From positions 1 through 64,000 of the forward strand of contig NZ_JAKDKW010000001.1 of assembly GCF_030453185.1 (NCBI RefSeq): a stretch of DNA of 64,000 bases, written 5' to 3'. Shown piece by piece: positions 1 through 64,000 of the stretch. The position numbers and the translations under genes are program-made. Below the pieces are notes generated by a model. The model saw only the letters and a program-made list of their open reading frames with translations, searched no databases and had not been told where the DNA came from. The DNA is from Yaniella sp. GTDB taxonomy: Bacteria > Actinomycetota > Actinomycetes > Actinomycetales > Micrococcaceae. The stretch's first letter is position 1; every line of letters begins with the position of its first letter.

Positions 1-129
1 CAAAGTCCTCCACTTCGGTCCAACTCCTGCAATTTCCTTGAAATAAGCCGAATTTCCGGGCTCGGGGGGAGCGTAGTGGGTGGATAAAAGATGAAAATTC
101 CCTCAGAATAGGAGTTGAAATGTTGATTG

Positions 130-159
130 TGGTGGAAAGTGGGGTAAAGTGGGGGACTA
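130..159 (+). promoter_or_regulatory. Putative MraZ-binding repeats upstream of mraZ
   Basis: Three 10-nt direct repeats TGGTGGAAAG/TGGGGTAAAG/TGGGGGACTA; matches known TGGG-type MraZ operator spacing, located about 60 bp upstream of mraZ. Confidence 0.7.
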
Positions 160-220
160 AGAGGACGGTGGTCGCAGAGCATGAGCAAACGGGATCAAAC
201 AACGTTGGGGGTTGTGCCAA

Positions 221-652
221 ATGTTTTTGGGTACATACACTCCACGTTTGGATGAGAAATCCCGCTTGATCTTGCCGGCAAAGTTCAGAGACGAATTGTC
301 TGACGGTGTAGTGCTCACTAGAGGACAAGAACGTTGTGTGTACGTGTTCTCGATGGAAGAGTTTCAGCGAGTGCACGAACAGATGCGAGAAGCTCCGCTC
401 TCTTCGCGTCAGGCCAGGGACTATATTCGTGTTTTCTTATCTGGAGCTTCAGACGAGAAGCCGGATAAGCAAGGCAGGATCACAATCCCAGCCCCGCTAC
501 GAGAGTATGCGGGACTAGATCGTGACGTTGCTGTAATTGGTGCTGGTGCGCGTGCAGAGATCTGGGACCAAGCCGCTTGGAGCGATTACCTCAACGAGCA
601 GGAGACGGCATTCTCTGAAACTGATGAGGAAGTCATTCCCGGATTGTTCTAA
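221..652 (+). CDS. mraZ: Transcriptional regulator MraZ
   Basis: [24 protein letters not shown]-terminus, first gene of dcw cluster; ATG at 221 preferred over TTG at 212. Confidence 0.95.
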
Positions 653-819
653 CCAGCAATCTGCCAAAGCACATACAACTTCATCGTGGTGAGGACTCTT
701 ATTTCAGACCTCTATCCGGACAGCTGGCCTGCCTTCCCCTGGGCCAGGTGCACGGATGGGGATCTGGACTAAGAGCCATCATTTTTCTCAGCACTGTCGG
801 CGAAACGCAAAGGAGCATA

Positions 820-1845
820 ATGGCAGCTATCGACCGAGATGGTCAGCACGATGCCCCGGTAGCTCCAGGCGCTGCCCGACGTCACGTTCCTGTAATGGCG
901 GATCGGGTCATCGATTTGCTGGTACCAGGTGTAGCGTCCGCTCGACAGCAAGACCGTCGACCAATACTCGTCGATGCAACCCTAGGCATGGGCGGTCATT
1001 CGCAGTTGATGTTAGAACGATTCGACGATGCAATCGTGATCGGCATTGACCGGGATACCCAAGCACTTGAACTGGCCGGTCAACGGCTCAAGACTTTTGG
1101 CGATCGGTTTATCGCTTTTCATGGAACATATGACGAGATTCTTGCTGCGTTAGGCACCGCCGATACCGAAGCAGCGGATGGGTATCTCTACGATCTAGGT
1201 GTATCGTCCTACCAATTAGACGAACGAGATCGTGGCTTTGCTTACTCCTATGACGCTCCGCTCGATATGCGGATGGATCCTACTGCCCGTTTCAGCGCCG
1301 CAGATGTTGTGAACGACTACGACCAGCGCAGGTTAGAACAACTCATTCGACGTTTTGGTGAAGAGAAATTTGCGCGCCGTATTGCCACAGCCATCGTCGC
1401 CCGAAGAGATGAGCAGCGTTTTTACCGCACCGGTGATCTCGTTGAGGTAATTCGAGGGGCAGTCCCAGCGGCTGCAGGCCGCTCCGGTGGACACCCCGCC
1501 AAGCGGACATTCCAAGCATTGCGTATAGAGGTTAATGAGGAGCTCAGTATTTTGCGCGATGCGTTACCGGCTGCGCTTAAAGGCTTGCACATTGGGGGCC
1601 GCATGGTGGTCATGAGCTATCACTCGTTAGAGGATCGCATCACGAAAAAGGCCTTCCAGGAACAGGCGACCAGTCTCACACCGCCGAATTTTCCGGTTGA
1701 ACTAGAGGAACACGCCCCGGTGATCAAGGTATTGACGCGAGGCACTGAAAAACCTACCGAACAAGAAATTGCTGATAATCCACGCGCTGCTTCGGCCAAA
1801 GTACGTGCGATAGAAAAAATTCGACCAACCAGGAGCAACGGATGA
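820..1845 (+). CDS. rsmH: 16S rRNA (cytosine1402-N4)-methyltransferase RsmH
   Basis: HVPVM..., [25 protein letters not shown] motifs; AGGAG SD before ATG at 820. Confidence 0.95.
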
Positions 1846-2612
1846 CCACTTCCCCCTCGAACATCCGCGTATTGCACCCCGAATACTCTACGGATGCCAC
1901 CGCGAGACCCCTTGACGATGATCAACTACATGATCTTGATACGCAACCTAGCTATACGCCAAATGGTCGCGATCCTGATGCCAAAACACGTCGGGACCAA
2001 TTCAAGGTTATCTCTGGTCAGCTCAAGCGGACACCAATTGGTTACACAATTTTCGTCATGACCATCCCAATTGTCGCGCTGCTAGTGGTTTTGGTCGTCA
2101 ATATCGTCCTATCCAACCGACAGTACGACCTCGTTGAGCTGAATAGCCAGCTCACCAACATCACGCAGTCGAATGAAGCGTTGGCGCAGGACCTGGCGCA
2201 AAGTTCGGCTCCCCAGTCCGTGGCACAACAAGCTGCCGATCTCGGAATGGTTTTACCCGGCGCGTCAGCTTCGATCGATCTTGCTTCCGGGGAGATCACT
2301 GGAAAGGCAACAGCTGCCGAAGCAGACAACACCCCGACGAGTTTTGTGTCAGAACCAACGGTCCGTTCGGGTACAGGAGTTCCGGCTGAGGTTGAGGCTC
2401 CAGAACACTCTGCGTCCGCTCCGGTGAAGATGACAAACGAGGGGGTCCCTGGCCCCGAGTCCGACACTGTGAAAATCGTTGAACCACAAATCTCCATGCC
2501 AGAGTCCGGTGTGACGAATTCAGCACCTCAGAATGGCGTGGCAGAGACAAATGGCGACTCTTCGGTGGGTAGTCTTCAAGGACCCCAGGTTAGTCTTGCA
2601 GCCGGCAACTAA
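1842..2612 (+). CDS. FtsL-like membrane protein (dcw cluster) with long low-complexity C-terminal tail
   Basis: Position between rsmH and ftsI, single TM ([26 protein letters not shown]) followed by coiled-coil-like segment. Confidence 0.75.
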
Positions 2613-2645
2613 TGCCGCGAAGCTGGTCGAGTCTGTTGAAGGCAG

Positions 2646-4439
2646 GTGAGTCGTGTGCCCCAAGCGCTAAGTACTGGATCGCAAAAGTCCAGACTAAAGG
2701 TGACTATGTCGCTATTGATGGTTTGCCTACTAGTGCTGGGTGGTCGGCTCCTTTTTGTTCAGGGCATCGATGCAGAAGATCAAGCCCAACAGGCGATGGA
2801 CCGAAGAACACGGCCTGTTACGCTTGCCCCAGAGCGGGGATCGATCTTGGACCGGGACGGACAAATCCTGGCAGAGTCTGTGCAACGCTATGACCTGGTC
2901 GTTGATCAGCGTTTAGTACAGGATTCCAGAGTCTGGGAACCCGAAGAATCCGGCTACGTAGATTTAGACATCGAAGAACAGCTTGAAGAGCTTGCCGAAG
3001 TGCTGGAAATCGACTACCCGGAACTCGAAGAAATCATGGTGGGAGAGCGTCCCTACCGAGTCGTATCACGACGAGTCACACCGGAAGTGAAAGAAGAAGC
3101 CCTCGAAATCGGCATCCCGGGTCTCATCTCTGAACCAGTAGCCGACCGAATGTACCCCAATGGGGGTGTGGCCGGATCTGTTATCGGATTTAACGGGCAC
3201 GACGGGCAAGGCCTTGAAGGTATCGAACGCTCACAAGACAAACGACTCAGCGGACAAACAGGTGAGCGAATTTTCGAAATATCTGCCGATGGCGTCCGGA
3301 TTCCCAACGCCTCATTTTCTGAAACCCCAGCTGTTAACGGAAACGATGTTCAGCTAACCATTGATCAAGATGTCTCCTGGTACGCGCAGGAAGCCATTGC
3401 CTCCAAAGTTGATGAGTACAACGCCGAATGGGGGAACATCGTGGTTATGGATGCCAAATCCGGTGAAATATTGGCCTTATCGGACTCCGAAACAGTTGAT
3501 CCGACAGACCCCTCAGAGACGGATCCACTCTTCTGGCGTCCCACTGCACTATCGCAGGCGTTCGAACCTGGATCAACTGGTAAAGCGGTAACCTTTGCTG
3601 CTGCCTTAGACTCGGGCGAGGTCACGCCCGAAGATAAGTGGACGGTGCCCCACAGCCAAACCTTCAACAACGAAGAAATCAATGACTCGATGCCGCACGA
3701 CACACACGACATGACCACCGCTGGTATTTTTACGAGGTCCTACAACACCGGCACAGTTCAAGTTGCGACACAACTCAGCGCCGAAGAGCGTTGGGAATAT
3801 ATGAAGGACTTTGGTATTGGCGAGCCAATCGACATAGGCATGACGAACGTCAACAAGGGTCTGTTCACCTCGTGGGAGAACTGGGATAGAAGACAACACT
3901 TCACCACCACGTTTGGACAGGGATATTCCCTGACTTCGTTGCACACCACTCGAATTTTCCAGGCCCTAGCAAATGGTGGAAAAATGATGCCTCCACGAAT
4001 CATTGATTCATATATCGACGAAGACGGCATTGAAACCGAATGGGAGCCGCCAACAGAGCCTCAACAAGTCGTCTCTGAGGAAACGGCAGATGACATGTTG
4101 AAGCTGATGGAAGGAGTCGTCGAAGAAGGCACCGCCTACAACGCCCAAATTGATGGCTACCGTGTAGGCGGAAAGACTGGAACAGGCCAGGCTGCTGGAG
4201 CCGGAGGATACGACGGCCACACCACATCCTTTACCGGAGTCGTGCCAATAGATGATCCCCAGTTCATCGTCTCAGTAGCTGTCCACCGCCCGCAAGGCGA
4301 ATGGGAATCTTGGCAAGTCACCGATACTGCAGCCGACGTCATGGAATATCTACTGAGTAAATACTCTGTTCCACCGTCCGAAACCGGGCCCCAGATCTAC
4401 GATGTATTTACCGAAGACCCACAGGAAAGGCCATGGTAG
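2646..4439 (+). CDS. ftsI: Penicillin-binding protein 2/3, FtsI
   Basis: Transpeptidase motifs (FEPGSTGK, SYNTG, GGKTGTGQ), dcw position. Confidence 0.93.
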   Translation: MSRVPQALSTGSQKSRLKVTMSLLMVCLLVLGGRLLFVQGIDAEDQAQQAMDRRTRPVTLAPERGSILDRDGQILAESVQRYDLVVDQRLVQDSRVWEPEESGYVDLDIEEQLEELAEVLEIDYPELEEIMVGERPYRVVSRRVTPEVKEEALEIGIPGLISEPVADRMYPNGGVAGSVIGFNGHDGQGLEGIERSQDKRLSGQTGERIFEISADGVRIPNASFSETPAVNGNDVQLTIDQDVSWYAQEAIASKVDEYNAEWGNIVVMDAKSGEILALSDSETVDPTDPSETDPLFWRPTALSQAFEPGSTGKAVTFAAALDSGEVTPEDKWTVPHSQTFNNEEINDSMPHDTHDMTTAGIFTRSYNTGTVQVATQLSAEERWEYMKDFGIGEPIDIGMTNVNKGLFTSWENWDRRQHFTTTFGQGYSLTSLHTTRIFQALANGGKMMPPRIIDSYIDEDGIETEWEPPTEPQQVVSEETADDMLKLMEGVVEEGTAYNAQIDGYRVGGKTGTGQAAGAGGYDGHTTSFTGVVPIDDPQFIVSVAVHRPQGEWESWQVTDTAADVMEYLLSKYSVPPSETGPQIYDVFTEDPQERPW

Positions 4440-4461
4440 CCCATATTAGAGGGCGGCCACT

Positions 4462-6093
4462 ATGACCATGATGCGACCACAAAATAAAGTAAACGTAAAA
4501 CTTGACGCAATCGCGAAAAATTTAGTCCAGTATCAGCCCTCAATATCCGGTTCTACCGATATAACGGTTATGGGCATTTCCATGAACTCGAAAACAGTCC
4601 AGGCAGGCGACCTCTACGCTGCCGTAGCCGGGGCACACCACCACGGTGCGGACTACCTCGACCAAGCTCTTCTTGCTGGGGCAGTTGCGGTACTGACTGA
4701 CGCCCGTGGCCTGGAACGAGTGCCCCGAGATGTCCCCGCAATCGTGGTGGAGGATGTACGAGGAGCCCTTGCCGAGGCTGCCGCAGTCATCTACGACAAC
4801 ATCGCGTCCACACCACCGCAAATGTATGGCGTAACCGGGACGAACGGGAAAACCACTACAACCTACTTCGTCAATGCCCTGTTGGCAGCAATAGGAGAGA
4901 CGACCGGACTTATCGGGACGATCGAGACGCGCATCGCAGGGCGATCAGTGTCTTCACAATTCACTACGCCGGAAGCACCGGACCTTCACAGCCTTATGGC
5001 ATTGATGCGTGAATCGTCGGTCACCGCAGCAGCCATGGAGGTGTCTTCACACGCCATGGCATATAAACGAACCTTTGGGCTGCGCTACGGGGTCGCTGGT
5101 TTTACCAACCTCACTCAGGACCACCTCGACCTCCACGGCACCATGGAGCACTACTTTGCTTCCAAAGCACTCCTATTCAACGACGACCACTCGACCAATC
5201 AAGTCGTAACAGTCAACGGCGGAGCTGAACCAGCCTGGGGCATGAAACTGTCCCAGCAATTAGCGAATCCCGTAACACTTGACCTGGGGCCAGCAGCAGT
5301 TGTGGACATCGATGTGCCAGACACCACTTGGAAAATCATCGAAGTCGAAGCCGTGGGCATCGGGCATCGGTTCACGTTGCAACACGAATCCGGCTATAAA
5401 GTCGCCACACGCGTAGATATGCCGGGTAAGTTTAACGTTGCCAATGCCGCCCTGGCCGCTGTGATGGTCTACACAGGTCATGATCGCCAGGATTGGGACG
5501 TCATCACCGAAACATTGAGCGTTGCTGAGCACGCACCATTTGAATCAGCCGTGCCCGGGCGCATGGAAGTTCTTTCGAAACAGCCAACTGTGATCGTAGA
5601 TTTTGCTCACAACCCAGACGGTTTGACACAAGCTTTACAAGCAGTGAATCGCTCCCGAGACCAAGATGATGAGGCCGGACGCACCATTTTAGTCTTCGGG
5701 GCAACAGGACAGCGCGATACGGTTAAGCGTCCACTCATGGGCCGTATTGCCGCTGAATATGCTGACGTCGTGATCGTCACCGACGATGACCCGCATTACG
5801 AGGAGCCCGCTCAAATTCGAAAACCCGTCATTGAAGGTGCCGCGTCGTACGTCAAAGCCAATGGCACAGATACCCAAATACTAGAAATAGCGCCGCGGGC
5901 CAAAGCTCTGGCGTATGCGGTCGAGATCGCGTCGCGGCACGACACCATATTGGCCGCGGGACGCGGGCATGAGACCCACCAGGACATCGCCGGTGAACCA
6001 TTTGAAATCGACGATCGCGAAGTCCTTCGCCACCACCTTGTCGATCACGGATTCATTACAACTGGCGCAGCATCAGCGGAACTCACGGACTAA
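4462..6093 (+). CDS. murE: UDP-MurNAc-tripeptide ligase MurE
   Basis: GVTGTNGKTTTTYF, HNPDGL; Mur ligase family in dcw order. Confidence 0.95.
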   Translation: MTMMRPQNKVNVKLDAIAKNLVQYQPSISGSTDITVMGISMNSKTVQAGDLYAAVAGAHHHGADYLDQALLAGAVAVLTDARGLERVPRDVPAIVVEDVRGALAEAAAVIYDNIASTPPQMYGVTGTNGKTTTTYFVNALLAAIGETTGLIGTIETRIAGRSVSSQFTTPEAPDLHSLMALMRESSVTAAAMEVSSHAMAYKRTFGLRYGVAGFTNLTQDHLDLHGTMEHYFASKALLFNDDHSTNQVVTVNGGAEPAWGMKLSQQLANPVTLDLGPAAVVDIDVPDTTWKIIEVEAVGIGHRFTLQHESGYKVATRVDMPGKFNVANAALAAVMVYTGHDRQDWDVITETLSVAEHAPFESAVPGRMEVLSKQPTVIVDFAHNPDGLTQALQAVNRSRDQDDEAGRTILVFGATGQRDTVKRPLMGRIAAEYADVVIVTDDDPHYEEPAQIRKPVIEGAASYVKANGTDTQILEIAPRAKALAYAVEIASRHDTILAAGRGHETHQDIAGEPFEIDDREVLRHHLVDHGFITTGAASAELTD

Positions 6094-6114
6094 CGCGGTA
6101 AGGTCAAATGCGAA

Positions 6115-7596
6115 ATGATTGAACTCAAAGCACACCAGATAGCAGAAGCTACGGGCGGTCGGCTCACCTCCAGTGTCGACGTCACGACTACAGTTACCTC
6201 TGCCGATACAGATTCCCGTCAACTCGTACCGAATTCTTTGTACATTGCCAGGCGTGGTGAAGTCACCGATGGACACAACTTTATTACTGCAGCTCGAGCA
6301 GCCGGAGCCCAGCTGATTCTGGCGGAACGAGAAACCGCCGATCAGCGCGGTGGAGTCGACCCTGCCGTGATTGTCGACGATTCGACCGTAGCCATGGGGG
6401 ACCTGGCTCATTACATTGTCGAAAAGATCCGGGAACACTCAGAAACCACTGTGATCGGTATAACCGGGTCCGTTGGTAAGACTTCCACCAAAGATGCACT
6501 AGCCACGCTGCTGTCATCTCAGGGACCAACGGTCGCTCCGCGAGGCTCCTATAACGGTGAAACTGGCTTGCCCCTCACTATCTTTACTGCCGACCTCGAG
6601 ACCCGGTTTCTAGTAGTTGAAATGGGTGCTGATCGTCTTGGAAACATTAGTGAACTCACCAATATCGTGCGCCCGGATATTTCGGTAGTCCTTACCGTTG
6701 GTACCGCTCATGCTCAATCCTTCGGCTCGCTAGAGAACATTGCCATAACCAAGGGCGAAATCGTAGAAGCGCTCGAACCAAACGGCATCGCAGTCCTCAA
6801 CGCCGATGACATCAAGGTCGCCGAAATGGCAACCCGGGTGCCCAGCGGAGCGAAAACGATCTGGTTCTCGGCTGCCTCATTGCCGCCGGAGCGCCAACAC
6901 CTACTTTATGCTGCAGATGCAGCGACCACCGAGAACGAAAACCCACGCTTCAATCTGCAGTACCTCGGCGATGACGCCACTGACGAAGATCGCATGGGTC
7001 GGGATGTCACCGCGCACATGATCGGTGAACACCACACATCGAACCTGCTAGCAGCAGCCGCAGCGGCGCTGGCAGCGGGGCTGGACCTAGAGACAATTGC
7101 CGAAGTCATGCCCGAAATTGGCCCTACTTCGGCACACCGTATGGCGCGCACTGATCGCGCTGACGGCATCACCATCATCGACGATGCCTATAATGCGAAC
7201 CCCGAATCGATGCGAGCAGGACTCAAAACCCTGGCCATGCTTGGGCGCAACACCGGTCGTCGCACCTGGGCGATCTTAGGCCCAATGCTTGAACTGGGAG
7301 ACCAGCACGCCAAGGAACATATCCTGCTCGGGGAGACCGTAGTGCGGTTAAATATCGACCAACTCGTCGTTGTGGGTACCGAAGCTCGAGCACTCTATAC
7401 CGGTGCAGTAAACGAGGGTTCCTGGGGTGACGAAGTCGACCACGTGTTATCGAATGATGAAGCCTTCGAGCTGCTGACAGAGCGCGCTCAACCAGGCGAC
7501 ATCATTTTCGTCAAGGGTTCCAACGGCACTCGCCTCTGGGAACTCGCCGACCGACTGACCACTGAAAACCTGGTGGGCCGCAAGGAGATGCCGTAA
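6115..7596 (+). CDS. murF: UDP-MurNAc-tripeptide D-Ala-D-Ala ligase MurF
   Basis: GITGSVGKTSTKD, DDAYNANPESM. Confidence 0.95.
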   Translation: MIELKAHQIAEATGGRLTSSVDVTTTVTSADTDSRQLVPNSLYIARRGEVTDGHNFITAARAAGAQLILAERETADQRGGVDPAVIVDDSTVAMGDLAHYIVEKIREHSETTVIGITGSVGKTSTKDALATLLSSQGPTVAPRGSYNGETGLPLTIFTADLETRFLVVEMGADRLGNISELTNIVRPDISVVLTVGTAHAQSFGSLENIAITKGEIVEALEPNGIAVLNADDIKVAEMATRVPSGAKTIWFSAASLPPERQHLLYAADAATTENENPRFNLQYLGDDATDEDRMGRDVTAHMIGEHHTSNLLAAAAAALAAGLDLETIAEVMPEIGPTSAHRMARTDRADGITIIDDAYNANPESMRAGLKTLAMLGRNTGRRTWAILGPMLELGDQHAKEHILLGETVVRLNIDQLVVVGTEARALYTGAVNEGSWGDEVDHVLSNDEAFELLTERAQPGDIIFVKGSNGTRLWELADRLTTENLVGRKEMP

Positions 7597-8700
7597 GTGA
7601 TTGGACTATTGATAGGCGCTGTACTTGGCGTCATCCTCACGGTTGTGGGAACACCCCTGTTTATCCGCTTGCTGAATCGGCGCGGATACGGCCAGATAAT
7701 TCGAGACGACGGACCCACCACACACGCAACAAAACGCGGCACCCCCACCATGGGTGGTGTCGTGATCGTGATCAAATTTGTGCTCGTGTACTTCGTCACC
7801 CACTGGATCATGTCCATGCTCGAATTAGAGAACTCCGGCATCACGGTCTCGGCGTTATTACTCTTATTCCTGACCGCCGGTATGGGTTTGATCGGTTTCC
7901 TTGACGACTACATCAAGATCTCGAATCAACGATCCCTCGGACTGACCCCCACCGGAAAGATTGTCGGACAGGGAGCGGTCGGCATTACGTTTGCGATCTT
8001 GGCGCTCAACTTCCCGAATAGTCAGGGGTTCACCCCGGCGTCAACAGCCATATCGGTATTCCGTGATACTTCCTGGGATCTGGCGTTTTTCGGAGCCACA
8101 GCCGGCGCCATCTTATTCGTCATCTGGTCGAATCTGATCACCACTGCTACAACCAACGCAGTGAACCTCACTGATGGACTGGACGGACTCGCCACAGGGG
8201 CCGTTGCCATGGTCTCTGTGGGCTATGTCCTGATTACGCTCTTCCAAAACAACCAGGCCTGCTCCGGCACGAGCAGTGCAGGGGGCTGCTACGAAGTCCG
8301 CGATCCGATGGACCTCGCCCTGCTGGGATCGATTCTGGCCGGCGTGCTGCTGGGATTCTTATGGTGGAACACCGCCCCGGCAAAAATCTTCATGGGCGAC
8401 ACCGGTTCCCTGGCGCTGGGTGGCGCACTGGCCGGATTTGCCATCTTCTCCAAAACACAAGTGCTGCTCGTTGTACTTGCTGGACTGATGGTCGTGATTG
8501 CCGCTTCAGTCATCATCCAAGTGGGATACTTCAAGATTTCCGGAGGCAAGCGCGTCTTCCTCATGGCTCCACTCCAGCACCACTTCGAGCTCAAAGGCTG
8601 GGAAGAAGTTACGGTAGTGGTGCGCTTCTGGCTCATAGGGCTGGGCTTTGTAGTGGCCGCGCTAGCAATGTTTTACGCTGAATGGGTGATCCTCCGATGA
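7597..8700 (+). CDS. mraY: Phospho-MurNAc-pentapeptide transferase MraY
   Basis: FLDDYIK, NAVNLTDGLDGLA, MAPLQHHFELKGW motifs; GTG start. Confidence 0.97.
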   Translation: MIGLLIGAVLGVILTVVGTPLFIRLLNRRGYGQIIRDDGPTTHATKRGTPTMGGVVIVIKFVLVYFVTHWIMSMLELENSGITVSALLLLFLTAGMGLIGFLDDYIKISNQRSLGLTPTGKIVGQGAVGITFAILALNFPNSQGFTPASTAISVFRDTSWDLAFFGATAGAILFVIWSNLITTATTNAVNLTDGLDGLATGAVAMVSVGYVLITLFQNNQACSGTSSAGGCYEVRDPMDLALLGSILAGVLLGFLWWNTAPAKIFMGDTGSLALGGALAGFAIFSKTQVLLVVLAGLMVVIAASVIIQVGYFKISGGKRVFLMAPLQHHFELKGWEEVTVVVRFWLIGLGFVVAALAMFYAEWVILR

Positions 8701-10217
8701 ACCAGACACTAGATCATCTCACCACGTGGGACTCCAACTGGTCGGAACTCTCCGTCGTGGTCACGGGTATCGGCGTCACAGGATTCTCCGTGGCGGATAC
8801 GCTTGCTGAGCTTGGTGCCGCAGTTATTGTTGTCGACGGTAAAGATACTGCAGAGAATCGAAAAGCTGCCGAAACCCTGAAGATCGTCGGCGTCAAAGAC
8901 GTCCTCCTAGGTGAGGACGCCGTCACAGGCTTGCCTGATGCCACAGGTATCGGCGGCAACATCGATGTCGTGATCACCTCACCCGGCTGGCGGCCAGATA
9001 ACGCCGTGCTTATGGCAGCCCAACAGGCGGATATTCCAGTGTGGGGTGACATAGAGTTCGCTTGGCGAGTGCGTCAGCGCGAGGGAAAACGTACAGCTCA
9101 ATGGGTGGTTCTGACCGGTACTAATGGCAAGACGACTGTCGCCACGATGGCGCAGTCTATGGCACGCGCCCAAGGGCTGGACGCTGTTGCCGTCGGTAAT
9201 GTCGGAACACCTATTCTGGATGCTATTCGTTACCCAGATGGTTTTGACCTTCTCATCGTAGAACTCTCATCGTTCCAGCTGCATTGGATCGAGCACATCC
9301 AACCTGAAGCTTCCGTAGTGCTGAATATCGCCGAAGACCACTTGGATTGGCACGGGGGGTTCGAAAACTACAAGGCAGCCAAAGCCAAAGTATATGAGAA
9401 CACCCGCATTGCCGCTATCTATAATGACGACGAAGCTGAGACCATAAGGATGGTCGAGGAAGCTGACGTTATCGAAGGGTGTCGGGCCATCGGTATATCG
9501 ACCGATACGCCGCAGCGTTCGATGCTCGGCACAGTGGATGATTTGCTTGTCGATCGGGCGTATCTCATCAGCCGCGGATCCCAAGCACTCGAGCTAGCCG
9601 AGTTTGGTGACATAGGAAATCCTGCCCCGCAGCACATGGTTTTTAACGCGCTAGCAGCGGCCGCTTTGGTCCGCGCTGTTGGCGTCGAACCTGCGGCGGT
9701 ACAGGCCGGGTTGCGCACCTATGAGCCGGAACCTCATAGGATTCAACCGGTTGCGCACTTTCATGATGTTTTGTGGGTCGATGACTCAAAGGGAACTAAC
9801 CCACACGCGACAGATGCTGCACTGGCCACCTATAGGCCAATCATCTGGATCGCCGGAGGCCTGTCCAAAGGGGCTTCCTATGAAGATCTTGTGAAAACGC
9901 ATAAAGATCGCCTAAAATCGGTCATCCTCATTGGCACAGACCACGCCGGAATCGTTGCTGCTCTGCAGCGACACGCACCTTCGGTTCCTGTCCACACCGA
10001 CTATCTGCGAGACACTACAGTGGAAGTTGCAAACGGAGCTGCGGTGATGCGAGAAGTGGTCAACTTAGCCCACCAGCTGGCAGAACCGAACGACACCGTG
10101 TTGTTATCTCCGGCGGCGGCCTCCATGGACCAATTCGCAAACTATAACGTTCGTGGAGAGGCTTTCACCGACGCGATCGCCACGATGCTATCCGACATCA
10201 ATTATCCGGGACACTAA
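8697..10217 (+). CDS. murD: UDP-MurNAc-L-Ala D-Glu ligase MurD
   Basis: GTNGKTT, dcw order; ATGA overlap with mraY stop. Confidence 0.95.
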   Translation: MNQTLDHLTTWDSNWSELSVVVTGIGVTGFSVADTLAELGAAVIVVDGKDTAENRKAAETLKIVGVKDVLLGEDAVTGLPDATGIGGNIDVVITSPGWRPDNAVLMAAQQADIPVWGDIEFAWRVRQREGKRTAQWVVLTGTNGKTTVATMAQSMARAQGLDAVAVGNVGTPILDAIRYPDGFDLLIVELSSFQLHWIEHIQPEASVVLNIAEDHLDWHGGFENYKAAKAKVYENTRIAAIYNDDEAETIRMVEEADVIEGCRAIGISTDTPQRSMLGTVDDLLVDRAYLISRGSQALELAEFGDIGNPAPQHMVFNALAAAALVRAVGVEPAAVQAGLRTYEPEPHRIQPVAHFHDVLWVDDSKGTNPHATDAALATYRPIIWIAGGLSKGASYEDLVKTHKDRLKSVILIGTDHAGIVAALQRHAPSVPVHTDYLRDTTVEVANGAAVMREVVNLAHQLAEPNDTVLLSPAAASMDQFANYNVRGEAFTDAIATMLSDINYPGH

Positions 10218-10242
10218 GACAACCGACCAACAGGAGCGCGAT

Positions 10243-11448
10243 ATGACCAACGGTCCAACACCTCGTGTAGCTCGTGCTTGGGACTGGTTGACCGGCGTAC
10301 ATTCCAAAAAGTCGGCCTACTGGCTGATCTTAGGACCGACCCTCGCACTGACGTTCATCGGCGTCGTTATGGTGCTATCTGCATCGTCTGTGGAATTCAT
10401 TGGTGGCGCAGGCTCGTTTTCCTCGTTGAGTTCTCAGGGACTTTACGCCGTCATCGGGCTTGTGCTGTTGTTTTGGATGGGGAAGTGGCGACGGCAGACC
10501 TATCACAAGCTCGCGGTCATCATGCTGTTAATCAGCATCGTGCTGCTGGCTCTGGTCTTTACTCCGTTGGGTGTAGAAATCAACGGTAACCGAAATTGGC
10601 TCCGACTGGGCAGCTTCTCATTCCAGCCGGCTGAGGCTGCCAAACTAGCTTTTAGCGTGTGGGCAGCATACGCTCTCAGTCAGAAACTCAAATTTCAAAG
10701 TTCTGGCAAACACCTGCTGATTCCCGTGGTTTTTCCATTCGGGTTCGTGATTGTGGGCCTCATTATGGGTGGCCGTGATCTCGGCACCGTGTTGATTATG
10801 CTGATGATTATGGCCATCATCCTGTACCTGGGTGGTATGCGGACCGTCTACCTGCTAGGCACCGCGGCGATCGGTCTCATTGGTGTGGCGCTCGTTACCA
10901 TGATGTCGGACAACCGTATGATGCGCATCCAAGCTTGGATGGGCGACTGTGACCACCCCGCGGATCCCTGTTACCAATACGAACAAGGTATTTTTGCGTT
11001 GGCCTCGGGCGGATGGTTCGGCCTCGGACTTGGACAATCCCGACAAAAGTGGTCCTATATTCCTGAAGCTGGCAATGACTTTATTTTCACCGTGCTCGGC
11101 GAAGAACTGGGCCTGCTCGGTGCGCTGTTAGTCATCGGGCTGTTCGTGGTCCTAGGCATCGGCATGTTCCGTGTCGCCTATAACAGCACGGATAATTTTG
11201 TTCGTCTTTCCACTGGTGCGATCATGACGTGGTTACTAGGACAGGCCTTTATGAACATTGCGATGGTCACCGGGCTGCTGCCAGTTATTGGAGTACCACT
11301 TCCGTTCATCTCTGCGGGTGGTTCCGCGCTGCTTATGGCCATCCTGGCCGTAGGTGTGGTCCTATCCTTTGCGAGACATCAGGCACAAGAAATTCACGAT
11401 CGAACCTCAACGGCGCAAGGGCAGCCCGTCACGAAAGAAAGCGTATAA
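10243..11448 (+). CDS. ftsW: Peptidoglycan glycosyltransferase FtsW
   Basis: SEDS multi-TM protein, GNRNWL, PFISAGGSALL; SD AGGAG before ATG 10243. Confidence 0.95.
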   Translation: MTNGPTPRVARAWDWLTGVHSKKSAYWLILGPTLALTFIGVVMVLSASSVEFIGGAGSFSSLSSQGLYAVIGLVLLFWMGKWRRQTYHKLAVIMLLISIVLLALVFTPLGVEINGNRNWLRLGSFSFQPAEAAKLAFSVWAAYALSQKLKFQSSGKHLLIPVVFPFGFVIVGLIMGGRDLGTVLIMLMIMAIILYLGGMRTVYLLGTAAIGLIGVALVTMMSDNRMMRIQAWMGDCDHPADPCYQYEQGIFALASGGWFGLGLGQSRQKWSYIPEAGNDFIFTVLGEELGLLGALLVIGLFVVLGIGMFRVAYNSTDNFVRLSTGAIMTWLLGQAFMNIAMVTGLLPVIGVPLPFISAGGSALLMAILAVGVVLSFARHQAQEIHDRTSTAQGQPVTKESV

Positions 11449-11456
11449 CTTATACA

Positions 11457-12569
11457 ATGACTACGACTATGAACGTTGTCTTCACCGGTGGCGGTACAGC
11501 CGGCCACGTCTCACCGATGCTTGCCATGGCCGAAGCTCTCGTCGACCGATACGTAGATACCGACGTTGATGTAGATGTCTTGATGATTGGTACAGCAGAA
11601 GGGATGGAGGCCGCACTCATCCCCGATGCAGGCTATAACTTTTCAACGGTAGACAAAGTACCTATGCCTCGTAGAGCGTCCGTCGACTTGCTCTCGGTCC
11701 CATTTCGACTCCGCAAAGCAGTCAAGCAGGCTCGACAACTTCTGCGTGAACATGAAACGCAAGTGGTCGTGGGCGTGGGAGGATACGCTTCAACCCCCGT
11801 GTACTTAGCCGCTCGGGCTGAGAAAATTCCAGTCATCGTACACGAAGGCAACGTGCGCCCTGGACTGGCCAATAAGCTTGCGGCTCGCTTCGCCAGCGTG
11901 GTGGCTTGTGCCTTTGAGGGTACCGATTTACCCGGTGTTATCCACGTCGGTATGCCCATGCGAAAGAACATTACAGATCTACCTATGGGTCCCACCATGC
12001 AGGCACAGGCACGCCAGTCTCTTGGCTTGGATCCTGACAAAACGACACTCGTGGTCACCGGTGGCTCCTCAGGTGCAATGAATCTGAACAACGCCGTTGG
12101 TGGAGCATTGGACGATCTCCTGGCAACTGACGCGCAAATACTGCATCTGACAGGCCGCGACAAGGTTGTGTGCGACGAATCAGGTACCGCGATCGAAAAA
12201 GATGGTTATGTCCAAGTCGAGTATATTGACGGGTTGTCGCGCGTTTACCAATCTGCCGACCTGATCGTCGCCCGTGCCGGAGCAGGGACCGTTCATGAAC
12301 TGGCAGCCATCGGCCTTCCATCGGTCTTGGTTCCACTGCCTATCGGTAATGGTGAGCAGGAACTCAACGCGGCCGGGCTGAAGGACTCTGGTGCGGCCGT
12401 TGTGGTTGCTGATCATGATTTCACCTCCCAGTGGGTAGCCACCCGGTTGCCCAATCTCTTACTTGATGAACCCCGCCTGGAATACATGGCCCAAACCGCC
12501 AAAAATCTGGGTATCACCGATGCCGCCGAAACCATGGCCACCATCATTTCCGAAACGAAAGTCGCATGA
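11457..12569 (+). CDS. murG: UDP-GlcNAc transferase MurG
   Basis: VFTGGGTAGHVSPMLA, VVTGGSSGAMNLN; ATG 11457 chosen, upstream ORF extension overlaps ftsW. Confidence 0.95.
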   Translation: MTTTMNVVFTGGGTAGHVSPMLAMAEALVDRYVDTDVDVDVLMIGTAEGMEAALIPDAGYNFSTVDKVPMPRRASVDLLSVPFRLRKAVKQARQLLREHETQVVVGVGGYASTPVYLAARAEKIPVIVHEGNVRPGLANKLAARFASVVACAFEGTDLPGVIHVGMPMRKNITDLPMGPTMQAQARQSLGLDPDKTTLVVTGGSSGAMNLNNAVGGALDDLLATDAQILHLTGRDKVVCDESGTAIEKDGYVQVEYIDGLSRVYQSADLIVARAGAGTVHELAAIGLPSVLVPLPIGNGEQELNAAGLKDSGAAVVVADHDFTSQWVATRLPNLLLDEPRLEYMAQTAKNLGITDAAETMATIISETKVA

Positions 12570-14077
12570 TGACCAACCACGACATACCACGTCTGCAAGA
12601 CATCCGGCACGCCCACTTTCTGGGCATTGGGGGAGTAGGAGTATCGGGCGTCGCACGTATTTTACTCGCGCGTGGCATCACCGTGACGGGGACGGACGCC
12701 AAAGATTTGCCTGTTATGCAGCAATTACGCGAACGCGGCGCCACCATTTACGTTGGCTACCAAGCCGAAAACTTCCATCATGCACAAGAACAAACCGGCA
12801 GCACCATTGACGTCGTTATTGCTTCCACAGTGGCCGGGGCCAACAATCCTGAACGGCAGGCCGCCGAAGCTGCTGGTGTGCCCATTTATCACCGTTCTCA
12901 AGGACTTGCCGCCGCGATGGACGGCAAAAAGGTCCTCACAGTAGCCGGCACACACGGGAAGACCACCACTTCATCGATGGCAGCCGTGACTTTTTCCCAT
13001 GCTGGTGCCCAGCCTTCTTTCGCTGTAGGTGCCGCCATCGCCAACCTTGGCACAAATGCGGATCACGGCACCGGTGAATGGTTTATCGCGGAGGCCGATG
13101 AATCCGACGGTTCGCTGCTGAACTACACCCCCGATATTTCGATCATCACCAATATTGAAGCTGATCACTTGGACTATTACGGGACTGAAGCGGCCGTCCA
13201 CCAGGTATTTACAGACTTTGCGACGCAGATCCGTCCAGATGGTGCCCTGGTAATATGCGCGGACGACGAAGGAGCCGCAGCACTGGCCCAGCGCCACCGC
13301 GACGCCGGCACCGCACAGGTACCAAGCGCCAAGGTATACACGTATGGTCTTGCTCCAAGCATGAATCCGACAGTCCGTACTAATAGCCATACTCACACGC
13401 TGGACTTAGCAATCACCGATATTCAACCGGACGTGACTGGTTCCGGCCAACAGGTGACGTATCAATTCAGTGACGGTAGTTCACAAACTGTTGCGCTGGC
13501 TACGCCCGGAACGCATAACGCGCTCAACGCAGCTGGTGTGCTGCTGGCTGCCGTACTGGCAGGTATCCCGTCAGCAGACGCCGCGACAGGTCTGGCGTCA
13601 TTCACCGGCTCAGCTAGGCGTTTTGAGCACCACGGCACGGTGAACGATATCCGTGTATATGACGACTACGCTCACCATCCCACAGAAGTCCATGCGGCTA
13701 TTACGGCGGCGAACACGATGGCTGCGGGGAATAAGGTACACGTCGTTTTTCAGCCGCACCTGTTCTCACGGACCCGCGACTTTGCACAAGAATTTGCCGC
13801 AGCACTCTCACTCGCGTCGACGGTTCGAGTACTGGAAATCTACCGTGCTAGAGAAACACCCATCGAGGGCGTGACCGCCGAGCTTATTACTGATCAATTG
13901 GCGCGAGAGCTCACCGCCCGCTACCCGCAGTCGACGCAAGTGGCTAGCCGGGAGGCTGCTGTGAAATCGGTGGTACAGGCAGGGACGCCGGGCGACATCA
14001 TCCTGACGCTGGGAGCCGGTGATGTCAACCAGCTCATCGAAGCCATTGTTGCCGGACTCAACCAACACAATAGCTAG
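12566..14077 (+). CDS. murC: UDP-MurNAc L-Ala ligase MurC
   Basis: HFLGIGGVGVSGVA, GTHGKTTTSSM, DDYAHHPTEV. Confidence 0.96.
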   Translation: MMTNHDIPRLQDIRHAHFLGIGGVGVSGVARILLARGITVTGTDAKDLPVMQQLRERGATIYVGYQAENFHHAQEQTGSTIDVVIASTVAGANNPERQAAEAAGVPIYHRSQGLAAAMDGKKVLTVAGTHGKTTTSSMAAVTFSHAGAQPSFAVGAAIANLGTNADHGTGEWFIAEADESDGSLLNYTPDISIITNIEADHLDYYGTEAAVHQVFTDFATQIRPDGALVICADDEGAAALAQRHRDAGTAQVPSAKVYTYGLAPSMNPTVRTNSHTHTLDLAITDIQPDVTGSGQQVTYQFSDGSSQTVALATPGTHNALNAAGVLLAAVLAGIPSADAATGLASFTGSARRFEHHGTVNDIRVYDDYAHHPTEVHAAITAANTMAAGNKVHVVFQPHLFSRTRDFAQEFAAALSLASTVRVLEIYRARETPIEGVTAELITDQLARELTARYPQSTQVASREAAVKSVVQAGTPGDIILTLGAGDVNQLIEAIVAGLNQHNS

Positions 14078-15048
14078 TGCCCATGTCGAAAAACCCGCCC
14101 AAGAATCCATCAAATAACTCGGATGATACCAACCAAGTCGCAGAAAAGTTTCCCGGCCTGGCAGCTAAAAAACCGGCCAAATCTATCTCGGTCGAACGTC
14201 CTATCCACTCCGACGAGAAAACTGTCACGGAAACTGGAATCCCCCGGGTCGATGACGAACCCGCAAGGCCATCGGACCCCGCGTTGGAGGCGGACGACAA
14301 TGATATCGATGAGACAGTTTTGGAGCTTCCGCCAAGTCCCGAACAGCGGAAGATTAAGCGTCGTCGGGCCCTCTGGATAAGTATCCTGTCCACCTTGGTG
14401 CTTCTCGGTGGTGGCTGGGCTGTGTTGTATTTCTCACCGATTCTGGCAATCGAAGAAATTGAACACGAAGGACTGGACTTAGTGACCGAGTCACAAGCAG
14501 TCGAGCGTACCGCGGGGCTGGAGGGTAAACCACTACCTCAAGTCGGGGAACGTGGTGTGAACGAACTGTTTGAAAACATCCCCGCGGTAAAAGACGTGAC
14601 GTTGCGAGCAGAACCACCACACGGACTCGTTGTCAACATCAATGAGTATCAACCTATCGCCATGGGCCCACGAGGCAAAGAGTACGTGGTGTTTTCCGAA
14701 GACGGTACTGAACTCGCTGAAATCACTTCCAAAAAAGCCCAGGAATTTGATCTTCCCGTGGTCGCATCAGCTGCCGATGTGACCGACGAAGATGTATTCA
14801 ACACGATCAATGAAGTATTGGGGTCATTGCCGGACGATTTGCGCGACCAGGTACGAGCAGCATCGGGGTCGTCGATTGACTCAATTGAGCTCGAACTCAC
14901 TTCTGGCAAAGTGGTGATGTGGGGCAATAATGAAGATGCTGAGAAGAAGGCCAAAGTTCTTGAAGCTCTGCTCGGACTCGAGGACGATGAAGCGGCACAA
15001 ATATCGGAATATGATGTTTCCGCACCCGACTTTCCGGTTACTCGGTAA
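14077..15048 (+). CDS. ftsQ: Cell division protein FtsQ/DivIB (POTRA)
   Basis: Cytoplasmic tail, single TM, POTRA-like extracellular domain, position between murC and ftsZ. Confidence 0.88.
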   Translation: MPMSKNPPKNPSNNSDDTNQVAEKFPGLAAKKPAKSISVERPIHSDEKTVTETGIPRVDDEPARPSDPALEADDNDIDETVLELPPSPEQRKIKRRRALWISILSTLVLLGGGWAVLYFSPILAIEEIEHEGLDLVTESQAVERTAGLEGKPLPQVGERGVNELFENIPAVKDVTLRAEPPHGLVVNINEYQPIAMGPRGKEYVVFSEDGTELAEITSKKAQEFDLPVVASAADVTDEDVFNTINEVLGSLPDDLRDQVRAASGSSIDSIELELTSGKVVMWGNNEDAEKKAKVLEALLGLEDDEAAQISEYDVSAPDFPVTR

Positions 15049-15198
15049 CTCGATACCGCTTTTATGTGGTGATCGGGCCGACACACGGTCGAGGGTCATT
15101 GCCCAGCCGATGGTGTGGGCATATTGTGTGCTAGAGAAGTAAACTTGGACGCAGCTTGAACTCCGTCCCACAAACGAACGCAGAATAGGGATCATATC

Positions 15199-16377
15199 GT
15201 GAGCTCACCCCAGAATTACCTGGCCGTCATCAAAGTTGTTGGTGTCGGCGGCGGCGGCGTGAACGCTGTCAACCGAATGATCGATGTCGGATTGCGCGGT
15301 GTTGAGTTCATTGCTATTAACACCGACGCTCAGGCACTGCTCATGTCGTCTGCTGAAGTAAAACTCGACGTCGGCCGTGACCTGACCCGCGGCCTCGGTG
15401 CAGGTGCCGACCCAGAGGTCGGCCGTCAGGCCGCCGAGGATCATGCTGAAGAGATCGAAGCAGCCCTCAAGGGGGCTGACATGGTCTTCGTGACCGCAGG
15501 CGAAGGTGGTGGAACCGGAACCGGTGCTGCCCCCGTTGTAGCCCGTGTCGCACGTTCACTCGGTGCGTTGACCATCGGTGTGGTCACCCGACCGTTTACC
15601 TTCGAAGGTCGCCGTCGTGCAACCAATGCCGAAACAGGTATTGACTCACTGCGTGACGAAGTTGATACGCTCATCGTTATTCCGAATGATCGGCTGCTGT
15701 CGATTTCAGATCGTTCCATTTCCATCATGGAGGCCTTTGAAGAAGCAGATAAGGTGCTCTTATCTGGCGTGCAAGGCATTACCGATCTGATTACCACGGC
15801 CGGCCTCATTAACTTGGACTTCGCCGACGTCAAGTCGGTTATGCAAGGTGCCGGCTCAGCACTGATGGGTCTCGGCGCAGCACAGGGTGAGAACCGTGCT
15901 GTGGAGGCGACTGAAGCAGCGATTGCTTCACCACTTCTGGAGGCTTCGATCGATGGCGCACACGGAGTGCTCCTATCGATTCAAGGTGGCACAGATATGG
16001 GGCTGTTCGAAATCAACGAAGCAGCTCGAATGGTGCAAGAAGTGGCCCACCCAGAGGCCAACATCATCTTTGGCGCCGTAATCTCTGACAATCTTGGAGA
16101 CGAAGTCCGTGTGACCGTTATCGCAGCAGGATTCGATGACCCTGTCAATGCGGCACAAAATGCAGGGACATCGCAGGTAGCAGCTCCCGTGGCCCCAGTA
16201 GCCTCGATCAGTCCTGTGAGCGCGCCAGAACCGAATGTTCCGGAGGAGTCACCTGAGGACACTACTCAGAAGTCGGAAGAAAGCCAGGATCAGAACCGAG
16301 TAGAACCCTTACCGACCGTCGTTGAGTCATCAAATAAGGGCAACGACGACCTGGACGTGCCTGATTTCCTTAAGTAA
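15199..16377 (+). CDS. ftsZ: Cell division GTPase FtsZ
   Basis: [24 protein letters not shown]-terminal [13 protein letters not shown] start. Confidence 0.98.
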
Positions 16378-17104
16378 GCTGCTGATTCACCAGCACCGTA
16401 CTGACACCGGACATAATGTAGGTTTCACCTCCGTCGATGCCGGCAATATGTCGTTGACGGTGCTTGATCGGCACCATACGGCTGAGGATACTGCCAATAA
16501 CCGGCGTGCACTTGAAGTAGCATTGGGAATAGAGCCTGGTACAACAAGATTCGTTTCTCAAACTCACTCTTCTATAGTGCAATCCTCCGGTGACCAAGGT
16601 TGGACGCAGGTCGAAACCATAGGCGAAGGTGATGCAATCGTCTCGGAGGATGGAACCGATCCCATTGCCATCCTGGTAGCCGATTGCTTGCCGATTGCTT
16701 TCACCACCGACTACGGTCCAACTGCCATTGCACATGCGGGTCGCGTCGGCTTGTTGGGCGGCATCCTCCAAAACACTGTTCAGCAGCTTCGGACCCTCGA
16801 CGCCCAAGGAACCGGGACTATCACAGCGACGATCGGGCCTGGCGTCTGTGGACAGTGTTACGAGGTCCCTGAGTCAATGCGCGATCAAGCGAGTCTCGAT
16901 CATCCCGCCATTTTTTCTGAAACGACATGGGGGACTCCAGCACTCGATCTTCCCGCAGCTGCCGAAGATATTTTGCGGCAACGTGGTGTCGTTGTACAGC
17001 GAGTAGAAGAATGTACGTTGACGAACGAGCGACTGTTTTCTCACCGTCGGAATCCAGGAGTTGGTCGTCTAGCCGGCGTCGTATGGCAAACGAGGGAATC
17101 ATAG
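16322..17104 (+). CDS. Polyphenol oxidase / YfiH-PgeF family protein
   Basis: [34 protein letters not shown] motifs; start uncertain (listed ATG overlaps ftsZ). Confidence 0.85.
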
Positions 17105-17204
17105 CGATGCTGTACGACACACCGACGAATGCGACGCATTTCCCTGGTTTTGGCCGCTTTGTCCACTAGGGTCGAAGGTGTCTTAGGACCATCAAGGATT
17201 TGAG

Positions 17205-17771
17205 GTGCGCATGGTTAGCGGATTAAGGAAAGCTATGATCCGTATGGGTCTGGCTGATAGTGATGAAGCCTATGAGCAAGAACTCATAGAAGAAGAAGAA
17301 CGTAAAGCAAGTCAGGCACCTGCCGAACCTGCCCCGAAGCCAGAGGTGCGGGAAGCAGCCCCAGTGACCACCACGCCCGTGGAAACACCACAGGCGGGTC
17401 CACGCGCGGTGCCAAATGAAGATGATGACTACCGGGCGCCGGTTACACCTATCAAGCGTGTGGTCCAGTCCCGAGAGGAAAGCGCTGAAGTGCACAAACT
17501 GCGTACCATCCACCCGCGGTCCTATAATGACGCGAAGCTTATCGGAGAAGCAATCCGCTCAGGCATCCCCGTTATTATTAACGTCACCGACATGTCGGAA
17601 GCAGAAGCGAAACGGCTGGTGGACTTTTCAGCGGGACTCGCCTTTGGTCTGCATGGTGCGATCGAACGGGTAACGAATAAGGTCTTCTTATTGACGCCCA
17701 CAAACGTGGAAAACGTCATTGATGGACATTCAGCTACAGCCCACGACGAAGACTTCTTCGATCAGGCGTAA
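17205..17771 (+). CDS. sepF: Cell division protein SepF
   Basis: RSYNDAKLIGEAIRSGIPVIINVTDM...RLVDFSAGLAFGL..VFLLTP; start may be ATG 17211. Confidence 0.95.
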   Translation: MRMVSGLRKAMIRMGLADSDEAYEQELIEEEERKASQAPAEPAPKPEVREAAPVTTTPVETPQAGPRAVPNEDDDYRAPVTPIKRVVQSREESAEVHKLRTIHPRSYNDAKLIGEAIRSGIPVIINVTDMSEAEAKRLVDFSAGLAFGLHGAIERVTNKVFLLTPTNVENVIDGHSATAHDEDFFDQA

Positions 17772-17814
17772 GCAGATCCGCAAAGCCACACAGAACCAAG
17801 GATACTGAGGACTC

Positions 17815-18108
17815 GTGCAGATAGTTTGGACCACGTTGTATTTGGTCGCGACCATTTACTTTTTCATCCTCGTGGTACGCGTCCTCTACTCATTGGTCAA
17901 CTCCTTCGCGCACGACTGGAGACCACGCGGAATTAACCTCATCATTGCCGAACTGGTAATGACAGCAACTGATCCGCCATTACGCTTTTTCCGTCGGTTT
18001 ATTCCACCGTTGCGCCTCGGCCAGGTATCACTAGATCTGTCCTTCATCGTGGTGTTTTTCATTGTCATGATCATTCGTTTCGTGGCGTTGCAAGCTGCGG
18101 CAGGCTGA
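17815..18108 (+). CDS. YggT family membrane protein
   Basis: TDPPLRFFRRFIPPLRLGQVSLDLSF motif, dcw position; GTG start. Confidence 0.9.
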   Translation: MQIVWTTLYLVATIYFFILVVRVLYSLVNSFAHDWRPRGINLIIAELVMTATDPPLRFFRRFIPPLRLGQVSLDLSFIVVFFIVMIIRFVALQAAAG

Positions 18109-18299
18109 TTCAACTAAAGTGATATTGTTGATGTTTTGAGATATTTCGACATTGTGGCGGCGTGGACTACTCGTTTGCTAAGCCACGGTGATAATGTAAT
18201 CCTCAGATGAATAAGTAGACTAGAGTTCCGACTTGAACTACTAATGAGAAAACTCAAGTTTTCTAAATATGTACATGACCAAGTAATTGGGGTGACCAC

Positions 18300-18980
18300 A
18301 TGGCTCTCACGCCGGAAGTTGTAGTCAATAAGAAGTTCCAAGTCACGAAATTTCGTGAAGGCTACGATCAAGACGAAGTAGACGATTTCCTCGACGAGAT
18401 CGTTGAGGAATTGCGCCGTCTAAATCAAGAAAATGACGACCTACGGCGTCAGGTGACTGAGCTTGAAGCTCAAACCGGTGAAGAAGCACCTGTCCCTGCC
18501 CCTGTACCTGCTGGCGACGGAGACGACTCCACAACCACCTCGGCAGCAGACCTTCCCGTTGTTGAGCCAGAGCAGGAAGCTGAAACCGAAACACCAGCGG
18601 TACCAGCAGCGGAGCCGGAGCCTCTCCAGCAGACAACCGCTACGGCCGCAGCTCCTGTCGCGTCGGGTCATGAAGACACCGCAGAGTCGGCAGCCGGGGT
18701 TCTCGCTATGGCACAGCGCCTGCATGATGAATATGTCTCTGACGGCGAGCGCAAACGCGATGAGATCGTTTCTGAAGCTGAGCGTGAAGCCAACCGGCTG
18801 GTTACCGAGGCACAAGAAACCTCACGTAAAACGTTGGCAGACTTCGAAGAACGCAAGACCGTTCTGGAACGTGAAGTTGAAGAACTCCGCGGCTTCGAAC
18901 GCGACTACCGTTCACGGTTGCGCTCATTTATTGAAAACCAACTTCAAGATCTGGACTCACAAGCTCGAGTCACAGAGTAG
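18300..18980 (+). CDS. divIVA: DivIVA/Wag31 domain protein
   Basis: MALTPEVVVNKKFQVTKFREGYDQDEVDDFLDEIVEEL; A/P/E-rich linker, C-terminal coiled coil. Confidence 0.95.
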   Translation: MALTPEVVVNKKFQVTKFREGYDQDEVDDFLDEIVEELRRLNQENDDLRRQVTELEAQTGEEAPVPAPVPAGDGDDSTTTSAADLPVVEPEQEAETETPAVPAAEPEPLQQTTATAAAPVASGHEDTAESAAGVLAMAQRLHDEYVSDGERKRDEIVSEAEREANRLVTEAQETSRKTLADFEERKTVLEREVEELRGFERDYRSRLRSFIENQLQDLDSQARVTE

Positions 18981-19023
18981 TCTGGCACCCCGAGACGACT
19001 TCCGGGTTTTTCACGCCACGTAC

Positions 19024-19057
19024 GATGGTCGGCTATTTACATAAATAGCCGATCATC
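19024..19057. terminator. Strong hairpin after divIVA (possible terminator)
   Basis: GATGGTCGGCTATTT-acat-AAATAGCCGATCATC, 15-bp stem with one G-U pair; no clear U-tract. Confidence 0.5.
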
Positions 19058-19097
19058 TGCATGTAAAACAACGTTTTATTCTCTCAAAGGAGCCACC

Positions 19098-19637
19098 GTG
19101 GCCCAGCACGACCAACAGGTACCGCAGAGAGCCTGGTGGATTGCCTTGATTCCTTCGGCCATCGCCTACGTGGCAGACCTCTGGTCTAAAGAAACCGTGC
19201 TTGCCAACATGCAAGAAGGCGAACGTATACCGGTCCTGGAACCCATACTCACCTGGCACTTTATACGAAACCCAGGGGCCGCCTTTTCAATAGGCATTGA
19301 GTACACGTGGGTCTTCTCCATCATTCAAGCTGTCGGCCTCATCATCGTGTTATACCTAATCTTCAGTAAGGCCCGGACGCTCCCATGGCTTTTAACCCTC
19401 GGAGCGCTTGGCGGAGGTATCGCTGGCAACCTGACCGACCGTCTCTTTCGAGAGCCTGGTTTCGGTACCGGCCACGTCATCGACTTCATTGCCGTCCATA
19501 ATTTTGCGATCTTCAATATCGCCGATTCCTTTATAGTGGTCTCTATCATCATTATTGTCCTACTTGTAATGCTGGGCAAAACCATGGACGGCCTGCCAGA
19601 GGACACTGGCGACGACGCTAAATATGTCAACTCCTGA
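19098..19637 (+). CDS. lspA: Lipoprotein signal peptidase
   Basis: NPGAAFSIG, GNLTDRLFR, VIDFIAVHNFAIFNIADSFIV; GTG start. Confidence 0.96.
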   Translation: MAQHDQQVPQRAWWIALIPSAIAYVADLWSKETVLANMQEGERIPVLEPILTWHFIRNPGAAFSIGIEYTWVFSIIQAVGLIIVLYLIFSKARTLPWLLTLGALGGGIAGNLTDRLFREPGFGTGHVIDFIAVHNFAIFNIADSFIVVSIIIIVLLVMLGKTMDGLPEDTGDDAKYVNS

Positions 19638-20550
19638 ACCCGCTACCCAGACATTTGAAGCCACTGAGGCCATACGCGCGGATGCAGCAGTGGCCAAGGC
19701 CGTTGATATTTCTCGCACAAAGGCTGTCGAATGGATTCAGCGAGGCTTAGTTCGAGTAGGTAACAGAGACGCCCTAAAATCTACCAAACTCCGCCCCGGT
19801 GATCTCGTTGTGGTGACGCTGCCTGATGATCCTGACCCGCTAGAGGTGAAAGCTGAAACTGTGCAAGGTCTCAACGTGATAGCTGACGAAGAAGACTACG
19901 TCGTAATTGACAAGCCAGTGGGTGTTGCAGCACACCCATCTCAGGGTTGGCGCGGCCCCACAGTAGTTGGTGGTTTAGCCGCCTTGGGTATTAATATTTC
20001 GACGTCTGGACCACCAGAACGAAAAGGAATAGTCCAACGGCTAGATGTCGGGACTTCGGGACTTATGGTAGTCGCGAAAACTGAAGTTGCCTACAGTCGG
20101 TTGAAAGCTACCTTTCGAGACCGCACACCGCAGCGGAATTATCACGCCCTCATTCAAGGCCTGCCAGATCCCGTCAACGGTACTATCAACGCGCCCATTG
20201 ATCGTCACCCCGGCTATGAATGGCGGTTCGGTGTCGTAGAGGGTGGTCGCGAAGCCATCACGGAATACGAGACCATCGAAGCGTTTGGGACCGCAACTCT
20301 CGTCGATGTGCATCTTCATACTGGACGGACGCATCAAATACGCGTGCATTTCTCAGCGCTCGGGCATCCCCTCGCGGGGGATCTAACGTATGGAGCCGAT
20401 GCGAGTCTTGCCGCGGACTTAGGACTTACACGTCAGTGGCTGCATGCTGTTGGCCTTGGCTTTAAACATCCTGTCACCGGCCAGGACATGAGCTATACCT
20501 CCGAGTATCCAATCGACCTGTCGTATGCGTTGGATCGTTTACGTTACTAG
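19624..20550 (+). CDS. RluA-family pseudouridine synthase
   Basis: HPSQGWRGPTVVGGL, RLDVGTSGLMVVAKT, TGRTHQIRVH; 14-nt overlap with lspA. Confidence 0.93.
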   Translation: MSTPEPATQTFEATEAIRADAAVAKAVDISRTKAVEWIQRGLVRVGNRDALKSTKLRPGDLVVVTLPDDPDPLEVKAETVQGLNVIADEEDYVVIDKPVGVAAHPSQGWRGPTVVGGLAALGINISTSGPPERKGIVQRLDVGTSGLMVVAKTEVAYSRLKATFRDRTPQRNYHALIQGLPDPVNGTINAPIDRHPGYEWRFGVVEGGREAITEYETIEAFGTATLVDVHLHTGRTHQIRVHFSALGHPLAGDLTYGADASLAADLGLTRQWLHAVGLGFKHPVTGQDMSYTSEYPIDLSYALDRLRY

Positions 20551-20601
20551 GGCTAGACTGACTGACGCTAGTTCAAAACTTATCTGGAGGTCGACAGTTT
20601 C

Positions 20602-23600
20602 ATGGCCCGTGGATCCAGCGCACAACGCGATGGTTTCGTACACCTGCATACCCACACCGAATATTCGATGTTGGATGGAGCAGCGAAACTCGATGATCTC
20701 TTTGCCGAGGCTAGTCGACTGGGTCAAGAAGCTCTGGCCATTACAGACCATGGGTATCTGTTCGGTGCCTTTGATTTTTGGAATAAGGCGCAGCAGCATG
20801 GCATTAAACCGATTATTGGGTTAGAAGCGTATCTAACACCGGGGCAGCAGCACCGGACGGATAAGACGAGAATACGGTGGGGAGACCCTGACCAGCGTTC
20901 AGACGACGTCTCGGGCGGTGGTGCGTATACACACATGACGCTGTTGTCCAAGAATAATACGGGTATGCATAACCTGTTTCGGATGGGGTCGCACGCCTCG
21001 CTCGACGCGGTCTACGCCAAATGGCCTCGAATCGACCGAGAACTGCTTAATGATTACTCCGAAGGAATTATTGGCACCACCGGCTGTCCATCCGGTGAAG
21101 TCCAAATCCGATTGCGTCTGGGCCAGTATCAAGAGGCTCTGGAAGCTGCGGCCGAATTTCGCGACATCTTTGGTAAAGAGAATTTCTACGTAGAGATCAT
21201 GCAGCACGGCCTCGAGTTAGAACGTCGTGTTTTTGGCGATCTCATTCAAATCTCCAAAGATCTCAATTTGCCGTTGGTTTCCACCAACGACCTGCACTAC
21301 ACCTACCAGCACGATGCCAAGCACCACGAAGCACTGCTTGCGCTGCAGTCTGGTTCAAAATTGAGTGAACCAACCTATGATGAGGGTGGTTCTCGGTTCG
21401 CATTTAGCGGTAACGATTTCTATCTGAAATCTGCGGCAGAAATGCGGTCATTGTTTTCGGAGTTCCCCGAAGCAGCCGATAATACGTTACTTATTGCCGA
21501 ACAGTGTGAAGTCAGTTTCGACACTGAAGCGAACTATATGCCGCGGTTCCCGACGCCTCCGGGCGAAGATGAAACCAGTTGGCTTATCAAGGAATTGAAC
21601 AGAGGGCTGCACGCGAGGTACCCCAGTGGTATCCCGGCCCACGTGCAGAAGCAGGCCGACTACGAACTCGATGTCATTATCAATATGGGCTTCCCAGGGT
21701 ATTTCCTGGTCGTAGCAGACTTTATCAACTGGGCAAAAGAGCAAGGTATACGCGTTGGCCCAGGACGCGGTTCGGGTGCAGGGTCTATGGTGGCCTTTGC
21801 GCTGCGTATTACCGAATTGGATCCGCTCGAGCACGGCCTTATTTTCGAACGGTTTCTGAACCCTGACCGTGTATCGATGCCAGACTTCGATGTGGACTTT
21901 GACGATCGTCGTCGCGGCGAAGTTATTGATTACGTCACAGAAAAATATGGTGACGAACGTGTGGCCATGATCGTGACATACGGAACCATTAAGACTAAGC
22001 AAGCGCTCAAAGACTCGGCCCGTGTCATGGGTAAGCCCTTTTCAATGGGCGAGCTGCTCACCAAGGCGCTTCCCCCAGCGGTCATGGCAAAAGATATTCC
22101 ACTGAGTGATATCGAAGATCCCGAGGCAGCTCGGTATTCCGAGGCCGGCGAGTTTCGCGAACTGCTACAAACTGATCCAGAAACCCAAGAGGTTTTTGAA
22201 ACCGCCAAAGGTATCGAAGGTCTGATCCGCCAGTGGGGCGTTCACGCCGCGGGCGTGATTATGTCTTCGGATCCTATCATCGACGTCATCCCGCTGATGC
22301 GACGGCTCGTTGATCGCCAAGTTATTACCCAGTTTGATTACCCGACAGCTGAGGCTCTCGGGCTCATCAAGATGGACTTTTTGGGGTTGCGTAACCTCAC
22401 GGTGATTTCTGATGCGGTTGAAAATATTGAACTCAACCGCGACTTCATCCTGGATCTTGAATCTTTGGAACTTGATGATAAAGCTTCGTATGAGTTGCTG
22501 GCGCGAGGGGATACCCTCGGCGTTTTTCAACTTGACGGCGGACCTATGCGTTCATTGCTGAAACTGATGCGCCCCGACAACTACGAAGATATTTCTGCGA
22601 CCCTAGCGCTGTATCGTCCGGGACCAATGGGTGCCAACTCCCACAACAACTATGCGCTGCGAAAAAATGGACTGCAAGAAGTTACACCGATCCACCCAGA
22701 GCTGGAAGAGCCTCTCAGCGAGATTCTCGGTGTAACCTACGGCCTGATTGTTTATCAGGAACAAGTTATGTCCATTGCACAAAAGGTGGCAGGTTATTCG
22801 CTGGGGCAAGCAGATATTCTGCGCCGTGCAATGGGTAAGAAGAAGAAATCTGAGCTGGATAAACAGTATGTGAGTTTCCAACAGGGCATGTTGGATAGTG
22901 GGTATTCACAAGAAGCAATTACCGCACTGTGGGATATTTTGCTGCCATTCTCGGACTACGCCTTTAACAAGGCGCACTCGGCGGCTTATGGATTGGTCTC
23001 ATACTGGACTGCCTATTTGAAGGCGCACTATCCAGCTGAATATATGGCCGCCTTGTTGACTTCGGTCTCGCACGATAAAGACAAACTGGCGTTATATCTT
23101 AACGAATGTCGGCGCATGCACATTACTGTTCTGCCACCCGATATCAATGAGTCAACGCAGAACTTTACGCCTGTCGGTAAGGACATCCGTTTCGGTATGG
23201 GCGCTGTACGAAACGTCGGAGCTCACGTTGTTGCAGGTATGGTGAAAGCCCGTGAGGAGCAAGGAGCTTTCACGTCGTTTCAGGATTTCTTCAAGAAGGT
23301 GCCGCAAGAGGTCTGTAGTAAGCGAACCATTGAATCTATGATCAAAGCCGGAGGCTTCGACTCACTGGATTACAGCCGTCGCGCCCTGCTTGCTGTGCAC
23401 GAGGAAGCGGTTGATTCTTCTGTTGTGCAGAAGCGACAGGAAGCGAACAACCAATTCGATTTCTTCTCGCTACTAGAAGAGGACGATAGCGCTATCGACA
23501 CTGGATTCGGTGTGACCGTACCGGATCTGCCCGAATGGGATAAGAAAACAAAGTTGGCTTTTGAACGTGAGATGATCGGCCTGTATGTGTCTGATCACCC

Positions 23601-24180
23601 GCTGCAGGGGCTGGAGCAAGTCATAGAGCAGCACGCTGACCACAGCGTGAGTCAGGTGCTGGATGATGAAGGTCCCGCAGACGGTTCATTTGTGACGATT
23701 TCAGGGCTTATCACTTCCCTAGAGCGTCGCGTAGCCAAAACGTCAGGCAACCCCTATGCTCGGGCCGAAGTTGAAGATTTCGGTGCTTCCATCGATGTGA
23801 TGTTCTTCGGTCGGGTGTATGAACCAATCTCTAGTGTGATTGCCGAAGACCTGGTGGTCTCAATCAAGGGGCGCGTCCAACGTCGTGACGACGGCTCGGT
23901 CGTCATCTCGGCTCAAGAGATGACGATTATTGATACCACAGATATGGGTGCTGGAGGTCCGCTGAACCTCACGATCCCTTCTTTCAAAGCCACCGAACCG
24001 CTCATCCGCCAGTTAGGTGATGTCTTGAGAGCACACTCAGGCACGACGGATGTGAATATTAAACTTGTTGGTAACCTGACGATGGAAATTATGCGGGTGG
24101 GACCACAATACAAGGTCTCACCCAATCCGGCGCTTTTTGGGGACCTGAAGGTACTGTTGGGGCCGGCCTGCTTGGAATAG
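20602..24180 (+). CDS. dnaE: DNA polymerase III alpha subunit
   Basis: FVHLHTHTEYSMLDG PHP domain; MPDFDVDFDD; 1192 aa. Confidence 0.97.
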   Translation: MARGSSAQRDGFVHLHTHTEYSMLDGAAKLDDLFAEASRLGQEALAITDHGYLFGAFDFWNKAQQHGIKPIIGLEAYLTPGQQHRTDKTRIRWGDPDQRSDDVSGGGAYTHMTLLSKNNTGMHNLFRMGSHASLDAVYAKWPRIDRELLNDYSEGIIGTTGCPSGEVQIRLRLGQYQEALEAAAEFRDIFGKENFYVEIMQHGLELERRVFGDLIQISKDLNLPLVSTNDLHYTYQHDAKHHEALLALQSGSKLSEPTYDEGGSRFAFSGNDFYLKSAAEMRSLFSEFPEAADNTLLIAEQCEVSFDTEANYMPRFPTPPGEDETSWLIKELNRGLHARYPSGIPAHVQKQADYELDVIINMGFPGYFLVVADFINWAKEQGIRVGPGRGSGAGSMVAFALRITELDPLEHGLIFERFLNPDRVSMPDFDVDFDDRRRGEVIDYVTEKYGDERVAMIVTYGTIKTKQALKDSARVMGKPFSMGELLTKALPPAVMAKDIPLSDIEDPEAARYSEAGEFRELLQTDPETQEVFETAKGIEGLIRQWGVHAAGVIMSSDPIIDVIPLMRRLVDRQVITQFDYPTAEALGLIKMDFLGLRNLTVISDAVENIELNRDFILDLESLELDDKASYELLARGDTLGVFQLDGGPMRSLLKLMRPDNYEDISATLALYRPGPMGANSHNNYALRKNGLQEVTPIHPELEEPLSEILGVTYGLIVYQEQVMSIAQKVAGYSLGQADILRRAMGKKKKSELDKQYVSFQQGMLDSGYSQEAITALWDILLPFSDYAFNKAHSAAYGLVSYWTAYLKAHYPAEYMAALLTSVSHDKDKLALYLNECRRMHITVLPPDINESTQNFTPVGKDIRFGMGAVRNVGAHVVAGMVKAREEQGAFTSFQDFFKKVPQEVCSKRTIESMIKAGGFDSLDYSRRALLAVHEEAVDSSVVQKRQEANNQFDFFSLLEEDDSAIDTGFGVTVPDLPEWDKKTKLAFEREMIGLYVSDHPLQGLEQVIEQHADHSVSQVLDDEGPADGSFVTISGLITSLERRVAKTSGNPYARAEVEDFGASIDVMFFGRVYEPISSVIAEDLVVSIKGRVQRRDDGSVVISAQEMTIIDTTDMGAGGPLNLTIPSFKATEPLIRQLGDVLRAHSGTTDVNIKLVGNLTMEIMRVGPQYKVSPNPALFGDLKVLLGPACLE

Positions 24181-24226
24181 CGTGAGGAAACGGAGTGCAG
24201 TGCGTCCGATGAAGTGAGCGGGCTTC

Positions 24227-24238
24227 ACTATATGTAGT
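24227..24238 (+). promoter_or_regulatory. Putative NrdR box 1
   Basis: ACTATATGTAGT near-palindrome upstream of nrdR. Confidence 0.65.
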
Positions 24239-24259
24239 AGTAGTTTGGGTTGAATTGCA

Positions 24260-24271
24260 ACTATATGTAGG
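24260..24271 (+). promoter_or_regulatory. Putative NrdR box 2
   Basis: ACTATATGTAGG, 33 bp (about 3 helical turns) from box 1. Confidence 0.65.
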
Positions 24272-24321
24272 ACTAGAATTTCTGATAGACCTATGTCGTA
24301 GAGAGGCTTCCTTCCCCCACC

Positions 24322-24807
24322 ATGCATTGTCCGTTTTGTCGACACGAAGAATCCCGAGTCGTTGATTCCCGCTCACTTGATGACGGGTCGGCGATTCGGC
24401 GTCGGCGTGAGTGCCGTTCGTGTGACAAACGGTTCACTACCATGGAGACGACATCTCTAAGCGTCATCAAACGTTCCGGCGTAGCCGAGGCGTTTGATCG
24501 TGCCAAAGTGGTCAACGGTGTGCGCAAAGCCTGTCAGGGCAGGCCGGTGGATAATGATGACCTGGCGAAACTGGCGCAGGAAGTTGAAGAAGCTATCCGA
24601 GCGACAGGTCACGCAGAAATTGACGCCCACGATGTTGGTCTTGCAATCCTAGGACCGCTGCGTCGTCTGGATAAGGTCGCGTATTTGCGGTTTGCGTCTG
24701 TATATCAGGATTTTGACAATCTTGACGACTTCGAAAAAGCCATCCACGACCTTCGGTCACGCCCTGAGGTACAAGAACCTCTGCAGGCGAAATTATTTAC
24801 CCGCTAA
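24322..24807 (+). CDS. nrdR: Transcriptional repressor NrdR
   Basis: [17 protein letters not shown] zinc ribbon, ATP-cone domain. Confidence 0.97.
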
Positions 24808-24812
24808 AACTT

Positions 24813-24853
24813 CCGGTGGTGGACCTGGAAGGGGAAGCCAGGTCCACCACCGG
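24813..24853. terminator. Hairpin between convergent nrdR and map
   Basis: Perfect 16-bp arms CCGGTGGTGGACCTGG / CCAGGTCCACCACCGG, 9-nt loop. Confidence 0.75.
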
Positions 24854-24858
24854 TACAC

Positions 24859-25830
24859 CTATTCTGCGACCGTGAGAACCTCTGCGCCGTCGTTCGTTAC
24901 CACGATCGTGTGCTCAAACTGTGCACTGCGCTGTTTGTCTTTGGTCGTGACCGTCCAGCCGTCGTCCCAAAGATCCCAGGCAATACCACCAAGTGTGAGC
25001 ATCGGCTCGATGGTGAAGACCATACCCGGTTGCATTACTTCATTGTGACGGGGAGCGGTATCGTAGTGCGGCACGATGAGTCCGGAATGGAATTCCTTGC
25101 CGACACCGTGACCGACAAAATCCTCAACAACGCCGTAGCCGAACCGTTTCGCATAGGTTTCGATCACTCGACCGATCACATTAATTTCGCGGCCAGGCTT
25201 TACCGCTTTGATCGCACGCTCCAGAGCTTTTTCAGTACGCTCCACGAGGAGGCGCGATTCTTCATCCACGTTGCCCACTAAAAAGGTTTTGTTGTGGTCT
25301 CCGTGATAGCCGTCTTTATAGACAGTGATATCGATATTGATAATATCGCCGTCTTCCAAGACCGTGTCATCTGGGATGCCGTGACAGATCACTTCGTTCA
25401 GAGAAGTGGTCATGGATTTGGGGAATTCTTTATAACCTAGGGTGGAGGGCCATGCGTCCTGGGCGATGATGAACTCATGGCCGATACGGTCAAGTTCGGC
25501 TGTCGTAATGCCAGGTTGGATGTACTGTTCCACCAGATTCATCGCCTCGGCTGCAAGACGTCCCGCAGCTCGGATCTGCTCGATGCCTGCAGCATCGTAA
25601 ATATCACCGTGGAGGCCTTCAACCGCGTCCTTTTTGCCTACGTAGTCCGGCCGATCAATATGAGACGGGACTGGCAGTTGGGGAGCAATATAGCCTGGGG
25701 CGAGCCGTCCCTTGGGAGCCTTGGACCCGACTTCGGGTCGTGGCGGTGAATCAACCGGCAAATTGTGTGAGGCAGCCGAGCCAGGTTCAACTGTCTGGCG
25801 AGTATCGAGGTTGGGTGGTGTAAACGTCAT
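24859..25830 (-). CDS. map: Methionine aminopeptidase type I
   Basis: ICHGIPDD, VEDFVGHGVGKEFH, GMVFTIEPM; N-terminal extension. Confidence 0.95.
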   Translation of the reverse strand: MTFTPPNLDTRQTVEPGSAASHNLPVDSPPRPEVGSKAPKGRLAPGYIAPQLPVPSHIDRPDYVGKKDAVEGLHGDIYDAAGIEQIRAAGRLAAEAMNLVEQYIQPGITTAELDRIGHEFIIAQDAWPSTLGYKEFPKSMTTSLNEVICHGIPDDTVLEDGDIINIDITVYKDGYHGDHNKTFLVGNVDEESRLLVERTEKALERAIKAVKPGREINVIGRVIETYAKRFGYGVVEDFVGHGVGKEFHSGLIVPHYDTAPRHNEVMQPGMVFTIEPMLTLGGIAWDLWDDGWTVTTKDKQRSAQFEHTIVVTNDGAEVLTVAE

Positions 25831-25876
25831 GACTGTAGTCTATCTGGGCCCCGGGGTTATCTGGTATGAAAGTAGT

Positions 25877-26068
25877 ATGACTGACGAAAAACGCTACTGG
25901 TACAACGTCAAGACCGGCGAAGTCGAAGACGGCCCGCAATCGATGGGCAAAGACCGTATTGGTCCCTTTGCTACTCGCGACGAAGCCGCCAATGCGCTGG
26001 CAACCTATGAACAACGCAACCGTTCCTGGGATGAAGAGGACGAAGACGACGATTGGGGATTGATCTAA
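25877..26068 (+). CDS. Small SPOR-like hypothetical protein
   Basis: MTDEKRYWYNVKTGEVEDGPQSMGKDRIGPFATRDEAANAL; ATG 25877 avoids overlap with map. Confidence 0.75.
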   Translation: MTDEKRYWYNVKTGEVEDGPQSMGKDRIGPFATRDEAANALATYEQRNRSWDEEDEDDDWGLI

Positions 26069-26898
26069 AAGCTGTGATCCTCGTCCGGGAAATCTGACTT
26101 GAGGACGTCTTCGCGGTAGTTTTTTGCGGCGTCAGATAAAACCCTGCCGACATCCGCGTACTGCTTGACGAACGACGGAACACGCCCTTGATTCAAGCCA
26201 AAGGCGTCCTGCCAGACTAAGACCTGTCCGGTGGTGGCGTTGCCAGCACCGATCCCAATTGTTGGGATGGTTAGTGCTTCGTCGACGGCGGCTGCAACGT
26301 CGGCCGGAACCATTTCCATTAATAACATCACTGCACCGGCATCCTGGAGCGCTAGGGCTTCCTGGACCATATGTGTTGCAGCATCGTCCTGGCGTCCTTG
26401 GACCCGGTACCCACCGAGTACATGCTCGGATTGAGGAGTGAAACCAGTGTGAGCAACAACCGGGACTCCAGCAGCGGTAAGCGCTTGGATGTGGGGGACA
26501 TACTCAATGCCACCTTCCATCTTAACCGCAGAGATTCCGGTTTCTTTCACGAGTCGAATGCCTGAGGCGACAGCTTGTTCAACGGACTCTTCGTAGGACC
26601 CAAACGGTAGATCGGCCAGCACCAATGCGCGTTCGGTACCGGCCACGACTGCTTTGGAGAACGTGATCATGTCGTCCATGGTCACGCCAAGTGTCGAGTT
26701 CTGACCTTGGACAACGTTGCCTAATGAGTCACCGATCAGCAGGGTTTCAATTCCGGCGTCGTCAAAAATTGCGGCGGTCATTGCGTCGTAACACGTGAGC
26801 ATCGCAAACTTGCCGCCGGCCTCCTTGATTTGTTGGAAATGTACGGTGCGGTATCGGGCGGGGGTCTTTTTCAAAACTGAATACGGGGTATCAACCAT
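26065..26898 (-). CDS. panB: 3-methyl-2-oxobutanoate hydroxymethyltransferase
   Basis: MLTCYDAMTAAIFDDAG, LIGDSLGNVVQG, KMEGG, GIGAGNATTGQVLV. Confidence 0.95.
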   Translation of the reverse strand: MVDTPYSVLKKTPARYRTVHFQQIKEAGGKFAMLTCYDAMTAAIFDDAGIETLLIGDSLGNVVQGQNSTLGVTMDDMITFSKAVVAGTERALVLADLPFGSYEESVEQAVASGIRLVKETGISAVKMEGGIEYVPHIQALTAAGVPVVAHTGFTPQSEHVLGGYRVQGRQDDAATHMVQEALALQDAGAVMLLMEMVPADVAAAVDEALTIPTIGIGAGNATTGQVLVWQDAFGLNQGRVPSFVKQYADVGRVLSDAAKNYREDVLKSDFPDEDHSF

Positions 26899-26974
26899 GC
26901 CAATAGTCTAACGTCACATTGCTATCCTGGTAGGAGACCCAACAAATTGTCAGGACGAAAGTGACCTCGATACC

Positions 26975-28315
26975 ATGGATCGCCAGCAAGAATATGTTTT
27001 ACGCACTCTGGAAGACCGCGATGTACGGTTTATCCGGCTGTGGTTCACCGATGTCGTCGGAGCGCTGAAGTCTGTGGCATTGGCGCCAGCCGAAGTGGAA
27101 TACGCGTTCTCCGAAGGACTCGGTTTCGACGGTTCGTCCATTGACGGATTCACCCGAATATTTGAATCGGATATGCTCCTGCAACCCGACCCCACGACAT
27201 TTCAAATTTTGCCCTGGCGGGGGGACGAAGAACAAACATCCCGCATGTTTTGCGATGTGAAGATGCCCGACGGAGAACCCTCGATGGCAGACCCACGTCA
27301 TGTATTACGCCGAACACTGGATCACGCCGCCGATATGGGATTCAGCTGCTATCTTCACCCCGAAATAGAGTTCTATTTGTTTAAAGCCGGTCAAAAGGAT
27401 GATCAGGGAGCCCCTGTCCCGGTGGATCAAGCCGGTTATTTTGATCATGTTCCAGGCGGTGTCGCACAGGATTTTCGACGCGAAGCAGTGTCGATGCTTG
27501 AGGCCGTCGGGATTTCGGTGGAGTTTTCACACCACGAAGCTGGTTCGGGCCAAAATGAGATTGACCTACGTGCAACCGACGCCATGTCAACCGCCGATAA
27601 CATCATGACGGCGCGAACCGTCATTAAGGAAGTGGCCACGCTACAGGACTTACACGCCACGTTTATGCCAAAACCCTTGGGAACACAGCCGGGTTCTGCA
27701 TTGCACACGCACTTTTCGCTCTTCGAATCAGACTCAAATGCCTTCCACGAACCCGGTGCGGAATACCAACTGTCCACCACCGCACGCCGCTTCATCGCCG
27801 GTATCTTGAAATATTCTCCGGAGATCACCGCTGTGACGCACCAGTTCGTGAACTCCTATAAGCGCCTATGGGGTGGCCGCGAGGCGCCCTCCTATGTTTC
27901 CTGGGGCCATAATAACCGTTCGGCTCTGGTACGCATTCCACTGCATAAACCCAATAAGGCAGGCTCAGCACGTATTGAATACCGTGGCATCGATGCGGCA
28001 GCCAATCCGTATCTTGCATACGCACTGCTTATTTCTGCGGGGCTGAAAGGGATTGAAGAGGAATACGAACTTGATGAAGCTGCCGAGGATGACATCGGGG
28101 AACTCACGGCTCGCGAACGAATCCTCATGAGGCACGATTCGCTGCCGACCACGCTGCACGGCGCGCTGGGGGTCCTAGAAGAATCAGAATTTGTAGCCGA
28201 TGTCCTGGGCGAAACGGTGTTCCAGTCTGTGTTGCGGACGAAACGGGCAGAGTGGGATGAATATCGTGTCAACGTGTCACCGTTTGAGATCCGTCGCTAC
28301 ATGGATGCGATATGA
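26975..28315 (+). CDS. glnA2: Glutamine synthetase (GlnA2-like)
   Basis: GFDGSSIDGF, PKPLGTQPGSALHTHFSLF, adjacent to glnE; lacks the NLYxLPPEE adenylylation motif. Confidence 0.9.
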   Translation: MDRQQEYVLRTLEDRDVRFIRLWFTDVVGALKSVALAPAEVEYAFSEGLGFDGSSIDGFTRIFESDMLLQPDPTTFQILPWRGDEEQTSRMFCDVKMPDGEPSMADPRHVLRRTLDHAADMGFSCYLHPEIEFYLFKAGQKDDQGAPVPVDQAGYFDHVPGGVAQDFRREAVSMLEAVGISVEFSHHEAGSGQNEIDLRATDAMSTADNIMTARTVIKEVATLQDLHATFMPKPLGTQPGSALHTHFSLFESDSNAFHEPGAEYQLSTTARRFIAGILKYSPEITAVTHQFVNSYKRLWGGREAPSYVSWGHNNRSALVRIPLHKPNKAGSARIEYRGIDAAANPYLAYALLISAGLKGIEEEYELDEAAEDDIGELTARERILMRHDSLPTTLHGALGVLEESEFVADVLGETVFQSVLRTKRAEWDEYRVNVSPFEIRRYMDAI

Positions 28316-31300
28316 GTGTGAGTCAACTTCGGTTGCTCTCTACGGGACTCCGAGATGGCGCCCGAGCTGAGTCGCTGCTGCAATCTGCTGAGCTTGCAGA
28401 CCAAGACCAAGAAAACCTCCTGAGCCAGTTGGCGGTCGCGCCGGACCCCGATCAGGCGTTATTGCTGCTCATCCGTTTACTCGAGCGAGATGTCTCGATT
28501 GGGAAACTGGTGGCCGATGGCCGGGCAAAGCCATTGCTGCGCTTACTTGGTGCTTCCGAGGCCCTCGGCGAGTTTCTGATCCGTCGGCCCGAACATATCG
28601 ATATCTTCAGCAACCCCGATGCCGCATCCACGCCAGCAAGCGGGGGACTGGCGGACGATAGCGGCGAGTTAAAAGCCGCTGACGCACAGCTGCGCGCCGT
28701 CTTATTGCGTGCCGTTGGTGCTGACCCTGACGCCCAGCAGCCCGTTGCGAGCGTCACCGGAAAAGACGCTGCCGTTGTCTTGCGTACCGAGTATCGGCGT
28801 CAGCTGGTCGCCATCACGGTGCAAGATCTTATGTCAGCTGATCCCGTGACACTACAGCCCATTGTCTCGGTATGGCTCTCAGACCTTGCCACCGCCACCC
28901 TTGAAGCTGCCCTTGCCGTATCGCGGGCCGAAGCCCAAACGCGGCACGAGCACACGGACGATGTTGAGCTGACCGTTGTGGCCATGGGTAAATGTGGTGC
29001 CCGCGAACTGAATTACTTCTCAGACGTCGACGTCATCTTCGTGCACGATCTTGTCGAAGATTCCACGTTGTCTCCAGAAGCAGCGGCCGATATCGCTGTC
29101 GATCTGGCCGCTGGGATTTCCACGGTGATCACTCAGCCTGCACGCGAAGCTGGCCTGTGGGAAGTTGACACCAACCTGCGGCCTGAAGGACAGGACGGTG
29201 TCTTATCTCGGACTATTGCCTCGCATCTGGAGTACTACCAGCGCTGGGCCCACACCTGGGAATTCCAAGCACTGCTGAAAGCTCGACCCGTTGCAGGTGC
29301 GCTGCCCTTGGGCCAGCGCTACCTCGATGTCCTGGGACCGATGATCTGGCAGGCATCCACGCGGCCCGGCTTCGTCCGTCAAGTGCAGCGCATGCGTAAT
29401 CGGGTTATTGACCACATCGACCACCAGCAACGTCAGCGTGAAATCAAGCTCGGCCCTGGCGGGCTTCGCGACGTCGAGTTTCCCGCACAGTTGTTGCAAC
29501 TGGTGCACGGCAAAACCGATCCAGAACTGCGCGTTCGGGCCACAGAAGATGCGCTGGATGCGCTGCAAGCCAACAGCTATATCGGCCCGAGTGATGCCCA
29601 AGTCATGGCTAGCAACTATCGGTTCCTACGACTGATTGAACATCGCGTGCAGCTGGTACAACTGCGACGTACCCACATGATGCCCGATGATGAAGAAGAA
29701 TTGCGAAGCCTGGCGCGCGGGGTTCGCCCCATGGACGGTGGTTGGCCTAAAGATTATCAACAACTCGTCAAGGCCTGGCAGGCCACCGTACGTTCCAACC
29801 GCACACTGTTTGAACGGATATTCTATCGCCCGTTGCTGCCGACAACCGCAGCACTCTCAACCGACGACGCACGGCTCACCCCTGAAGCAGCCACCGCGAG
29901 GTTGGCGGCACTGGGCTACCGTGACCCAACCGGCGCAGTCCGGCACATTGAATCACTCACCTCAGGAGTCTCCAGGCAAGCGAAACTGCAACGCCAAATT
30001 TTGCCGGCGATGCTGGGATGGTTAGCGTCGGGCCCCGACCCCGACGGTGGGCTGTTAGGTTTTCGGAAACTCAGCGAGTCGGTGGGCGGCTCGCACTGGT
30101 ACCTCCACATGTTGCGCGACTCCTCGGCTGCCGGTGAGCGTCTAGCCCACGTGCTGTCCTCTTCGCGTTATATCGCCGATATGTTGGAGCACACCCCGCA
30201 GTCCGCAGCCTGGATGGACCGGGACCAAGACTTGATGCCGCTGAGCTTGGCTACGTTGCAAACCGAAATATCAGCTTTGCTGCGTCGTCATCCGCATCTG
30301 CCAGATGCAGCGCGCTACATTCGGCTGGTGCGCCGTCGTGAAGGACTGCGCATTAGCCTTGCCGACGCCTGCGGCCTCATTGAGCAGCAGCAGGTTTCGG
30401 AAGCCCTCGCAGCTGCCGACCAAGCGTCGGTTGAAGCTCTGCTAGATGTTGTCCATGACCACGTAGAACAAAAATGGGGCGGAGAGGCAGCGCCCGCGAA
30501 TGTTGCGGTGATCGCTATGGGGCGCCAGGGAGGTTGCGAAGCCGGATATGGTTCCGATGTTGATGTGATGTTCGTGCACCAACCCGCACCAGGCGTTGCG
30601 CCGGCTGAAGCGACGCGCTTTAGCGTGGAAGTTGCCAAAGCCCTCATCAGCTTCATGAAGATGCCGACTCGGCCCCCAATTGTGTTGGAACCAATACTGG
30701 AAATCGACGCCGACCTACGCCCCGAAGGCCGCCGGGGTCCACTGGTGCGCTCACTTGATTCGTATAAGGCATACTTCGAACAGTGGGCGGATACCTGGGA
30801 AGTTCAGGCACTGCTGAAAGCACGCCCGTTGGCGGGCGCCCAATACCTGCTTGATGAATTCATGGAGTGGGCTGACTCAGTCCGGTATACCCACGGGCTC
30901 AACAGTGTCCAAGAACAGGCGATTCAACGTATGAAGGCACGGGTCGAGGCTGAACGCTTGCCGCGCGGCGCGGAACCTACACGACACATAAAACTTGGCC
31001 GAGGGGGACTGACTGACGTCGAGTGGCTTGCCCAGACGCTCCAGCTGAAATACACGCCTGACTATCCAGCATTGCGAACCACCAACACACTCGATGCTTT
31101 AGAAGCCGCTAAAGAGGCTGAGCTACTGGATGCTGAGGATGCCGATATTTTGATAGCGGCATGGAGCTTCGCTACCAGAATTCGTTCGGGAATTGTCATC
31201 TCGTCAGCGAAATCTTCTGACGTGCTGCCCACGAATCGGGAACAACTCGAAGCCCTGGCTCGCTGGACCGGCTATGACTCAGGTGAAGTCGGGGAATTCG

Positions 31301-31401
31301 AGGACGATTACCTGCGGATCACCCGACATGCTCGCGCCGTATTTGAACGTGTGTTCTACGGGATGTCGCCGAAGCGTTCCTCACGGTCACACGAAAGCTA
31401 G
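28312..31401 (+). CDS. glnE: Bifunctional glutamine synthetase adenylyltransferase/deadenylase
   Basis: Two nucleotidyltransferase modules (GCGA..NYFSDVDVIF-type; GYGSDVDVMF), 1029 aa; ATGA overlap with glnA2. Confidence 0.96.
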   Translation: MSVSQLRLLSTGLRDGARAESLLQSAELADQDQENLLSQLAVAPDPDQALLLLIRLLERDVSIGKLVADGRAKPLLRLLGASEALGEFLIRRPEHIDIFSNPDAASTPASGGLADDSGELKAADAQLRAVLLRAVGADPDAQQPVASVTGKDAAVVLRTEYRRQLVAITVQDLMSADPVTLQPIVSVWLSDLATATLEAALAVSRAEAQTRHEHTDDVELTVVAMGKCGARELNYFSDVDVIFVHDLVEDSTLSPEAAADIAVDLAAGISTVITQPAREAGLWEVDTNLRPEGQDGVLSRTIASHLEYYQRWAHTWEFQALLKARPVAGALPLGQRYLDVLGPMIWQASTRPGFVRQVQRMRNRVIDHIDHQQRQREIKLGPGGLRDVEFPAQLLQLVHGKTDPELRVRATEDALDALQANSYIGPSDAQVMASNYRFLRLIEHRVQLVQLRRTHMMPDDEEELRSLARGVRPMDGGWPKDYQQLVKAWQATVRSNRTLFERIFYRPLLPTTAALSTDDARLTPEAATARLAALGYRDPTGAVRHIESLTSGVSRQAKLQRQILPAMLGWLASGPDPDGGLLGFRKLSESVGGSHWYLHMLRDSSAAGERLAHVLSSSRYIADMLEHTPQSAAWMDRDQDLMPLSLATLQTEISALLRRHPHLPDAARYIRLVRRREGLRISLADACGLIEQQQVSEALAAADQASVEALLDVVHDHVEQKWGGEAAPANVAVIAMGRQGGCEAGYGSDVDVMFVHQPAPGVAPAEATRFSVEVAKALISFMKMPTRPPIVLEPILEIDADLRPEGRRGPLVRSLDSYKAYFEQWADTWEVQALLKARPLAGAQYLLDEFMEWADSVRYTHGLNSVQEQAIQRMKARVEAERLPRGAEPTRHIKLGRGGLTDVEWLAQTLQLKYTPDYPALRTTNTLDALEAAKEAELLDAEDADILIAAWSFATRIRSGIVISSAKSSDVLPTNREQLEALARWTGYDSGEVGEFEDDYLRITRHARAVFERVFYGMSPKRSSRSHES

Positions 31402-31430
31402 GCTCGCTGAATGACACAGCCCCAAAAGAA

Positions 31431-31459
31431 CGGCCCTCCAACTCTGAGTTGAAGGGCCG
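31431..31459. terminator. Bidirectional hairpin between glnE and LLM gene
   Basis: CGGCCCTCCAACTC...GAGTTGAAGGGCCG; T-rich run on minus-strand side. Confidence 0.65.
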
Positions 31460-31473
31460 CAGATTGCCGGTGT

Positions 31474-32463
31474 TTAACGGTGAATGATGTGATCCGACAT
31501 CAATTGCAGAGCACGTTTCCGGTCCTCAAGTGGGCCAGCCATATTGGTGATTATGAGTTCGTCAGCGTTGACACGTGAGGCGAATTCATCCAACCAGTCA
31601 CGCACGGTGTCTGGTGTACCGACCGCGGTCATTTCCAACATCTGCAGCACTTGCTGGCCCGGAGGCGAGTGAAGAAGCTGGTCGACGTCATCGTCTGTGA
31701 GCTTCCGGCCACGACCCAGCATGGTGCGGATACGTGCGCGCTTGGCGCTGTCCCACATTTCTTGGGCACGCTCTTCGGTATCGGCAACGACCACGTTGGC
31801 GGCCGCAATGAAATGGGGCTTTGGCAGGTCTTCGGACGGGGTGAACTCGGTACGATACATCGCCGCAGCCGATTCAAGCATCTGCGGTGCGAAGTGGGAC
31901 GCAAAACTGTACGTCATACCCAGCTGAGCGGCCAATTGTGCACCGAAGTGCGAGGAACCCAGAATGATCAGTGGGACATTGGTGCCTGATCCGGGATACG
32001 CGTTGATCCCCGGGATGCGCGACTCGTCTTTGAGATAGCCTTGCAGTTCCAACACATCGGATGGGAAGCGCTCGGAAGATTGGTTGGTGCGGCGCAGTGC
32101 CATCAGGGTTTTCTGGTCGGTGCCGGGGGCCCGGCCCAACCCGAGGTCGATGCGGTCGCCGTAGAGCTCTTTGAGCGTACCGAATTGTTCGGCGATTATT
32201 AACGGTGCGTGGTTGGGAAGCATGATGCCGCCGGCCCCTAGGCGAATATTTGTAGTGTGCGCACCGATATGTGCCAACAAAACCGATGTGGCCGACGACG
32301 CGATAGTTTCCATGTTGTGGTGTTCTGCAAACCACAGACGGTGGAAACCAAGTTCGTCGGCCATCACGGCAAGTTCCGTGGATTCTTTCAGGGATTCAGC
32401 GATCGGTTGTCCATGACGGACGGTTGCCAAATCCAGGATGGACGCGGGATAGGGAGCAGTCAA
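31474..32463 (-). CDS. LLM class flavin-dependent oxidoreductase
   Basis: Luciferase-like monooxygenase fold motifs (LWFAEHHNM, RLGAGGIMLPNHAPL, LGRAPGTD). Confidence 0.92.
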   Translation of the reverse strand: MTAPYPASILDLATVRHGQPIAESLKESTELAVMADELGFHRLWFAEHHNMETIASSATSVLLAHIGAHTTNIRLGAGGIMLPNHAPLIIAEQFGTLKELYGDRIDLGLGRAPGTDQKTLMALRRTNQSSERFPSDVLELQGYLKDESRIPGINAYPGSGTNVPLIILGSSHFGAQLAAQLGMTYSFASHFAPQMLESAAAMYRTEFTPSEDLPKPHFIAAANVVVADTEERAQEMWDSAKRARIRTMLGRGRKLTDDDVDQLLHSPPGQQVLQMLEMTAVGTPDTVRDWLDEFASRVNADELIITNMAGPLEDRKRALQLMSDHIIHR

Positions 32464-32516
32464 AGTACCTCCAAAGTAGTGACGTCTAGAAGGTACAGCG
32501 CCCAGTGAGGCCTAGA

Positions 32517-32987
32517 TTATTCCGCGAGGTCGCTGACCGTCACGGCTAACTGCAGGGCAGCTTCGGCGGCTTCTTGACCTTTGGACTCCGAAGAGTCGTC
32601 AAGTCCGGCGCGGTCTAGTGCCTGGGCGTCGTTGTCCACGGTGAGAATACCGAAACCCACAGGCTTTCCGGCGTCTAGTTGTACGCGGGTGAGTCCAGAG
32701 GTCACGGCATCAGCAACGAAATCAAAGTGCGGTGTATCGCCGCGAATAATGACCCCGAGACATACGACGGCGTCGTAGCCGTTGGCCAGTGCGGCTTGGG
32801 CGGCAAGTGGAATTTCGAAGGACCCGGCTACGGTGACGAGTTTATGGGCCGCCCCGGAAGCTTCGAGGGTGGCGCTGGCCCCGTCGATGAGACCATTCAT
32901 GACGGTGGTATGCCATGATCCGGCGATGATGGCAATGCGGTATCCGGTGGCGTCAACTGCTAATTGGGGTGCTCCGTGTTTGGCCAT
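32517..32987 (-). CDS. ribH: 6,7-dimethyl-8-ribityllumazine synthase
   Basis: GSFEIPLAAQ, CLGVIIRGDTPHFD, GFGILT; rib operon. Confidence 0.96.
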   Translation of the reverse strand: MAKHGAPQLAVDATGYRIAIIAGSWHTTVMNGLIDGASATLEASGAAHKLVTVAGSFEIPLAAQAALANGYDAVVCLGVIIRGDTPHFDFVADAVTSGLTRVQLDAGKPVGFGILTVDNDAQALDRAGLDDSSESKGQEAAEAALQLAVTVSDLAE

Positions 32988-32994
32988 GGTGTTC

Positions 32995-34233
32995 CTATTC
33001 TGCTGGGATGACGTGATCGAGTTTGGTGGCTTTGGTGGTCAGATAATCAGCGTTTTCGGGGTGTCGGCCGACCACCAGCCCGATGCGCTCAGTGACGTTA
33101 ATGCCGTTGGCTTGAAGCTGATCGACCTTATCCGGGTTGTTAGTCAATAATTTGACGTTGTTGATGCCCAGACTGTCTAAAATCTCTGCTGCTGCAGTGT
33201 AGCTGCGGGCATCAACGGGCAGGCCAAGGTGTTCGTTCGCCTCGATCGTGTCCAAACCGGTGGATTGCAGCTGGTAGGCGCGGATCTTGTTGCCCAGCCC
33301 GATACCGCGTCCTTCTTGGCCGCGTAGGTAGATGACGATACCGCCGTGCGTACCGATATGTTCTAGCGCTGAATCGAGTTGTGCCCCGCATTCGCATTTC
33401 AGCGAACCGAAAGCTTCACCGGTGAGGCACTCAGAATGTACGCGGACAACGGTGGGCTGATCGGTGGCCAACACCGTATCTGGACCGATAAGCGCCAGGT
33501 GTTCGACCCCGGCTTTGCGGTCGCGGTAAACCTTCATGGTCAATGGGCCGAAGCTGGTGGGGACGAGTGCTTCGGCACGCTGCGAGACGTGCCGGTGGAT
33601 AACCTCTGACGGCGCAGTCTCCGGATGGTTTTGGTTCAGGTAGGCGGCCAACGCTTCGATAGTGATCACCGGGATATCATGTTCGGCTCCCAGGTCGACA
33701 AGGCCGGGTAAACGCATCATGTCGCCGTCGTCGGCAACAATTTCTGCGATCACACCGACCGGTGACAGCCCGGCCAGCTGCATGAGTTCGACAGCGGCTT
33801 CGGTGTGGCCAGGACGCTGCCGGACACCACCGGAGACGGCGCGCAGCGGCAGAATATGGCCGGGACGATTCAGGTCACTGGGGACAGTGTCGGGGGAAGC
33901 CAACAGGTTCACGGTGTGAGAACGATCGGCAGCCGAGATGCCTGTGGTGACCCCTTCGGCTGCATCAACGGTCACCGTGTAGGCGGTTTGGCGCACATCT
34001 TGGTTTTGAGAGACCATCATGGGCAGTTCTAGTCGGTCGGCAATTCCATCCGACATTGGCGCACATAATAGTCCCGAGGAGTACTCGACCATGAAGGCAA
34101 TTGTTTCGGTGGTGGCGAGTTCGGCGGAAATGATCAGGTCACCCTCGTTTTCGCGGTCCTCGTCGTCTGCGACGATAACCGGTTGACCTGCCGCGATGAC
34201 ATCGATGGCTTGCTGAATGGTGGCGAGTTTCAT
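32995..34233 (-). CDS. ribBA: Bifunctional DHBP synthase / GTP cyclohydrolase II
   Basis: DDEDRENEGDL (RibB), RVHSECLTGEAFGSLKCECGAQL, GQEGRGIGL (RibA). Confidence 0.97.
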   Translation of the reverse strand: MKLATIQQAIDVIAAGQPVIVADDEDRENEGDLIISAELATTETIAFMVEYSSGLLCAPMSDGIADRLELPMMVSQNQDVRQTAYTVTVDAAEGVTTGISAADRSHTVNLLASPDTVPSDLNRPGHILPLRAVSGGVRQRPGHTEAAVELMQLAGLSPVGVIAEIVADDGDMMRLPGLVDLGAEHDIPVITIEALAAYLNQNHPETAPSEVIHRHVSQRAEALVPTSFGPLTMKVYRDRKAGVEHLALIGPDTVLATDQPTVVRVHSECLTGEAFGSLKCECGAQLDSALEHIGTHGGIVIYLRGQEGRGIGLGNKIRAYQLQSTGLDTIEANEHLGLPVDARSYTAAAEILDSLGINNVKLLTNNPDKVDQLQANGINVTERIGLVVGRHPENADYLTTKATKLDHVIPAE

Positions 34234-34853
34234 TTTTCCTCTTTGGTGTTGAACTGGAGCATACGGGCGACATGGCGGGCAAGGATGTCGGTTTCCAAAT
34301 TGACCACATCCCCAATCTCGGTTATGCCCAGCGTGGTCGCTTCAAGTGTTTCGGGGATGAGAAAGATATCGAACCAGTGCTGTGATGATTCGGGTTCGGT
34401 GACTTCGGCAACCGTCAGCGAGATACCGTTGACTGTGATGGATCCCTGGTCGATTAGATACGGTGCTAACCGTTCGGGCAGACTGATACGCATGCGGGTC
34501 CACTGTTCTCCGGGTTCGATCTCGCTGACCGTGGCGGTGGATTCCACATGCCCCTGCACAATGTGGCCCCCGAAGCGGTCGGCTGCCCCCATGGCAGGTT
34601 CCACATTGACTTTGTCTCCGGTGGTCTTTGTGCCCAGCGAGGTCAGCCGAAGAGTTTGGACCATCACGTCTGCGGTAAAACTGTGGTCGGTAAACTCTGT
34701 AACCGTCAGACAAACACCGTCGATGGCTATCGAATCACCACGCCGCACATCGATGAGCACACTAGGGGCGTGAATGGTGAGTGCCAACGTGTCGGGGGAG
34801 GTCTCGGTGATCGCGGTTATGTCACCGCGGGTTTGGATAATGCCGGTAAACAC
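34230..34853 (-). CDS. ribE: Riboflavin synthase alpha subunit
   Basis: MFTGIIQ, GDSIAIDGVCLTV, GHIVQGHVE, SITVNGISLTV duplicated lumazine-binding repeats. Confidence 0.96.
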   Translation of the reverse strand: MFTGIIQTRGDITAITETSPDTLALTIHAPSVLIDVRRGDSIAIDGVCLTVTEFTDHSFTADVMVQTLRLTSLGTKTTGDKVNVEPAMGAADRFGGHIVQGHVESTATVSEIEPGEQWTRMRISLPERLAPYLIDQGSITVNGISLTVAEVTEPESSQHWFDIFLIPETLEATTLGITEIGDVVNLETDILARHVARMLQFNTKEEK

Positions 34854-35911
34854 TAGTGATCCTTACGCAGGGTGGAAACGGTATCTGCCTCAAGTCGATG
34901 AATACTTGAGAAGGTCAATTTATGGGCGTCGGTGAGGGTTGGAACACCCAGCTCACCGACGGCTTGATGGGGCCCGCCCAGCAGTAGTGGCGCAGTGTAG
35001 ATCAACAGTTCATTGGCCAACTGCTCAGCTAAGACTGCCGTGGTGAATCGGGGACCGGCTTCAAGTAACACTCGTGGTGCCCCATCCACATACTCGGCCA
35101 GGGCCGTCAACTGGCTGCCGAGGTCTCGTCCTGAAAATTGCGGTGCACGATCAAATCCTCGCCAGGCCAATGCGGGATGCTGGTGGATTGCCGCATTGTT
35201 ATCGACATCGCTGGTACCGAAGATTACCGGTAGCGGTTGGTCTTGGGGCGCCACCAGGAGGTCTCCATGCTCATCGCGTGCCGTCAGAGCCGGATTGTCT
35301 GCGGCTACGGTGGCGCTAGTGGTCACGACAATATCTGCCAACGCGCGCTGCAGATGTACGTGACGACGTGCCTTGGCACCGGTGATCCACTGACTGGAGC
35401 CGTCAGCGGCCGCAAGCCGACCGTCTAACGACTGGGCCCATTTCGCAATGACCCGGCCGCGGGTTTGCTCGGTGCGTTGATGCCAGCCACGCAACAGTCG
35501 GGCCGTGGCTTCGGACTCCACCCCGCCGACGACTCGGTGACCACGGGCGAATAATTCGGTTGCACCACCCGATGAATGTTGGCCAAGATCGGGCTGCCCA
35601 TACACGATGGTGCCAATACCGGACGTATGGAGGGCCACAACACAAGGTGGTGTAGTGCCGGTATGGTTACACGGTTCTAGCGTGACGACGGCGGTGAGGG
35701 CCACTGGATTGAGCTGCGGATCCAGGTTTTTGAGTGCCGCCACTTCGGCATGGTCTGATCCGGATCCGGCGTGATAGCCCTCGGCAACAATGGAACCGGC
35801 CCCATCGATGATCACACAGCCCACTTGGGGATTAATATCATCTGATGGCCCGCGTTGTGCAAGCGTGATAGCACGCTGCATCGCAGAAGAAAGCTGGGTG
35901 TGAGATAACAT
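34853..35911 (-). CDS. ribD: Bifunctional riboflavin deaminase/reductase
   Basis: PQVGCVIID, HAEVAAL, LEPCNHTGTTPPC, C-terminal reductase domain. Confidence 0.96.
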   Translation of the reverse strand: MLSHTQLSSAMQRAITLAQRGPSDDINPQVGCVIIDGAGSIVAEGYHAGSGSDHAEVAALKNLDPQLNPVALTAVVTLEPCNHTGTTPPCVVALHTSGIGTIVYGQPDLGQHSSGGATELFARGHRVVGGVESEATARLLRGWHQRTEQTRGRVIAKWAQSLDGRLAAADGSSQWITGAKARRHVHLQRALADIVVTTSATVAADNPALTARDEHGDLLVAPQDQPLPVIFGTSDVDNNAAIHQHPALAWRGFDRAPQFSGRDLGSQLTALAEYVDGAPRVLLEAGPRFTTAVLAEQLANELLIYTAPLLLGGPHQAVGELGVPTLTDAHKLTFSSIHRLEADTVSTLRKDH

Positions 35912-35944
35912 CCGGCGTCTGACTCCTTGATACAGGTGCGCCGG
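35912..35944 (-). promoter_or_regulatory. Candidate ribD SD-sequestering hairpin
   Basis: CCGGCG...AAGGAG...CGCCGG immediately 5' of the ribD ATG. Confidence 0.45.
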
Positions 35945-35972
35945 GAATTGCTGCTAACAGTCGTAGCAGCGC

Positions 35973-36099
35973 GTTCCTCTCATCCGGACTAAAGCTTTAC
36001 GCCTATCACCGTCGGTACCAGAATTTCACTGGATCAACCCCGCGGGCGCGGGGGTCGCGGACTTTTACCGCCGGTTCGGATTCTCACCGACCCCGGAAC
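35973..36099 (-). ncRNA. FMN riboswitch (RFN element)
   Basis: Minus strand: GUUCCGGGGUCGGUGAGAAUCCGAACCGGCGGUAAAAGUCCGCGACC...GUGAAAUUCUGGUACCGACGGU...AGUCCGGAUGAGAGGAAC; P1 GUUCC/GGAAC. Confidence 0.95.
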
Positions 36100-36156
36100 A
36101 CAACAACTACTGTACACCGAGTCCCTCACATTCGGCAGTTTTCAGCTTCATCTAGG

Positions 36157-36942
36157 TTAACCATTGAGATTCTCAAGCAATGACACGGTGTCGCTCGGGG
36201 TCAAGACGGTCGCCGGGTGTGGTCCTGCTGCTGCTAACCTAGAGCGCAAAACTTCTTGCGCGTCATCATCGATAGGCAATCCACCGCCAGCTGCAACGAC
36301 AGCGTTACCAGAACTACGGTGCACCAGTGTGGACGCATCAGCCAACGTCCAGGCCCCTTGAAATTCTCGAGCCACGGTGTGCAGGGCGCGAGCCTGTGCA
36401 GTAAAGAACTGTAGGCCGTCTTCGTCCTCGCCAATATTCACCAGGAGTACGCCCTGGGGAGCCAACCGGTCTATGAGCTCACGGTAGAAGTCCTCGCCGG
36501 TCAGATGCGCAGCCGTATCTCCGCCGGTGAAAATATCAACGACGACAGCATCAAAATAATGCATTTCCATTGCTTGGACCTGGGCGCGGGCATCGCCGGT
36601 CACTACATCCAGATGCGTTCCTTCGGGCAGTGGCAACTCGTCGACTACTAGCGGGATGAGCCGAGGGTCGAGTTCGACGACGGTTTGGTGAGAGCCTGGA
36701 CGGGTGGCTTGAATATACCGGGGGAGTGTCAGGGCACCGGCGCCCAGATGCAATACCTTGATCGGTTGCGTAGCTGGCCAACAGACGTCGATTACATTGG
36801 CGATGCGGTGGAGATATTCGAAACGGATCACACTGGGATCGACTAAGTCCACGTGCGATTGAACGTCGCCATCGAGTTCTAAGATCCACCCGTCGTCGAA
36901 TCCAGCGGGGATAATTTTTGCGTGCTCGGAGAAAGTACTCAT
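36157..36942 (-). CDS. Spermidine synthase-like methyltransferase-fold protein
   Basis: VLHLGAGALTLPRYI, VVELDPRLI, DAVVVDIF. Confidence 0.85.
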   Translation of the reverse strand: MSTFSEHAKIIPAGFDDGWILELDGDVQSHVDLVDPSVIRFEYLHRIANVIDVCWPATQPIKVLHLGAGALTLPRYIQATRPGSHQTVVELDPRLIPLVVDELPLPEGTHLDVVTGDARAQVQAMEMHYFDAVVVDIFTGGDTAAHLTGEDFYRELIDRLAPQGVLLVNIGEDEDGLQFFTAQARALHTVAREFQGAWTLADASTLVHRSSGNAVVAAGGGLPIDDDAQEVLRSRLAAAGPHPATVLTPSDTVSLLENLNG

Positions 36943-36982
36943 GATCTTCTAGCGTAGACGCAATGCGGATACATAAAACAAA

Positions 36983-37027
36983 GTCCCCGGCCACACGTGC
37001 CGAGTTTGGCAGTTGCGGACCGGGGAC
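36983..37027 (-). terminator. glnA1 terminator
   Basis: Minus: GTCCCCGG...CCGGGGAC followed by TTTGTTTT. Confidence 0.75.
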
Positions 37028-37054
37028 CCTGGATTGCTGTGGTCGCCTGAGGGA

Positions 37055-38482
37055 TCAGACTGAGTAGTACAGCTCAAATTCCATTGGTGAAACCATGGCC
37101 TGCATCGGTGCGATTTCCGTTTCGCGTTTGAGCTGGATCCAGGTTTCTACGAGGTCCTCAGTGAACACATCGCCGGCCAGCAAGAACTCGTGATCTTCTT
37201 CCAGGGCGTCAATGGCTTCTTCTAACGTGCGTGGAGCCTGCTGAATATTCTGGGCCTCTTCTGGCGGCAATTCATAGAGATCTTTATCGATCGGCTCTGC
37301 AGGCTCGATACGATTTCGAATACCGTCCAGGCCGGCCATCAGCTGGGCAGCAAATCCGAGATACGGGTTACCGGAGGGGTCCGGTGCACGGAATTCCAGG
37401 CGCTTGGCTTTCGGGTTCGCTCCGGTCACCGGAATGCGTACCGCAGCTGAACGGTTGCCCTGGGAATACAACATGTTGACCGGCGCTTCGAAGCCTTTGA
37501 CCAGGCGCTTATAAGAGTTCACTGTCGGGTTCGTAAACGCCAAGACAGCGGAAGCGTGCTTCAGTAGACCACCGATGTACCACCGTGCGGTATCGGAGAG
37601 GTTTGCGTAGCCAGTTTCGTCGTAGAACAGTGGCTCTCCGTCCATCCACAGTGACTGGTGACAGTGCATACCTGAACCGCCATCACCAAACACGGGTTTT
37701 GGCATAAAGGTTGCTGTCTTGCCAGCCTGTTCTGCAGCGCCCTTGACGATGTATTTGAAAAGTTGGACATCGTCGGCAGCTCGCATTAGTGTGTCGAAGC
37801 GATAGTTGATCTCGCCCTGGCCACCTGCACCGACTTCGTGGTGTGAGCGCTCGACCTCAAGTCCAACCTGGCCCAAGAGCAGCGAGATATCATCGCGCAG
37901 GTCTGCGTGTTTATCAACCGGGGCTACCGGGAAGTAGCCTTTCATGGTCCGGTTACGGTGACCAAGGTTGCCGCCCTCGATTTCCTTTCCGTCGTTCCAG
38001 AAAGCTTCGTCAGAATCTACGGAAGCGAAAGAACGATTTGGCAAATGAGTTTCGAATCGGACATCGTCGAAAATGTAAAACTCTGCTTCTGCTGCGAAGA
38101 TAGCAGTGTCTGCAATACCGGTAGAAGCCACGTAGTCTTCGGCGCGCTGGGCTACCGACCGTGGGTCACGCACGTAAGCTTCGCCGGTGCGTGGCGACAG
38201 GATAGAAAAGGACATGCACAGGGTCTTGTGCTTACGGAAAGGGTCGACAAAAGCAGTACCAACATCTGGAATCAATTGCAGATCCGAGTCGGCAATACCG
38301 GCGAAACCCGGAATGGAAGAACCATCGAAGAGCTGCCCGATGGTGAAGAAGTCATCGTCTACGGATTCAGCAGGAACGTTGAAGTGGTGCTGGCCGCCCA
38401 GCATGTCGGTGAACCGGATATCTACAAAGACGACGTCCTTGTCCTGAATATAGGATAAAACTTCTTCGGGTGAGGTGAACAT
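37055..38482 (-). CDS. glnA: Glutamine synthetase type I
   Basis: [34 protein letters not shown] adenylylation-site motif; GGAG SD before ATG 38482. Confidence 0.96.
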
Positions 38483-38636
38483 TGTCACTCCATTCATTGT
38501 GTATAAGTTGGTACAAGCTTAACGATTTTTCAGATCACATTGAAGTTCTGAGTCTCCAGAACGCGAGAATGCGGTGCAATAGACATTCTTAAAACAGCCA
38601 ATACTCCGGGCTCTCAGCAAAGCCACTAAGCTAGAG

Positions 38637-39050
38637 ATGATGAGCAACGCACAAAATTCTTCTCACCAGCCACGCTGGGCTGGCCAATTTCTCGGTCTAC
38701 CTGAGTCAGGACCAGCCTCGATGGCTTCGTATCCGCGTCGCATCGGTGCGGTTTTCATTGATTGGTTTGTGGCCAGTGGTATTGGCATGATCATTGAGCC
38801 TGACAATCAATGGGTTGTACTGGCTACGTTCTTATTCTTACATTTCGTCCTACTGTGGCTATTCGGGACGACTCTGGGTAAAAGGGTGTTTAGAATCCAA
38901 GTGGTACAGCTGGGCGGAGCTCCTATTAAGCTTTATCAGGCAGCGATTCGGGCGATTTTACTGTGCTTGGTCATTCCGGTCTTGGTTATCGATGGGGATA
39001 GTCGTGGCCTTCATGAAAAACTGGCCGGCACCGTAGAGATTCATATGTAA
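38637..39050 (+). CDS. RDD family membrane protein
   Basis: YPRRIGAVFIDWFVASG, TLGKRVFRIQVV, RGLHEKLAGT. Confidence 0.92.
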   Translation: MMSNAQNSSHQPRWAGQFLGLPESGPASMASYPRRIGAVFIDWFVASGIGMIIEPDNQWVVLATFLFLHFVLLWLFGTTLGKRVFRIQVVQLGGAPIKLYQAAIRAILLCLVIPVLVIDGDSRGLHEKLAGTVEIHM

Positions 39051-39068
39051 TCTCACGACACCGGCCAG
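39021..39068 (-). terminator. Terminator of the DUF4191 gene, embedded in the RDD gene 3' end
   Basis: CTGGCCGG...GAGATT/AATCTC...CCGGCCAG; minus strand is followed by TTTTT. Confidence 0.65.
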
Positions 39069-39085
39069 CTGAATAAATCAGGGGT

Positions 39086-39889
39086 TTAGCGACCGCGCAT
39101 AGCTTTGCGGTCAGGACGCATTCGGTTCGGGTCAATGCCCTTCGGGATGCCCAAGTTGTTTACAGGCATGGACGAGATGCGCTGTTCAACGGCGCGAACT
39201 TCGTGACGGTTGAGCGTCTTCTTCATCCGCTTGATCGTTGACTTCACCTCGTGCAGCTCTACTTCGTTGGGACCGTGGCCAACCTGGATCGTGCGGATCT
39301 CAACGTTCGGCAAGAACCGCTCGAGGTGCTTGCGTTGTTTCTCCGCCAGCTTTTTGGCACGGTTATAGTCACCATCCGCCACCAGGACAACACCGGCTTT
39401 ACCGATAGCACGAAATACTGTCTCCTGGGTGCGAGGGTTAACGGCAACAGGGTCATCCTCAACGACCCAGCCGCGACCCAGCTGCGATAACGTAGCACCA
39501 GCAGCACCGGGCCTACCCTCAATCTGGGCAAAGGCCGCTTTCTCCGCCTTCTTATTCATAATGATGATCGCTGCCAGTAGACCAAGCGGAATGAACATCA
39601 GCGTCCACAGCACTGGAGAACCAGTGAGTAAGCCGATGACGAGACCGATCACCAGGGCAGCGACAAACGCGCCAACCATCCACCAGACAATCGATGGATC
39701 AAACTTCCGCGTCATTTTAAAGACGTCGGCGATTTGTTTGAAGAAGCCTTGCTTATTAGCCTTCTTGGCTTTCTTCGCTTCTTTCGCCTCAATTTTCTCA
39801 GTCTTACGACGAGCCTTCTGCTCAGCCTTAACGGTTTTGAGGTCCTTTTTGGGCGCTTGAGCTGCGCCGGAAGATTTTTGTTCAGCCAT
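39086..39889 (-). CDS. DUF4191 family membrane protein
   Basis: Two TMs, Lys-rich N-terminus, conserved actinobacterial family next to RDD/glnA. Confidence 0.85.
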   Translation of the reverse strand: MAEQKSSGAAQAPKKDLKTVKAEQKARRKTEKIEAKEAKKAKKANKQGFFKQIADVFKMTRKFDPSIVWWMVGAFVAALVIGLVIGLLTGSPVLWTLMFIPLGLLAAIIIMNKKAEKAAFAQIEGRPGAAGATLSQLGRGWVVEDDPVAVNPRTQETVFRAIGKAGVVLVADGDYNRAKKLAEKQRKHLERFLPNVEIRTIQVGHGPNEVELHEVKSTIKRMKKTLNRHEVRAVEQRISSMPVNNLGIPKGIDPNRMRPDRKAMRGR

Positions 39890-39984
39890 GATAAACCTAT
39901 TCTAGCCCTAACCCCTGTGGACAACTTAATTTGACCTTTGTATTTTCGGGCATGATAGAGCCTACCTGTCCGAGGAGATAAACC

Positions 39985-41490
39985 GTGAATTCGACCACAG
40001 ATAGAGAATCGGATTTGCTCAGCACCCGAATAGCAGCAAAATTCGCGCCACCGCAGTTGCTCGCAATTGACGACTGGCGCCTTATTCGGCACCTGGGTAG
40101 CGGTTCAACTGCACATGTATGGCTCTTGCATAACGAATTGCGTTCCCAGTATGTCGCTTGCAAAACTCCCAAAACGCACCTGGACGCTGCTGCACTTTCG
40201 CAAGAAGCGCAGTTGGCCGGGGGGCTGTTCCACGAAAACTTGGTCGCGCGAAGCGAACTATCCCCGAGTTTGAGCCTCGCAGAGACTACTTTTTGGGAAT
40301 TTCTAGCTGGCGGATCATTATCTAACCTTGTTGCATCAACCGGTGTTTTGAGTCTTGCAAACACGGTGACGGTACTGTGGCCAATGCTCCAGGTTGCCCA
40401 GTATTTACATAGTCAGCAGATCGTCCACGGGGACATCTCACCGCGAAACATTCTCTTTGACCTGACCGGAAGGCCGGTACTTATTGATCTCGGAGCAGCC
40501 AGGGCGACGGCACATTCTTCTACTCTGACCGGAACACCGGGTTTTGTGGCGCCAGAATTGGTTCACCCGACCGGTCAGATTGAAGGGTTAGGCGCAGCGG
40601 CCGATGTTTATTCGCTTGGAGCCATTGGCTGGTTCTGTCTGACAGGTATGATGCCCGGCCCAACGCATGCAAGGGTTCCCCTTGTGACACTCAACCCTGA
40701 CTTAGGTGCGGACACCATCGAGCTGTTGGAAGCATCACTGTCAGAACAGCCGGCGCTGCGACCGAGCTTGAGCCAACTAATGGGCGCTGTCCCATACTGG
40801 GCAAAGCCAGAACCCGTGGATTTGTTTCCGGCCGTGGGCGAGGAATACGAGCTCCTTTTACCCACGAGAAAGCCCTTGGCTGCGCAGACACCAAAACGTC
40901 GCACGCGAAAACAAAGCCGTCAGTCGCCGGCAAAGCTAAGGTCAAAAGGTAAAGCGGTACGGTGCCCCAGTGCGTCCCGTCGGCGAATAGTCTTGGGACT
41001 TAGCACCCTAGCGTTAGCCGGGGGAGTGGCGGTAACTGCCACCTATGGAAATCCGGGAGCTGAACAACTAGCAGTAGGCTCGCAGGCGGATGAGCAAACC
41101 AAAACTACTCAAGAAGTCGACTTCCAAGCAATCATTGATTCGTTGGCTAAAGCACGTAGCACTGCATGGAAAGAAGCGGATCCCTCACTAAGTGACACCT
41201 ATGCAGTAGCTGATTCAAAGATCCTGACTGACGATCGTGCGGTTTTGGAATCGCTCGATTCAGCGGGGCACACTTTGGACGGTATACGGATGCGAGCGGT
41301 AGTTCGTGCCGTCGAGCATATAGATGAGCATGCACTCGTTACCGTTGAATGGCGCACGGGTCGTTATGCTCAACGGGATGCTTCTGGAGAAATGGTTGAA
41401 GAATTCCAGCCGCAAACAGAGACCATAGACATGACCTTGCAGGAGACCGCTGAGGGGTGGAAGCTCGCAGACGTAGCAGTACGGAGCTGA
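39985..41490 (+). CDS. Serine/threonine protein kinase-like membrane protein
   Basis: GSGSTAHVWL, VACKTP, IVHGDISPRNILFD, LIDLGAA, GTPGFVAPE; TM near residues 330-350 and extracellular tail. Confidence 0.88.
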   Translation: MNSTTDRESDLLSTRIAAKFAPPQLLAIDDWRLIRHLGSGSTAHVWLLHNELRSQYVACKTPKTHLDAAALSQEAQLAGGLFHENLVARSELSPSLSLAETTFWEFLAGGSLSNLVASTGVLSLANTVTVLWPMLQVAQYLHSQQIVHGDISPRNILFDLTGRPVLIDLGAARATAHSSTLTGTPGFVAPELVHPTGQIEGLGAAADVYSLGAIGWFCLTGMMPGPTHARVPLVTLNPDLGADTIELLEASLSEQPALRPSLSQLMGAVPYWAKPEPVDLFPAVGEEYELLLPTRKPLAAQTPKRRTRKQSRQSPAKLRSKGKAVRCPSASRRRIVLGLSTLALAGGVAVTATYGNPGAEQLAVGSQADEQTKTTQEVDFQAIIDSLAKARSTAWKEADPSLSDTYAVADSKILTDDRAVLESLDSAGHTLDGIRMRAVVRAVEHIDEHALVTVEWRTGRYAQRDASGEMVEEFQPQTETIDMTLQETAEGWKLADVAVRS

Positions 41491-41563
41491 GTAATCGTTT
41501 CACGGCTATTGTGTTCTCTGGATTGACTGCCACAAAACGCCGTCAGACCTGGCTTTTGAAAAC

Positions 41564-41595
41564 AAAAAACCGCAGAGCGAACTCTGCGGTTTTTT
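41564..41595. terminator. Bidirectional terminator
   Basis: AAAAAACCGCAGAG-cga-ACTCTGCGGTTTTTT between convergent genes. Confidence 0.92.
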
Positions 41596-41609
41596 CAATG
41601 GAGCGTGCA

Positions 41610-41975
41610 TTACATGTCGAAGCGCCAAAGTGTTGCTACAAGTGCGGCAATGACTGCCGTGCCACCAGTAGCATGTGCCAAGCCCGTAGAGATCTCCTGA
41701 CCTCGGTTGATTTTACGACGGCCTAGAAGAGCTGTAGTAAAGACCATAAGGCCCAAGAGCAGTTTGATCGTGAGCTTAATACGTTGTGCAGGATCCCCAA
41801 TGCCGTTCATCTCAGCGAGTCCGAAGAGGACCACGCCCGAGATGATCATGAAGATTGCTCCGTACCACTGTGATGTAGTAACGGTTGGTTTTTTGAAGTT
41901 GGCTAACCAACCCCCAACAATCGCTGCCATTGACAGGATATGGACTGCGATGAAGATCGTATTGACGATAGTCAT
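41610..41975 (-). CDS. Small multi-TM membrane protein
   Basis: Four predicted hydrophobic segments; no family recognised with certainty. Confidence 0.7.
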   Translation of the reverse strand: MTIVNTIFIAVHILSMAAIVGGWLANFKKPTVTTSQWYGAIFMIISGVVLFGLAEMNGIGDPAQRIKLTIKLLLGLMVFTTALLGRRKINRGQEISTGLAHATGGTAVIAALVATLWRFDM

Positions 41976-41994
41976 AAAATTACTGGCGTTCCTT

Positions 41995-43776
41995 TCAGAG
42001 GCCTAGTTGGCCACCGAACTCACCGGTTTCGAGACGGTTCTTCAGCGTAGTCATAAACCGACCGGCGTCTGCTCCGTCTACGATGCGGTGATCGTAGGTG
42101 AGTGAGAGATACATCATATGACGGATAGCAATGGAATCATTGCCGTCGGCATCAGCCATGACCACTGGGCGTTTCACAATATTTCCTGGCCCCAAAATCG
42201 CTACCTGCGGCTGGTTGATCACCGGTGTATCAAACAGTGCACCAAATGAGCCGAGGTTAGTGATCGAGAATGTACCACCGGACAGTTCGTCAGGTTTGAC
42301 TTGGTTATCACGGGTACGCAGTGCAACATCTGAAATGGAACTGGCAATGCCAGCCAGATTGAGGTTGCCTGCGTTCTTGATGACTGGCACCAGGAGACCG
42401 CGCTCAGTGTCTACCGCAATACCGATATCTTCAGTGTTGTGGTAGGTAATCTCTTGCGTTTCAGTGTTGTACTGAGCATTCAGAGCTGGGTGAGCACGGA
42501 GTGCCTCAGTGGTGGCTTGAGTAATGAACGCAAGGAATGTGAGGTTAGCGCCGTTCTCAGCTTTGAACCGCTCTTTGACCTGATTACGAAGGTTGACGAT
42601 TCGAGTCATATCGATTTCGTGAACCTGTGTCAGCTGTGCAGAGGTATCCAGCGATTCGACCATACGATCAGCGATGACACGACGGATGCGGGACGCTTTT
42701 TCAGTGGTGCCACGTTTGGACGGATCGATTGAAGAAGCCGGGTCTTTCGGTGCCGGACGCGAGGTCTGCTGTGAGGCGACAGGTCCAGATGCTGGAGCTG
42801 CTGCCTTTTCGCTCTTAGACTCGTACTCTTTTGCTGCTGCAGCAGCGAGCACGTCTTGCTTGCGGATGCGACCGCCCACACCAGTACCGGTGACCTGGTC
42901 TAGATCGACATCTTGTTCACGCGCTAGACGACGAACCAACGGAGTGACGTATCCGTCACCACGTGGAGTTTCATCGGGCGAACTTGGTGTCTCTTCTGCA
43001 GCTGGTGCAGGAGTTGGTGCTGGAGCAGGCTCAGGTTCTGGAGCTGCCTCAGGTTCTGGGGTTGGCTCGGGCTTTTCCTCAACGGGCTTTGACTCGGAAG
43101 CTTCCTGCGCCGGTGCCGGGGCTGGAGCTTCTTCAGCAGGTGCGGAGTCTGAAGATCCAACGAGGGCTAGGACTTGGCCTACCTCGATGTCTTCGTCTTC
43201 CTGAACCTTGATTTCTAGTACGGTACCGGCCACAGGGGATGGGATCTCGGTATCGACTTTGTCTGTCGAGATTTCCACGATTGGTTCGTCGACCTCAATG
43301 GTATCGCCGACTTCTTTTAGCCAACGGGTAACGGTACCTTCAGTAACCGATTCGCCCAATTCTGGCAGGGTGACTTCTTGGGCATCAGCAGATGCTGAAG
43401 CTGGTGCCTCTTCCTGCGCGGCTGGCTCTGGTGTCTCGGCGGTCTCTTCAGCCGGTTCGGCAGCTTCTTCTGGTTCTTCTTCGGCAGGCGCATCTTCTCC
43501 AGCGGAGTCATCCGCGGGGGCATCAGCTGCAGACTCACCTTCGTCGCCAACGACTGCTAAGCCTTGGCCGACCTCGATGTCTTCGTCTTCCTGAACGAGA
43601 ATTTCTAGGACTGTTCCAGCGACAGGGGATGGAATTTCGGTGTCGACTTTGTCTGTCGAGATTTCCACGATTGGTTCGTCGACCTCAATGGTGTCGCCGA
43701 CTTCTTTTAGCCAACGGGTAACGGTACCTTCAGTAACCGATTCGCCCAGTTCTGGCAGAGTAATGGTTTCAGACAT
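41995..43776 (-). CDS. sucB: 2-oxo acid dehydrogenase E2 component (SucB-type), two lipoyl domains
   Basis: Two [10 protein letters not shown]-like lipoyl motifs ([14 protein letters not shown]), E3-binding domain, catalytic [13 protein letters not shown]. Confidence 0.93.
43173..43375 (-). repeat. Lipoyl-domain repeat copy 2
   Basis: About 200-bp near-identical to 43563..43765 at 390-bp offset. Confidence 0.9.
43563..43765 (-). repeat. Lipoyl-domain repeat copy 1
   Basis: See copy 2; central 120 bp differ at about 3 positions by eye. Confidence 0.9.
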
Positions 43777-43859
43777 TACGTCCGGTTTCCTCTCTATTCC
43801 TCTTCGAATGCTCACACGTTCAGTGCTATAAGCACAGGTGGCAAAACCACCATGGTGGA

Positions 43860-45233
43860 CTAGGCGTGCAACGGGAATCCGTTGAGTATCATTGCTGCTT
43901 CACCCAGGGATTCGTTCTGTGTTGGGTGTGCGTGGATGAAGTGGGCGACATCCTCTGGGTATGCCTCCCAGTTGACGATCAGCTGTGCTTCACCAATCTG
44001 TTCTGAAATTCGGTCACCGATTGCGTGCACGCCGACGATTGGACCATGTTTCTGTCGAATCATCTTTACAATACCGCTGGTACCGATGATTGTGGATTTA
44101 CCGTTTCCGGCGAGGTTGTACTCGACGGTTTCAACATTATCGGAACCGAATTCTTCCTGTGCGACTGGTTCAGTCATGCCAACAGAAATAATTTCTGGTG
44201 TCGTGAACGTCACTCCAGGAATATTGCGGTCCTCGACCTTCAAGGGGTTATTACCCATGATCTCTTCGATCACAAAGTGGCCGTGCTGATAACCGCGGTG
44301 TGCCAGCTGTTTGCCTTTCACAATGTCACCGATTGCGTAAATATCGCCTACACCGGTGTGTAGGCGATCGTTTGTGGCAACGTGTGCGCCGTCCATCGGA
44401 ATGTTGACGTCTTCGTAGCCCATGTTTTCGGTGTTTGCTTTGCGTCCGGTGGCCACCAAGCAAATGTCGGCTTCGAACTCTTTCCCATCGGCCAAGGTGA
44501 CCTTGACACCGTCTGAGGTTTCTTCGACTTTCTCAAAGAAGACGCCGAGATTTGACTTGATACCGGCCTTACGGAAGTTGCGTGTTAGTTGCTTGATAAT
44601 AGCAGGGTCCTCGTTTGGAACGAGTGTGTCCAAGCCTTCGATGATGGTCACATCCATACCGTAAGAGTTCCATGCAGAAGCAAACTCCGAACCGATGACA
44701 CCGCCACCCAGCACGATTGCAGATTTTGGAGTGTAGTCCAACTGCAGTGCTTCGGTGGATGTGAGAATCTTATCGGAGATCGTGAGGCCCATGGTGTTGG
44801 AAACAGAACCGGAAGCGAGGATGATGTGTTTACCGGTGTAGACGGTGCCATCAACATCGATCTGGTTTTCAGACACCAGGCGACCATTGCCTGAAATTGT
44901 GGTCACCTTCCGCATTTTCAGTAGTCCCTGAAGACCTTTGAATTTGCCATCAACGATTTTGTCTTTGTAATCACGGACAGCTGCCATGTCGATCGACTCG
45001 AAGGTCGCCTTGACGCCGAATTTCTCGGAAGCGCGTGCTGAGTCGGCAACTTCTGCAGCGTGTAAATAAGCTTTCGTCGGGATACAACCGTAGTGGAGGC
45101 ATACGCCTCCAAGCTTGTCCCGTTCAATAATTCCTACGGATAGTCCGTGGTGTGATGCACGTATTGCTGCAGCATATCCGGCGGAGCCACCGCCGAGAAT
45201 TAGTACGTCGAATTCTGTAGCGGTTTCAGTCAC
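43860..45233 (-). CDS. lpd: Dihydrolipoyl dehydrogenase
   Basis: [15 protein letters not shown] (redox-active Cys pair), [23 protein letters not shown]. Confidence 0.96.
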
Positions 45234-45463
45234 GATCGATGCTCCTCATCTTTGCGGAGGTTTGCCCCGCAATCGTCCTCGTAAATGGTTTCCAACCACG
45301 CGTCCGCTCTACTGTGTTTCCTGGAGTTACCAGGTCAGTATCTGGACACTTCCTATTAACTGTATAACTTCCTGCGGCAGTTGTTCCATAACCTGTACCA
45401 CGTTAACACTTTTGCATTTGAAGGACGCATCAAAAAATCGGATTTAAGTGGTGTATATCGCTA

Positions 45464-45494
45464 AATTGGGCCGCCCTTCACGGACGGCCCAATT
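45464..45494 (-). terminator. Hairpin downstream of pepA
   Basis: Perfect 10-bp arms AATTGGGCCG/CGGCCCAATT. Confidence 0.65.
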
Positions 45495-45509
45495 CGCTAC
45501 TTCGTTTCT

Positions 45510-47063
45510 TTACTTACTTTCCCGGTTGCTCACAAATTCAATGAGCGTCCGGACCATGACCCCCGTGGCGTGTTTTCCTGTGTAGCCGCGTGGACTGGAT
45601 TCGTTGAAAGCTGGCCCGGCGATATCGAGATGGGCCCAAGGTGTCTCACCCACAAAGTCACGCAAGAACGCGGCGGCGCCCTGCATGCCGCCGAAGCGTT
45701 CACCGGTGTTTTTCATGTCAGCTACATTCGAGTCGAAGCCGCCGCGGGCTTCTTCTGGTATGGGTAACTCGACGATGATCTCACCAGTTGTCGAAGCAGC
45801 GTTGCTGAGTTCTTTACGCACGTCTTCGCGACCCATGAGACCTGTTGTGCGCACGCCCAGCGCAACCATTGCTGCACCCGTCAGCGTTGCGATGTCGATT
45901 ACAACGTCGGGCTCTTCTTCGGTTGCCGCTATCAGAGCATCAGCCAGAACAAGACGTCCTTCTGCGTCGGTGTTCATCACTTCGACGGTCTTACCGCCGC
46001 GCATCGTGATGATGTCTGAAGGTTTGATACTGGTGGCCGAAGGCATATTCTCGGCCATAGCTAACCAACCGGTGACTTGAACATTCAGGCCGAGCTCCGC
46101 AACTGCGTGCACAACGGCTCCGACCGTGGCAGCGCCGGCCATATCCATTTTCATGGTTTCCATAGAGCCGGCTGGCTTCAACGAGATACCACCGCTGTCA
46201 AAGGTGATTCCTTTTCCAACCAGTGAAATATGGCCCTTGGCATTGTCAGGAGTGTAGTCGAGTTTTACCAACCGAGGCGGGTTAGCTGAACCCTGCCCGA
46301 CGCCAAGCAGGCCTCCAAAGCCGCCTTCTGCGAGCGCTTCTTCGTCGTAAATCGTTGCTGTGACCTTGGAGTTGGCAACCAGGGCGTCGATTTCTTCAGC
46401 GAATGTGCCCGGAAATAGATGTGATGGGGCGGTGTTGACCAGGTCTCGCGTCACGAAGGTAGCCCGCGCTACAACTGCTGCGCGTCGTACAAGTTCATCA
46501 GCATCGGCAATACTGGTCACAAATGTTAAGAACAGATTTTCGACATCGTCATCCGACTCATCCGTTGTTTTATACCCGGCGAATGAATAGGTGCCCAGAA
46601 CTGAACCCTCGGCGACGGCGGTGAGATGTGCTGCGCTTTCGGCTGGCAACGCGACAGTGATATCGGTGATGCCGGACATTTTTGCAGTGGCTGCCCCGGC
46701 AGCGCGACGTAGGGCTTCGGCAGAGATATTTCCGGGAGTGGAATTATCTAAGGTAGGGCTGCCCTGGGCTGGCGACTCGGTGGAGCCGAGGCCTGTAAGT
46801 ACAACAAGTTTGGCCTCGAATTGTGTGGCAGCACCCGCGACGCGTGTCACTTCGTCTGCCTTACCTTTAACACCAAGTGTCTCGAGTTGGTCTTGCAATG
46901 CAGCAACGGCCGTCTCATCAAGACCGGGGGCTACGAGGGCAGGGCCTTCGTCCGTGGACTGAACGCCGAGCACGAGTGCTTCGGTGGATTCAACAGCGTT
47001 GGTCGTTGTCAGTTGGGCGGTGAATTCCGCAATGAAATCAGTGGTAGCGGCATTTTGAGCCAC
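45510..47063 (-). CDS. pepA: Leucyl aminopeptidase
   Basis: VGKGITFDSGG, NTDAEGRLVLADAL, M17 family. Confidence 0.96.
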   Translation of the reverse strand: MAQNAATTDFIAEFTAQLTTTNAVESTEALVLGVQSTDEGPALVAPGLDETAVAALQDQLETLGVKGKADEVTRVAGAATQFEAKLVVLTGLGSTESPAQGSPTLDNSTPGNISAEALRRAAGAATAKMSGITDITVALPAESAAHLTAVAEGSVLGTYSFAGYKTTDESDDDVENLFLTFVTSIADADELVRRAAVVARATFVTRDLVNTAPSHLFPGTFAEEIDALVANSKVTATIYDEEALAEGGFGGLLGVGQGSANPPRLVKLDYTPDNAKGHISLVGKGITFDSGGISLKPAGSMETMKMDMAGAATVGAVVHAVAELGLNVQVTGWLAMAENMPSATSIKPSDIITMRGGKTVEVMNTDAEGRLVLADALIAATEEEPDVVIDIATLTGAAMVALGVRTTGLMGREDVRKELSNAASTTGEIIVELPIPEEARGGFDSNVADMKNTGERFGGMQGAAAFLRDFVGETPWAHLDIAGPAFNESSPRGYTGKHATGVMVRTLIEFVSNRESK

Positions 47064-47106
47064 GAAATCACGTCCTTTGGGTATGTGGCGGAATAGAATT
47101 GATTGG

Positions 47107-47131
47107 CTTCTCCATCATAACGATGGAGAAG
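47107..47131. promoter_or_regulatory. Inverted repeat in divergent pepA/PAC2 promoter region
   Basis: CTTCTCCATC-ataac-GATGGAGAAG, perfect 10-bp arms. Confidence 0.4.
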
Positions 47132-47223
47132 AACATCGGTGAAGGAATAAGCCAACGGTGCTTAGTGTTTTGTTAACCAACATCTTGTGCAGCTTTAGTG
47201 CTAGCCGAAAGTGAGGAGCTTGC

Positions 47224-48375
47224 ATGCTCGATCCGACTGATCTGATTCGTATGTCTTCATCTGCGAGACAACTGTTATCGGGGAAGGCGTCGTCCGATCA
47301 GGCCACTGAGGGAGACCCTGCCATCCATGGCCTGGATATGTTGGTGGTATTTTCCGGTTATCTTGATGCCGGCAGTGTCTCAACGCAACTGGAGAATGCT
47401 TTATTGGAACGGCTGGATCACCAGCGGATAGCGACATTCGATACGGATCAGCTACTCGACTATCGTGCGCGGCGGCCTCAGTTACGCTTCGACGGACGTC
47501 AGTTTTTTGACTACGAGGCCCCAGAACTCGAATTGCATCTTCTGAAAGATCAGATGCAGAAACCATTTCTGTTACTCAGCGGCCCAGAACCGGATTACCA
47601 ATGGGACCGCTTTGTTGCTGCCGTGATGTTGCTCATTGAGCAGTTAGACGTTTCGCTCGTAAGCCTGGTGGATGCCATACCGTTGCCGGTCCCACACACC
47701 CGGCCGTTGGGCGTTACTACCCACGGCAACGCCGAAGAACTGTTGGAGGGGCTCGCGACGTGGTCTCCGAAGGGACGCATTGCCGCTGGTGCAGCACAGC
47801 TGTTGGAATTGCGTGTTGCTGAAGCTGGACGAAAAGTCAGCGGTTACACCCTACATGTGCCGCACTACCTAGCTGATGCAACCTACCCTCAAGCTGCTGT
47901 CGCGTCATTGGAATATGTAGGCGCAGCTATGGAACTGATGTTGCCCAGTGAAGAATTGCGTGAATCTGGCCGAGACGTGGAGCAACAAATTTCAGCACAG
48001 GTACAGAACCGACCGGAGATCGCGTCCATGTTGCAGCGGCTGGAAGAGCGGTACGACGAATACGCAGAGGAACACCAAACACGGTCACTCTTGCTAAATC
48101 GGGATCAAGATATGCCGGATGCCGATGAGATCGGCTCGGCAGTGGAGTCCTACCTGAGCCATCATGTGCAACAGGATGACGCTGGACTCGACGCAGATGA
48201 GCGAGTTGCTCTGGAATACACGGGTACCGTTGGCAAAAAGAAGTCCAGTGAAGACCCCATGCGACCTTCACGTGCCGAGGTTGAACCCGGGTCGATCTGG
48301 TTTATCGTTGACGGACCAGATGATGAAGACGATGAAGGCACTGCCCCGAACGAAACGGATCCTGACGCCGAGTAG
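47224..48375 (+). CDS. PAC2 family protein
   Basis: MLVVFSGYLDAG, VSLVDAIPLPVPHTRPLGVTTHG, HVPHYLADATYPQAA. Confidence 0.9.
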   Translation: MLDPTDLIRMSSSARQLLSGKASSDQATEGDPAIHGLDMLVVFSGYLDAGSVSTQLENALLERLDHQRIATFDTDQLLDYRARRPQLRFDGRQFFDYEAPELELHLLKDQMQKPFLLLSGPEPDYQWDRFVAAVMLLIEQLDVSLVSLVDAIPLPVPHTRPLGVTTHGNAEELLEGLATWSPKGRIAAGAAQLLELRVAEAGRKVSGYTLHVPHYLADATYPQAAVASLEYVGAAMELMLPSEELRESGRDVEQQISAQVQNRPEIASMLQRLEERYDEYAEEHQTRSLLLNRDQDMPDADEIGSAVESYLSHHVQQDDAGLDADERVALEYTGTVGKKKSSEDPMRPSRAEVEPGSIWFIVDGPDDEDDEGTAPNETDPDAE

Positions 48376-48418
48376 ACCATAGGGCCTTACTGCCAGAAGT
48401 TTCAATCAAGAGTTATCC

Positions 48419-48456
48419 ACAATTGTCCTTACCGGCCCCCCGGAAAGGACAATTGT
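48419..48456 (+). terminator. Terminator after PAC2 gene
   Basis: ACAATTGTCCTT-A-CCGG-CCCC-CCGG-A-AAGGACAATTGT followed by CTTT. Confidence 0.75.
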
Positions 48457-48472
48457 CTTTCATGCTGGATTC

Positions 48473-49783
48473 ATGACGCAAAAGAATCAGCATACAGATA
48501 CCAGCGGCCCCCAAAATTTCGAAGCACCTCAGCTTTATACATTTCCGAGCATTACTAGTGAACAAAATCCTGCTGACGGTCGGCTCAAAATTAGCTCCCC
48601 TGAGGATGTTTTGGCTTATATTCAGTGCACTCTTGGTTTTGCCGCCAAGAATTCGTTGGTAGTGGTGGCCTTTGCGGGAAGACAACTCTCCACGGTAGTG
48701 CGTTGCGATTTGCCGCAACCTATTCAACAGATGGTGCGCTCAGATACCCCAGAATGCGTGACGTATATGGATTTCGGGCTGACTGAATCGCAAGAGCTAC
48801 AGCTAATCGACGTTGGGCGCTATATTGGGCAGCTCATGGCCAGTGAATCCACGACCACATCCTGCCTAGTTCTCTATCTTTGTGATGATGTCACGATCTC
48901 TAACCAGCAAGCCTTATCGGTGACTGGCGTTGCGAACTCGGTCATTGCCGCGCAATTTGGGTTACAGCGGGTACCAGTTGAACAGTCTTGGTTAATTCAC
49001 CACAGTTTGCTGTGGCATTTACGGTGTGCATCGACTACTGAATGCTCGGTTCAGGGTAGCGATGTCGGTAGCCCCGAAGAAACTGATATCTTTCGCTCTC
49101 TCGATCCTGAGGGACTGACATCTCAGGAGCCGCTCCCAGCCTCCCGCAAATTGTTATTTCCGCCGGCGCCGCTGACGCTACGTGAGCACCCTGCAGACAC
49201 GCAACGGTTGTTAAATGAACAGCCGCAGCTTGTTTTAGATTGGCTTAATTTATGGGATAACAATGTAGATACCGGACCACAAATGCTCGATTCGCAACAG
49301 GTTGCCGCCTTCTTAGAATCCTTAGAACACGCAAGGATCCGAGAAGCGATAGTTGCTCTGGTCTGCTTCGATATAAATACTGCAATCCAAGGCATGGCTG
49401 CACTGGAAAAATTCCCTACAAGGGTCCTTGCAGCGGCAGACTTAGCCCCGAATTTCCTGGACGGTTTGACGGTAAGGGATTGCATGGAGGGAACTTCTGA
49501 TCGAGCTCCGGATTGGCAACGAGTGCAGCAACTCGAACGTCTGTGCCACCAGCTCCTACCACTTTCTGATGCTCGCTCTGGCGGGGTTGTGGCGGGCATT
49601 CTCGTATGGATTGAATGGGCACGCGGAAGAGGAAGTATTGCCATGACCTACGCCAAACAAGCACGGAAACATTTCCCCACGGAACAATTCCTCATCACTT
49701 TAGAAAAATTCCTTAGCCAAGGTCGCGTAGCTGGGTGGGCAACACGAAAGGGTAGTGCTTGGAGCCCACAACACGCCGCGTGA
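48473..49783 (+). CDS. DUF4192 family protein
   Basis: LKISSPEDVLAYIQCTLGFAAKNSLVVVAF N-terminal motif. Confidence 0.85.
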   Translation: MTQKNQHTDTSGPQNFEAPQLYTFPSITSEQNPADGRLKISSPEDVLAYIQCTLGFAAKNSLVVVAFAGRQLSTVVRCDLPQPIQQMVRSDTPECVTYMDFGLTESQELQLIDVGRYIGQLMASESTTTSCLVLYLCDDVTISNQQALSVTGVANSVIAAQFGLQRVPVEQSWLIHHSLLWHLRCASTTECSVQGSDVGSPEETDIFRSLDPEGLTSQEPLPASRKLLFPPAPLTLREHPADTQRLLNEQPQLVLDWLNLWDNNVDTGPQMLDSQQVAAFLESLEHARIREAIVALVCFDINTAIQGMAALEKFPTRVLAAADLAPNFLDGLTVRDCMEGTSDRAPDWQRVQQLERLCHQLLPLSDARSGGVVAGILVWIEWARGRGSIAMTYAKQARKHFPTEQFLITLEKFLSQGRVAGWATRKGSAWSPQHAA

Positions 49784-49953
49784 CCGCAGATACCTGTCAT
49801 AGACACAACAGCCCCTGTCTTATGGCATAATGTTTTGGTCTAACGGCTGTGTGGAAAAACTTGTTACAAAAGTTTTTTTGTCATGATGGGAACAAAACCA
49901 TCTACTAGCGCGTTACACCCAATAGAGACCCTGCATCCGTGGATCTTGCAACG

Positions 49954-49976
49954 GTCGAACACTCCGAGTGTTCGAC
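49954..49976. promoter_or_regulatory. 23-bp palindrome upstream of rpoD
   Basis: GTCGAACACTC-C-GAGTGTTCGAC, perfect 11-bp arms. Confidence 0.5.
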
Positions 49977-50077
49977 GGAAACAACGATTATCTAAACACG
50001 GACTTGACAGGGTCATAGGCGTGTTGATCGTGTGTGAGCTCGTTACTCATACGGCTGCCAATGAGGAAAGGACCTGA

Positions 50078-51328
50078 GTGACTACTACTCCTAAACAGGC
50101 GACTGCAGCAAAGGCAGCTGCTACCAAAAATGGTAAGAAGGCAACAATGGCTTCTCAAGAGTTTTCTGAGGATGAAGACGAAGAAGAAGAAATTGTCGAC
50201 GATGTGAACTTGGACGTCAAAGAAGAGGACGAAGACGTCGCAGTTGATTCTGACGGTGCTGAAGAAGAAACCGTTGGAGAAGACAAGGTCGAAACCGAAA
50301 TCAAAGAAACCGCCGGTCCCGAAAAGCCAGACATTGCCTCGGCTATACGCGCCGGTGGCTTCGTTGTGTCGGAGACTGAAGAAGATGCACCGCAGCAGCG
50401 TGCCTTGAACGTTATAGGGGCAACAGCCGACCCAGTCAAGGACTACCTCAAACAAATCGGTAAAGTTGCGCTGCTCAATGCAGCCGAAGAAGTAGATCTG
50501 GCTACGCGGATTGAAGCCGGCTTGTACGCGGAGCACAAGGTCCAAGAAGAAGAATATACCGACGTACGATTGCGACGCGACATGCAACTGGTGATTGCCG
50601 ATGGACGTCGTGCCAAGAACCACCTGCTTGAAGCAAACCTGCGCTTGGTCGTATCCCTAGCAAAGCGCTATACAGGTCGCGGCATGCTCTTCCTGGATCT
50701 GATCCAGGAAGGGAACCTAGGCCTGATCCGTGCAGTCGAGAAGTTCGACTACACCAAGGGCTTTAAATTCTCCACATATGCCACATGGTGGATTCGTCAA
50801 GCAATTACTCGTGCGATGGCAGACCAAGCCCGTACCATTCGTATTCCGGTACACATGGTCGAAGTGATCAATAAATTGGCTCGTGTCCAGCGCCAGATGT
50901 TGCAGGATCTCGGACGCGAACCAACTCCGGAAGAGTTGGGTACGGAACTGGATATGACCCCTGAAAAGGTCATTGAGGTTCAAAAATATGGGCGTGAACC
51001 GATTTCACTGCATACTCCACTTGGTGAAGATGGCGACTCAGAATTCGGTGATCTGATTGAAGACTCCGAGGCTGTTGTACCTGCTGATGCGGTGGGCTTC
51101 ACGCTATTACAAGAACAGTTGCACTCCGTTCTAGATACCCTGTCAGAGCGAGAAGCCGGCGTTGTGGCCATGCGTTTTGGACTAACCGATGGCCAGCCAA
51201 AAACTCTTGATGAAATCGGAAAAGTTTACGGTGTAACCCGTGAACGGATTCGTCAGATTGAGTCGAAAACTATGTCGAAATTGCGTCACCCATCACGGTC
51301 ACAAGTGCTGCGGGACTACCTCGAGTAA
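50078..51328 (+). CDS. rpoD: Primary sigma factor RpoD/SigA/HrdB
   Basis: [32 protein letters not shown], region 4 [23 protein letters not shown]; acidic N-terminus; GTG start with AGGAAAGGA SD. Confidence 0.97.
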
Positions 51329-51351
51329 ATCGAAGACTGTAGAAGAGATAG

Positions 51352-51386
51352 AAAGATGGAGCGGCCTATTGGGCCGCTCCATCTTT
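51352..51386 (+). terminator. rpoD terminator
   Basis: AAAGATGGAGCGGCC-tatt-GGGCCGCTCCATCTTT. Confidence 0.85.
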
Positions 51387-51407
51387 CGTTGTGCTAGAAA
51401 TTACTGA

Positions 51408-51474
51408 GCAATACGTAAAAATTCCACGGGTCGGGTCTCATGTGATGAGACCCGACCCGTGGAATAGTATTGCT
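51408..51474 (-). terminator. Long hairpin terminator of DUF7455-like gene
   Basis: Perfect 21-bp arms ATTCCACGGGTCGGGTCTCAT/ATGAGACCCGACCCGTGGAAT, 3-nt loop, minus-strand T-run; outer 8-bp arms AGCAATAC/GTATTGCT. Confidence 0.8.
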
Positions 51475-51518
51475 ACGGTATAGCAGCCCGACTAGCTAAA
51501 AGCTGCAATAACCAGGGC

Positions 51519-51764
51519 CTACAAACTTGCTGCACGCTCCTGCTCAAGGCGGCTCGTTTCGTCCTGCCACACATCAGCCTGGGGACGAAGGTTCTCTTCA
51601 ACCTGACGTGCGTGGTGGGCACAGAAGTACAGCTGACCACCCGAAGGTAGCACTGCACGAACGTAAGCTTGGGCTCCGCAACGGTCGCAACGATCGGCGG
51701 CGTTGAGGGTAGGTTGCTCAAGACTAGTTGCCGTGGACATTGGGCCTCCTAATTTGTGGTCCAA
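51519..51764 (-). CDS. Small Zn-binding-like protein (DUF7455-type)
   Basis: CDRCGAQAYVRAVLPSGGQLYFCAHHA; conserved between rpoD and parE. Confidence 0.85.
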   Translation of the reverse strand: MDHKLGGPMSTATSLEQPTLNAADRCDRCGAQAYVRAVLPSGGQLYFCAHHARQVEENLRPQADVWQDETSRLEQERAASL

Positions 51765-52165
51765 ACTCTGTAGGTTGGTCCTTCCATCCTGACAGGTTAT
51801 TTATTTTCCTGTGTAGAACAACGTACCAAACATAAGAATTATGCCCGAAAGTGCTTGCGTTGCCACCGGCGAACAAAGCGTGCTCTCAACGTTGGAATAC
51901 ACGGTCATGTAAACATATCCAGTGTATCTATAGTGCCAGTTGAATAACTATTCTCAAAGACCTGACCTACGCCATCCGCGCCAGGCGAAAGAACCGGTGG
52001 CAACTTTCGGCTGGTAGTTCAAGAATGGCGAAAGTCCCAAAAAAACCAGCGGAACCCATTATTCTTACTAATGTCCTTCCGAGAAAACGCATCGTGGCAA
52101 GCCCTGCGGTTTTGGACGGAACGTTGCATGTCGGCTAAAGCATCCTTGAAAGGCTCAAACACTAA

Positions 52166-54271
52166 GTGGTCAAACAATCCGAGTACAGTGCACGAAACCT
52201 CTCAGTCCTTGAGGGACTCGAAGCGGTGCGCAAACGCCCGGGCATGTATATCGGGTCCACTGATTCCCGTGGGCTCATGCATTGTCTTTGGGAAATCATC
52301 GATAACTCAGTGGATGAAGCTCTTGGTGGCTATGGCCAGTCAATAGACATCACCTTGTACGCGGATGGCTCTGTTGAAGTCTCTGATAACGGTCGTGGTA
52401 TCCCAGTCGATATCGAACCCCGCACCGGTTTGTCCGGTGTGGAAGTCGTGTTCACCAAACTTCATGCCGGCGGTAAATTCAGTTCTGAATCCTACGCTGC
52501 CGCAGGGGGTCTCCACGGTGTAGGAGCAGCCGTCGTCAACGCACTATCTGCCCGTTTGGATGTACAAGTGACCCGGGGTGGAAAAGTCCACCAGCTCAGT
52601 TTCAAGCGCGGTCAACCTGGACAGTTCATTGACAAGGGAAAACCCAGTGCCGATGGGCTTTTTGAAGCGCAGGAATCTGGAACAGAAGTCGCCGTTGTTG
52701 GGAAAGCAAAGCGCGGTTTGACCGGCACAAAAATTCGTTACTGGGCGGACACCCAAATTTTTACTCCTGACGCAACGTTCTTGTATGAGGAACTTGAACA
52801 ACGCGCCCGTCAAACTGCTTTTCTCATTCCAGGCTTACGCATTACCGTTCGTGATGAACGTCGTCTTGCCGGTACTCCGGGCGAAAACGGCCCTCACGAA
52901 GAAGTCTTCCAATATGACGGGGGTATCTCCGAATTTGTAGATCACCTGTCACAGCTCAACCCTGTCACGGATGTGTGGCGCCTTCATGGCGAAGGAAACT
53001 TTAGCGAACGCGTACCTGTCCTTGACAGTTCAGGACAGGCCCATATGCAAGATGTCGAACGTACCTGTGAAGTTGATGTGGCCTTGCGCTGGGACGTGGG
53101 TTACGACACTAAAATACGAAGTTTCGTCAATATTATTGCGACCCCAAAGGGTGGTTCGCACAACACCGGGTTCGACCAGGCCCTGACCAGGGTGTTCCGT
53201 AAGGCCGTTGAAGCTAATGCTCGCCGTCTGAAAGCGGGAAACGATCGTGTTGAAAAGGACGACATTCTGGCTGGCCTGACGGCAATCGTTACCGTTCGTT
53301 TGGCAGAACCACAGTTTGAGGGACAAACCAAAGAAGTCCTGGGGACACCTGCTGCGCGACAGATCGTCTCCAAAGTCGTTGCTGACCAACTGACCGAGCT
53401 GCTGCAGTCTCGTAAACGTGCTGTGAAGCAACAGGTGGACGGCCTGTTAGAAAAGATCGTTGCGGAAATGAAGTCGCGTATTATGGCGCGCACCGCCAAG
53501 GAGACCCAACGTCGTAAGACAGCCTTAGAGACATCATCGATGCCTGCGAAGTTGGCCGATTGTCGTTCCACGTCGGTTGAAGATACCGAGTTATTCATCG
53601 TCGAAGGGGACTCGGCTCTGGGTACAGCAAAACTTGCGAGGTCCTCGGACTACCAGGCGTTGCTACCTATTCGCGGTAAAATCCTCAATGTCCAGAAAGC
53701 TTCAGTTGGCGAAATGCTAAACAATGCTGAGGCATCTGCGCTGATCCAAGTCGTTGGTGGGGGATCGGGGCGCAGCTTCGATATGGAGTCGGCACGCTAC
53801 GGAAAGGTCATCTTGATGACCGACGCCGACGTTGATGGAGCCCATATCCGAACCTTATTGCTGACCCTATTCTTCAGATACATGCGACCCATGGTTGAAG
53901 CCGGACGAGTCTATGCTGCCGTTCCACCGTTACATCGAGTCGAAGTGATTAACCCAGGTTCCAAAGCCAATGAAGTGATCTATACCTATGCTGAACAAGA
54001 ATTGCACGATGTTCTTGCCCGGTTAGAAACTGACGGCCGCAAAATTAAAGAGCCGATCCAACGCTATAAGGGTCTTGGAGAAATGGACGCGGATCAGTTG
54101 GCGGAGACGACGATGGATCCGGCCCACCGGACACTTCGCCGTGTCAATATTGAGGAATTGGAAAAAGCCGAAGAAATATTTGAACTGCTGATGGGCCGGC
54201 ATGTCGCTCCTCGGCGTGATTTTATAATCTCCGGTGCAGAAGAACTCGATCGACAGCAAATCGACGCTTAG
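52166..54271 (+). CDS. parE: DNA topoisomerase IV subunit B / GyrB-like
   Basis: LEAVRKRPGMYIGSTDSRGLMHCLWEIIDNSVDEA, EGDSALGTAK, DADVDGAHIRTLLLTL; GTG start. Confidence 0.93.
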   Translation: MVKQSEYSARNLSVLEGLEAVRKRPGMYIGSTDSRGLMHCLWEIIDNSVDEALGGYGQSIDITLYADGSVEVSDNGRGIPVDIEPRTGLSGVEVVFTKLHAGGKFSSESYAAAGGLHGVGAAVVNALSARLDVQVTRGGKVHQLSFKRGQPGQFIDKGKPSADGLFEAQESGTEVAVVGKAKRGLTGTKIRYWADTQIFTPDATFLYEELEQRARQTAFLIPGLRITVRDERRLAGTPGENGPHEEVFQYDGGISEFVDHLSQLNPVTDVWRLHGEGNFSERVPVLDSSGQAHMQDVERTCEVDVALRWDVGYDTKIRSFVNIIATPKGGSHNTGFDQALTRVFRKAVEANARRLKAGNDRVEKDDILAGLTAIVTVRLAEPQFEGQTKEVLGTPAARQIVSKVVADQLTELLQSRKRAVKQQVDGLLEKIVAEMKSRIMARTAKETQRRKTALETSSMPAKLADCRSTSVEDTELFIVEGDSALGTAKLARSSDYQALLPIRGKILNVQKASVGEMLNNAEASALIQVVGGGSGRSFDMESARYGKVILMTDADVDGAHIRTLLLTLFFRYMRPMVEAGRVYAAVPPLHRVEVINPGSKANEVIYTYAEQELHDVLARLETDGRKIKEPIQRYKGLGEMDADQLAETTMDPAHRTLRRVNIEELEKAEEIFELLMGRHVAPRRDFIISGAEELDRQQIDA

Positions 54272-55287
54272 CTGCCATAATGCTGTTTGGTCAGCTGGAA
54301 GCCCTCCTCCAAGGAGATGCGGGGCTTCCACTGCAGGATCCGTTGGGTTCGACGCTGGTCGAACCAGTGGGCCGTCGACATTTGCTCGGCTAAGAAGCGC
54401 GTAATCGGGGGTTCATCACCGCGTTTTTCAGCGTCCCAGAACGCCTCGATAACGCTGCCGGCGGCCTTGGCTAATCCGGCTGGAAGATCCAAGGTGGGTT
54501 CTTCTGCGCCGCCAGCTACGGCGATGCGACGTATCATCTCACCAATTGGTCGAGGTTGACCATTGGTCAGGACGAGTGCCTCACCGTGGGTGGTATCGAC
54601 GGCATTGATCGCAGTGACGATAGCTTCCACCGCATTGAGCAAAAACAGGGTATCGACAAGTGCAGTCCCGCCATCTAGGAGCGGTAGACGGTTTTGACGG
54701 GCCCGATCGATAATACGTTCCGTCAGTTGTGTATCACCTGGCCCCCACATTAAGTGTGGGCGAAGAACCAGCACCCGGAATTGTTCTGAATCTGCAGCGA
54801 GTGCGAGAAGTTCACCGGCAGCTTTGGTCGCGGCATAATTGCCACGGGCAGTGTCCGGATTCGCAGGTTCGGCTTCGGCACCAATGATCGAGGCACCAGA
54901 ATGGGCCACTGATGGTGAAGAAATATGTATCCACCGTGAGACCCCGGTCGTTTGGGCGGCCGTCAACAAGGTACGGGTGCCCTCAATATTGACCTGTTCG
55001 TATTCTTTGGCCGACCCAGACACCGACACCTTGGCGGCGATATGAACCACCGTGTCCATCCCCTGAACGGCGTGATGGGCGGTCTCTGGGTCGGTTACAG
55101 AACCGCGTATCTCGTGGACGCCGTCGAGTCCTGAAGCTGATCGCTGGAGTACCGTCACCTGCGCTCCAGCATCTCGTAGCGCTTGTGCGACACCGGAACC
55201 TAGAACACCGGATGCTCCGGTGACGAGCACGTTGTACCCGGTGAAATCGTCTGTTACGTATTGAAACGATGCATGCGAGCTGGTCAT
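54268..55287 (-). CDS. oleD: NAD-dependent epimerase/dehydratase, OleD-like 2-alkyl-3-ketoalkanoate reductase
   Basis: VLVTGASGVLGSGVAQAL, YAATKAAGE (YxxxK); adjacent to oleBC/oleA. Confidence 0.85.
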   Translation of the reverse strand: MTSSHASFQYVTDDFTGYNVLVTGASGVLGSGVAQALRDAGAQVTVLQRSASGLDGVHEIRGSVTDPETAHHAVQGMDTVVHIAAKVSVSGSAKEYEQVNIEGTRTLLTAAQTTGVSRWIHISSPSVAHSGASIIGAEAEPANPDTARGNYAATKAAGELLALAADSEQFRVLVLRPHLMWGPGDTQLTERIIDRARQNRLPLLDGGTALVDTLFLLNAVEAIVTAINAVDTTHGEALVLTNGQPRPIGEMIRRIAVAGGAEEPTLDLPAGLAKAAGSVIEAFWDAEKRGDEPPITRFLAEQMSTAHWFDQRRTQRILQWKPRISLEEGFQLTKQHYGS

Positions 55288-58097
55288 CACAGTGCGGTTA
55301 CCTTTCCTCCAGCCAGGACTTTTTCCGCCCATTCGGCTAGTAGGGGGCGGTTGATTTTTGAGTTGTGTCGAATATCTACCGGAACTCTGTGAGTCACTAA
55401 GACGGCCGCGATATCAATATCAGTAGCTGCTCGGACATCATCGGAGAGAGCGCTTGGTGCTAGGCCTGGCTTGATGTCGCCGTCATGAGGCTCAACCACA
55501 GCAACTATCGCTTGTGTGCCTACGGGACCAACACCAACTATCGCTACGCGATTGATCGAGGGTAACCGCTGAATATCGTCTTCCGGACCGCCTGGACCGA
55601 AGGCACCGGTCGACGGCGTGACGATGTGTTGTGTTCGCCCTTCGATCCATAGTCTGCCGTGCTCATCGAAATGGCCTATATCGCCGGTTCGATGCCATTG
55701 CAAACCATCGACAGAGTCGACGCGGGTCTGTCGGTTGGTATTGTAAAGCTTGTCGTAGCCGGCCAGCATATGCGGTGTTGAAATGACGATTTCGGCAAGT
55801 TTATTGACGGCGTTGTCGCCTTCGAAAAGTTCATCCGATGACCGCCCCAAGAAATCGAGTGGCGCCATGGCGACTCGCGCAACGTCCAGAGGTTTACCTA
55901 CGCACACACCACGATCATCCCTGCCGGCGATAGCGTGCTGGGTGTGATGATCGATATCTGAGATCAACAGCGACTCTGTCATCCCGTATGGTGAATGAAA
56001 TTCTGCGTTTGGTACCAGTTCTAGAACCTCATTCATGAGGGGGACCGGTACGGGGGCGCCTGCCGAGAGCAGCATGGAGATCTGCTCTAGTGCGGTTCGC
56101 TGCTCGGTGTTGAGTTCATGAGCGGTGTCCACGACGTTGCGCAGGGCGGCAGGTGAAGCAAAGATCATGGTGGTATCACCCGCGATTGCGGCCTGGGCAA
56201 GGGATTTCGCAGTCAGGGTGGCAGGTTTTGTCACCGACATATTTGGAGTCACCGAAGTGGCACCGATGGCTGGTCCCAGCAAGGCAAACGGGGCAAAACC
56301 AGCCAGCAAGCTGGATCCGGGTTCAACATGGAGCGTGTGTTGGAGACGTTGAGTCAGCGCAGAGAGTTTTTGGTGCGTATACCGAACGCCTTTGGCAGGT
56401 CCGGTTGAACCCGAGGTGAAGAGGATTGCGGCATCGTCGGTTGGGTTCGGATCAGGCTGTTCTGCTGTAGGGCCGTACTGCTGGCCAGCATAGGTTGAAG
56501 CAAAACCATATATGGAGCCGCTCAGTCCAAGAACTCTCCTGGCGATGGGGTCCATGGTCTTCACACTTAGACGTTTACCGGGTAGATTTCCGATTCGAGC
56601 CAGGGAAAGTCCCGGTGTCTGACCAATAATCCATTGTGGTGCAGCTGATCTGATGGCGCGTGTCATGCCGTCGACGCCCAGTCCTGCGTCGGTGACCACT
56701 GCGACACCGCCCACACGCAGTACAGCGTAGAGCGCTGCGGTGAGATCCCTGCCGGGCTCGACCAGCATGGAGACTCGGTCACCTGGACGCATCCCGTTTT
56801 CTCGGAAGCCTACGGCGATCGCATCGACCATTGAGGACAGCTTCGCCCAGGTTACTTCAAACGGCTTGCCGTGTGCATCGTTGATGGTCATATCAACCAT
56901 GGCCTTCGTCGAGGACTCGGACCATTGGTCAAGAAAACTCCAAAGGGGGGAGTAGTCGCCCACTGCTTCAGAGCCTCGGGCAGCAGTGAGGTCTGGGGTG
57001 GGTCGGTTGTCCCCGTCAAGTTGTTGACGTATCCAGCCGAGAACGGGCACAGAAATATCCCGGTCTTCAGCAAGGAGATGACCCGCGGTGTTATACCGAT
57101 GAATAACAACGTCGTCGATCCGTTGGAGTAAATCATGCTGATAACGATCAAGGAAGACTGGGTCTTTGGCGCCCCACAGTAACAGGGCGGGTTTCTCGGT
57201 GCTGCTAAGTTGGTTGGCTACTTTCCGCAAAGCGTTACGGGAGCGATGACTCTCCGTGGCTGGGATATCTGCGACGAAGCCACCGATGCCACCGCGATCC
57301 TGACGTCCACGATAGGGCGCTTTATAGGCAGTTTTGATGTCCTTTGCCAATGCCGGTTGCCCCAGGGCCAATGTGGTGTCCAGAAACGCTGGGGTCACGA
57401 CTGTGGAGCCAGATAAAACTGGACCGGCTAAGGCAGCTTGCAGCGGTGCGGGTATGGGGTCCGACTCTTCATGCCAGACGGCTGTGTTGAGTGAGATCAT
57501 ACCGGACGGTTCAACTCCAGAACCAGATGACCGGACGTCGGCGTCGGTCGCCCAGCCAAGCGAAATAATACCGCCCCAGTCATGACCCAAACTAAAGACG
57601 GGCGCTTTGTTGGAGTCGCTGATGAGTTCAGCGACGACCGCATCAAGATCGTAAATACGTTGTTCTAGGGTTCGATACGAGGAGCTGCTTCCGGCAGCGG
57701 AGGGCAAGCTCGTATGTTCGAGTCGTTCAGAAAAGCCCATGTCGAGCTGATCGGGGGCAATGACTCGTATAACGGGTGCTCGACCTGCACCCGGTCCAAG
57801 TTCGACGTTTCCTTGGGCTGCCTCAAGACCGGCTTGAGCAATATGACGCCACAAATAGGACCATGTCGGATTGCCGTGTACTGCGATGACGATGGCATCG
57901 ATGTCGTCGGGACCGATGCCGCGGTCAGCCAACATCGGCCCAGTATCGAGCACATGAAACTGCCGGGTGCCGTCACAGGTTTCCGCCTCGACGATTTGAG
58001 ACCACCGAGGATCCCATCCCGGCAGCTGTAGTGGATCAAGTACTGAATGTGGGTATTGCGCCGGTTTGGGGGAAATCATGGGGGAGAGGGTCACCAC
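55287..58097 (-). CDS. oleBC: OleBC fusion: alpha/beta hydrolase (beta-lactone decarboxylase) + AMP-dependent beta-lactone synthetase
   Basis: N-terminal GHDWGG alpha/beta hydrolase; C-terminal ILFTSGSTGPAKGVRYTH ANL domain; operon with oleA/oleD. Confidence 0.87.
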   Translation of the reverse strand: MVTLSPMISPKPAQYPHSVLDPLQLPGWDPRWSQIVEAETCDGTRQFHVLDTGPMLADRGIGPDDIDAIVIAVHGNPTWSYLWRHIAQAGLEAAQGNVELGPGAGRAPVIRVIAPDQLDMGFSERLEHTSLPSAAGSSSSYRTLEQRIYDLDAVVAELISDSNKAPVFSLGHDWGGIISLGWATDADVRSSGSGVEPSGMISLNTAVWHEESDPIPAPLQAALAGPVLSGSTVVTPAFLDTTLALGQPALAKDIKTAYKAPYRGRQDRGGIGGFVADIPATESHRSRNALRKVANQLSSTEKPALLLWGAKDPVFLDRYQHDLLQRIDDVVIHRYNTAGHLLAEDRDISVPVLGWIRQQLDGDNRPTPDLTAARGSEAVGDYSPLWSFLDQWSESSTKAMVDMTINDAHGKPFEVTWAKLSSMVDAIAVGFRENGMRPGDRVSMLVEPGRDLTAALYAVLRVGGVAVVTDAGLGVDGMTRAIRSAAPQWIIGQTPGLSLARIGNLPGKRLSVKTMDPIARRVLGLSGSIYGFASTYAGQQYGPTAEQPDPNPTDDAAILFTSGSTGPAKGVRYTHQKLSALTQRLQHTLHVEPGSSLLAGFAPFALLGPAIGATSVTPNMSVTKPATLTAKSLAQAAIAGDTTMIFASPAALRNVVDTAHELNTEQRTALEQISMLLSAGAPVPVPLMNEVLELVPNAEFHSPYGMTESLLISDIDHHTQHAIAGRDDRGVCVGKPLDVARVAMAPLDFLGRSSDELFEGDNAVNKLAEIVISTPHMLAGYDKLYNTNRQTRVDSVDGLQWHRTGDIGHFDEHGRLWIEGRTQHIVTPSTGAFGPGGPEDDIQRLPSINRVAIVGVGPVGTQAIVAVVEPHDGDIKPGLAPSALSDDVRAATDIDIAAVLVTHRVPVDIRHNSKINRPLLAEWAEKVLAGGKVTAL

Positions 58098-59113
58098 TCT
58101 ATTTCTAGCATTGCAACGTTGAGACCTGAGCCCACACCCATGGTGAGTACCCGGTCACCTACTTTGAGGGAATCCAGTTCACGCGCGAGCGTAATGGGGA
58201 GGGCAGCTGGTCCAATATTACCTAGCGAAGGAAAAGTTGTGGGGATCTTTTTGCGGTCGATCCCGGCGGACTTGATGATTGCATCGGTATGCATTTGCGA
58301 TACCTGGTGGGTAATGTAGCGGTCCATGCTTCGCCAGTTCCAGTCTGCTGGAGTGTCGTTCCACGCATCCATGACCAAAGCCAAACCGTGTTCGAGCAGA
58401 GCGCCGGAGTCGGTAATCATGCCGTTATGTCCACCTTGGCATAACTGGTGGTGCTGTGTTCCGGCGCGAGTAACACCACGGAGGATTCGGTGACCTTCCG
58501 GGTGCTGATCAGCGCGTCCCAGGACTGCAGCTGCAGCACCTGAGCCGAGGGTCAGTGAAGCAAATTGCTCCATGAAATTATCACGAGTGGTCGTATCCGA
58601 GAGCAGGTTTCGTAATGTGGCCTCTTGAACCTGCTTGGCATCTTCACCTGCCACCACGACGGCATAGTCGATTTGTCCGGAGTCAATGAGTGTTGAAGCC
58701 AAATCCATTCCGTTGACGAACCCGAGACAGGCGTTGGTGATATCAAAATTGGTGGCCTTTGGCGCCAAGCCCATGGAATCGTGAATCTGAACAGAAACAG
58801 CAGGTTCTAATTCCGTTCTAGTAACGGATGTGTTGATTAACAATCCCACGGCATCGGGAGCAATGCCTGCTTCGGCGAGGGCCTTGACCCCGGCTTGAGC
58901 TGCTCCAGCAACATAATCTTGGGGCGTTTCCCACATTCTTCGAGTGTGTACCCCGGCTACACGTTCTAGGAGCCGTTTGGGTAACCGCAAACGCTTGAGC
59001 ACGGCTGCCAGACGGTCGTCGATCATGTCGGAAGTGACTTCCACCGGAGCGGTCACTTCTACCACAGAAAGTAATGCCGCATTGTGGTGAATTGAAACCG
59101 CATTAGAACTCAC
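58091..59113 (-). CDS. oleA: 3-oxoacyl-ACP synthase III family, OleA-like
   Basis: NACLGFVNGMDLAS active-site Cys; thiolase III fold; 7-nt overlap with oleBC. Confidence 0.87.
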   Translation of the reverse strand: MSSNAVSIHHNAALLSVVEVTAPVEVTSDMIDDRLAAVLKRLRLPKRLLERVAGVHTRRMWETPQDYVAGAAQAGVKALAEAGIAPDAVGLLINTSVTRTELEPAVSVQIHDSMGLAPKATNFDITNACLGFVNGMDLASTLIDSGQIDYAVVVAGEDAKQVQEATLRNLLSDTTTRDNFMEQFASLTLGSGAAAAVLGRADQHPEGHRILRGVTRAGTQHHQLCQGGHNGMITDSGALLEHGLALVMDAWNDTPADWNWRSMDRYITHQVSQMHTDAIIKSAGIDRKKIPTTFPSLGNIGPAALPITLARELDSLKVGDRVLTMGVGSGLNVAMLEIEW

Positions 59114-59286
59114 GTTGGACTGTCCATTCCTGTTTTATTTCTGTTCAAAATTGGTAGCTAAGGCTCCAATTTTTTGACTTGTCATAACTTACCAGCCTAG
59201 CGCGGTTTAATGTGCCACGCGGTTCACAGGTTGGGCCTATCCTCGAAGCTTAGTTTCACTGACAGGGAAGCGGTCGTGCCACTTAC

Positions 59287-60261
59287 CTAGAACAGACTGA
59301 CGACTGCGGGCACCGCTATCAGAAGCCCAGCCGAGATTATGACCAGGCTAACTCTACATGAGCCCAGTGGCGTGTCTGGTGTTATGAGGCGCTTGAAGCG
59401 ACGTGAAGCAGTGGCGTCACTCTTCTGCGGGGCTTCACCAGACGGTGGCTCAGAAGCTGACTGTGCCGGCTCTGCCAGTGTATGAACCAGGGCGCTTGTG
59501 AGATCAGTCCTGCCGTGTTGAGACAATGCGGCATCATCAGCCATGATCTCGGTCAGCTCGGTGACTTCGTTGACCGCGGCACGGGTGGCGGGGAACCACG
59601 GCGCAGCCTTGTGCCACGCCTGAAACGCAAGACGCAGCAGGTCATGGCGTTGGGTCAGATGTGCTGATTCATGGGCTAAAACAGCCGCTAACTGCCGTGG
59701 CGATAACTCGTCGAGCAGTCCGCGGGAGACCACCGTGATCGGTTGGCTCATTGCTGGTAAGCAGTACGCCAAGGGGTGTTCTACGGGGAGAACGCGCGTG
59801 CTCGAGGTAGACCCTGAAGCCTCTTCCAGTCCGTGATCATGTTCTCCGAGGGAGGCTGACAAGACTTCGACAAATTCGCGGTGTTTCTTCCGCTGGCTAA
59901 ACGTTGTGTAGGCCGTATGCAGGAGTACTAGGGCAAGGTGCCCGAACAATATGCAGCCGAGTGTTACCGCGGCTAACCCTAGCGGCGCCCACCGGTCGTC
60001 GGTAAATACGTCTTCTATGCTGCCCTCTAGGAAAACGTTCCAGAGTTCCATGCCGGCGCTGAATATTCCGCTTCCGAATGGCTGCAAGCCCCAGGTAAGC
60101 GGTGCGGTGACCAGGGCAAGGCCGCCGCTTAATCCGATGGCTTGCCAGAGAATCAGTGCTGCTTCAGGTGCTCGTGATGGCCACTTGGCTCGTTGTAGCC
60201 ACAGCGGCACGGGCCATGCTAACAGGATGGCCAGACATGCGAGGAAATAAGGTGTCAGCAC
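59287..60261 (-). CDS. M56 family (BlaR1/MecR1-like) membrane metallopeptidase, no sensor domain
   Basis: VLAHESAHLTQRHDLL (HExxH), multiple TMs. Confidence 0.88.
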   Translation of the reverse strand: MLTPYFLACLAILLAWPVPLWLQRAKWPSRAPEAALILWQAIGLSGGLALVTAPLTWGLQPFGSGIFSAGMELWNVFLEGSIEDVFTDDRWAPLGLAAVTLGCILFGHLALVLLHTAYTTFSQRKKHREFVEVLSASLGEHDHGLEEASGSTSSTRVLPVEHPLAYCLPAMSQPITVVSRGLLDELSPRQLAAVLAHESAHLTQRHDLLRLAFQAWHKAAPWFPATRAAVNEVTELTEIMADDAALSQHGRTDLTSALVHTLAEPAQSASEPPSGEAPQKSDATASRRFKRLITPDTPLGSCRVSLVIISAGLLIAVPAVVSLF

Positions 60262-60282
60262 GCGCCTCCGGGCAATCTGTAG

Positions 60283-60729
60283 CTAGCTGTCGCGGGACTG
60301 TAGAAGGTGGCGAACGTGTTGGGCGTCGGATGGTTCAATGCCACCGATAAAACGAGCTAGCACAGCGTGTTTGTCTACGGCTGAGCCGAGAACGTCGTTT
60401 AAGAGCTTGACTGTGTGTTCTTCACGGCTGGTGGCTGCCGTGAATTCATGCGGGCGGCGTGAGGAATCTTTGGTGACGAACCCTTTTTTGCTCAGCCGAC
60501 CTAAGACGGTGAGCACCGTGGTGATAGCTGATGCGCTGTCTTGGCGCTGTGCCAGTGCGTCACGCACTTCATTGGCGGTGAGTGCCTCCGTCGAGTCCCA
60601 CAGCAGATTCATAATCGCTTGTTCCAGTTCGCCCAATGACGTCCCTTCAAGAATTCCTGTACTGAGACCGGTGTGAGTGAAAGTTTGCGGCTCAGTGTTA
60701 TTACATTGAGACTCAACATCATAACGCAT
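60283..60729 (-). CDS. BlaI/MecI/CopY family transcriptional regulator
   Basis: LGELEQAIMNLLWDSTEALTANEVRDAL...AITTVLTVLGRLSKKGFV; real start may be TTG 60633 (SD GAAGGGA). Confidence 0.9.
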   Translation of the reverse strand: MRYDVESQCNNTEPQTFTHTGLSTGILEGTSLGELEQAIMNLLWDSTEALTANEVRDALAQRQDSASAITTVLTVLGRLSKKGFVTKDSSRRPHEFTAATSREEHTVKLLNDVLGSAVDKHAVLARFIGGIEPSDAQHVRHLLQSRDS

Positions 60730-60741
60730 TAACGAGATGAA

Positions 60742-60758
60742 TTCTACAGCATGTAGAA
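60742..60758. promoter_or_regulatory. BlaI-type operator 1
   Basis: TTCTACA-GCA-TGTAGAA. Confidence 0.75.
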
Positions 60759-60785
60759 GACTTGAGGCGCCGTGGAATCTGCGAT

Positions 60786-60802
60786 TTCTACATTGTGTAG
60801 AA
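60786..60802. promoter_or_regulatory. BlaI-type operator 2
   Basis: TTCTACA-TTG-TGTAGAA. Confidence 0.75.
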
Positions 60803-60944
60803 GTGTGGTTAGTATGGCCCTAAAGGTTGGCAGACAACCAGCCGGTGAGGTTTAGCACGGTCGGCCTGGCCTGTGATTCACCCACACCGGAATTCTCTAA
60901 AATTTCGAGCGTCGGCGCTTTAGGCCGGTGGGAGAGGGGCCCAA

Positions 60945-62525
60945 ATGGATCCTCTTGAGGTAGCCCGGTGGCAGTTTGGTATTACGACTGTTTACCATTT
61001 TTTGATGGTGCCGCTGACCATCGGCTTGGGCATTGTCTTAGTCGCTATGCAAACTGCTTGGCACAGGACCGGTAAAGAACAGTACCTACGGATGACCAAG
61101 TTCTGGGGCAAAATTTTCATGATTAACTTCATCATGGGGGTTGCCACGGGCTTGGTCCAGGAATTCCAGTTTGGGATGGCTTGGAGTGAATACTCGCGGT
61201 TCGTCGGTGACGTGTTCGGTGCCCCATTGGCCATGGAAGCCCTCATCGCATTCTTCCTGGAATCCGTTTTTATTGGAATCTGGGTTTTTGGTTGGGGACG
61301 AGTCCGTCCAAGAGTGCACCTGACGGTGTTGTGGCTGGCAGTGGCCGGTTCAGTCGTATCCGCATATTTCATCTTGGCCGCCAATGCCTTTATGCAGCAC
61401 CCGGTTGGTGTCGAGTACGTCGATGGCCGTGCCCAGATGGTTGATTTCTGGGCTGTCATGACGAACCCCACGCTCTTGGTTCATTTCCCCCACACGATCT
61501 TTGGCGCGCTTGCGGTTGCCGGATCGATGCTGCTTGGTATCGGCTGGTACCACCTCTGGAAGCGCCGCAAAGAAGGTATCGATACGGTGGATAAGCACGG
61601 TTATGTCGTGGTTGGATCTACCGGGTCAAAGGCTCGAGATGAGGTGGACTACAAGGGTTGGCGCTCATCGTTTCGCTGGGGCGGATGGATCGCCATCGTC
61701 GCGTTCTTAGGCACGGCGTTTACCGGCCACACACAGGCACAAATGATGATCCAGCAACAACCACTCAAGATGGCCGCAGCAGAGGCAGCCTGCCATGATG
61801 GCACCGGATTCTCGCTGCTGTCGGTGGCCAGCCGCGATGGCGAGGGCGCAACGACCTGTAACGACGTCGTGGGAGTCTTTGAAATTCCGGGGCTGTTGTC
61901 GTTCTTGGCGCATAATGATTTCACCACTCCGGTAGAAGGCGTCAACTCGCTGATCCCACAGTATGAGGAAGCTTTCGGTACGCATCTGCCTGACGACCCT
62001 CGTTATGGCGAGCGTGCTGGTTCTGAAATCGAATACCTCCCGATTATGGAAGTCACCTACTGGGGCTTCCGGCTGATGATTACCTTCGGTGGTATTGCAG
62101 CAGTAGCCGCAGCACTTGGACTATGGATCGGGCGCAAAGGCACGGTGCCCCATGATAAGACCCTGATGAATATGGCGTGGTTATCGATTCTGGCCCCGTT
62201 TGCTGCTAACTCAGCCGGATGGATCTTTACCGAGATGGGACGACAGCCCTTTACTGTTGCTCCAAACCCGGATCCAACTGGCGTTGATCAGGTCTGGCAG
62301 TACACTGCAGCGGCGGTATCGCCAGGAGTGACCGGTCAAGAGATAGTATTTTCCCTTGCCGCATTGACGCTGATCTACGCGTTGTTATTGGTAGTCGAAG
62401 TCGTGTTGTTGGTTCGATACACCAAAGGTGGGCACCCGGCGGGGATGCCTGAACTGTTGGCGGATGAGGACACCGATGATGACGACCATAAACCGTCTTC
62501 CGATGTGTTGTCCTTCGCATACTAA
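60945..62525 (+). CDS. cydA: Cytochrome bd ubiquinol/menaquinol oxidase subunit I
   Basis: ARWQFGITTVYHFLMVPLTIGL, GLVQEFQFGMAWSEYSRFVGDVFGAPLAMEAL. Confidence 0.98.
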   Translation: MDPLEVARWQFGITTVYHFLMVPLTIGLGIVLVAMQTAWHRTGKEQYLRMTKFWGKIFMINFIMGVATGLVQEFQFGMAWSEYSRFVGDVFGAPLAMEALIAFFLESVFIGIWVFGWGRVRPRVHLTVLWLAVAGSVVSAYFILAANAFMQHPVGVEYVDGRAQMVDFWAVMTNPTLLVHFPHTIFGALAVAGSMLLGIGWYHLWKRRKEGIDTVDKHGYVVVGSTGSKARDEVDYKGWRSSFRWGGWIAIVAFLGTAFTGHTQAQMMIQQQPLKMAAAEAACHDGTGFSLLSVASRDGEGATTCNDVVGVFEIPGLLSFLAHNDFTTPVEGVNSLIPQYEEAFGTHLPDDPRYGERAGSEIEYLPIMEVTYWGFRLMITFGGIAAVAAALGLWIGRKGTVPHDKTLMNMAWLSILAPFAANSAGWIFTEMGRQPFTVAPNPDPTGVDQVWQYTAAAVSPGVTGQEIVFSLAALTLIYALLLVVEVVLLVRYTKGGHPAGMPELLADEDTDDDDHKPSSDVLSFAY

Positions 62526-62563
62526 TGCGGGTCTCAACAGGAACAGAAAGGTAAAACACCATC

Positions 62564-63583
62564 ATGGAATTTCTTCCAACGTTGTGGTTCATCCTCATTG
62601 CTGTGCTGTGGATCGGATACTTGGTCCTCGACGGCTTCGATTTAGGCGTCGGCATGTTAATGAAGGTTTGGGCGAAAAACGAATCTCAGCGGCGTGTCTT
62701 GCTGAACTCCATTGGACCCGTTTGGGACGGCAACGAGGTGTGGCTCGTTACGGCAGCTGGCGCAACCTTTGCGGCCTTCCCACACTGGTATGCTTCGATG
62801 TTTGCTGGTTTGTATATTCCGCTCACCCTTGCCCTGCTGGCATTGATTTTGCGCGCGGTATCGATTGAATACCGGGGTAAATCGCACAGTCAAACCGCAC
62901 GCAACCTGTGGACTTGGGCCATGGCCGGCGGATCATTTGTCGCAGCTTTCACCATCGGCGCGATGCTGGCCCTGACCACAACAGGTCTACCACTCAACGA
63001 ATACGGTGACCGCGTGGGCGGGCCGTTTGCCTGGTTCAACGGTTGGGCTGTTTTGGGTGGCCTGGCAGTTGTCGGTATTTCACTTGCTCAGGGGTGGGCC
63101 TTCTTATCGCTGAAGACTCTGGGCGCACCACGGCTAGCGGGCAATCGCCAACTTCGACGCTACTTACCGTTGTATTTCTTACCAGCGGCCACCTGGGCGA
63201 TCCTGGTCGTAATGCGCTACCCGAAGGTGCCATCGTGGGGCATGCTCACTGTCGCAGCAGTTGGTCTGGTGTTGGCATGGGGCGCTTCGAGCCGACGAAA
63301 AGAAGGGTTAACCTTCACCGGCATGGTGGTGTTTATCGTTTTTGGGGTCGGAGCGATTTTTACTGCACTGTACCCAAACGTGCTGCCATCAACGATCAAC
63401 GAGGCATACAACCTCACCGTCACGACGGCGTCGTCCTCGGACTATACATTGACCGTCATGGCTATTGTCACGGCGATCTTCTTCCCGTTGGTTCTGGCGT
63501 ATAGCGTATGGAGCTACTGGGTGTTCCGCCAACGTCTCGGGGAACAGCACATACCTGAGTCCGTGGTGGTGACCCCGGTTTGA
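62564..63583 (+). CDS. cydB: Cytochrome bd oxidase subunit II
   Basis: LWFILIAVLWIGYLVLDGFDLGVGML, GPVWDGNEVWLVTAAGATFAAFP. Confidence 0.98.
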   Translation: MEFLPTLWFILIAVLWIGYLVLDGFDLGVGMLMKVWAKNESQRRVLLNSIGPVWDGNEVWLVTAAGATFAAFPHWYASMFAGLYIPLTLALLALILRAVSIEYRGKSHSQTARNLWTWAMAGGSFVAAFTIGAMLALTTTGLPLNEYGDRVGGPFAWFNGWAVLGGLAVVGISLAQGWAFLSLKTLGAPRLAGNRQLRRYLPLYFLPAATWAILVVMRYPKVPSWGMLTVAAVGLVLAWGASSRRKEGLTFTGMVVFIVFGVGAIFTALYPNVLPSTINEAYNLTVTTASSSDYTLTVMAIVTAIFFPLVLAYSVWSYWVFRQRLGEQHIPESVVVTPV

Positions 63584-64000
63584 TACCGGAACTCCCCGCT
63601 TCCAAAACTGGACGCCGAGCTCTCATCGGGCTCGGCGTCTTAGCCCTGTTCAAACTGGCCGGTTGGATTCTCATTGCGGTGTCCCTGTCACAGGGCATCT
63701 CACGGCTCGCGACGGCCTTGCCTGCCTCGGATGCAGCACAGCTACTGCAGTTGCTGTTCAACTCGCCGCGTACCGCCCCGGGTCTTATCGACTCACTGGT
63801 CGATTTCACCATGAGTAATGACTTTATGATGACGCTGGGGCTCGGGTTTGGCGGTGCGATCCTGCGGGGCCTTGCTGAGTGGGGGCAACAAGTCTTGGCG
63901 ACCAAAGCGGCACTTGGTGAGAAAGAGCATCTGCGACACCAACTGATCCGTCATCGACTCGCCGCAGCAGGGGCGCACACAGAGCGTGCCGGTGAAGATA
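63580..64000 (+). CDS. cydD: Thiol reductant ABC exporter subunit CydD (N-terminal part, truncated by window end)
   Basis: Open frame from TTG 63580 overlapping cydB stop; hydrophobic TM start, position after cydAB. Confidence 0.75.
   Translation, partial: MIPELPASKTGRRALIGLGVLALFKLAGWILIAVSLSQGISRLATALPASDAAQLLQLLFNSPRTAPGLIDSLVDFTMSNDFMMTLGLGFGGAILRGLAEWGQQVLATKAALGEKEHLRHQLIRHRLAAAGAHTERAGED

Follow-up and report, generated by a model that had tools for sequence, protein, structure and literature searches.

The two palindromes that lie between blaI and cydA in the Yaniella sp. genome are most likely operators of the neighbouring BlaI/BlaR-type repressor system, which from comparison of the genomes would control a regulon for respiration, haem and copper supply in Micrococcaceae. 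The joint explanation, in which BlaI would act on such operators throughout this regulon, repress both cydAB-cydDC and blaI-blaR, and be relieved by the BlaR protease, is given a probability of about 87%. The window is the whole stretch of DNA that was analysed (64,000 nucleotides) and its relevant features are listed in Table 1.

Table 1. Positions of the palindromes, the candidate promoter element and the surrounding genes in the window.
Feature	Position	Strand	Remarks
Operator 1, TTCTAC-AGCAT-GTAGAA	60742..60758	.	exact perfect palindrome; blaI-proximal
Operator 2, TTCTAC-ATTGT-GTAGAA	60786..60802	.	exact perfect palindrome; cydA-proximal
TAGTAT, candidate -10 of cydA promoter	60810..60815	+	18 bp after TTCTAC 60786-60791
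blaR-type membrane zinc metalloprotease, 324 aa	59287..60261	-	Pfam M48 and M56
blaI-type repressor gene, 148 aa ORF	60283..60729	-	Pfam Penicillinase_R 1.8e-19; true start may be downstream
cydA, cytochrome bd subunit I	60945..62525	+	Pfam Cyt_bd_oxida_I 2.3e-147
cydB, cytochrome bd subunit II	62564..63583	+	Pfam Cyt_bd_oxida_II 9.3e-92
cydDC start, fused CydD-CydC exporter	63580..64000	+	continues past window

The sequence-only reading had described TTCTACA-N3-TGTAGAA as occurring twice, 44 bp apart, in a divergent intergenic region. Both copies were found to be exact at the positions given in Table 1, their start-to-start distance is 44 bp, and both are located between the blaI-blaR pair and cydA. 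They are the only perfect matches to the 17-mer in the 64 kb window, in which five matches with up to three mismatches were detected versus 1.5 expected. The genome scan that had been proposed for the 17-mer yielded three occurrences of TTCTACANNNTGTAGAA in the whole 2.58-Mb genome versus none for the control, with the third site placed between hemY and hemQ, while the wider pattern TTCTAC-N5-GTAGAA occurred four times versus once for the control; these whole-genome scans are pattern matching only. One-mismatch matches in the same genome (L011, L012 and L014) were set aside, as they fall within coding sequence or between the ends of genes. A chance origin of the palindromes is ruled out by their genome-wide rarity, by shuffled controls, in which about 1 region in 2400 has an exact TCTAC-N5-GTAGA, and by the contrast between genomes with and without BlaI that is detailed below. 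The genes behind the palindromes had been named cydABD. This holds for cydA and cydB, but the presumed cydD, whose start overlaps the end of cydB, is one ORF of 1203 aa (L090:1581-5192) that encodes a fused CydDC and matches the NCBIfam models of both CydD (8.9e-169) and CydC (2e-153).

Sites of the 15-bp core were counted in the own genome and in a first, unbiased set of 60 relatives. The core was found at 66 sites in Micrococcaceae versus 9 for the control and at 2 sites versus 5 in the other families of the order, where there is no enrichment. Classification of the 66 exact matches assigned 30 to cydA/blaI regions and 13 to hemQ, followed by hemA/hemE, atpB (G005 and G009), ctaB, resA-ccdA, sdhC, sucC, isocitrate lyase and hmp. 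Some eight matches belong to none of these groups (trkH, PPK2, Usp, a PNPOx/VIT1 pair and two unclear loci); trkH, Usp and PPK2 have no clear respiration link, and a few exact matches are probably due to chance. Further sampling added ctaC, ctaE, an ABC-ABC-ctaA operon, CopC, YcnI (DUF1775) and a Crp-type regulator. The operator-bearing ABC-ctaA operon of G266 presumably corresponds to the rv1456c target that Sala 2009 reportedly described. The own genome contains four full operators, of which two precede cydA and blaI, one belongs to hemQ (identified by its NCBIfam match) and one to a PCuAC copper-chaperone operon. Within Yaniella, the hemQ site is repeated in G001-G006 and G008 and the copper-operon site in G001 and G003. 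The putative target set is thus much wider than cydAB and comprises haem, copper, cytochrome oxidase, ATP synthase and TCA genes. The same operator at hemQ, the copper-chaperone operon and respiratory genes of relatives suggests that these respiration, haem and copper-supply genes form a regulon under the local control of BlaI. A regulator named for penicillin-resistance genes instead appears, judged by its candidate sites, to govern these functions by means of a single conserved DNA site across Micrococcaceae, a family with members in soil and on skin.

The 148-aa ORF was verified as a BlaI-type protein by its Penicillinase_R winged-helix domain (70.6 bits, cut-off 22.6) and by the palindrome at its own promoter, which is also present beside the blaI genes of relatives. 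The sole PDB sequence match is 2G9W, the M. tuberculosis protein Rv1846c, and the recognition-helix residues T70, T71, V75, L76, R78 and L79 show at least 98% conservation and are also present in Rv1846c. The curated NCBIfam BlaI/MecI exception models scored below their cut-offs (28 versus 180 and 21 versus 250 bits), and a copper-only CopY-type regulator was rejected, as the CopY_TcrY model gave 31.6 bits with a cut-off of 121.95. The adjacent BlaR is a transmembrane M56-type zinc protease with an HExxH motif, although with 26.6 bits M56 does not reach its cut-off of 31 bits, while M48 exceeds its own. The HESAH sequence (residues 197-201) and the distal E238 are invariant in all relatives, and the AlphaFold model (pLDDT 83.5) contains membrane helices and a metalloprotease domain, for which the best PDB structural matches are weak ones to S. 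aureus BlaR1 chains (E 2.7e-3). A penicillin-binding sensor domain was found in the 324-aa BlaR neither by Pfam nor in the predicted model, and the cell-envelope sensor invoked in the sequence-only reading is conjectural. By analogy with BlaR1, this sensor-less M56/M48 protease probably responds to a signal from the membrane or from respiration and relieves repression through its action on BlaI.

The nature of this signal is where the strongest alternative applies. As proposed for M. tuberculosis, BlaR could sense cell-wall damage and tune respiration for antibiotic tolerance, a beta-lactam response that would be consistent with control of cydAB by BlaI. M. tuberculosis BlaI ties the beta-lactam response to ATP synthase (PMC12565901, PMC8265638), and amoxicillin-clavulanate induces both cydAB and blaI-blaR in that organism (PMC5473688). 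Nevertheless, with a BlaR that has no penicillin-binding domain and no beta-lactamase gene recognised among the operator-bearing loci, a beta-lactam signal is considered unlikely for the Micrococcaceae system.

The arrangement of the palindromes bears on the sign of regulation. Operator 1 precedes the start of the blaI ORF by 12 bp, and operator 2 overlaps the presumed -35/spacer region of a candidate cydA promoter, whose TAGTAT element is present behind operator 2 as had been noticed before. In the alignment of Yaniella genomes, the site of operator 1 is kept in most members, that of operator 2 in 9/9, and a TANNAT hexamer takes the position of TAGTAT in most. From these positions we infer that BlaI represses cydAB-cydDC as well as blaI-blaR: a BlaI dimer would occupy each TTCTAC-N5-GTAGAA, and dimers on operators 1 and 2 would block the blaI and cydA promoters. 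Activation of cydA by BlaI, for which one could argue that the sign is unreadable from sequence and that some genomes have distal sites at -155 to -240, is improbable given that the proximal site in the window overlaps the presumed cydA promoter. Known BlaI/MecI proteins are repressors. M. tuberculosis BlaI, too, represses its target Rv1303-atp, the ATP synthase operon (PMC12565901; review PMC5874750).

The 183 sites upstream of cydA yield the consensus TTCTAC-RNNNY-GTAGAA, in which the outer T (99%) and outer A (98%) are conserved even though they were not part of the search pattern. BlaI and MecI of S. aureus and B. licheniformis recognise dyad operators with TACA/TGTA-like half-sites, and the TACA/TGTA core of the window palindromes had been noted to match known BlaI/MecI operators. 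Position 7 is A in 55% and G in 41% of sites, so that TACA/TGTA is the A-variant of a slightly different core and the family-wide invariant part is TTCTAC/GTAGAA. At least two sites were found in 67/84 cydA upstream regions. In two-site promoters the preferred start-to-start distance is 24-25 bp (45 cases); distances of 32-35 and 44-46 bp are less frequent, and the operator pair of the window belongs to the 44-46 bp group. These distances are compatible with helical phasing, and their separation by approximately one helical turn suggests cooperative binding on one face of the DNA. The own genome also encodes a second BlaI-BlaR pair (BlaI_2; L004, G000:C2 around 17470). The BlaI_2 promoter carries the palindrome TACTAT-N5-ATAGTA, which has the same geometry but a different half-site, and none of the TTCTAC-N5-GTAGAA sites. 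Control of the latter by BlaI_2 was rejected for this reason, and the palindrome suggests a separate operator code for the paralogue.

Co-inheritance of operator and regulator was analysed with the criterion of an exact TCTAC-N5-GTAGA at most 300 bp upstream of cydA. Such a site is present in 52/52 first-sample genomes with BlaI and a main-type cydA. The set was enlarged by genera with patchy BlaI and by further loci, and an equivalent of operator 2 was then found in 80/81 Micrococcaceae genomes with BlaI versus 0/22 genomes with cydA but without BlaI; some of the later loci had been chosen for holding the motif, and the first figure becomes 57/58 when they are left out. The corresponding Fisher test value of 1.5e-21 ignores relatedness and overstates independence, since the genomes without BlaI are confined to three genera and provide few evolutionary contrasts, although two of these genera hold members with and without BlaI. 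One genome (G132) has a one-mismatch site upstream of cydA. The full 17-mer showed the same contrast, with 52 sites (control 4) in 15 genomes with BlaI and 1 site (control 4) in 14 genomes without it. Genus g3 lacks BlaI, and its sites were taken as chance: L221-L224 share one common sequence, the examined copy of which is inside a purQ-like gene, and the site of L220 is inside an ORF.

In most genomes blaI and cydA are divergent and share an intergenic region. Where the two genes are unlinked (G012, G042, G019 and G048), the cydA sites are retained and are paired in G012 and G042, while the BlaI proteins of G019 and G048 are only 34-35% identical. In three genomes without a detected cydA (G020, G032 and G059), blaI retains its operator. 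Judged by these distributions, the operator in Micrococcaceae tracks BlaI, not cydA, as expected of an autoregulated repressor. The proposal that BlaI controls cytochrome bd through both sites is strongly supported by the co-inheritance and by the retention at unlinked cydA. A different transcription factor co-inherited with BlaI is conceivable, as HrrSA of C. glutamicum exerts joint control over haem synthesis, cydAB and the bc1-aa3 branch (PMC7337898). This explanation is very improbable, because the site is found at blaI's own promoter in all arrangements, including those in which cydA is absent or elsewhere, genomes without BlaI drop to background, and a palindrome with an N5 spacer, a geometry shared by the paralogue's promoter, fits a BlaI dimer. 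HrrSA itself is a functional analogue, but a two-component system and an unrelated protein. That BlaI only autoregulates, with cydA an uncontrolled accidental neighbour, would account for the shared intergenic region but is hardly credible given the paired sites at unlinked cydA and the hemQ, copper-operon and atpB sites far from blaI.

The inferred BlaI regulon was compared with known systems. The closest is BlaI-BlaR of M. tuberculosis (Rv1846c-Rv1845c), whose BlaR likewise has no extracellular beta-lactam sensor domain (PMC5473688). The sequence-only reading had called the coupling to a respiratory oxidase unusual, which is only partly so: M. tuberculosis BlaI was reported to act on ATP synthase (PMC12565901), and a passage in one citing paper states that it binds the cytochrome bd promoter, with reference to Sala 2009 (PMC5473688). 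The two BlaI proteins belong to the same repressor family with 37% identity (blastp), and the ATP synthase operon, a target in M. tuberculosis, also carries the operator core in G005 and G009. Sala 2009 reportedly describes five loci with cydAB not among them, and the cytochrome bd citation needs checking. Orthology of the window BlaI is putative, as the paralogue BlaI_2 is 43% identical to Rv1846c. Unlike in M. tuberculosis, blaI is here head-to-head with cydA, and the candidate targets include cydAB, hemQ, copper chaperones and cytochrome oxidase genes. BlaI-BlaR1 and MecI-MecR1 of S. aureus and B. licheniformis have the same combination of a Penicillinase_R winged-helix repressor and an adjacent M56 protease, but with a penicillin-sensor domain and bla or mec targets, which are both missing here. 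The CopY/TcrY copper repressors are of the same superfamily, and one target here is a copper-chaperone operon, but the window BlaI has an M56 protease partner. The sequence evidence lends good support to the interpretation that the Micrococcaceae BlaI is a variant specialised in respiration, haem and copper supply. In the literature searched, which did not include Sala 2009, no earlier description of a connection between BlaI and cydA or hemQ in Micrococcaceae was found.

If this reading is true, a protein that all annotations name a penicillinase repressor is a respiration, haem and copper regulator across a large bacterial family, many annotations would be corrected, and the connection of BlaI with energy metabolism that was reported for M. 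tuberculosis would gain a mechanistic basis. It also raises the question of what a BlaR protease without a penicillin sensor detects. In its broadest form, on which we are evenly divided, BlaI/BlaR would be a master switch of aerobic respiration in Micrococcaceae (bd oxidase, haem, copper delivery and oxidase assembly, ATP synthase and TCA entry), and the sensor-less protease would respond to a signal from respiration or the membrane. Respiratory control, to which the mycobacterial ATP-synthase target also belongs, may predate beta-lactamase control in actinobacterial BlaI.

Several further observations were made. Genus g13 (L067, L216 and L237) has an additional cydA type that is only distantly related (about 43% identical), carries paired operators and has no adjacent blaI within the stretch examined. 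A head-to-head pair of blaI and a distant cydAB was also seen in a different family of the order (L144:2115-4888). The BlaI of this pair is closer to the paralogue, and the intergenic region contains TACTAC/GTAGTA repeats; the linkage of BlaI and cyd may extend beyond Micrococcaceae. In several genomes of one genus (L188-L194 and L263), the operator is found at the gene of a conserved 115-aa membrane protein, matching no Pfam family, downstream of a sucB-like gene. In two genera, a Crp-type regulator gene is preceded by the full operator (L312:2001-2017 and L320:2001-2017). Downstream of blaR and on the same strand of the window (54268-59113, minus strand), genes for a beta-ketoacyl-synthase III, a fused hydrolase/AMP-ligase and an NAD-epimerase were found, which resemble the OleA-OleBC-OleD long-chain hydrocarbon cluster and are named by this resemblance only.
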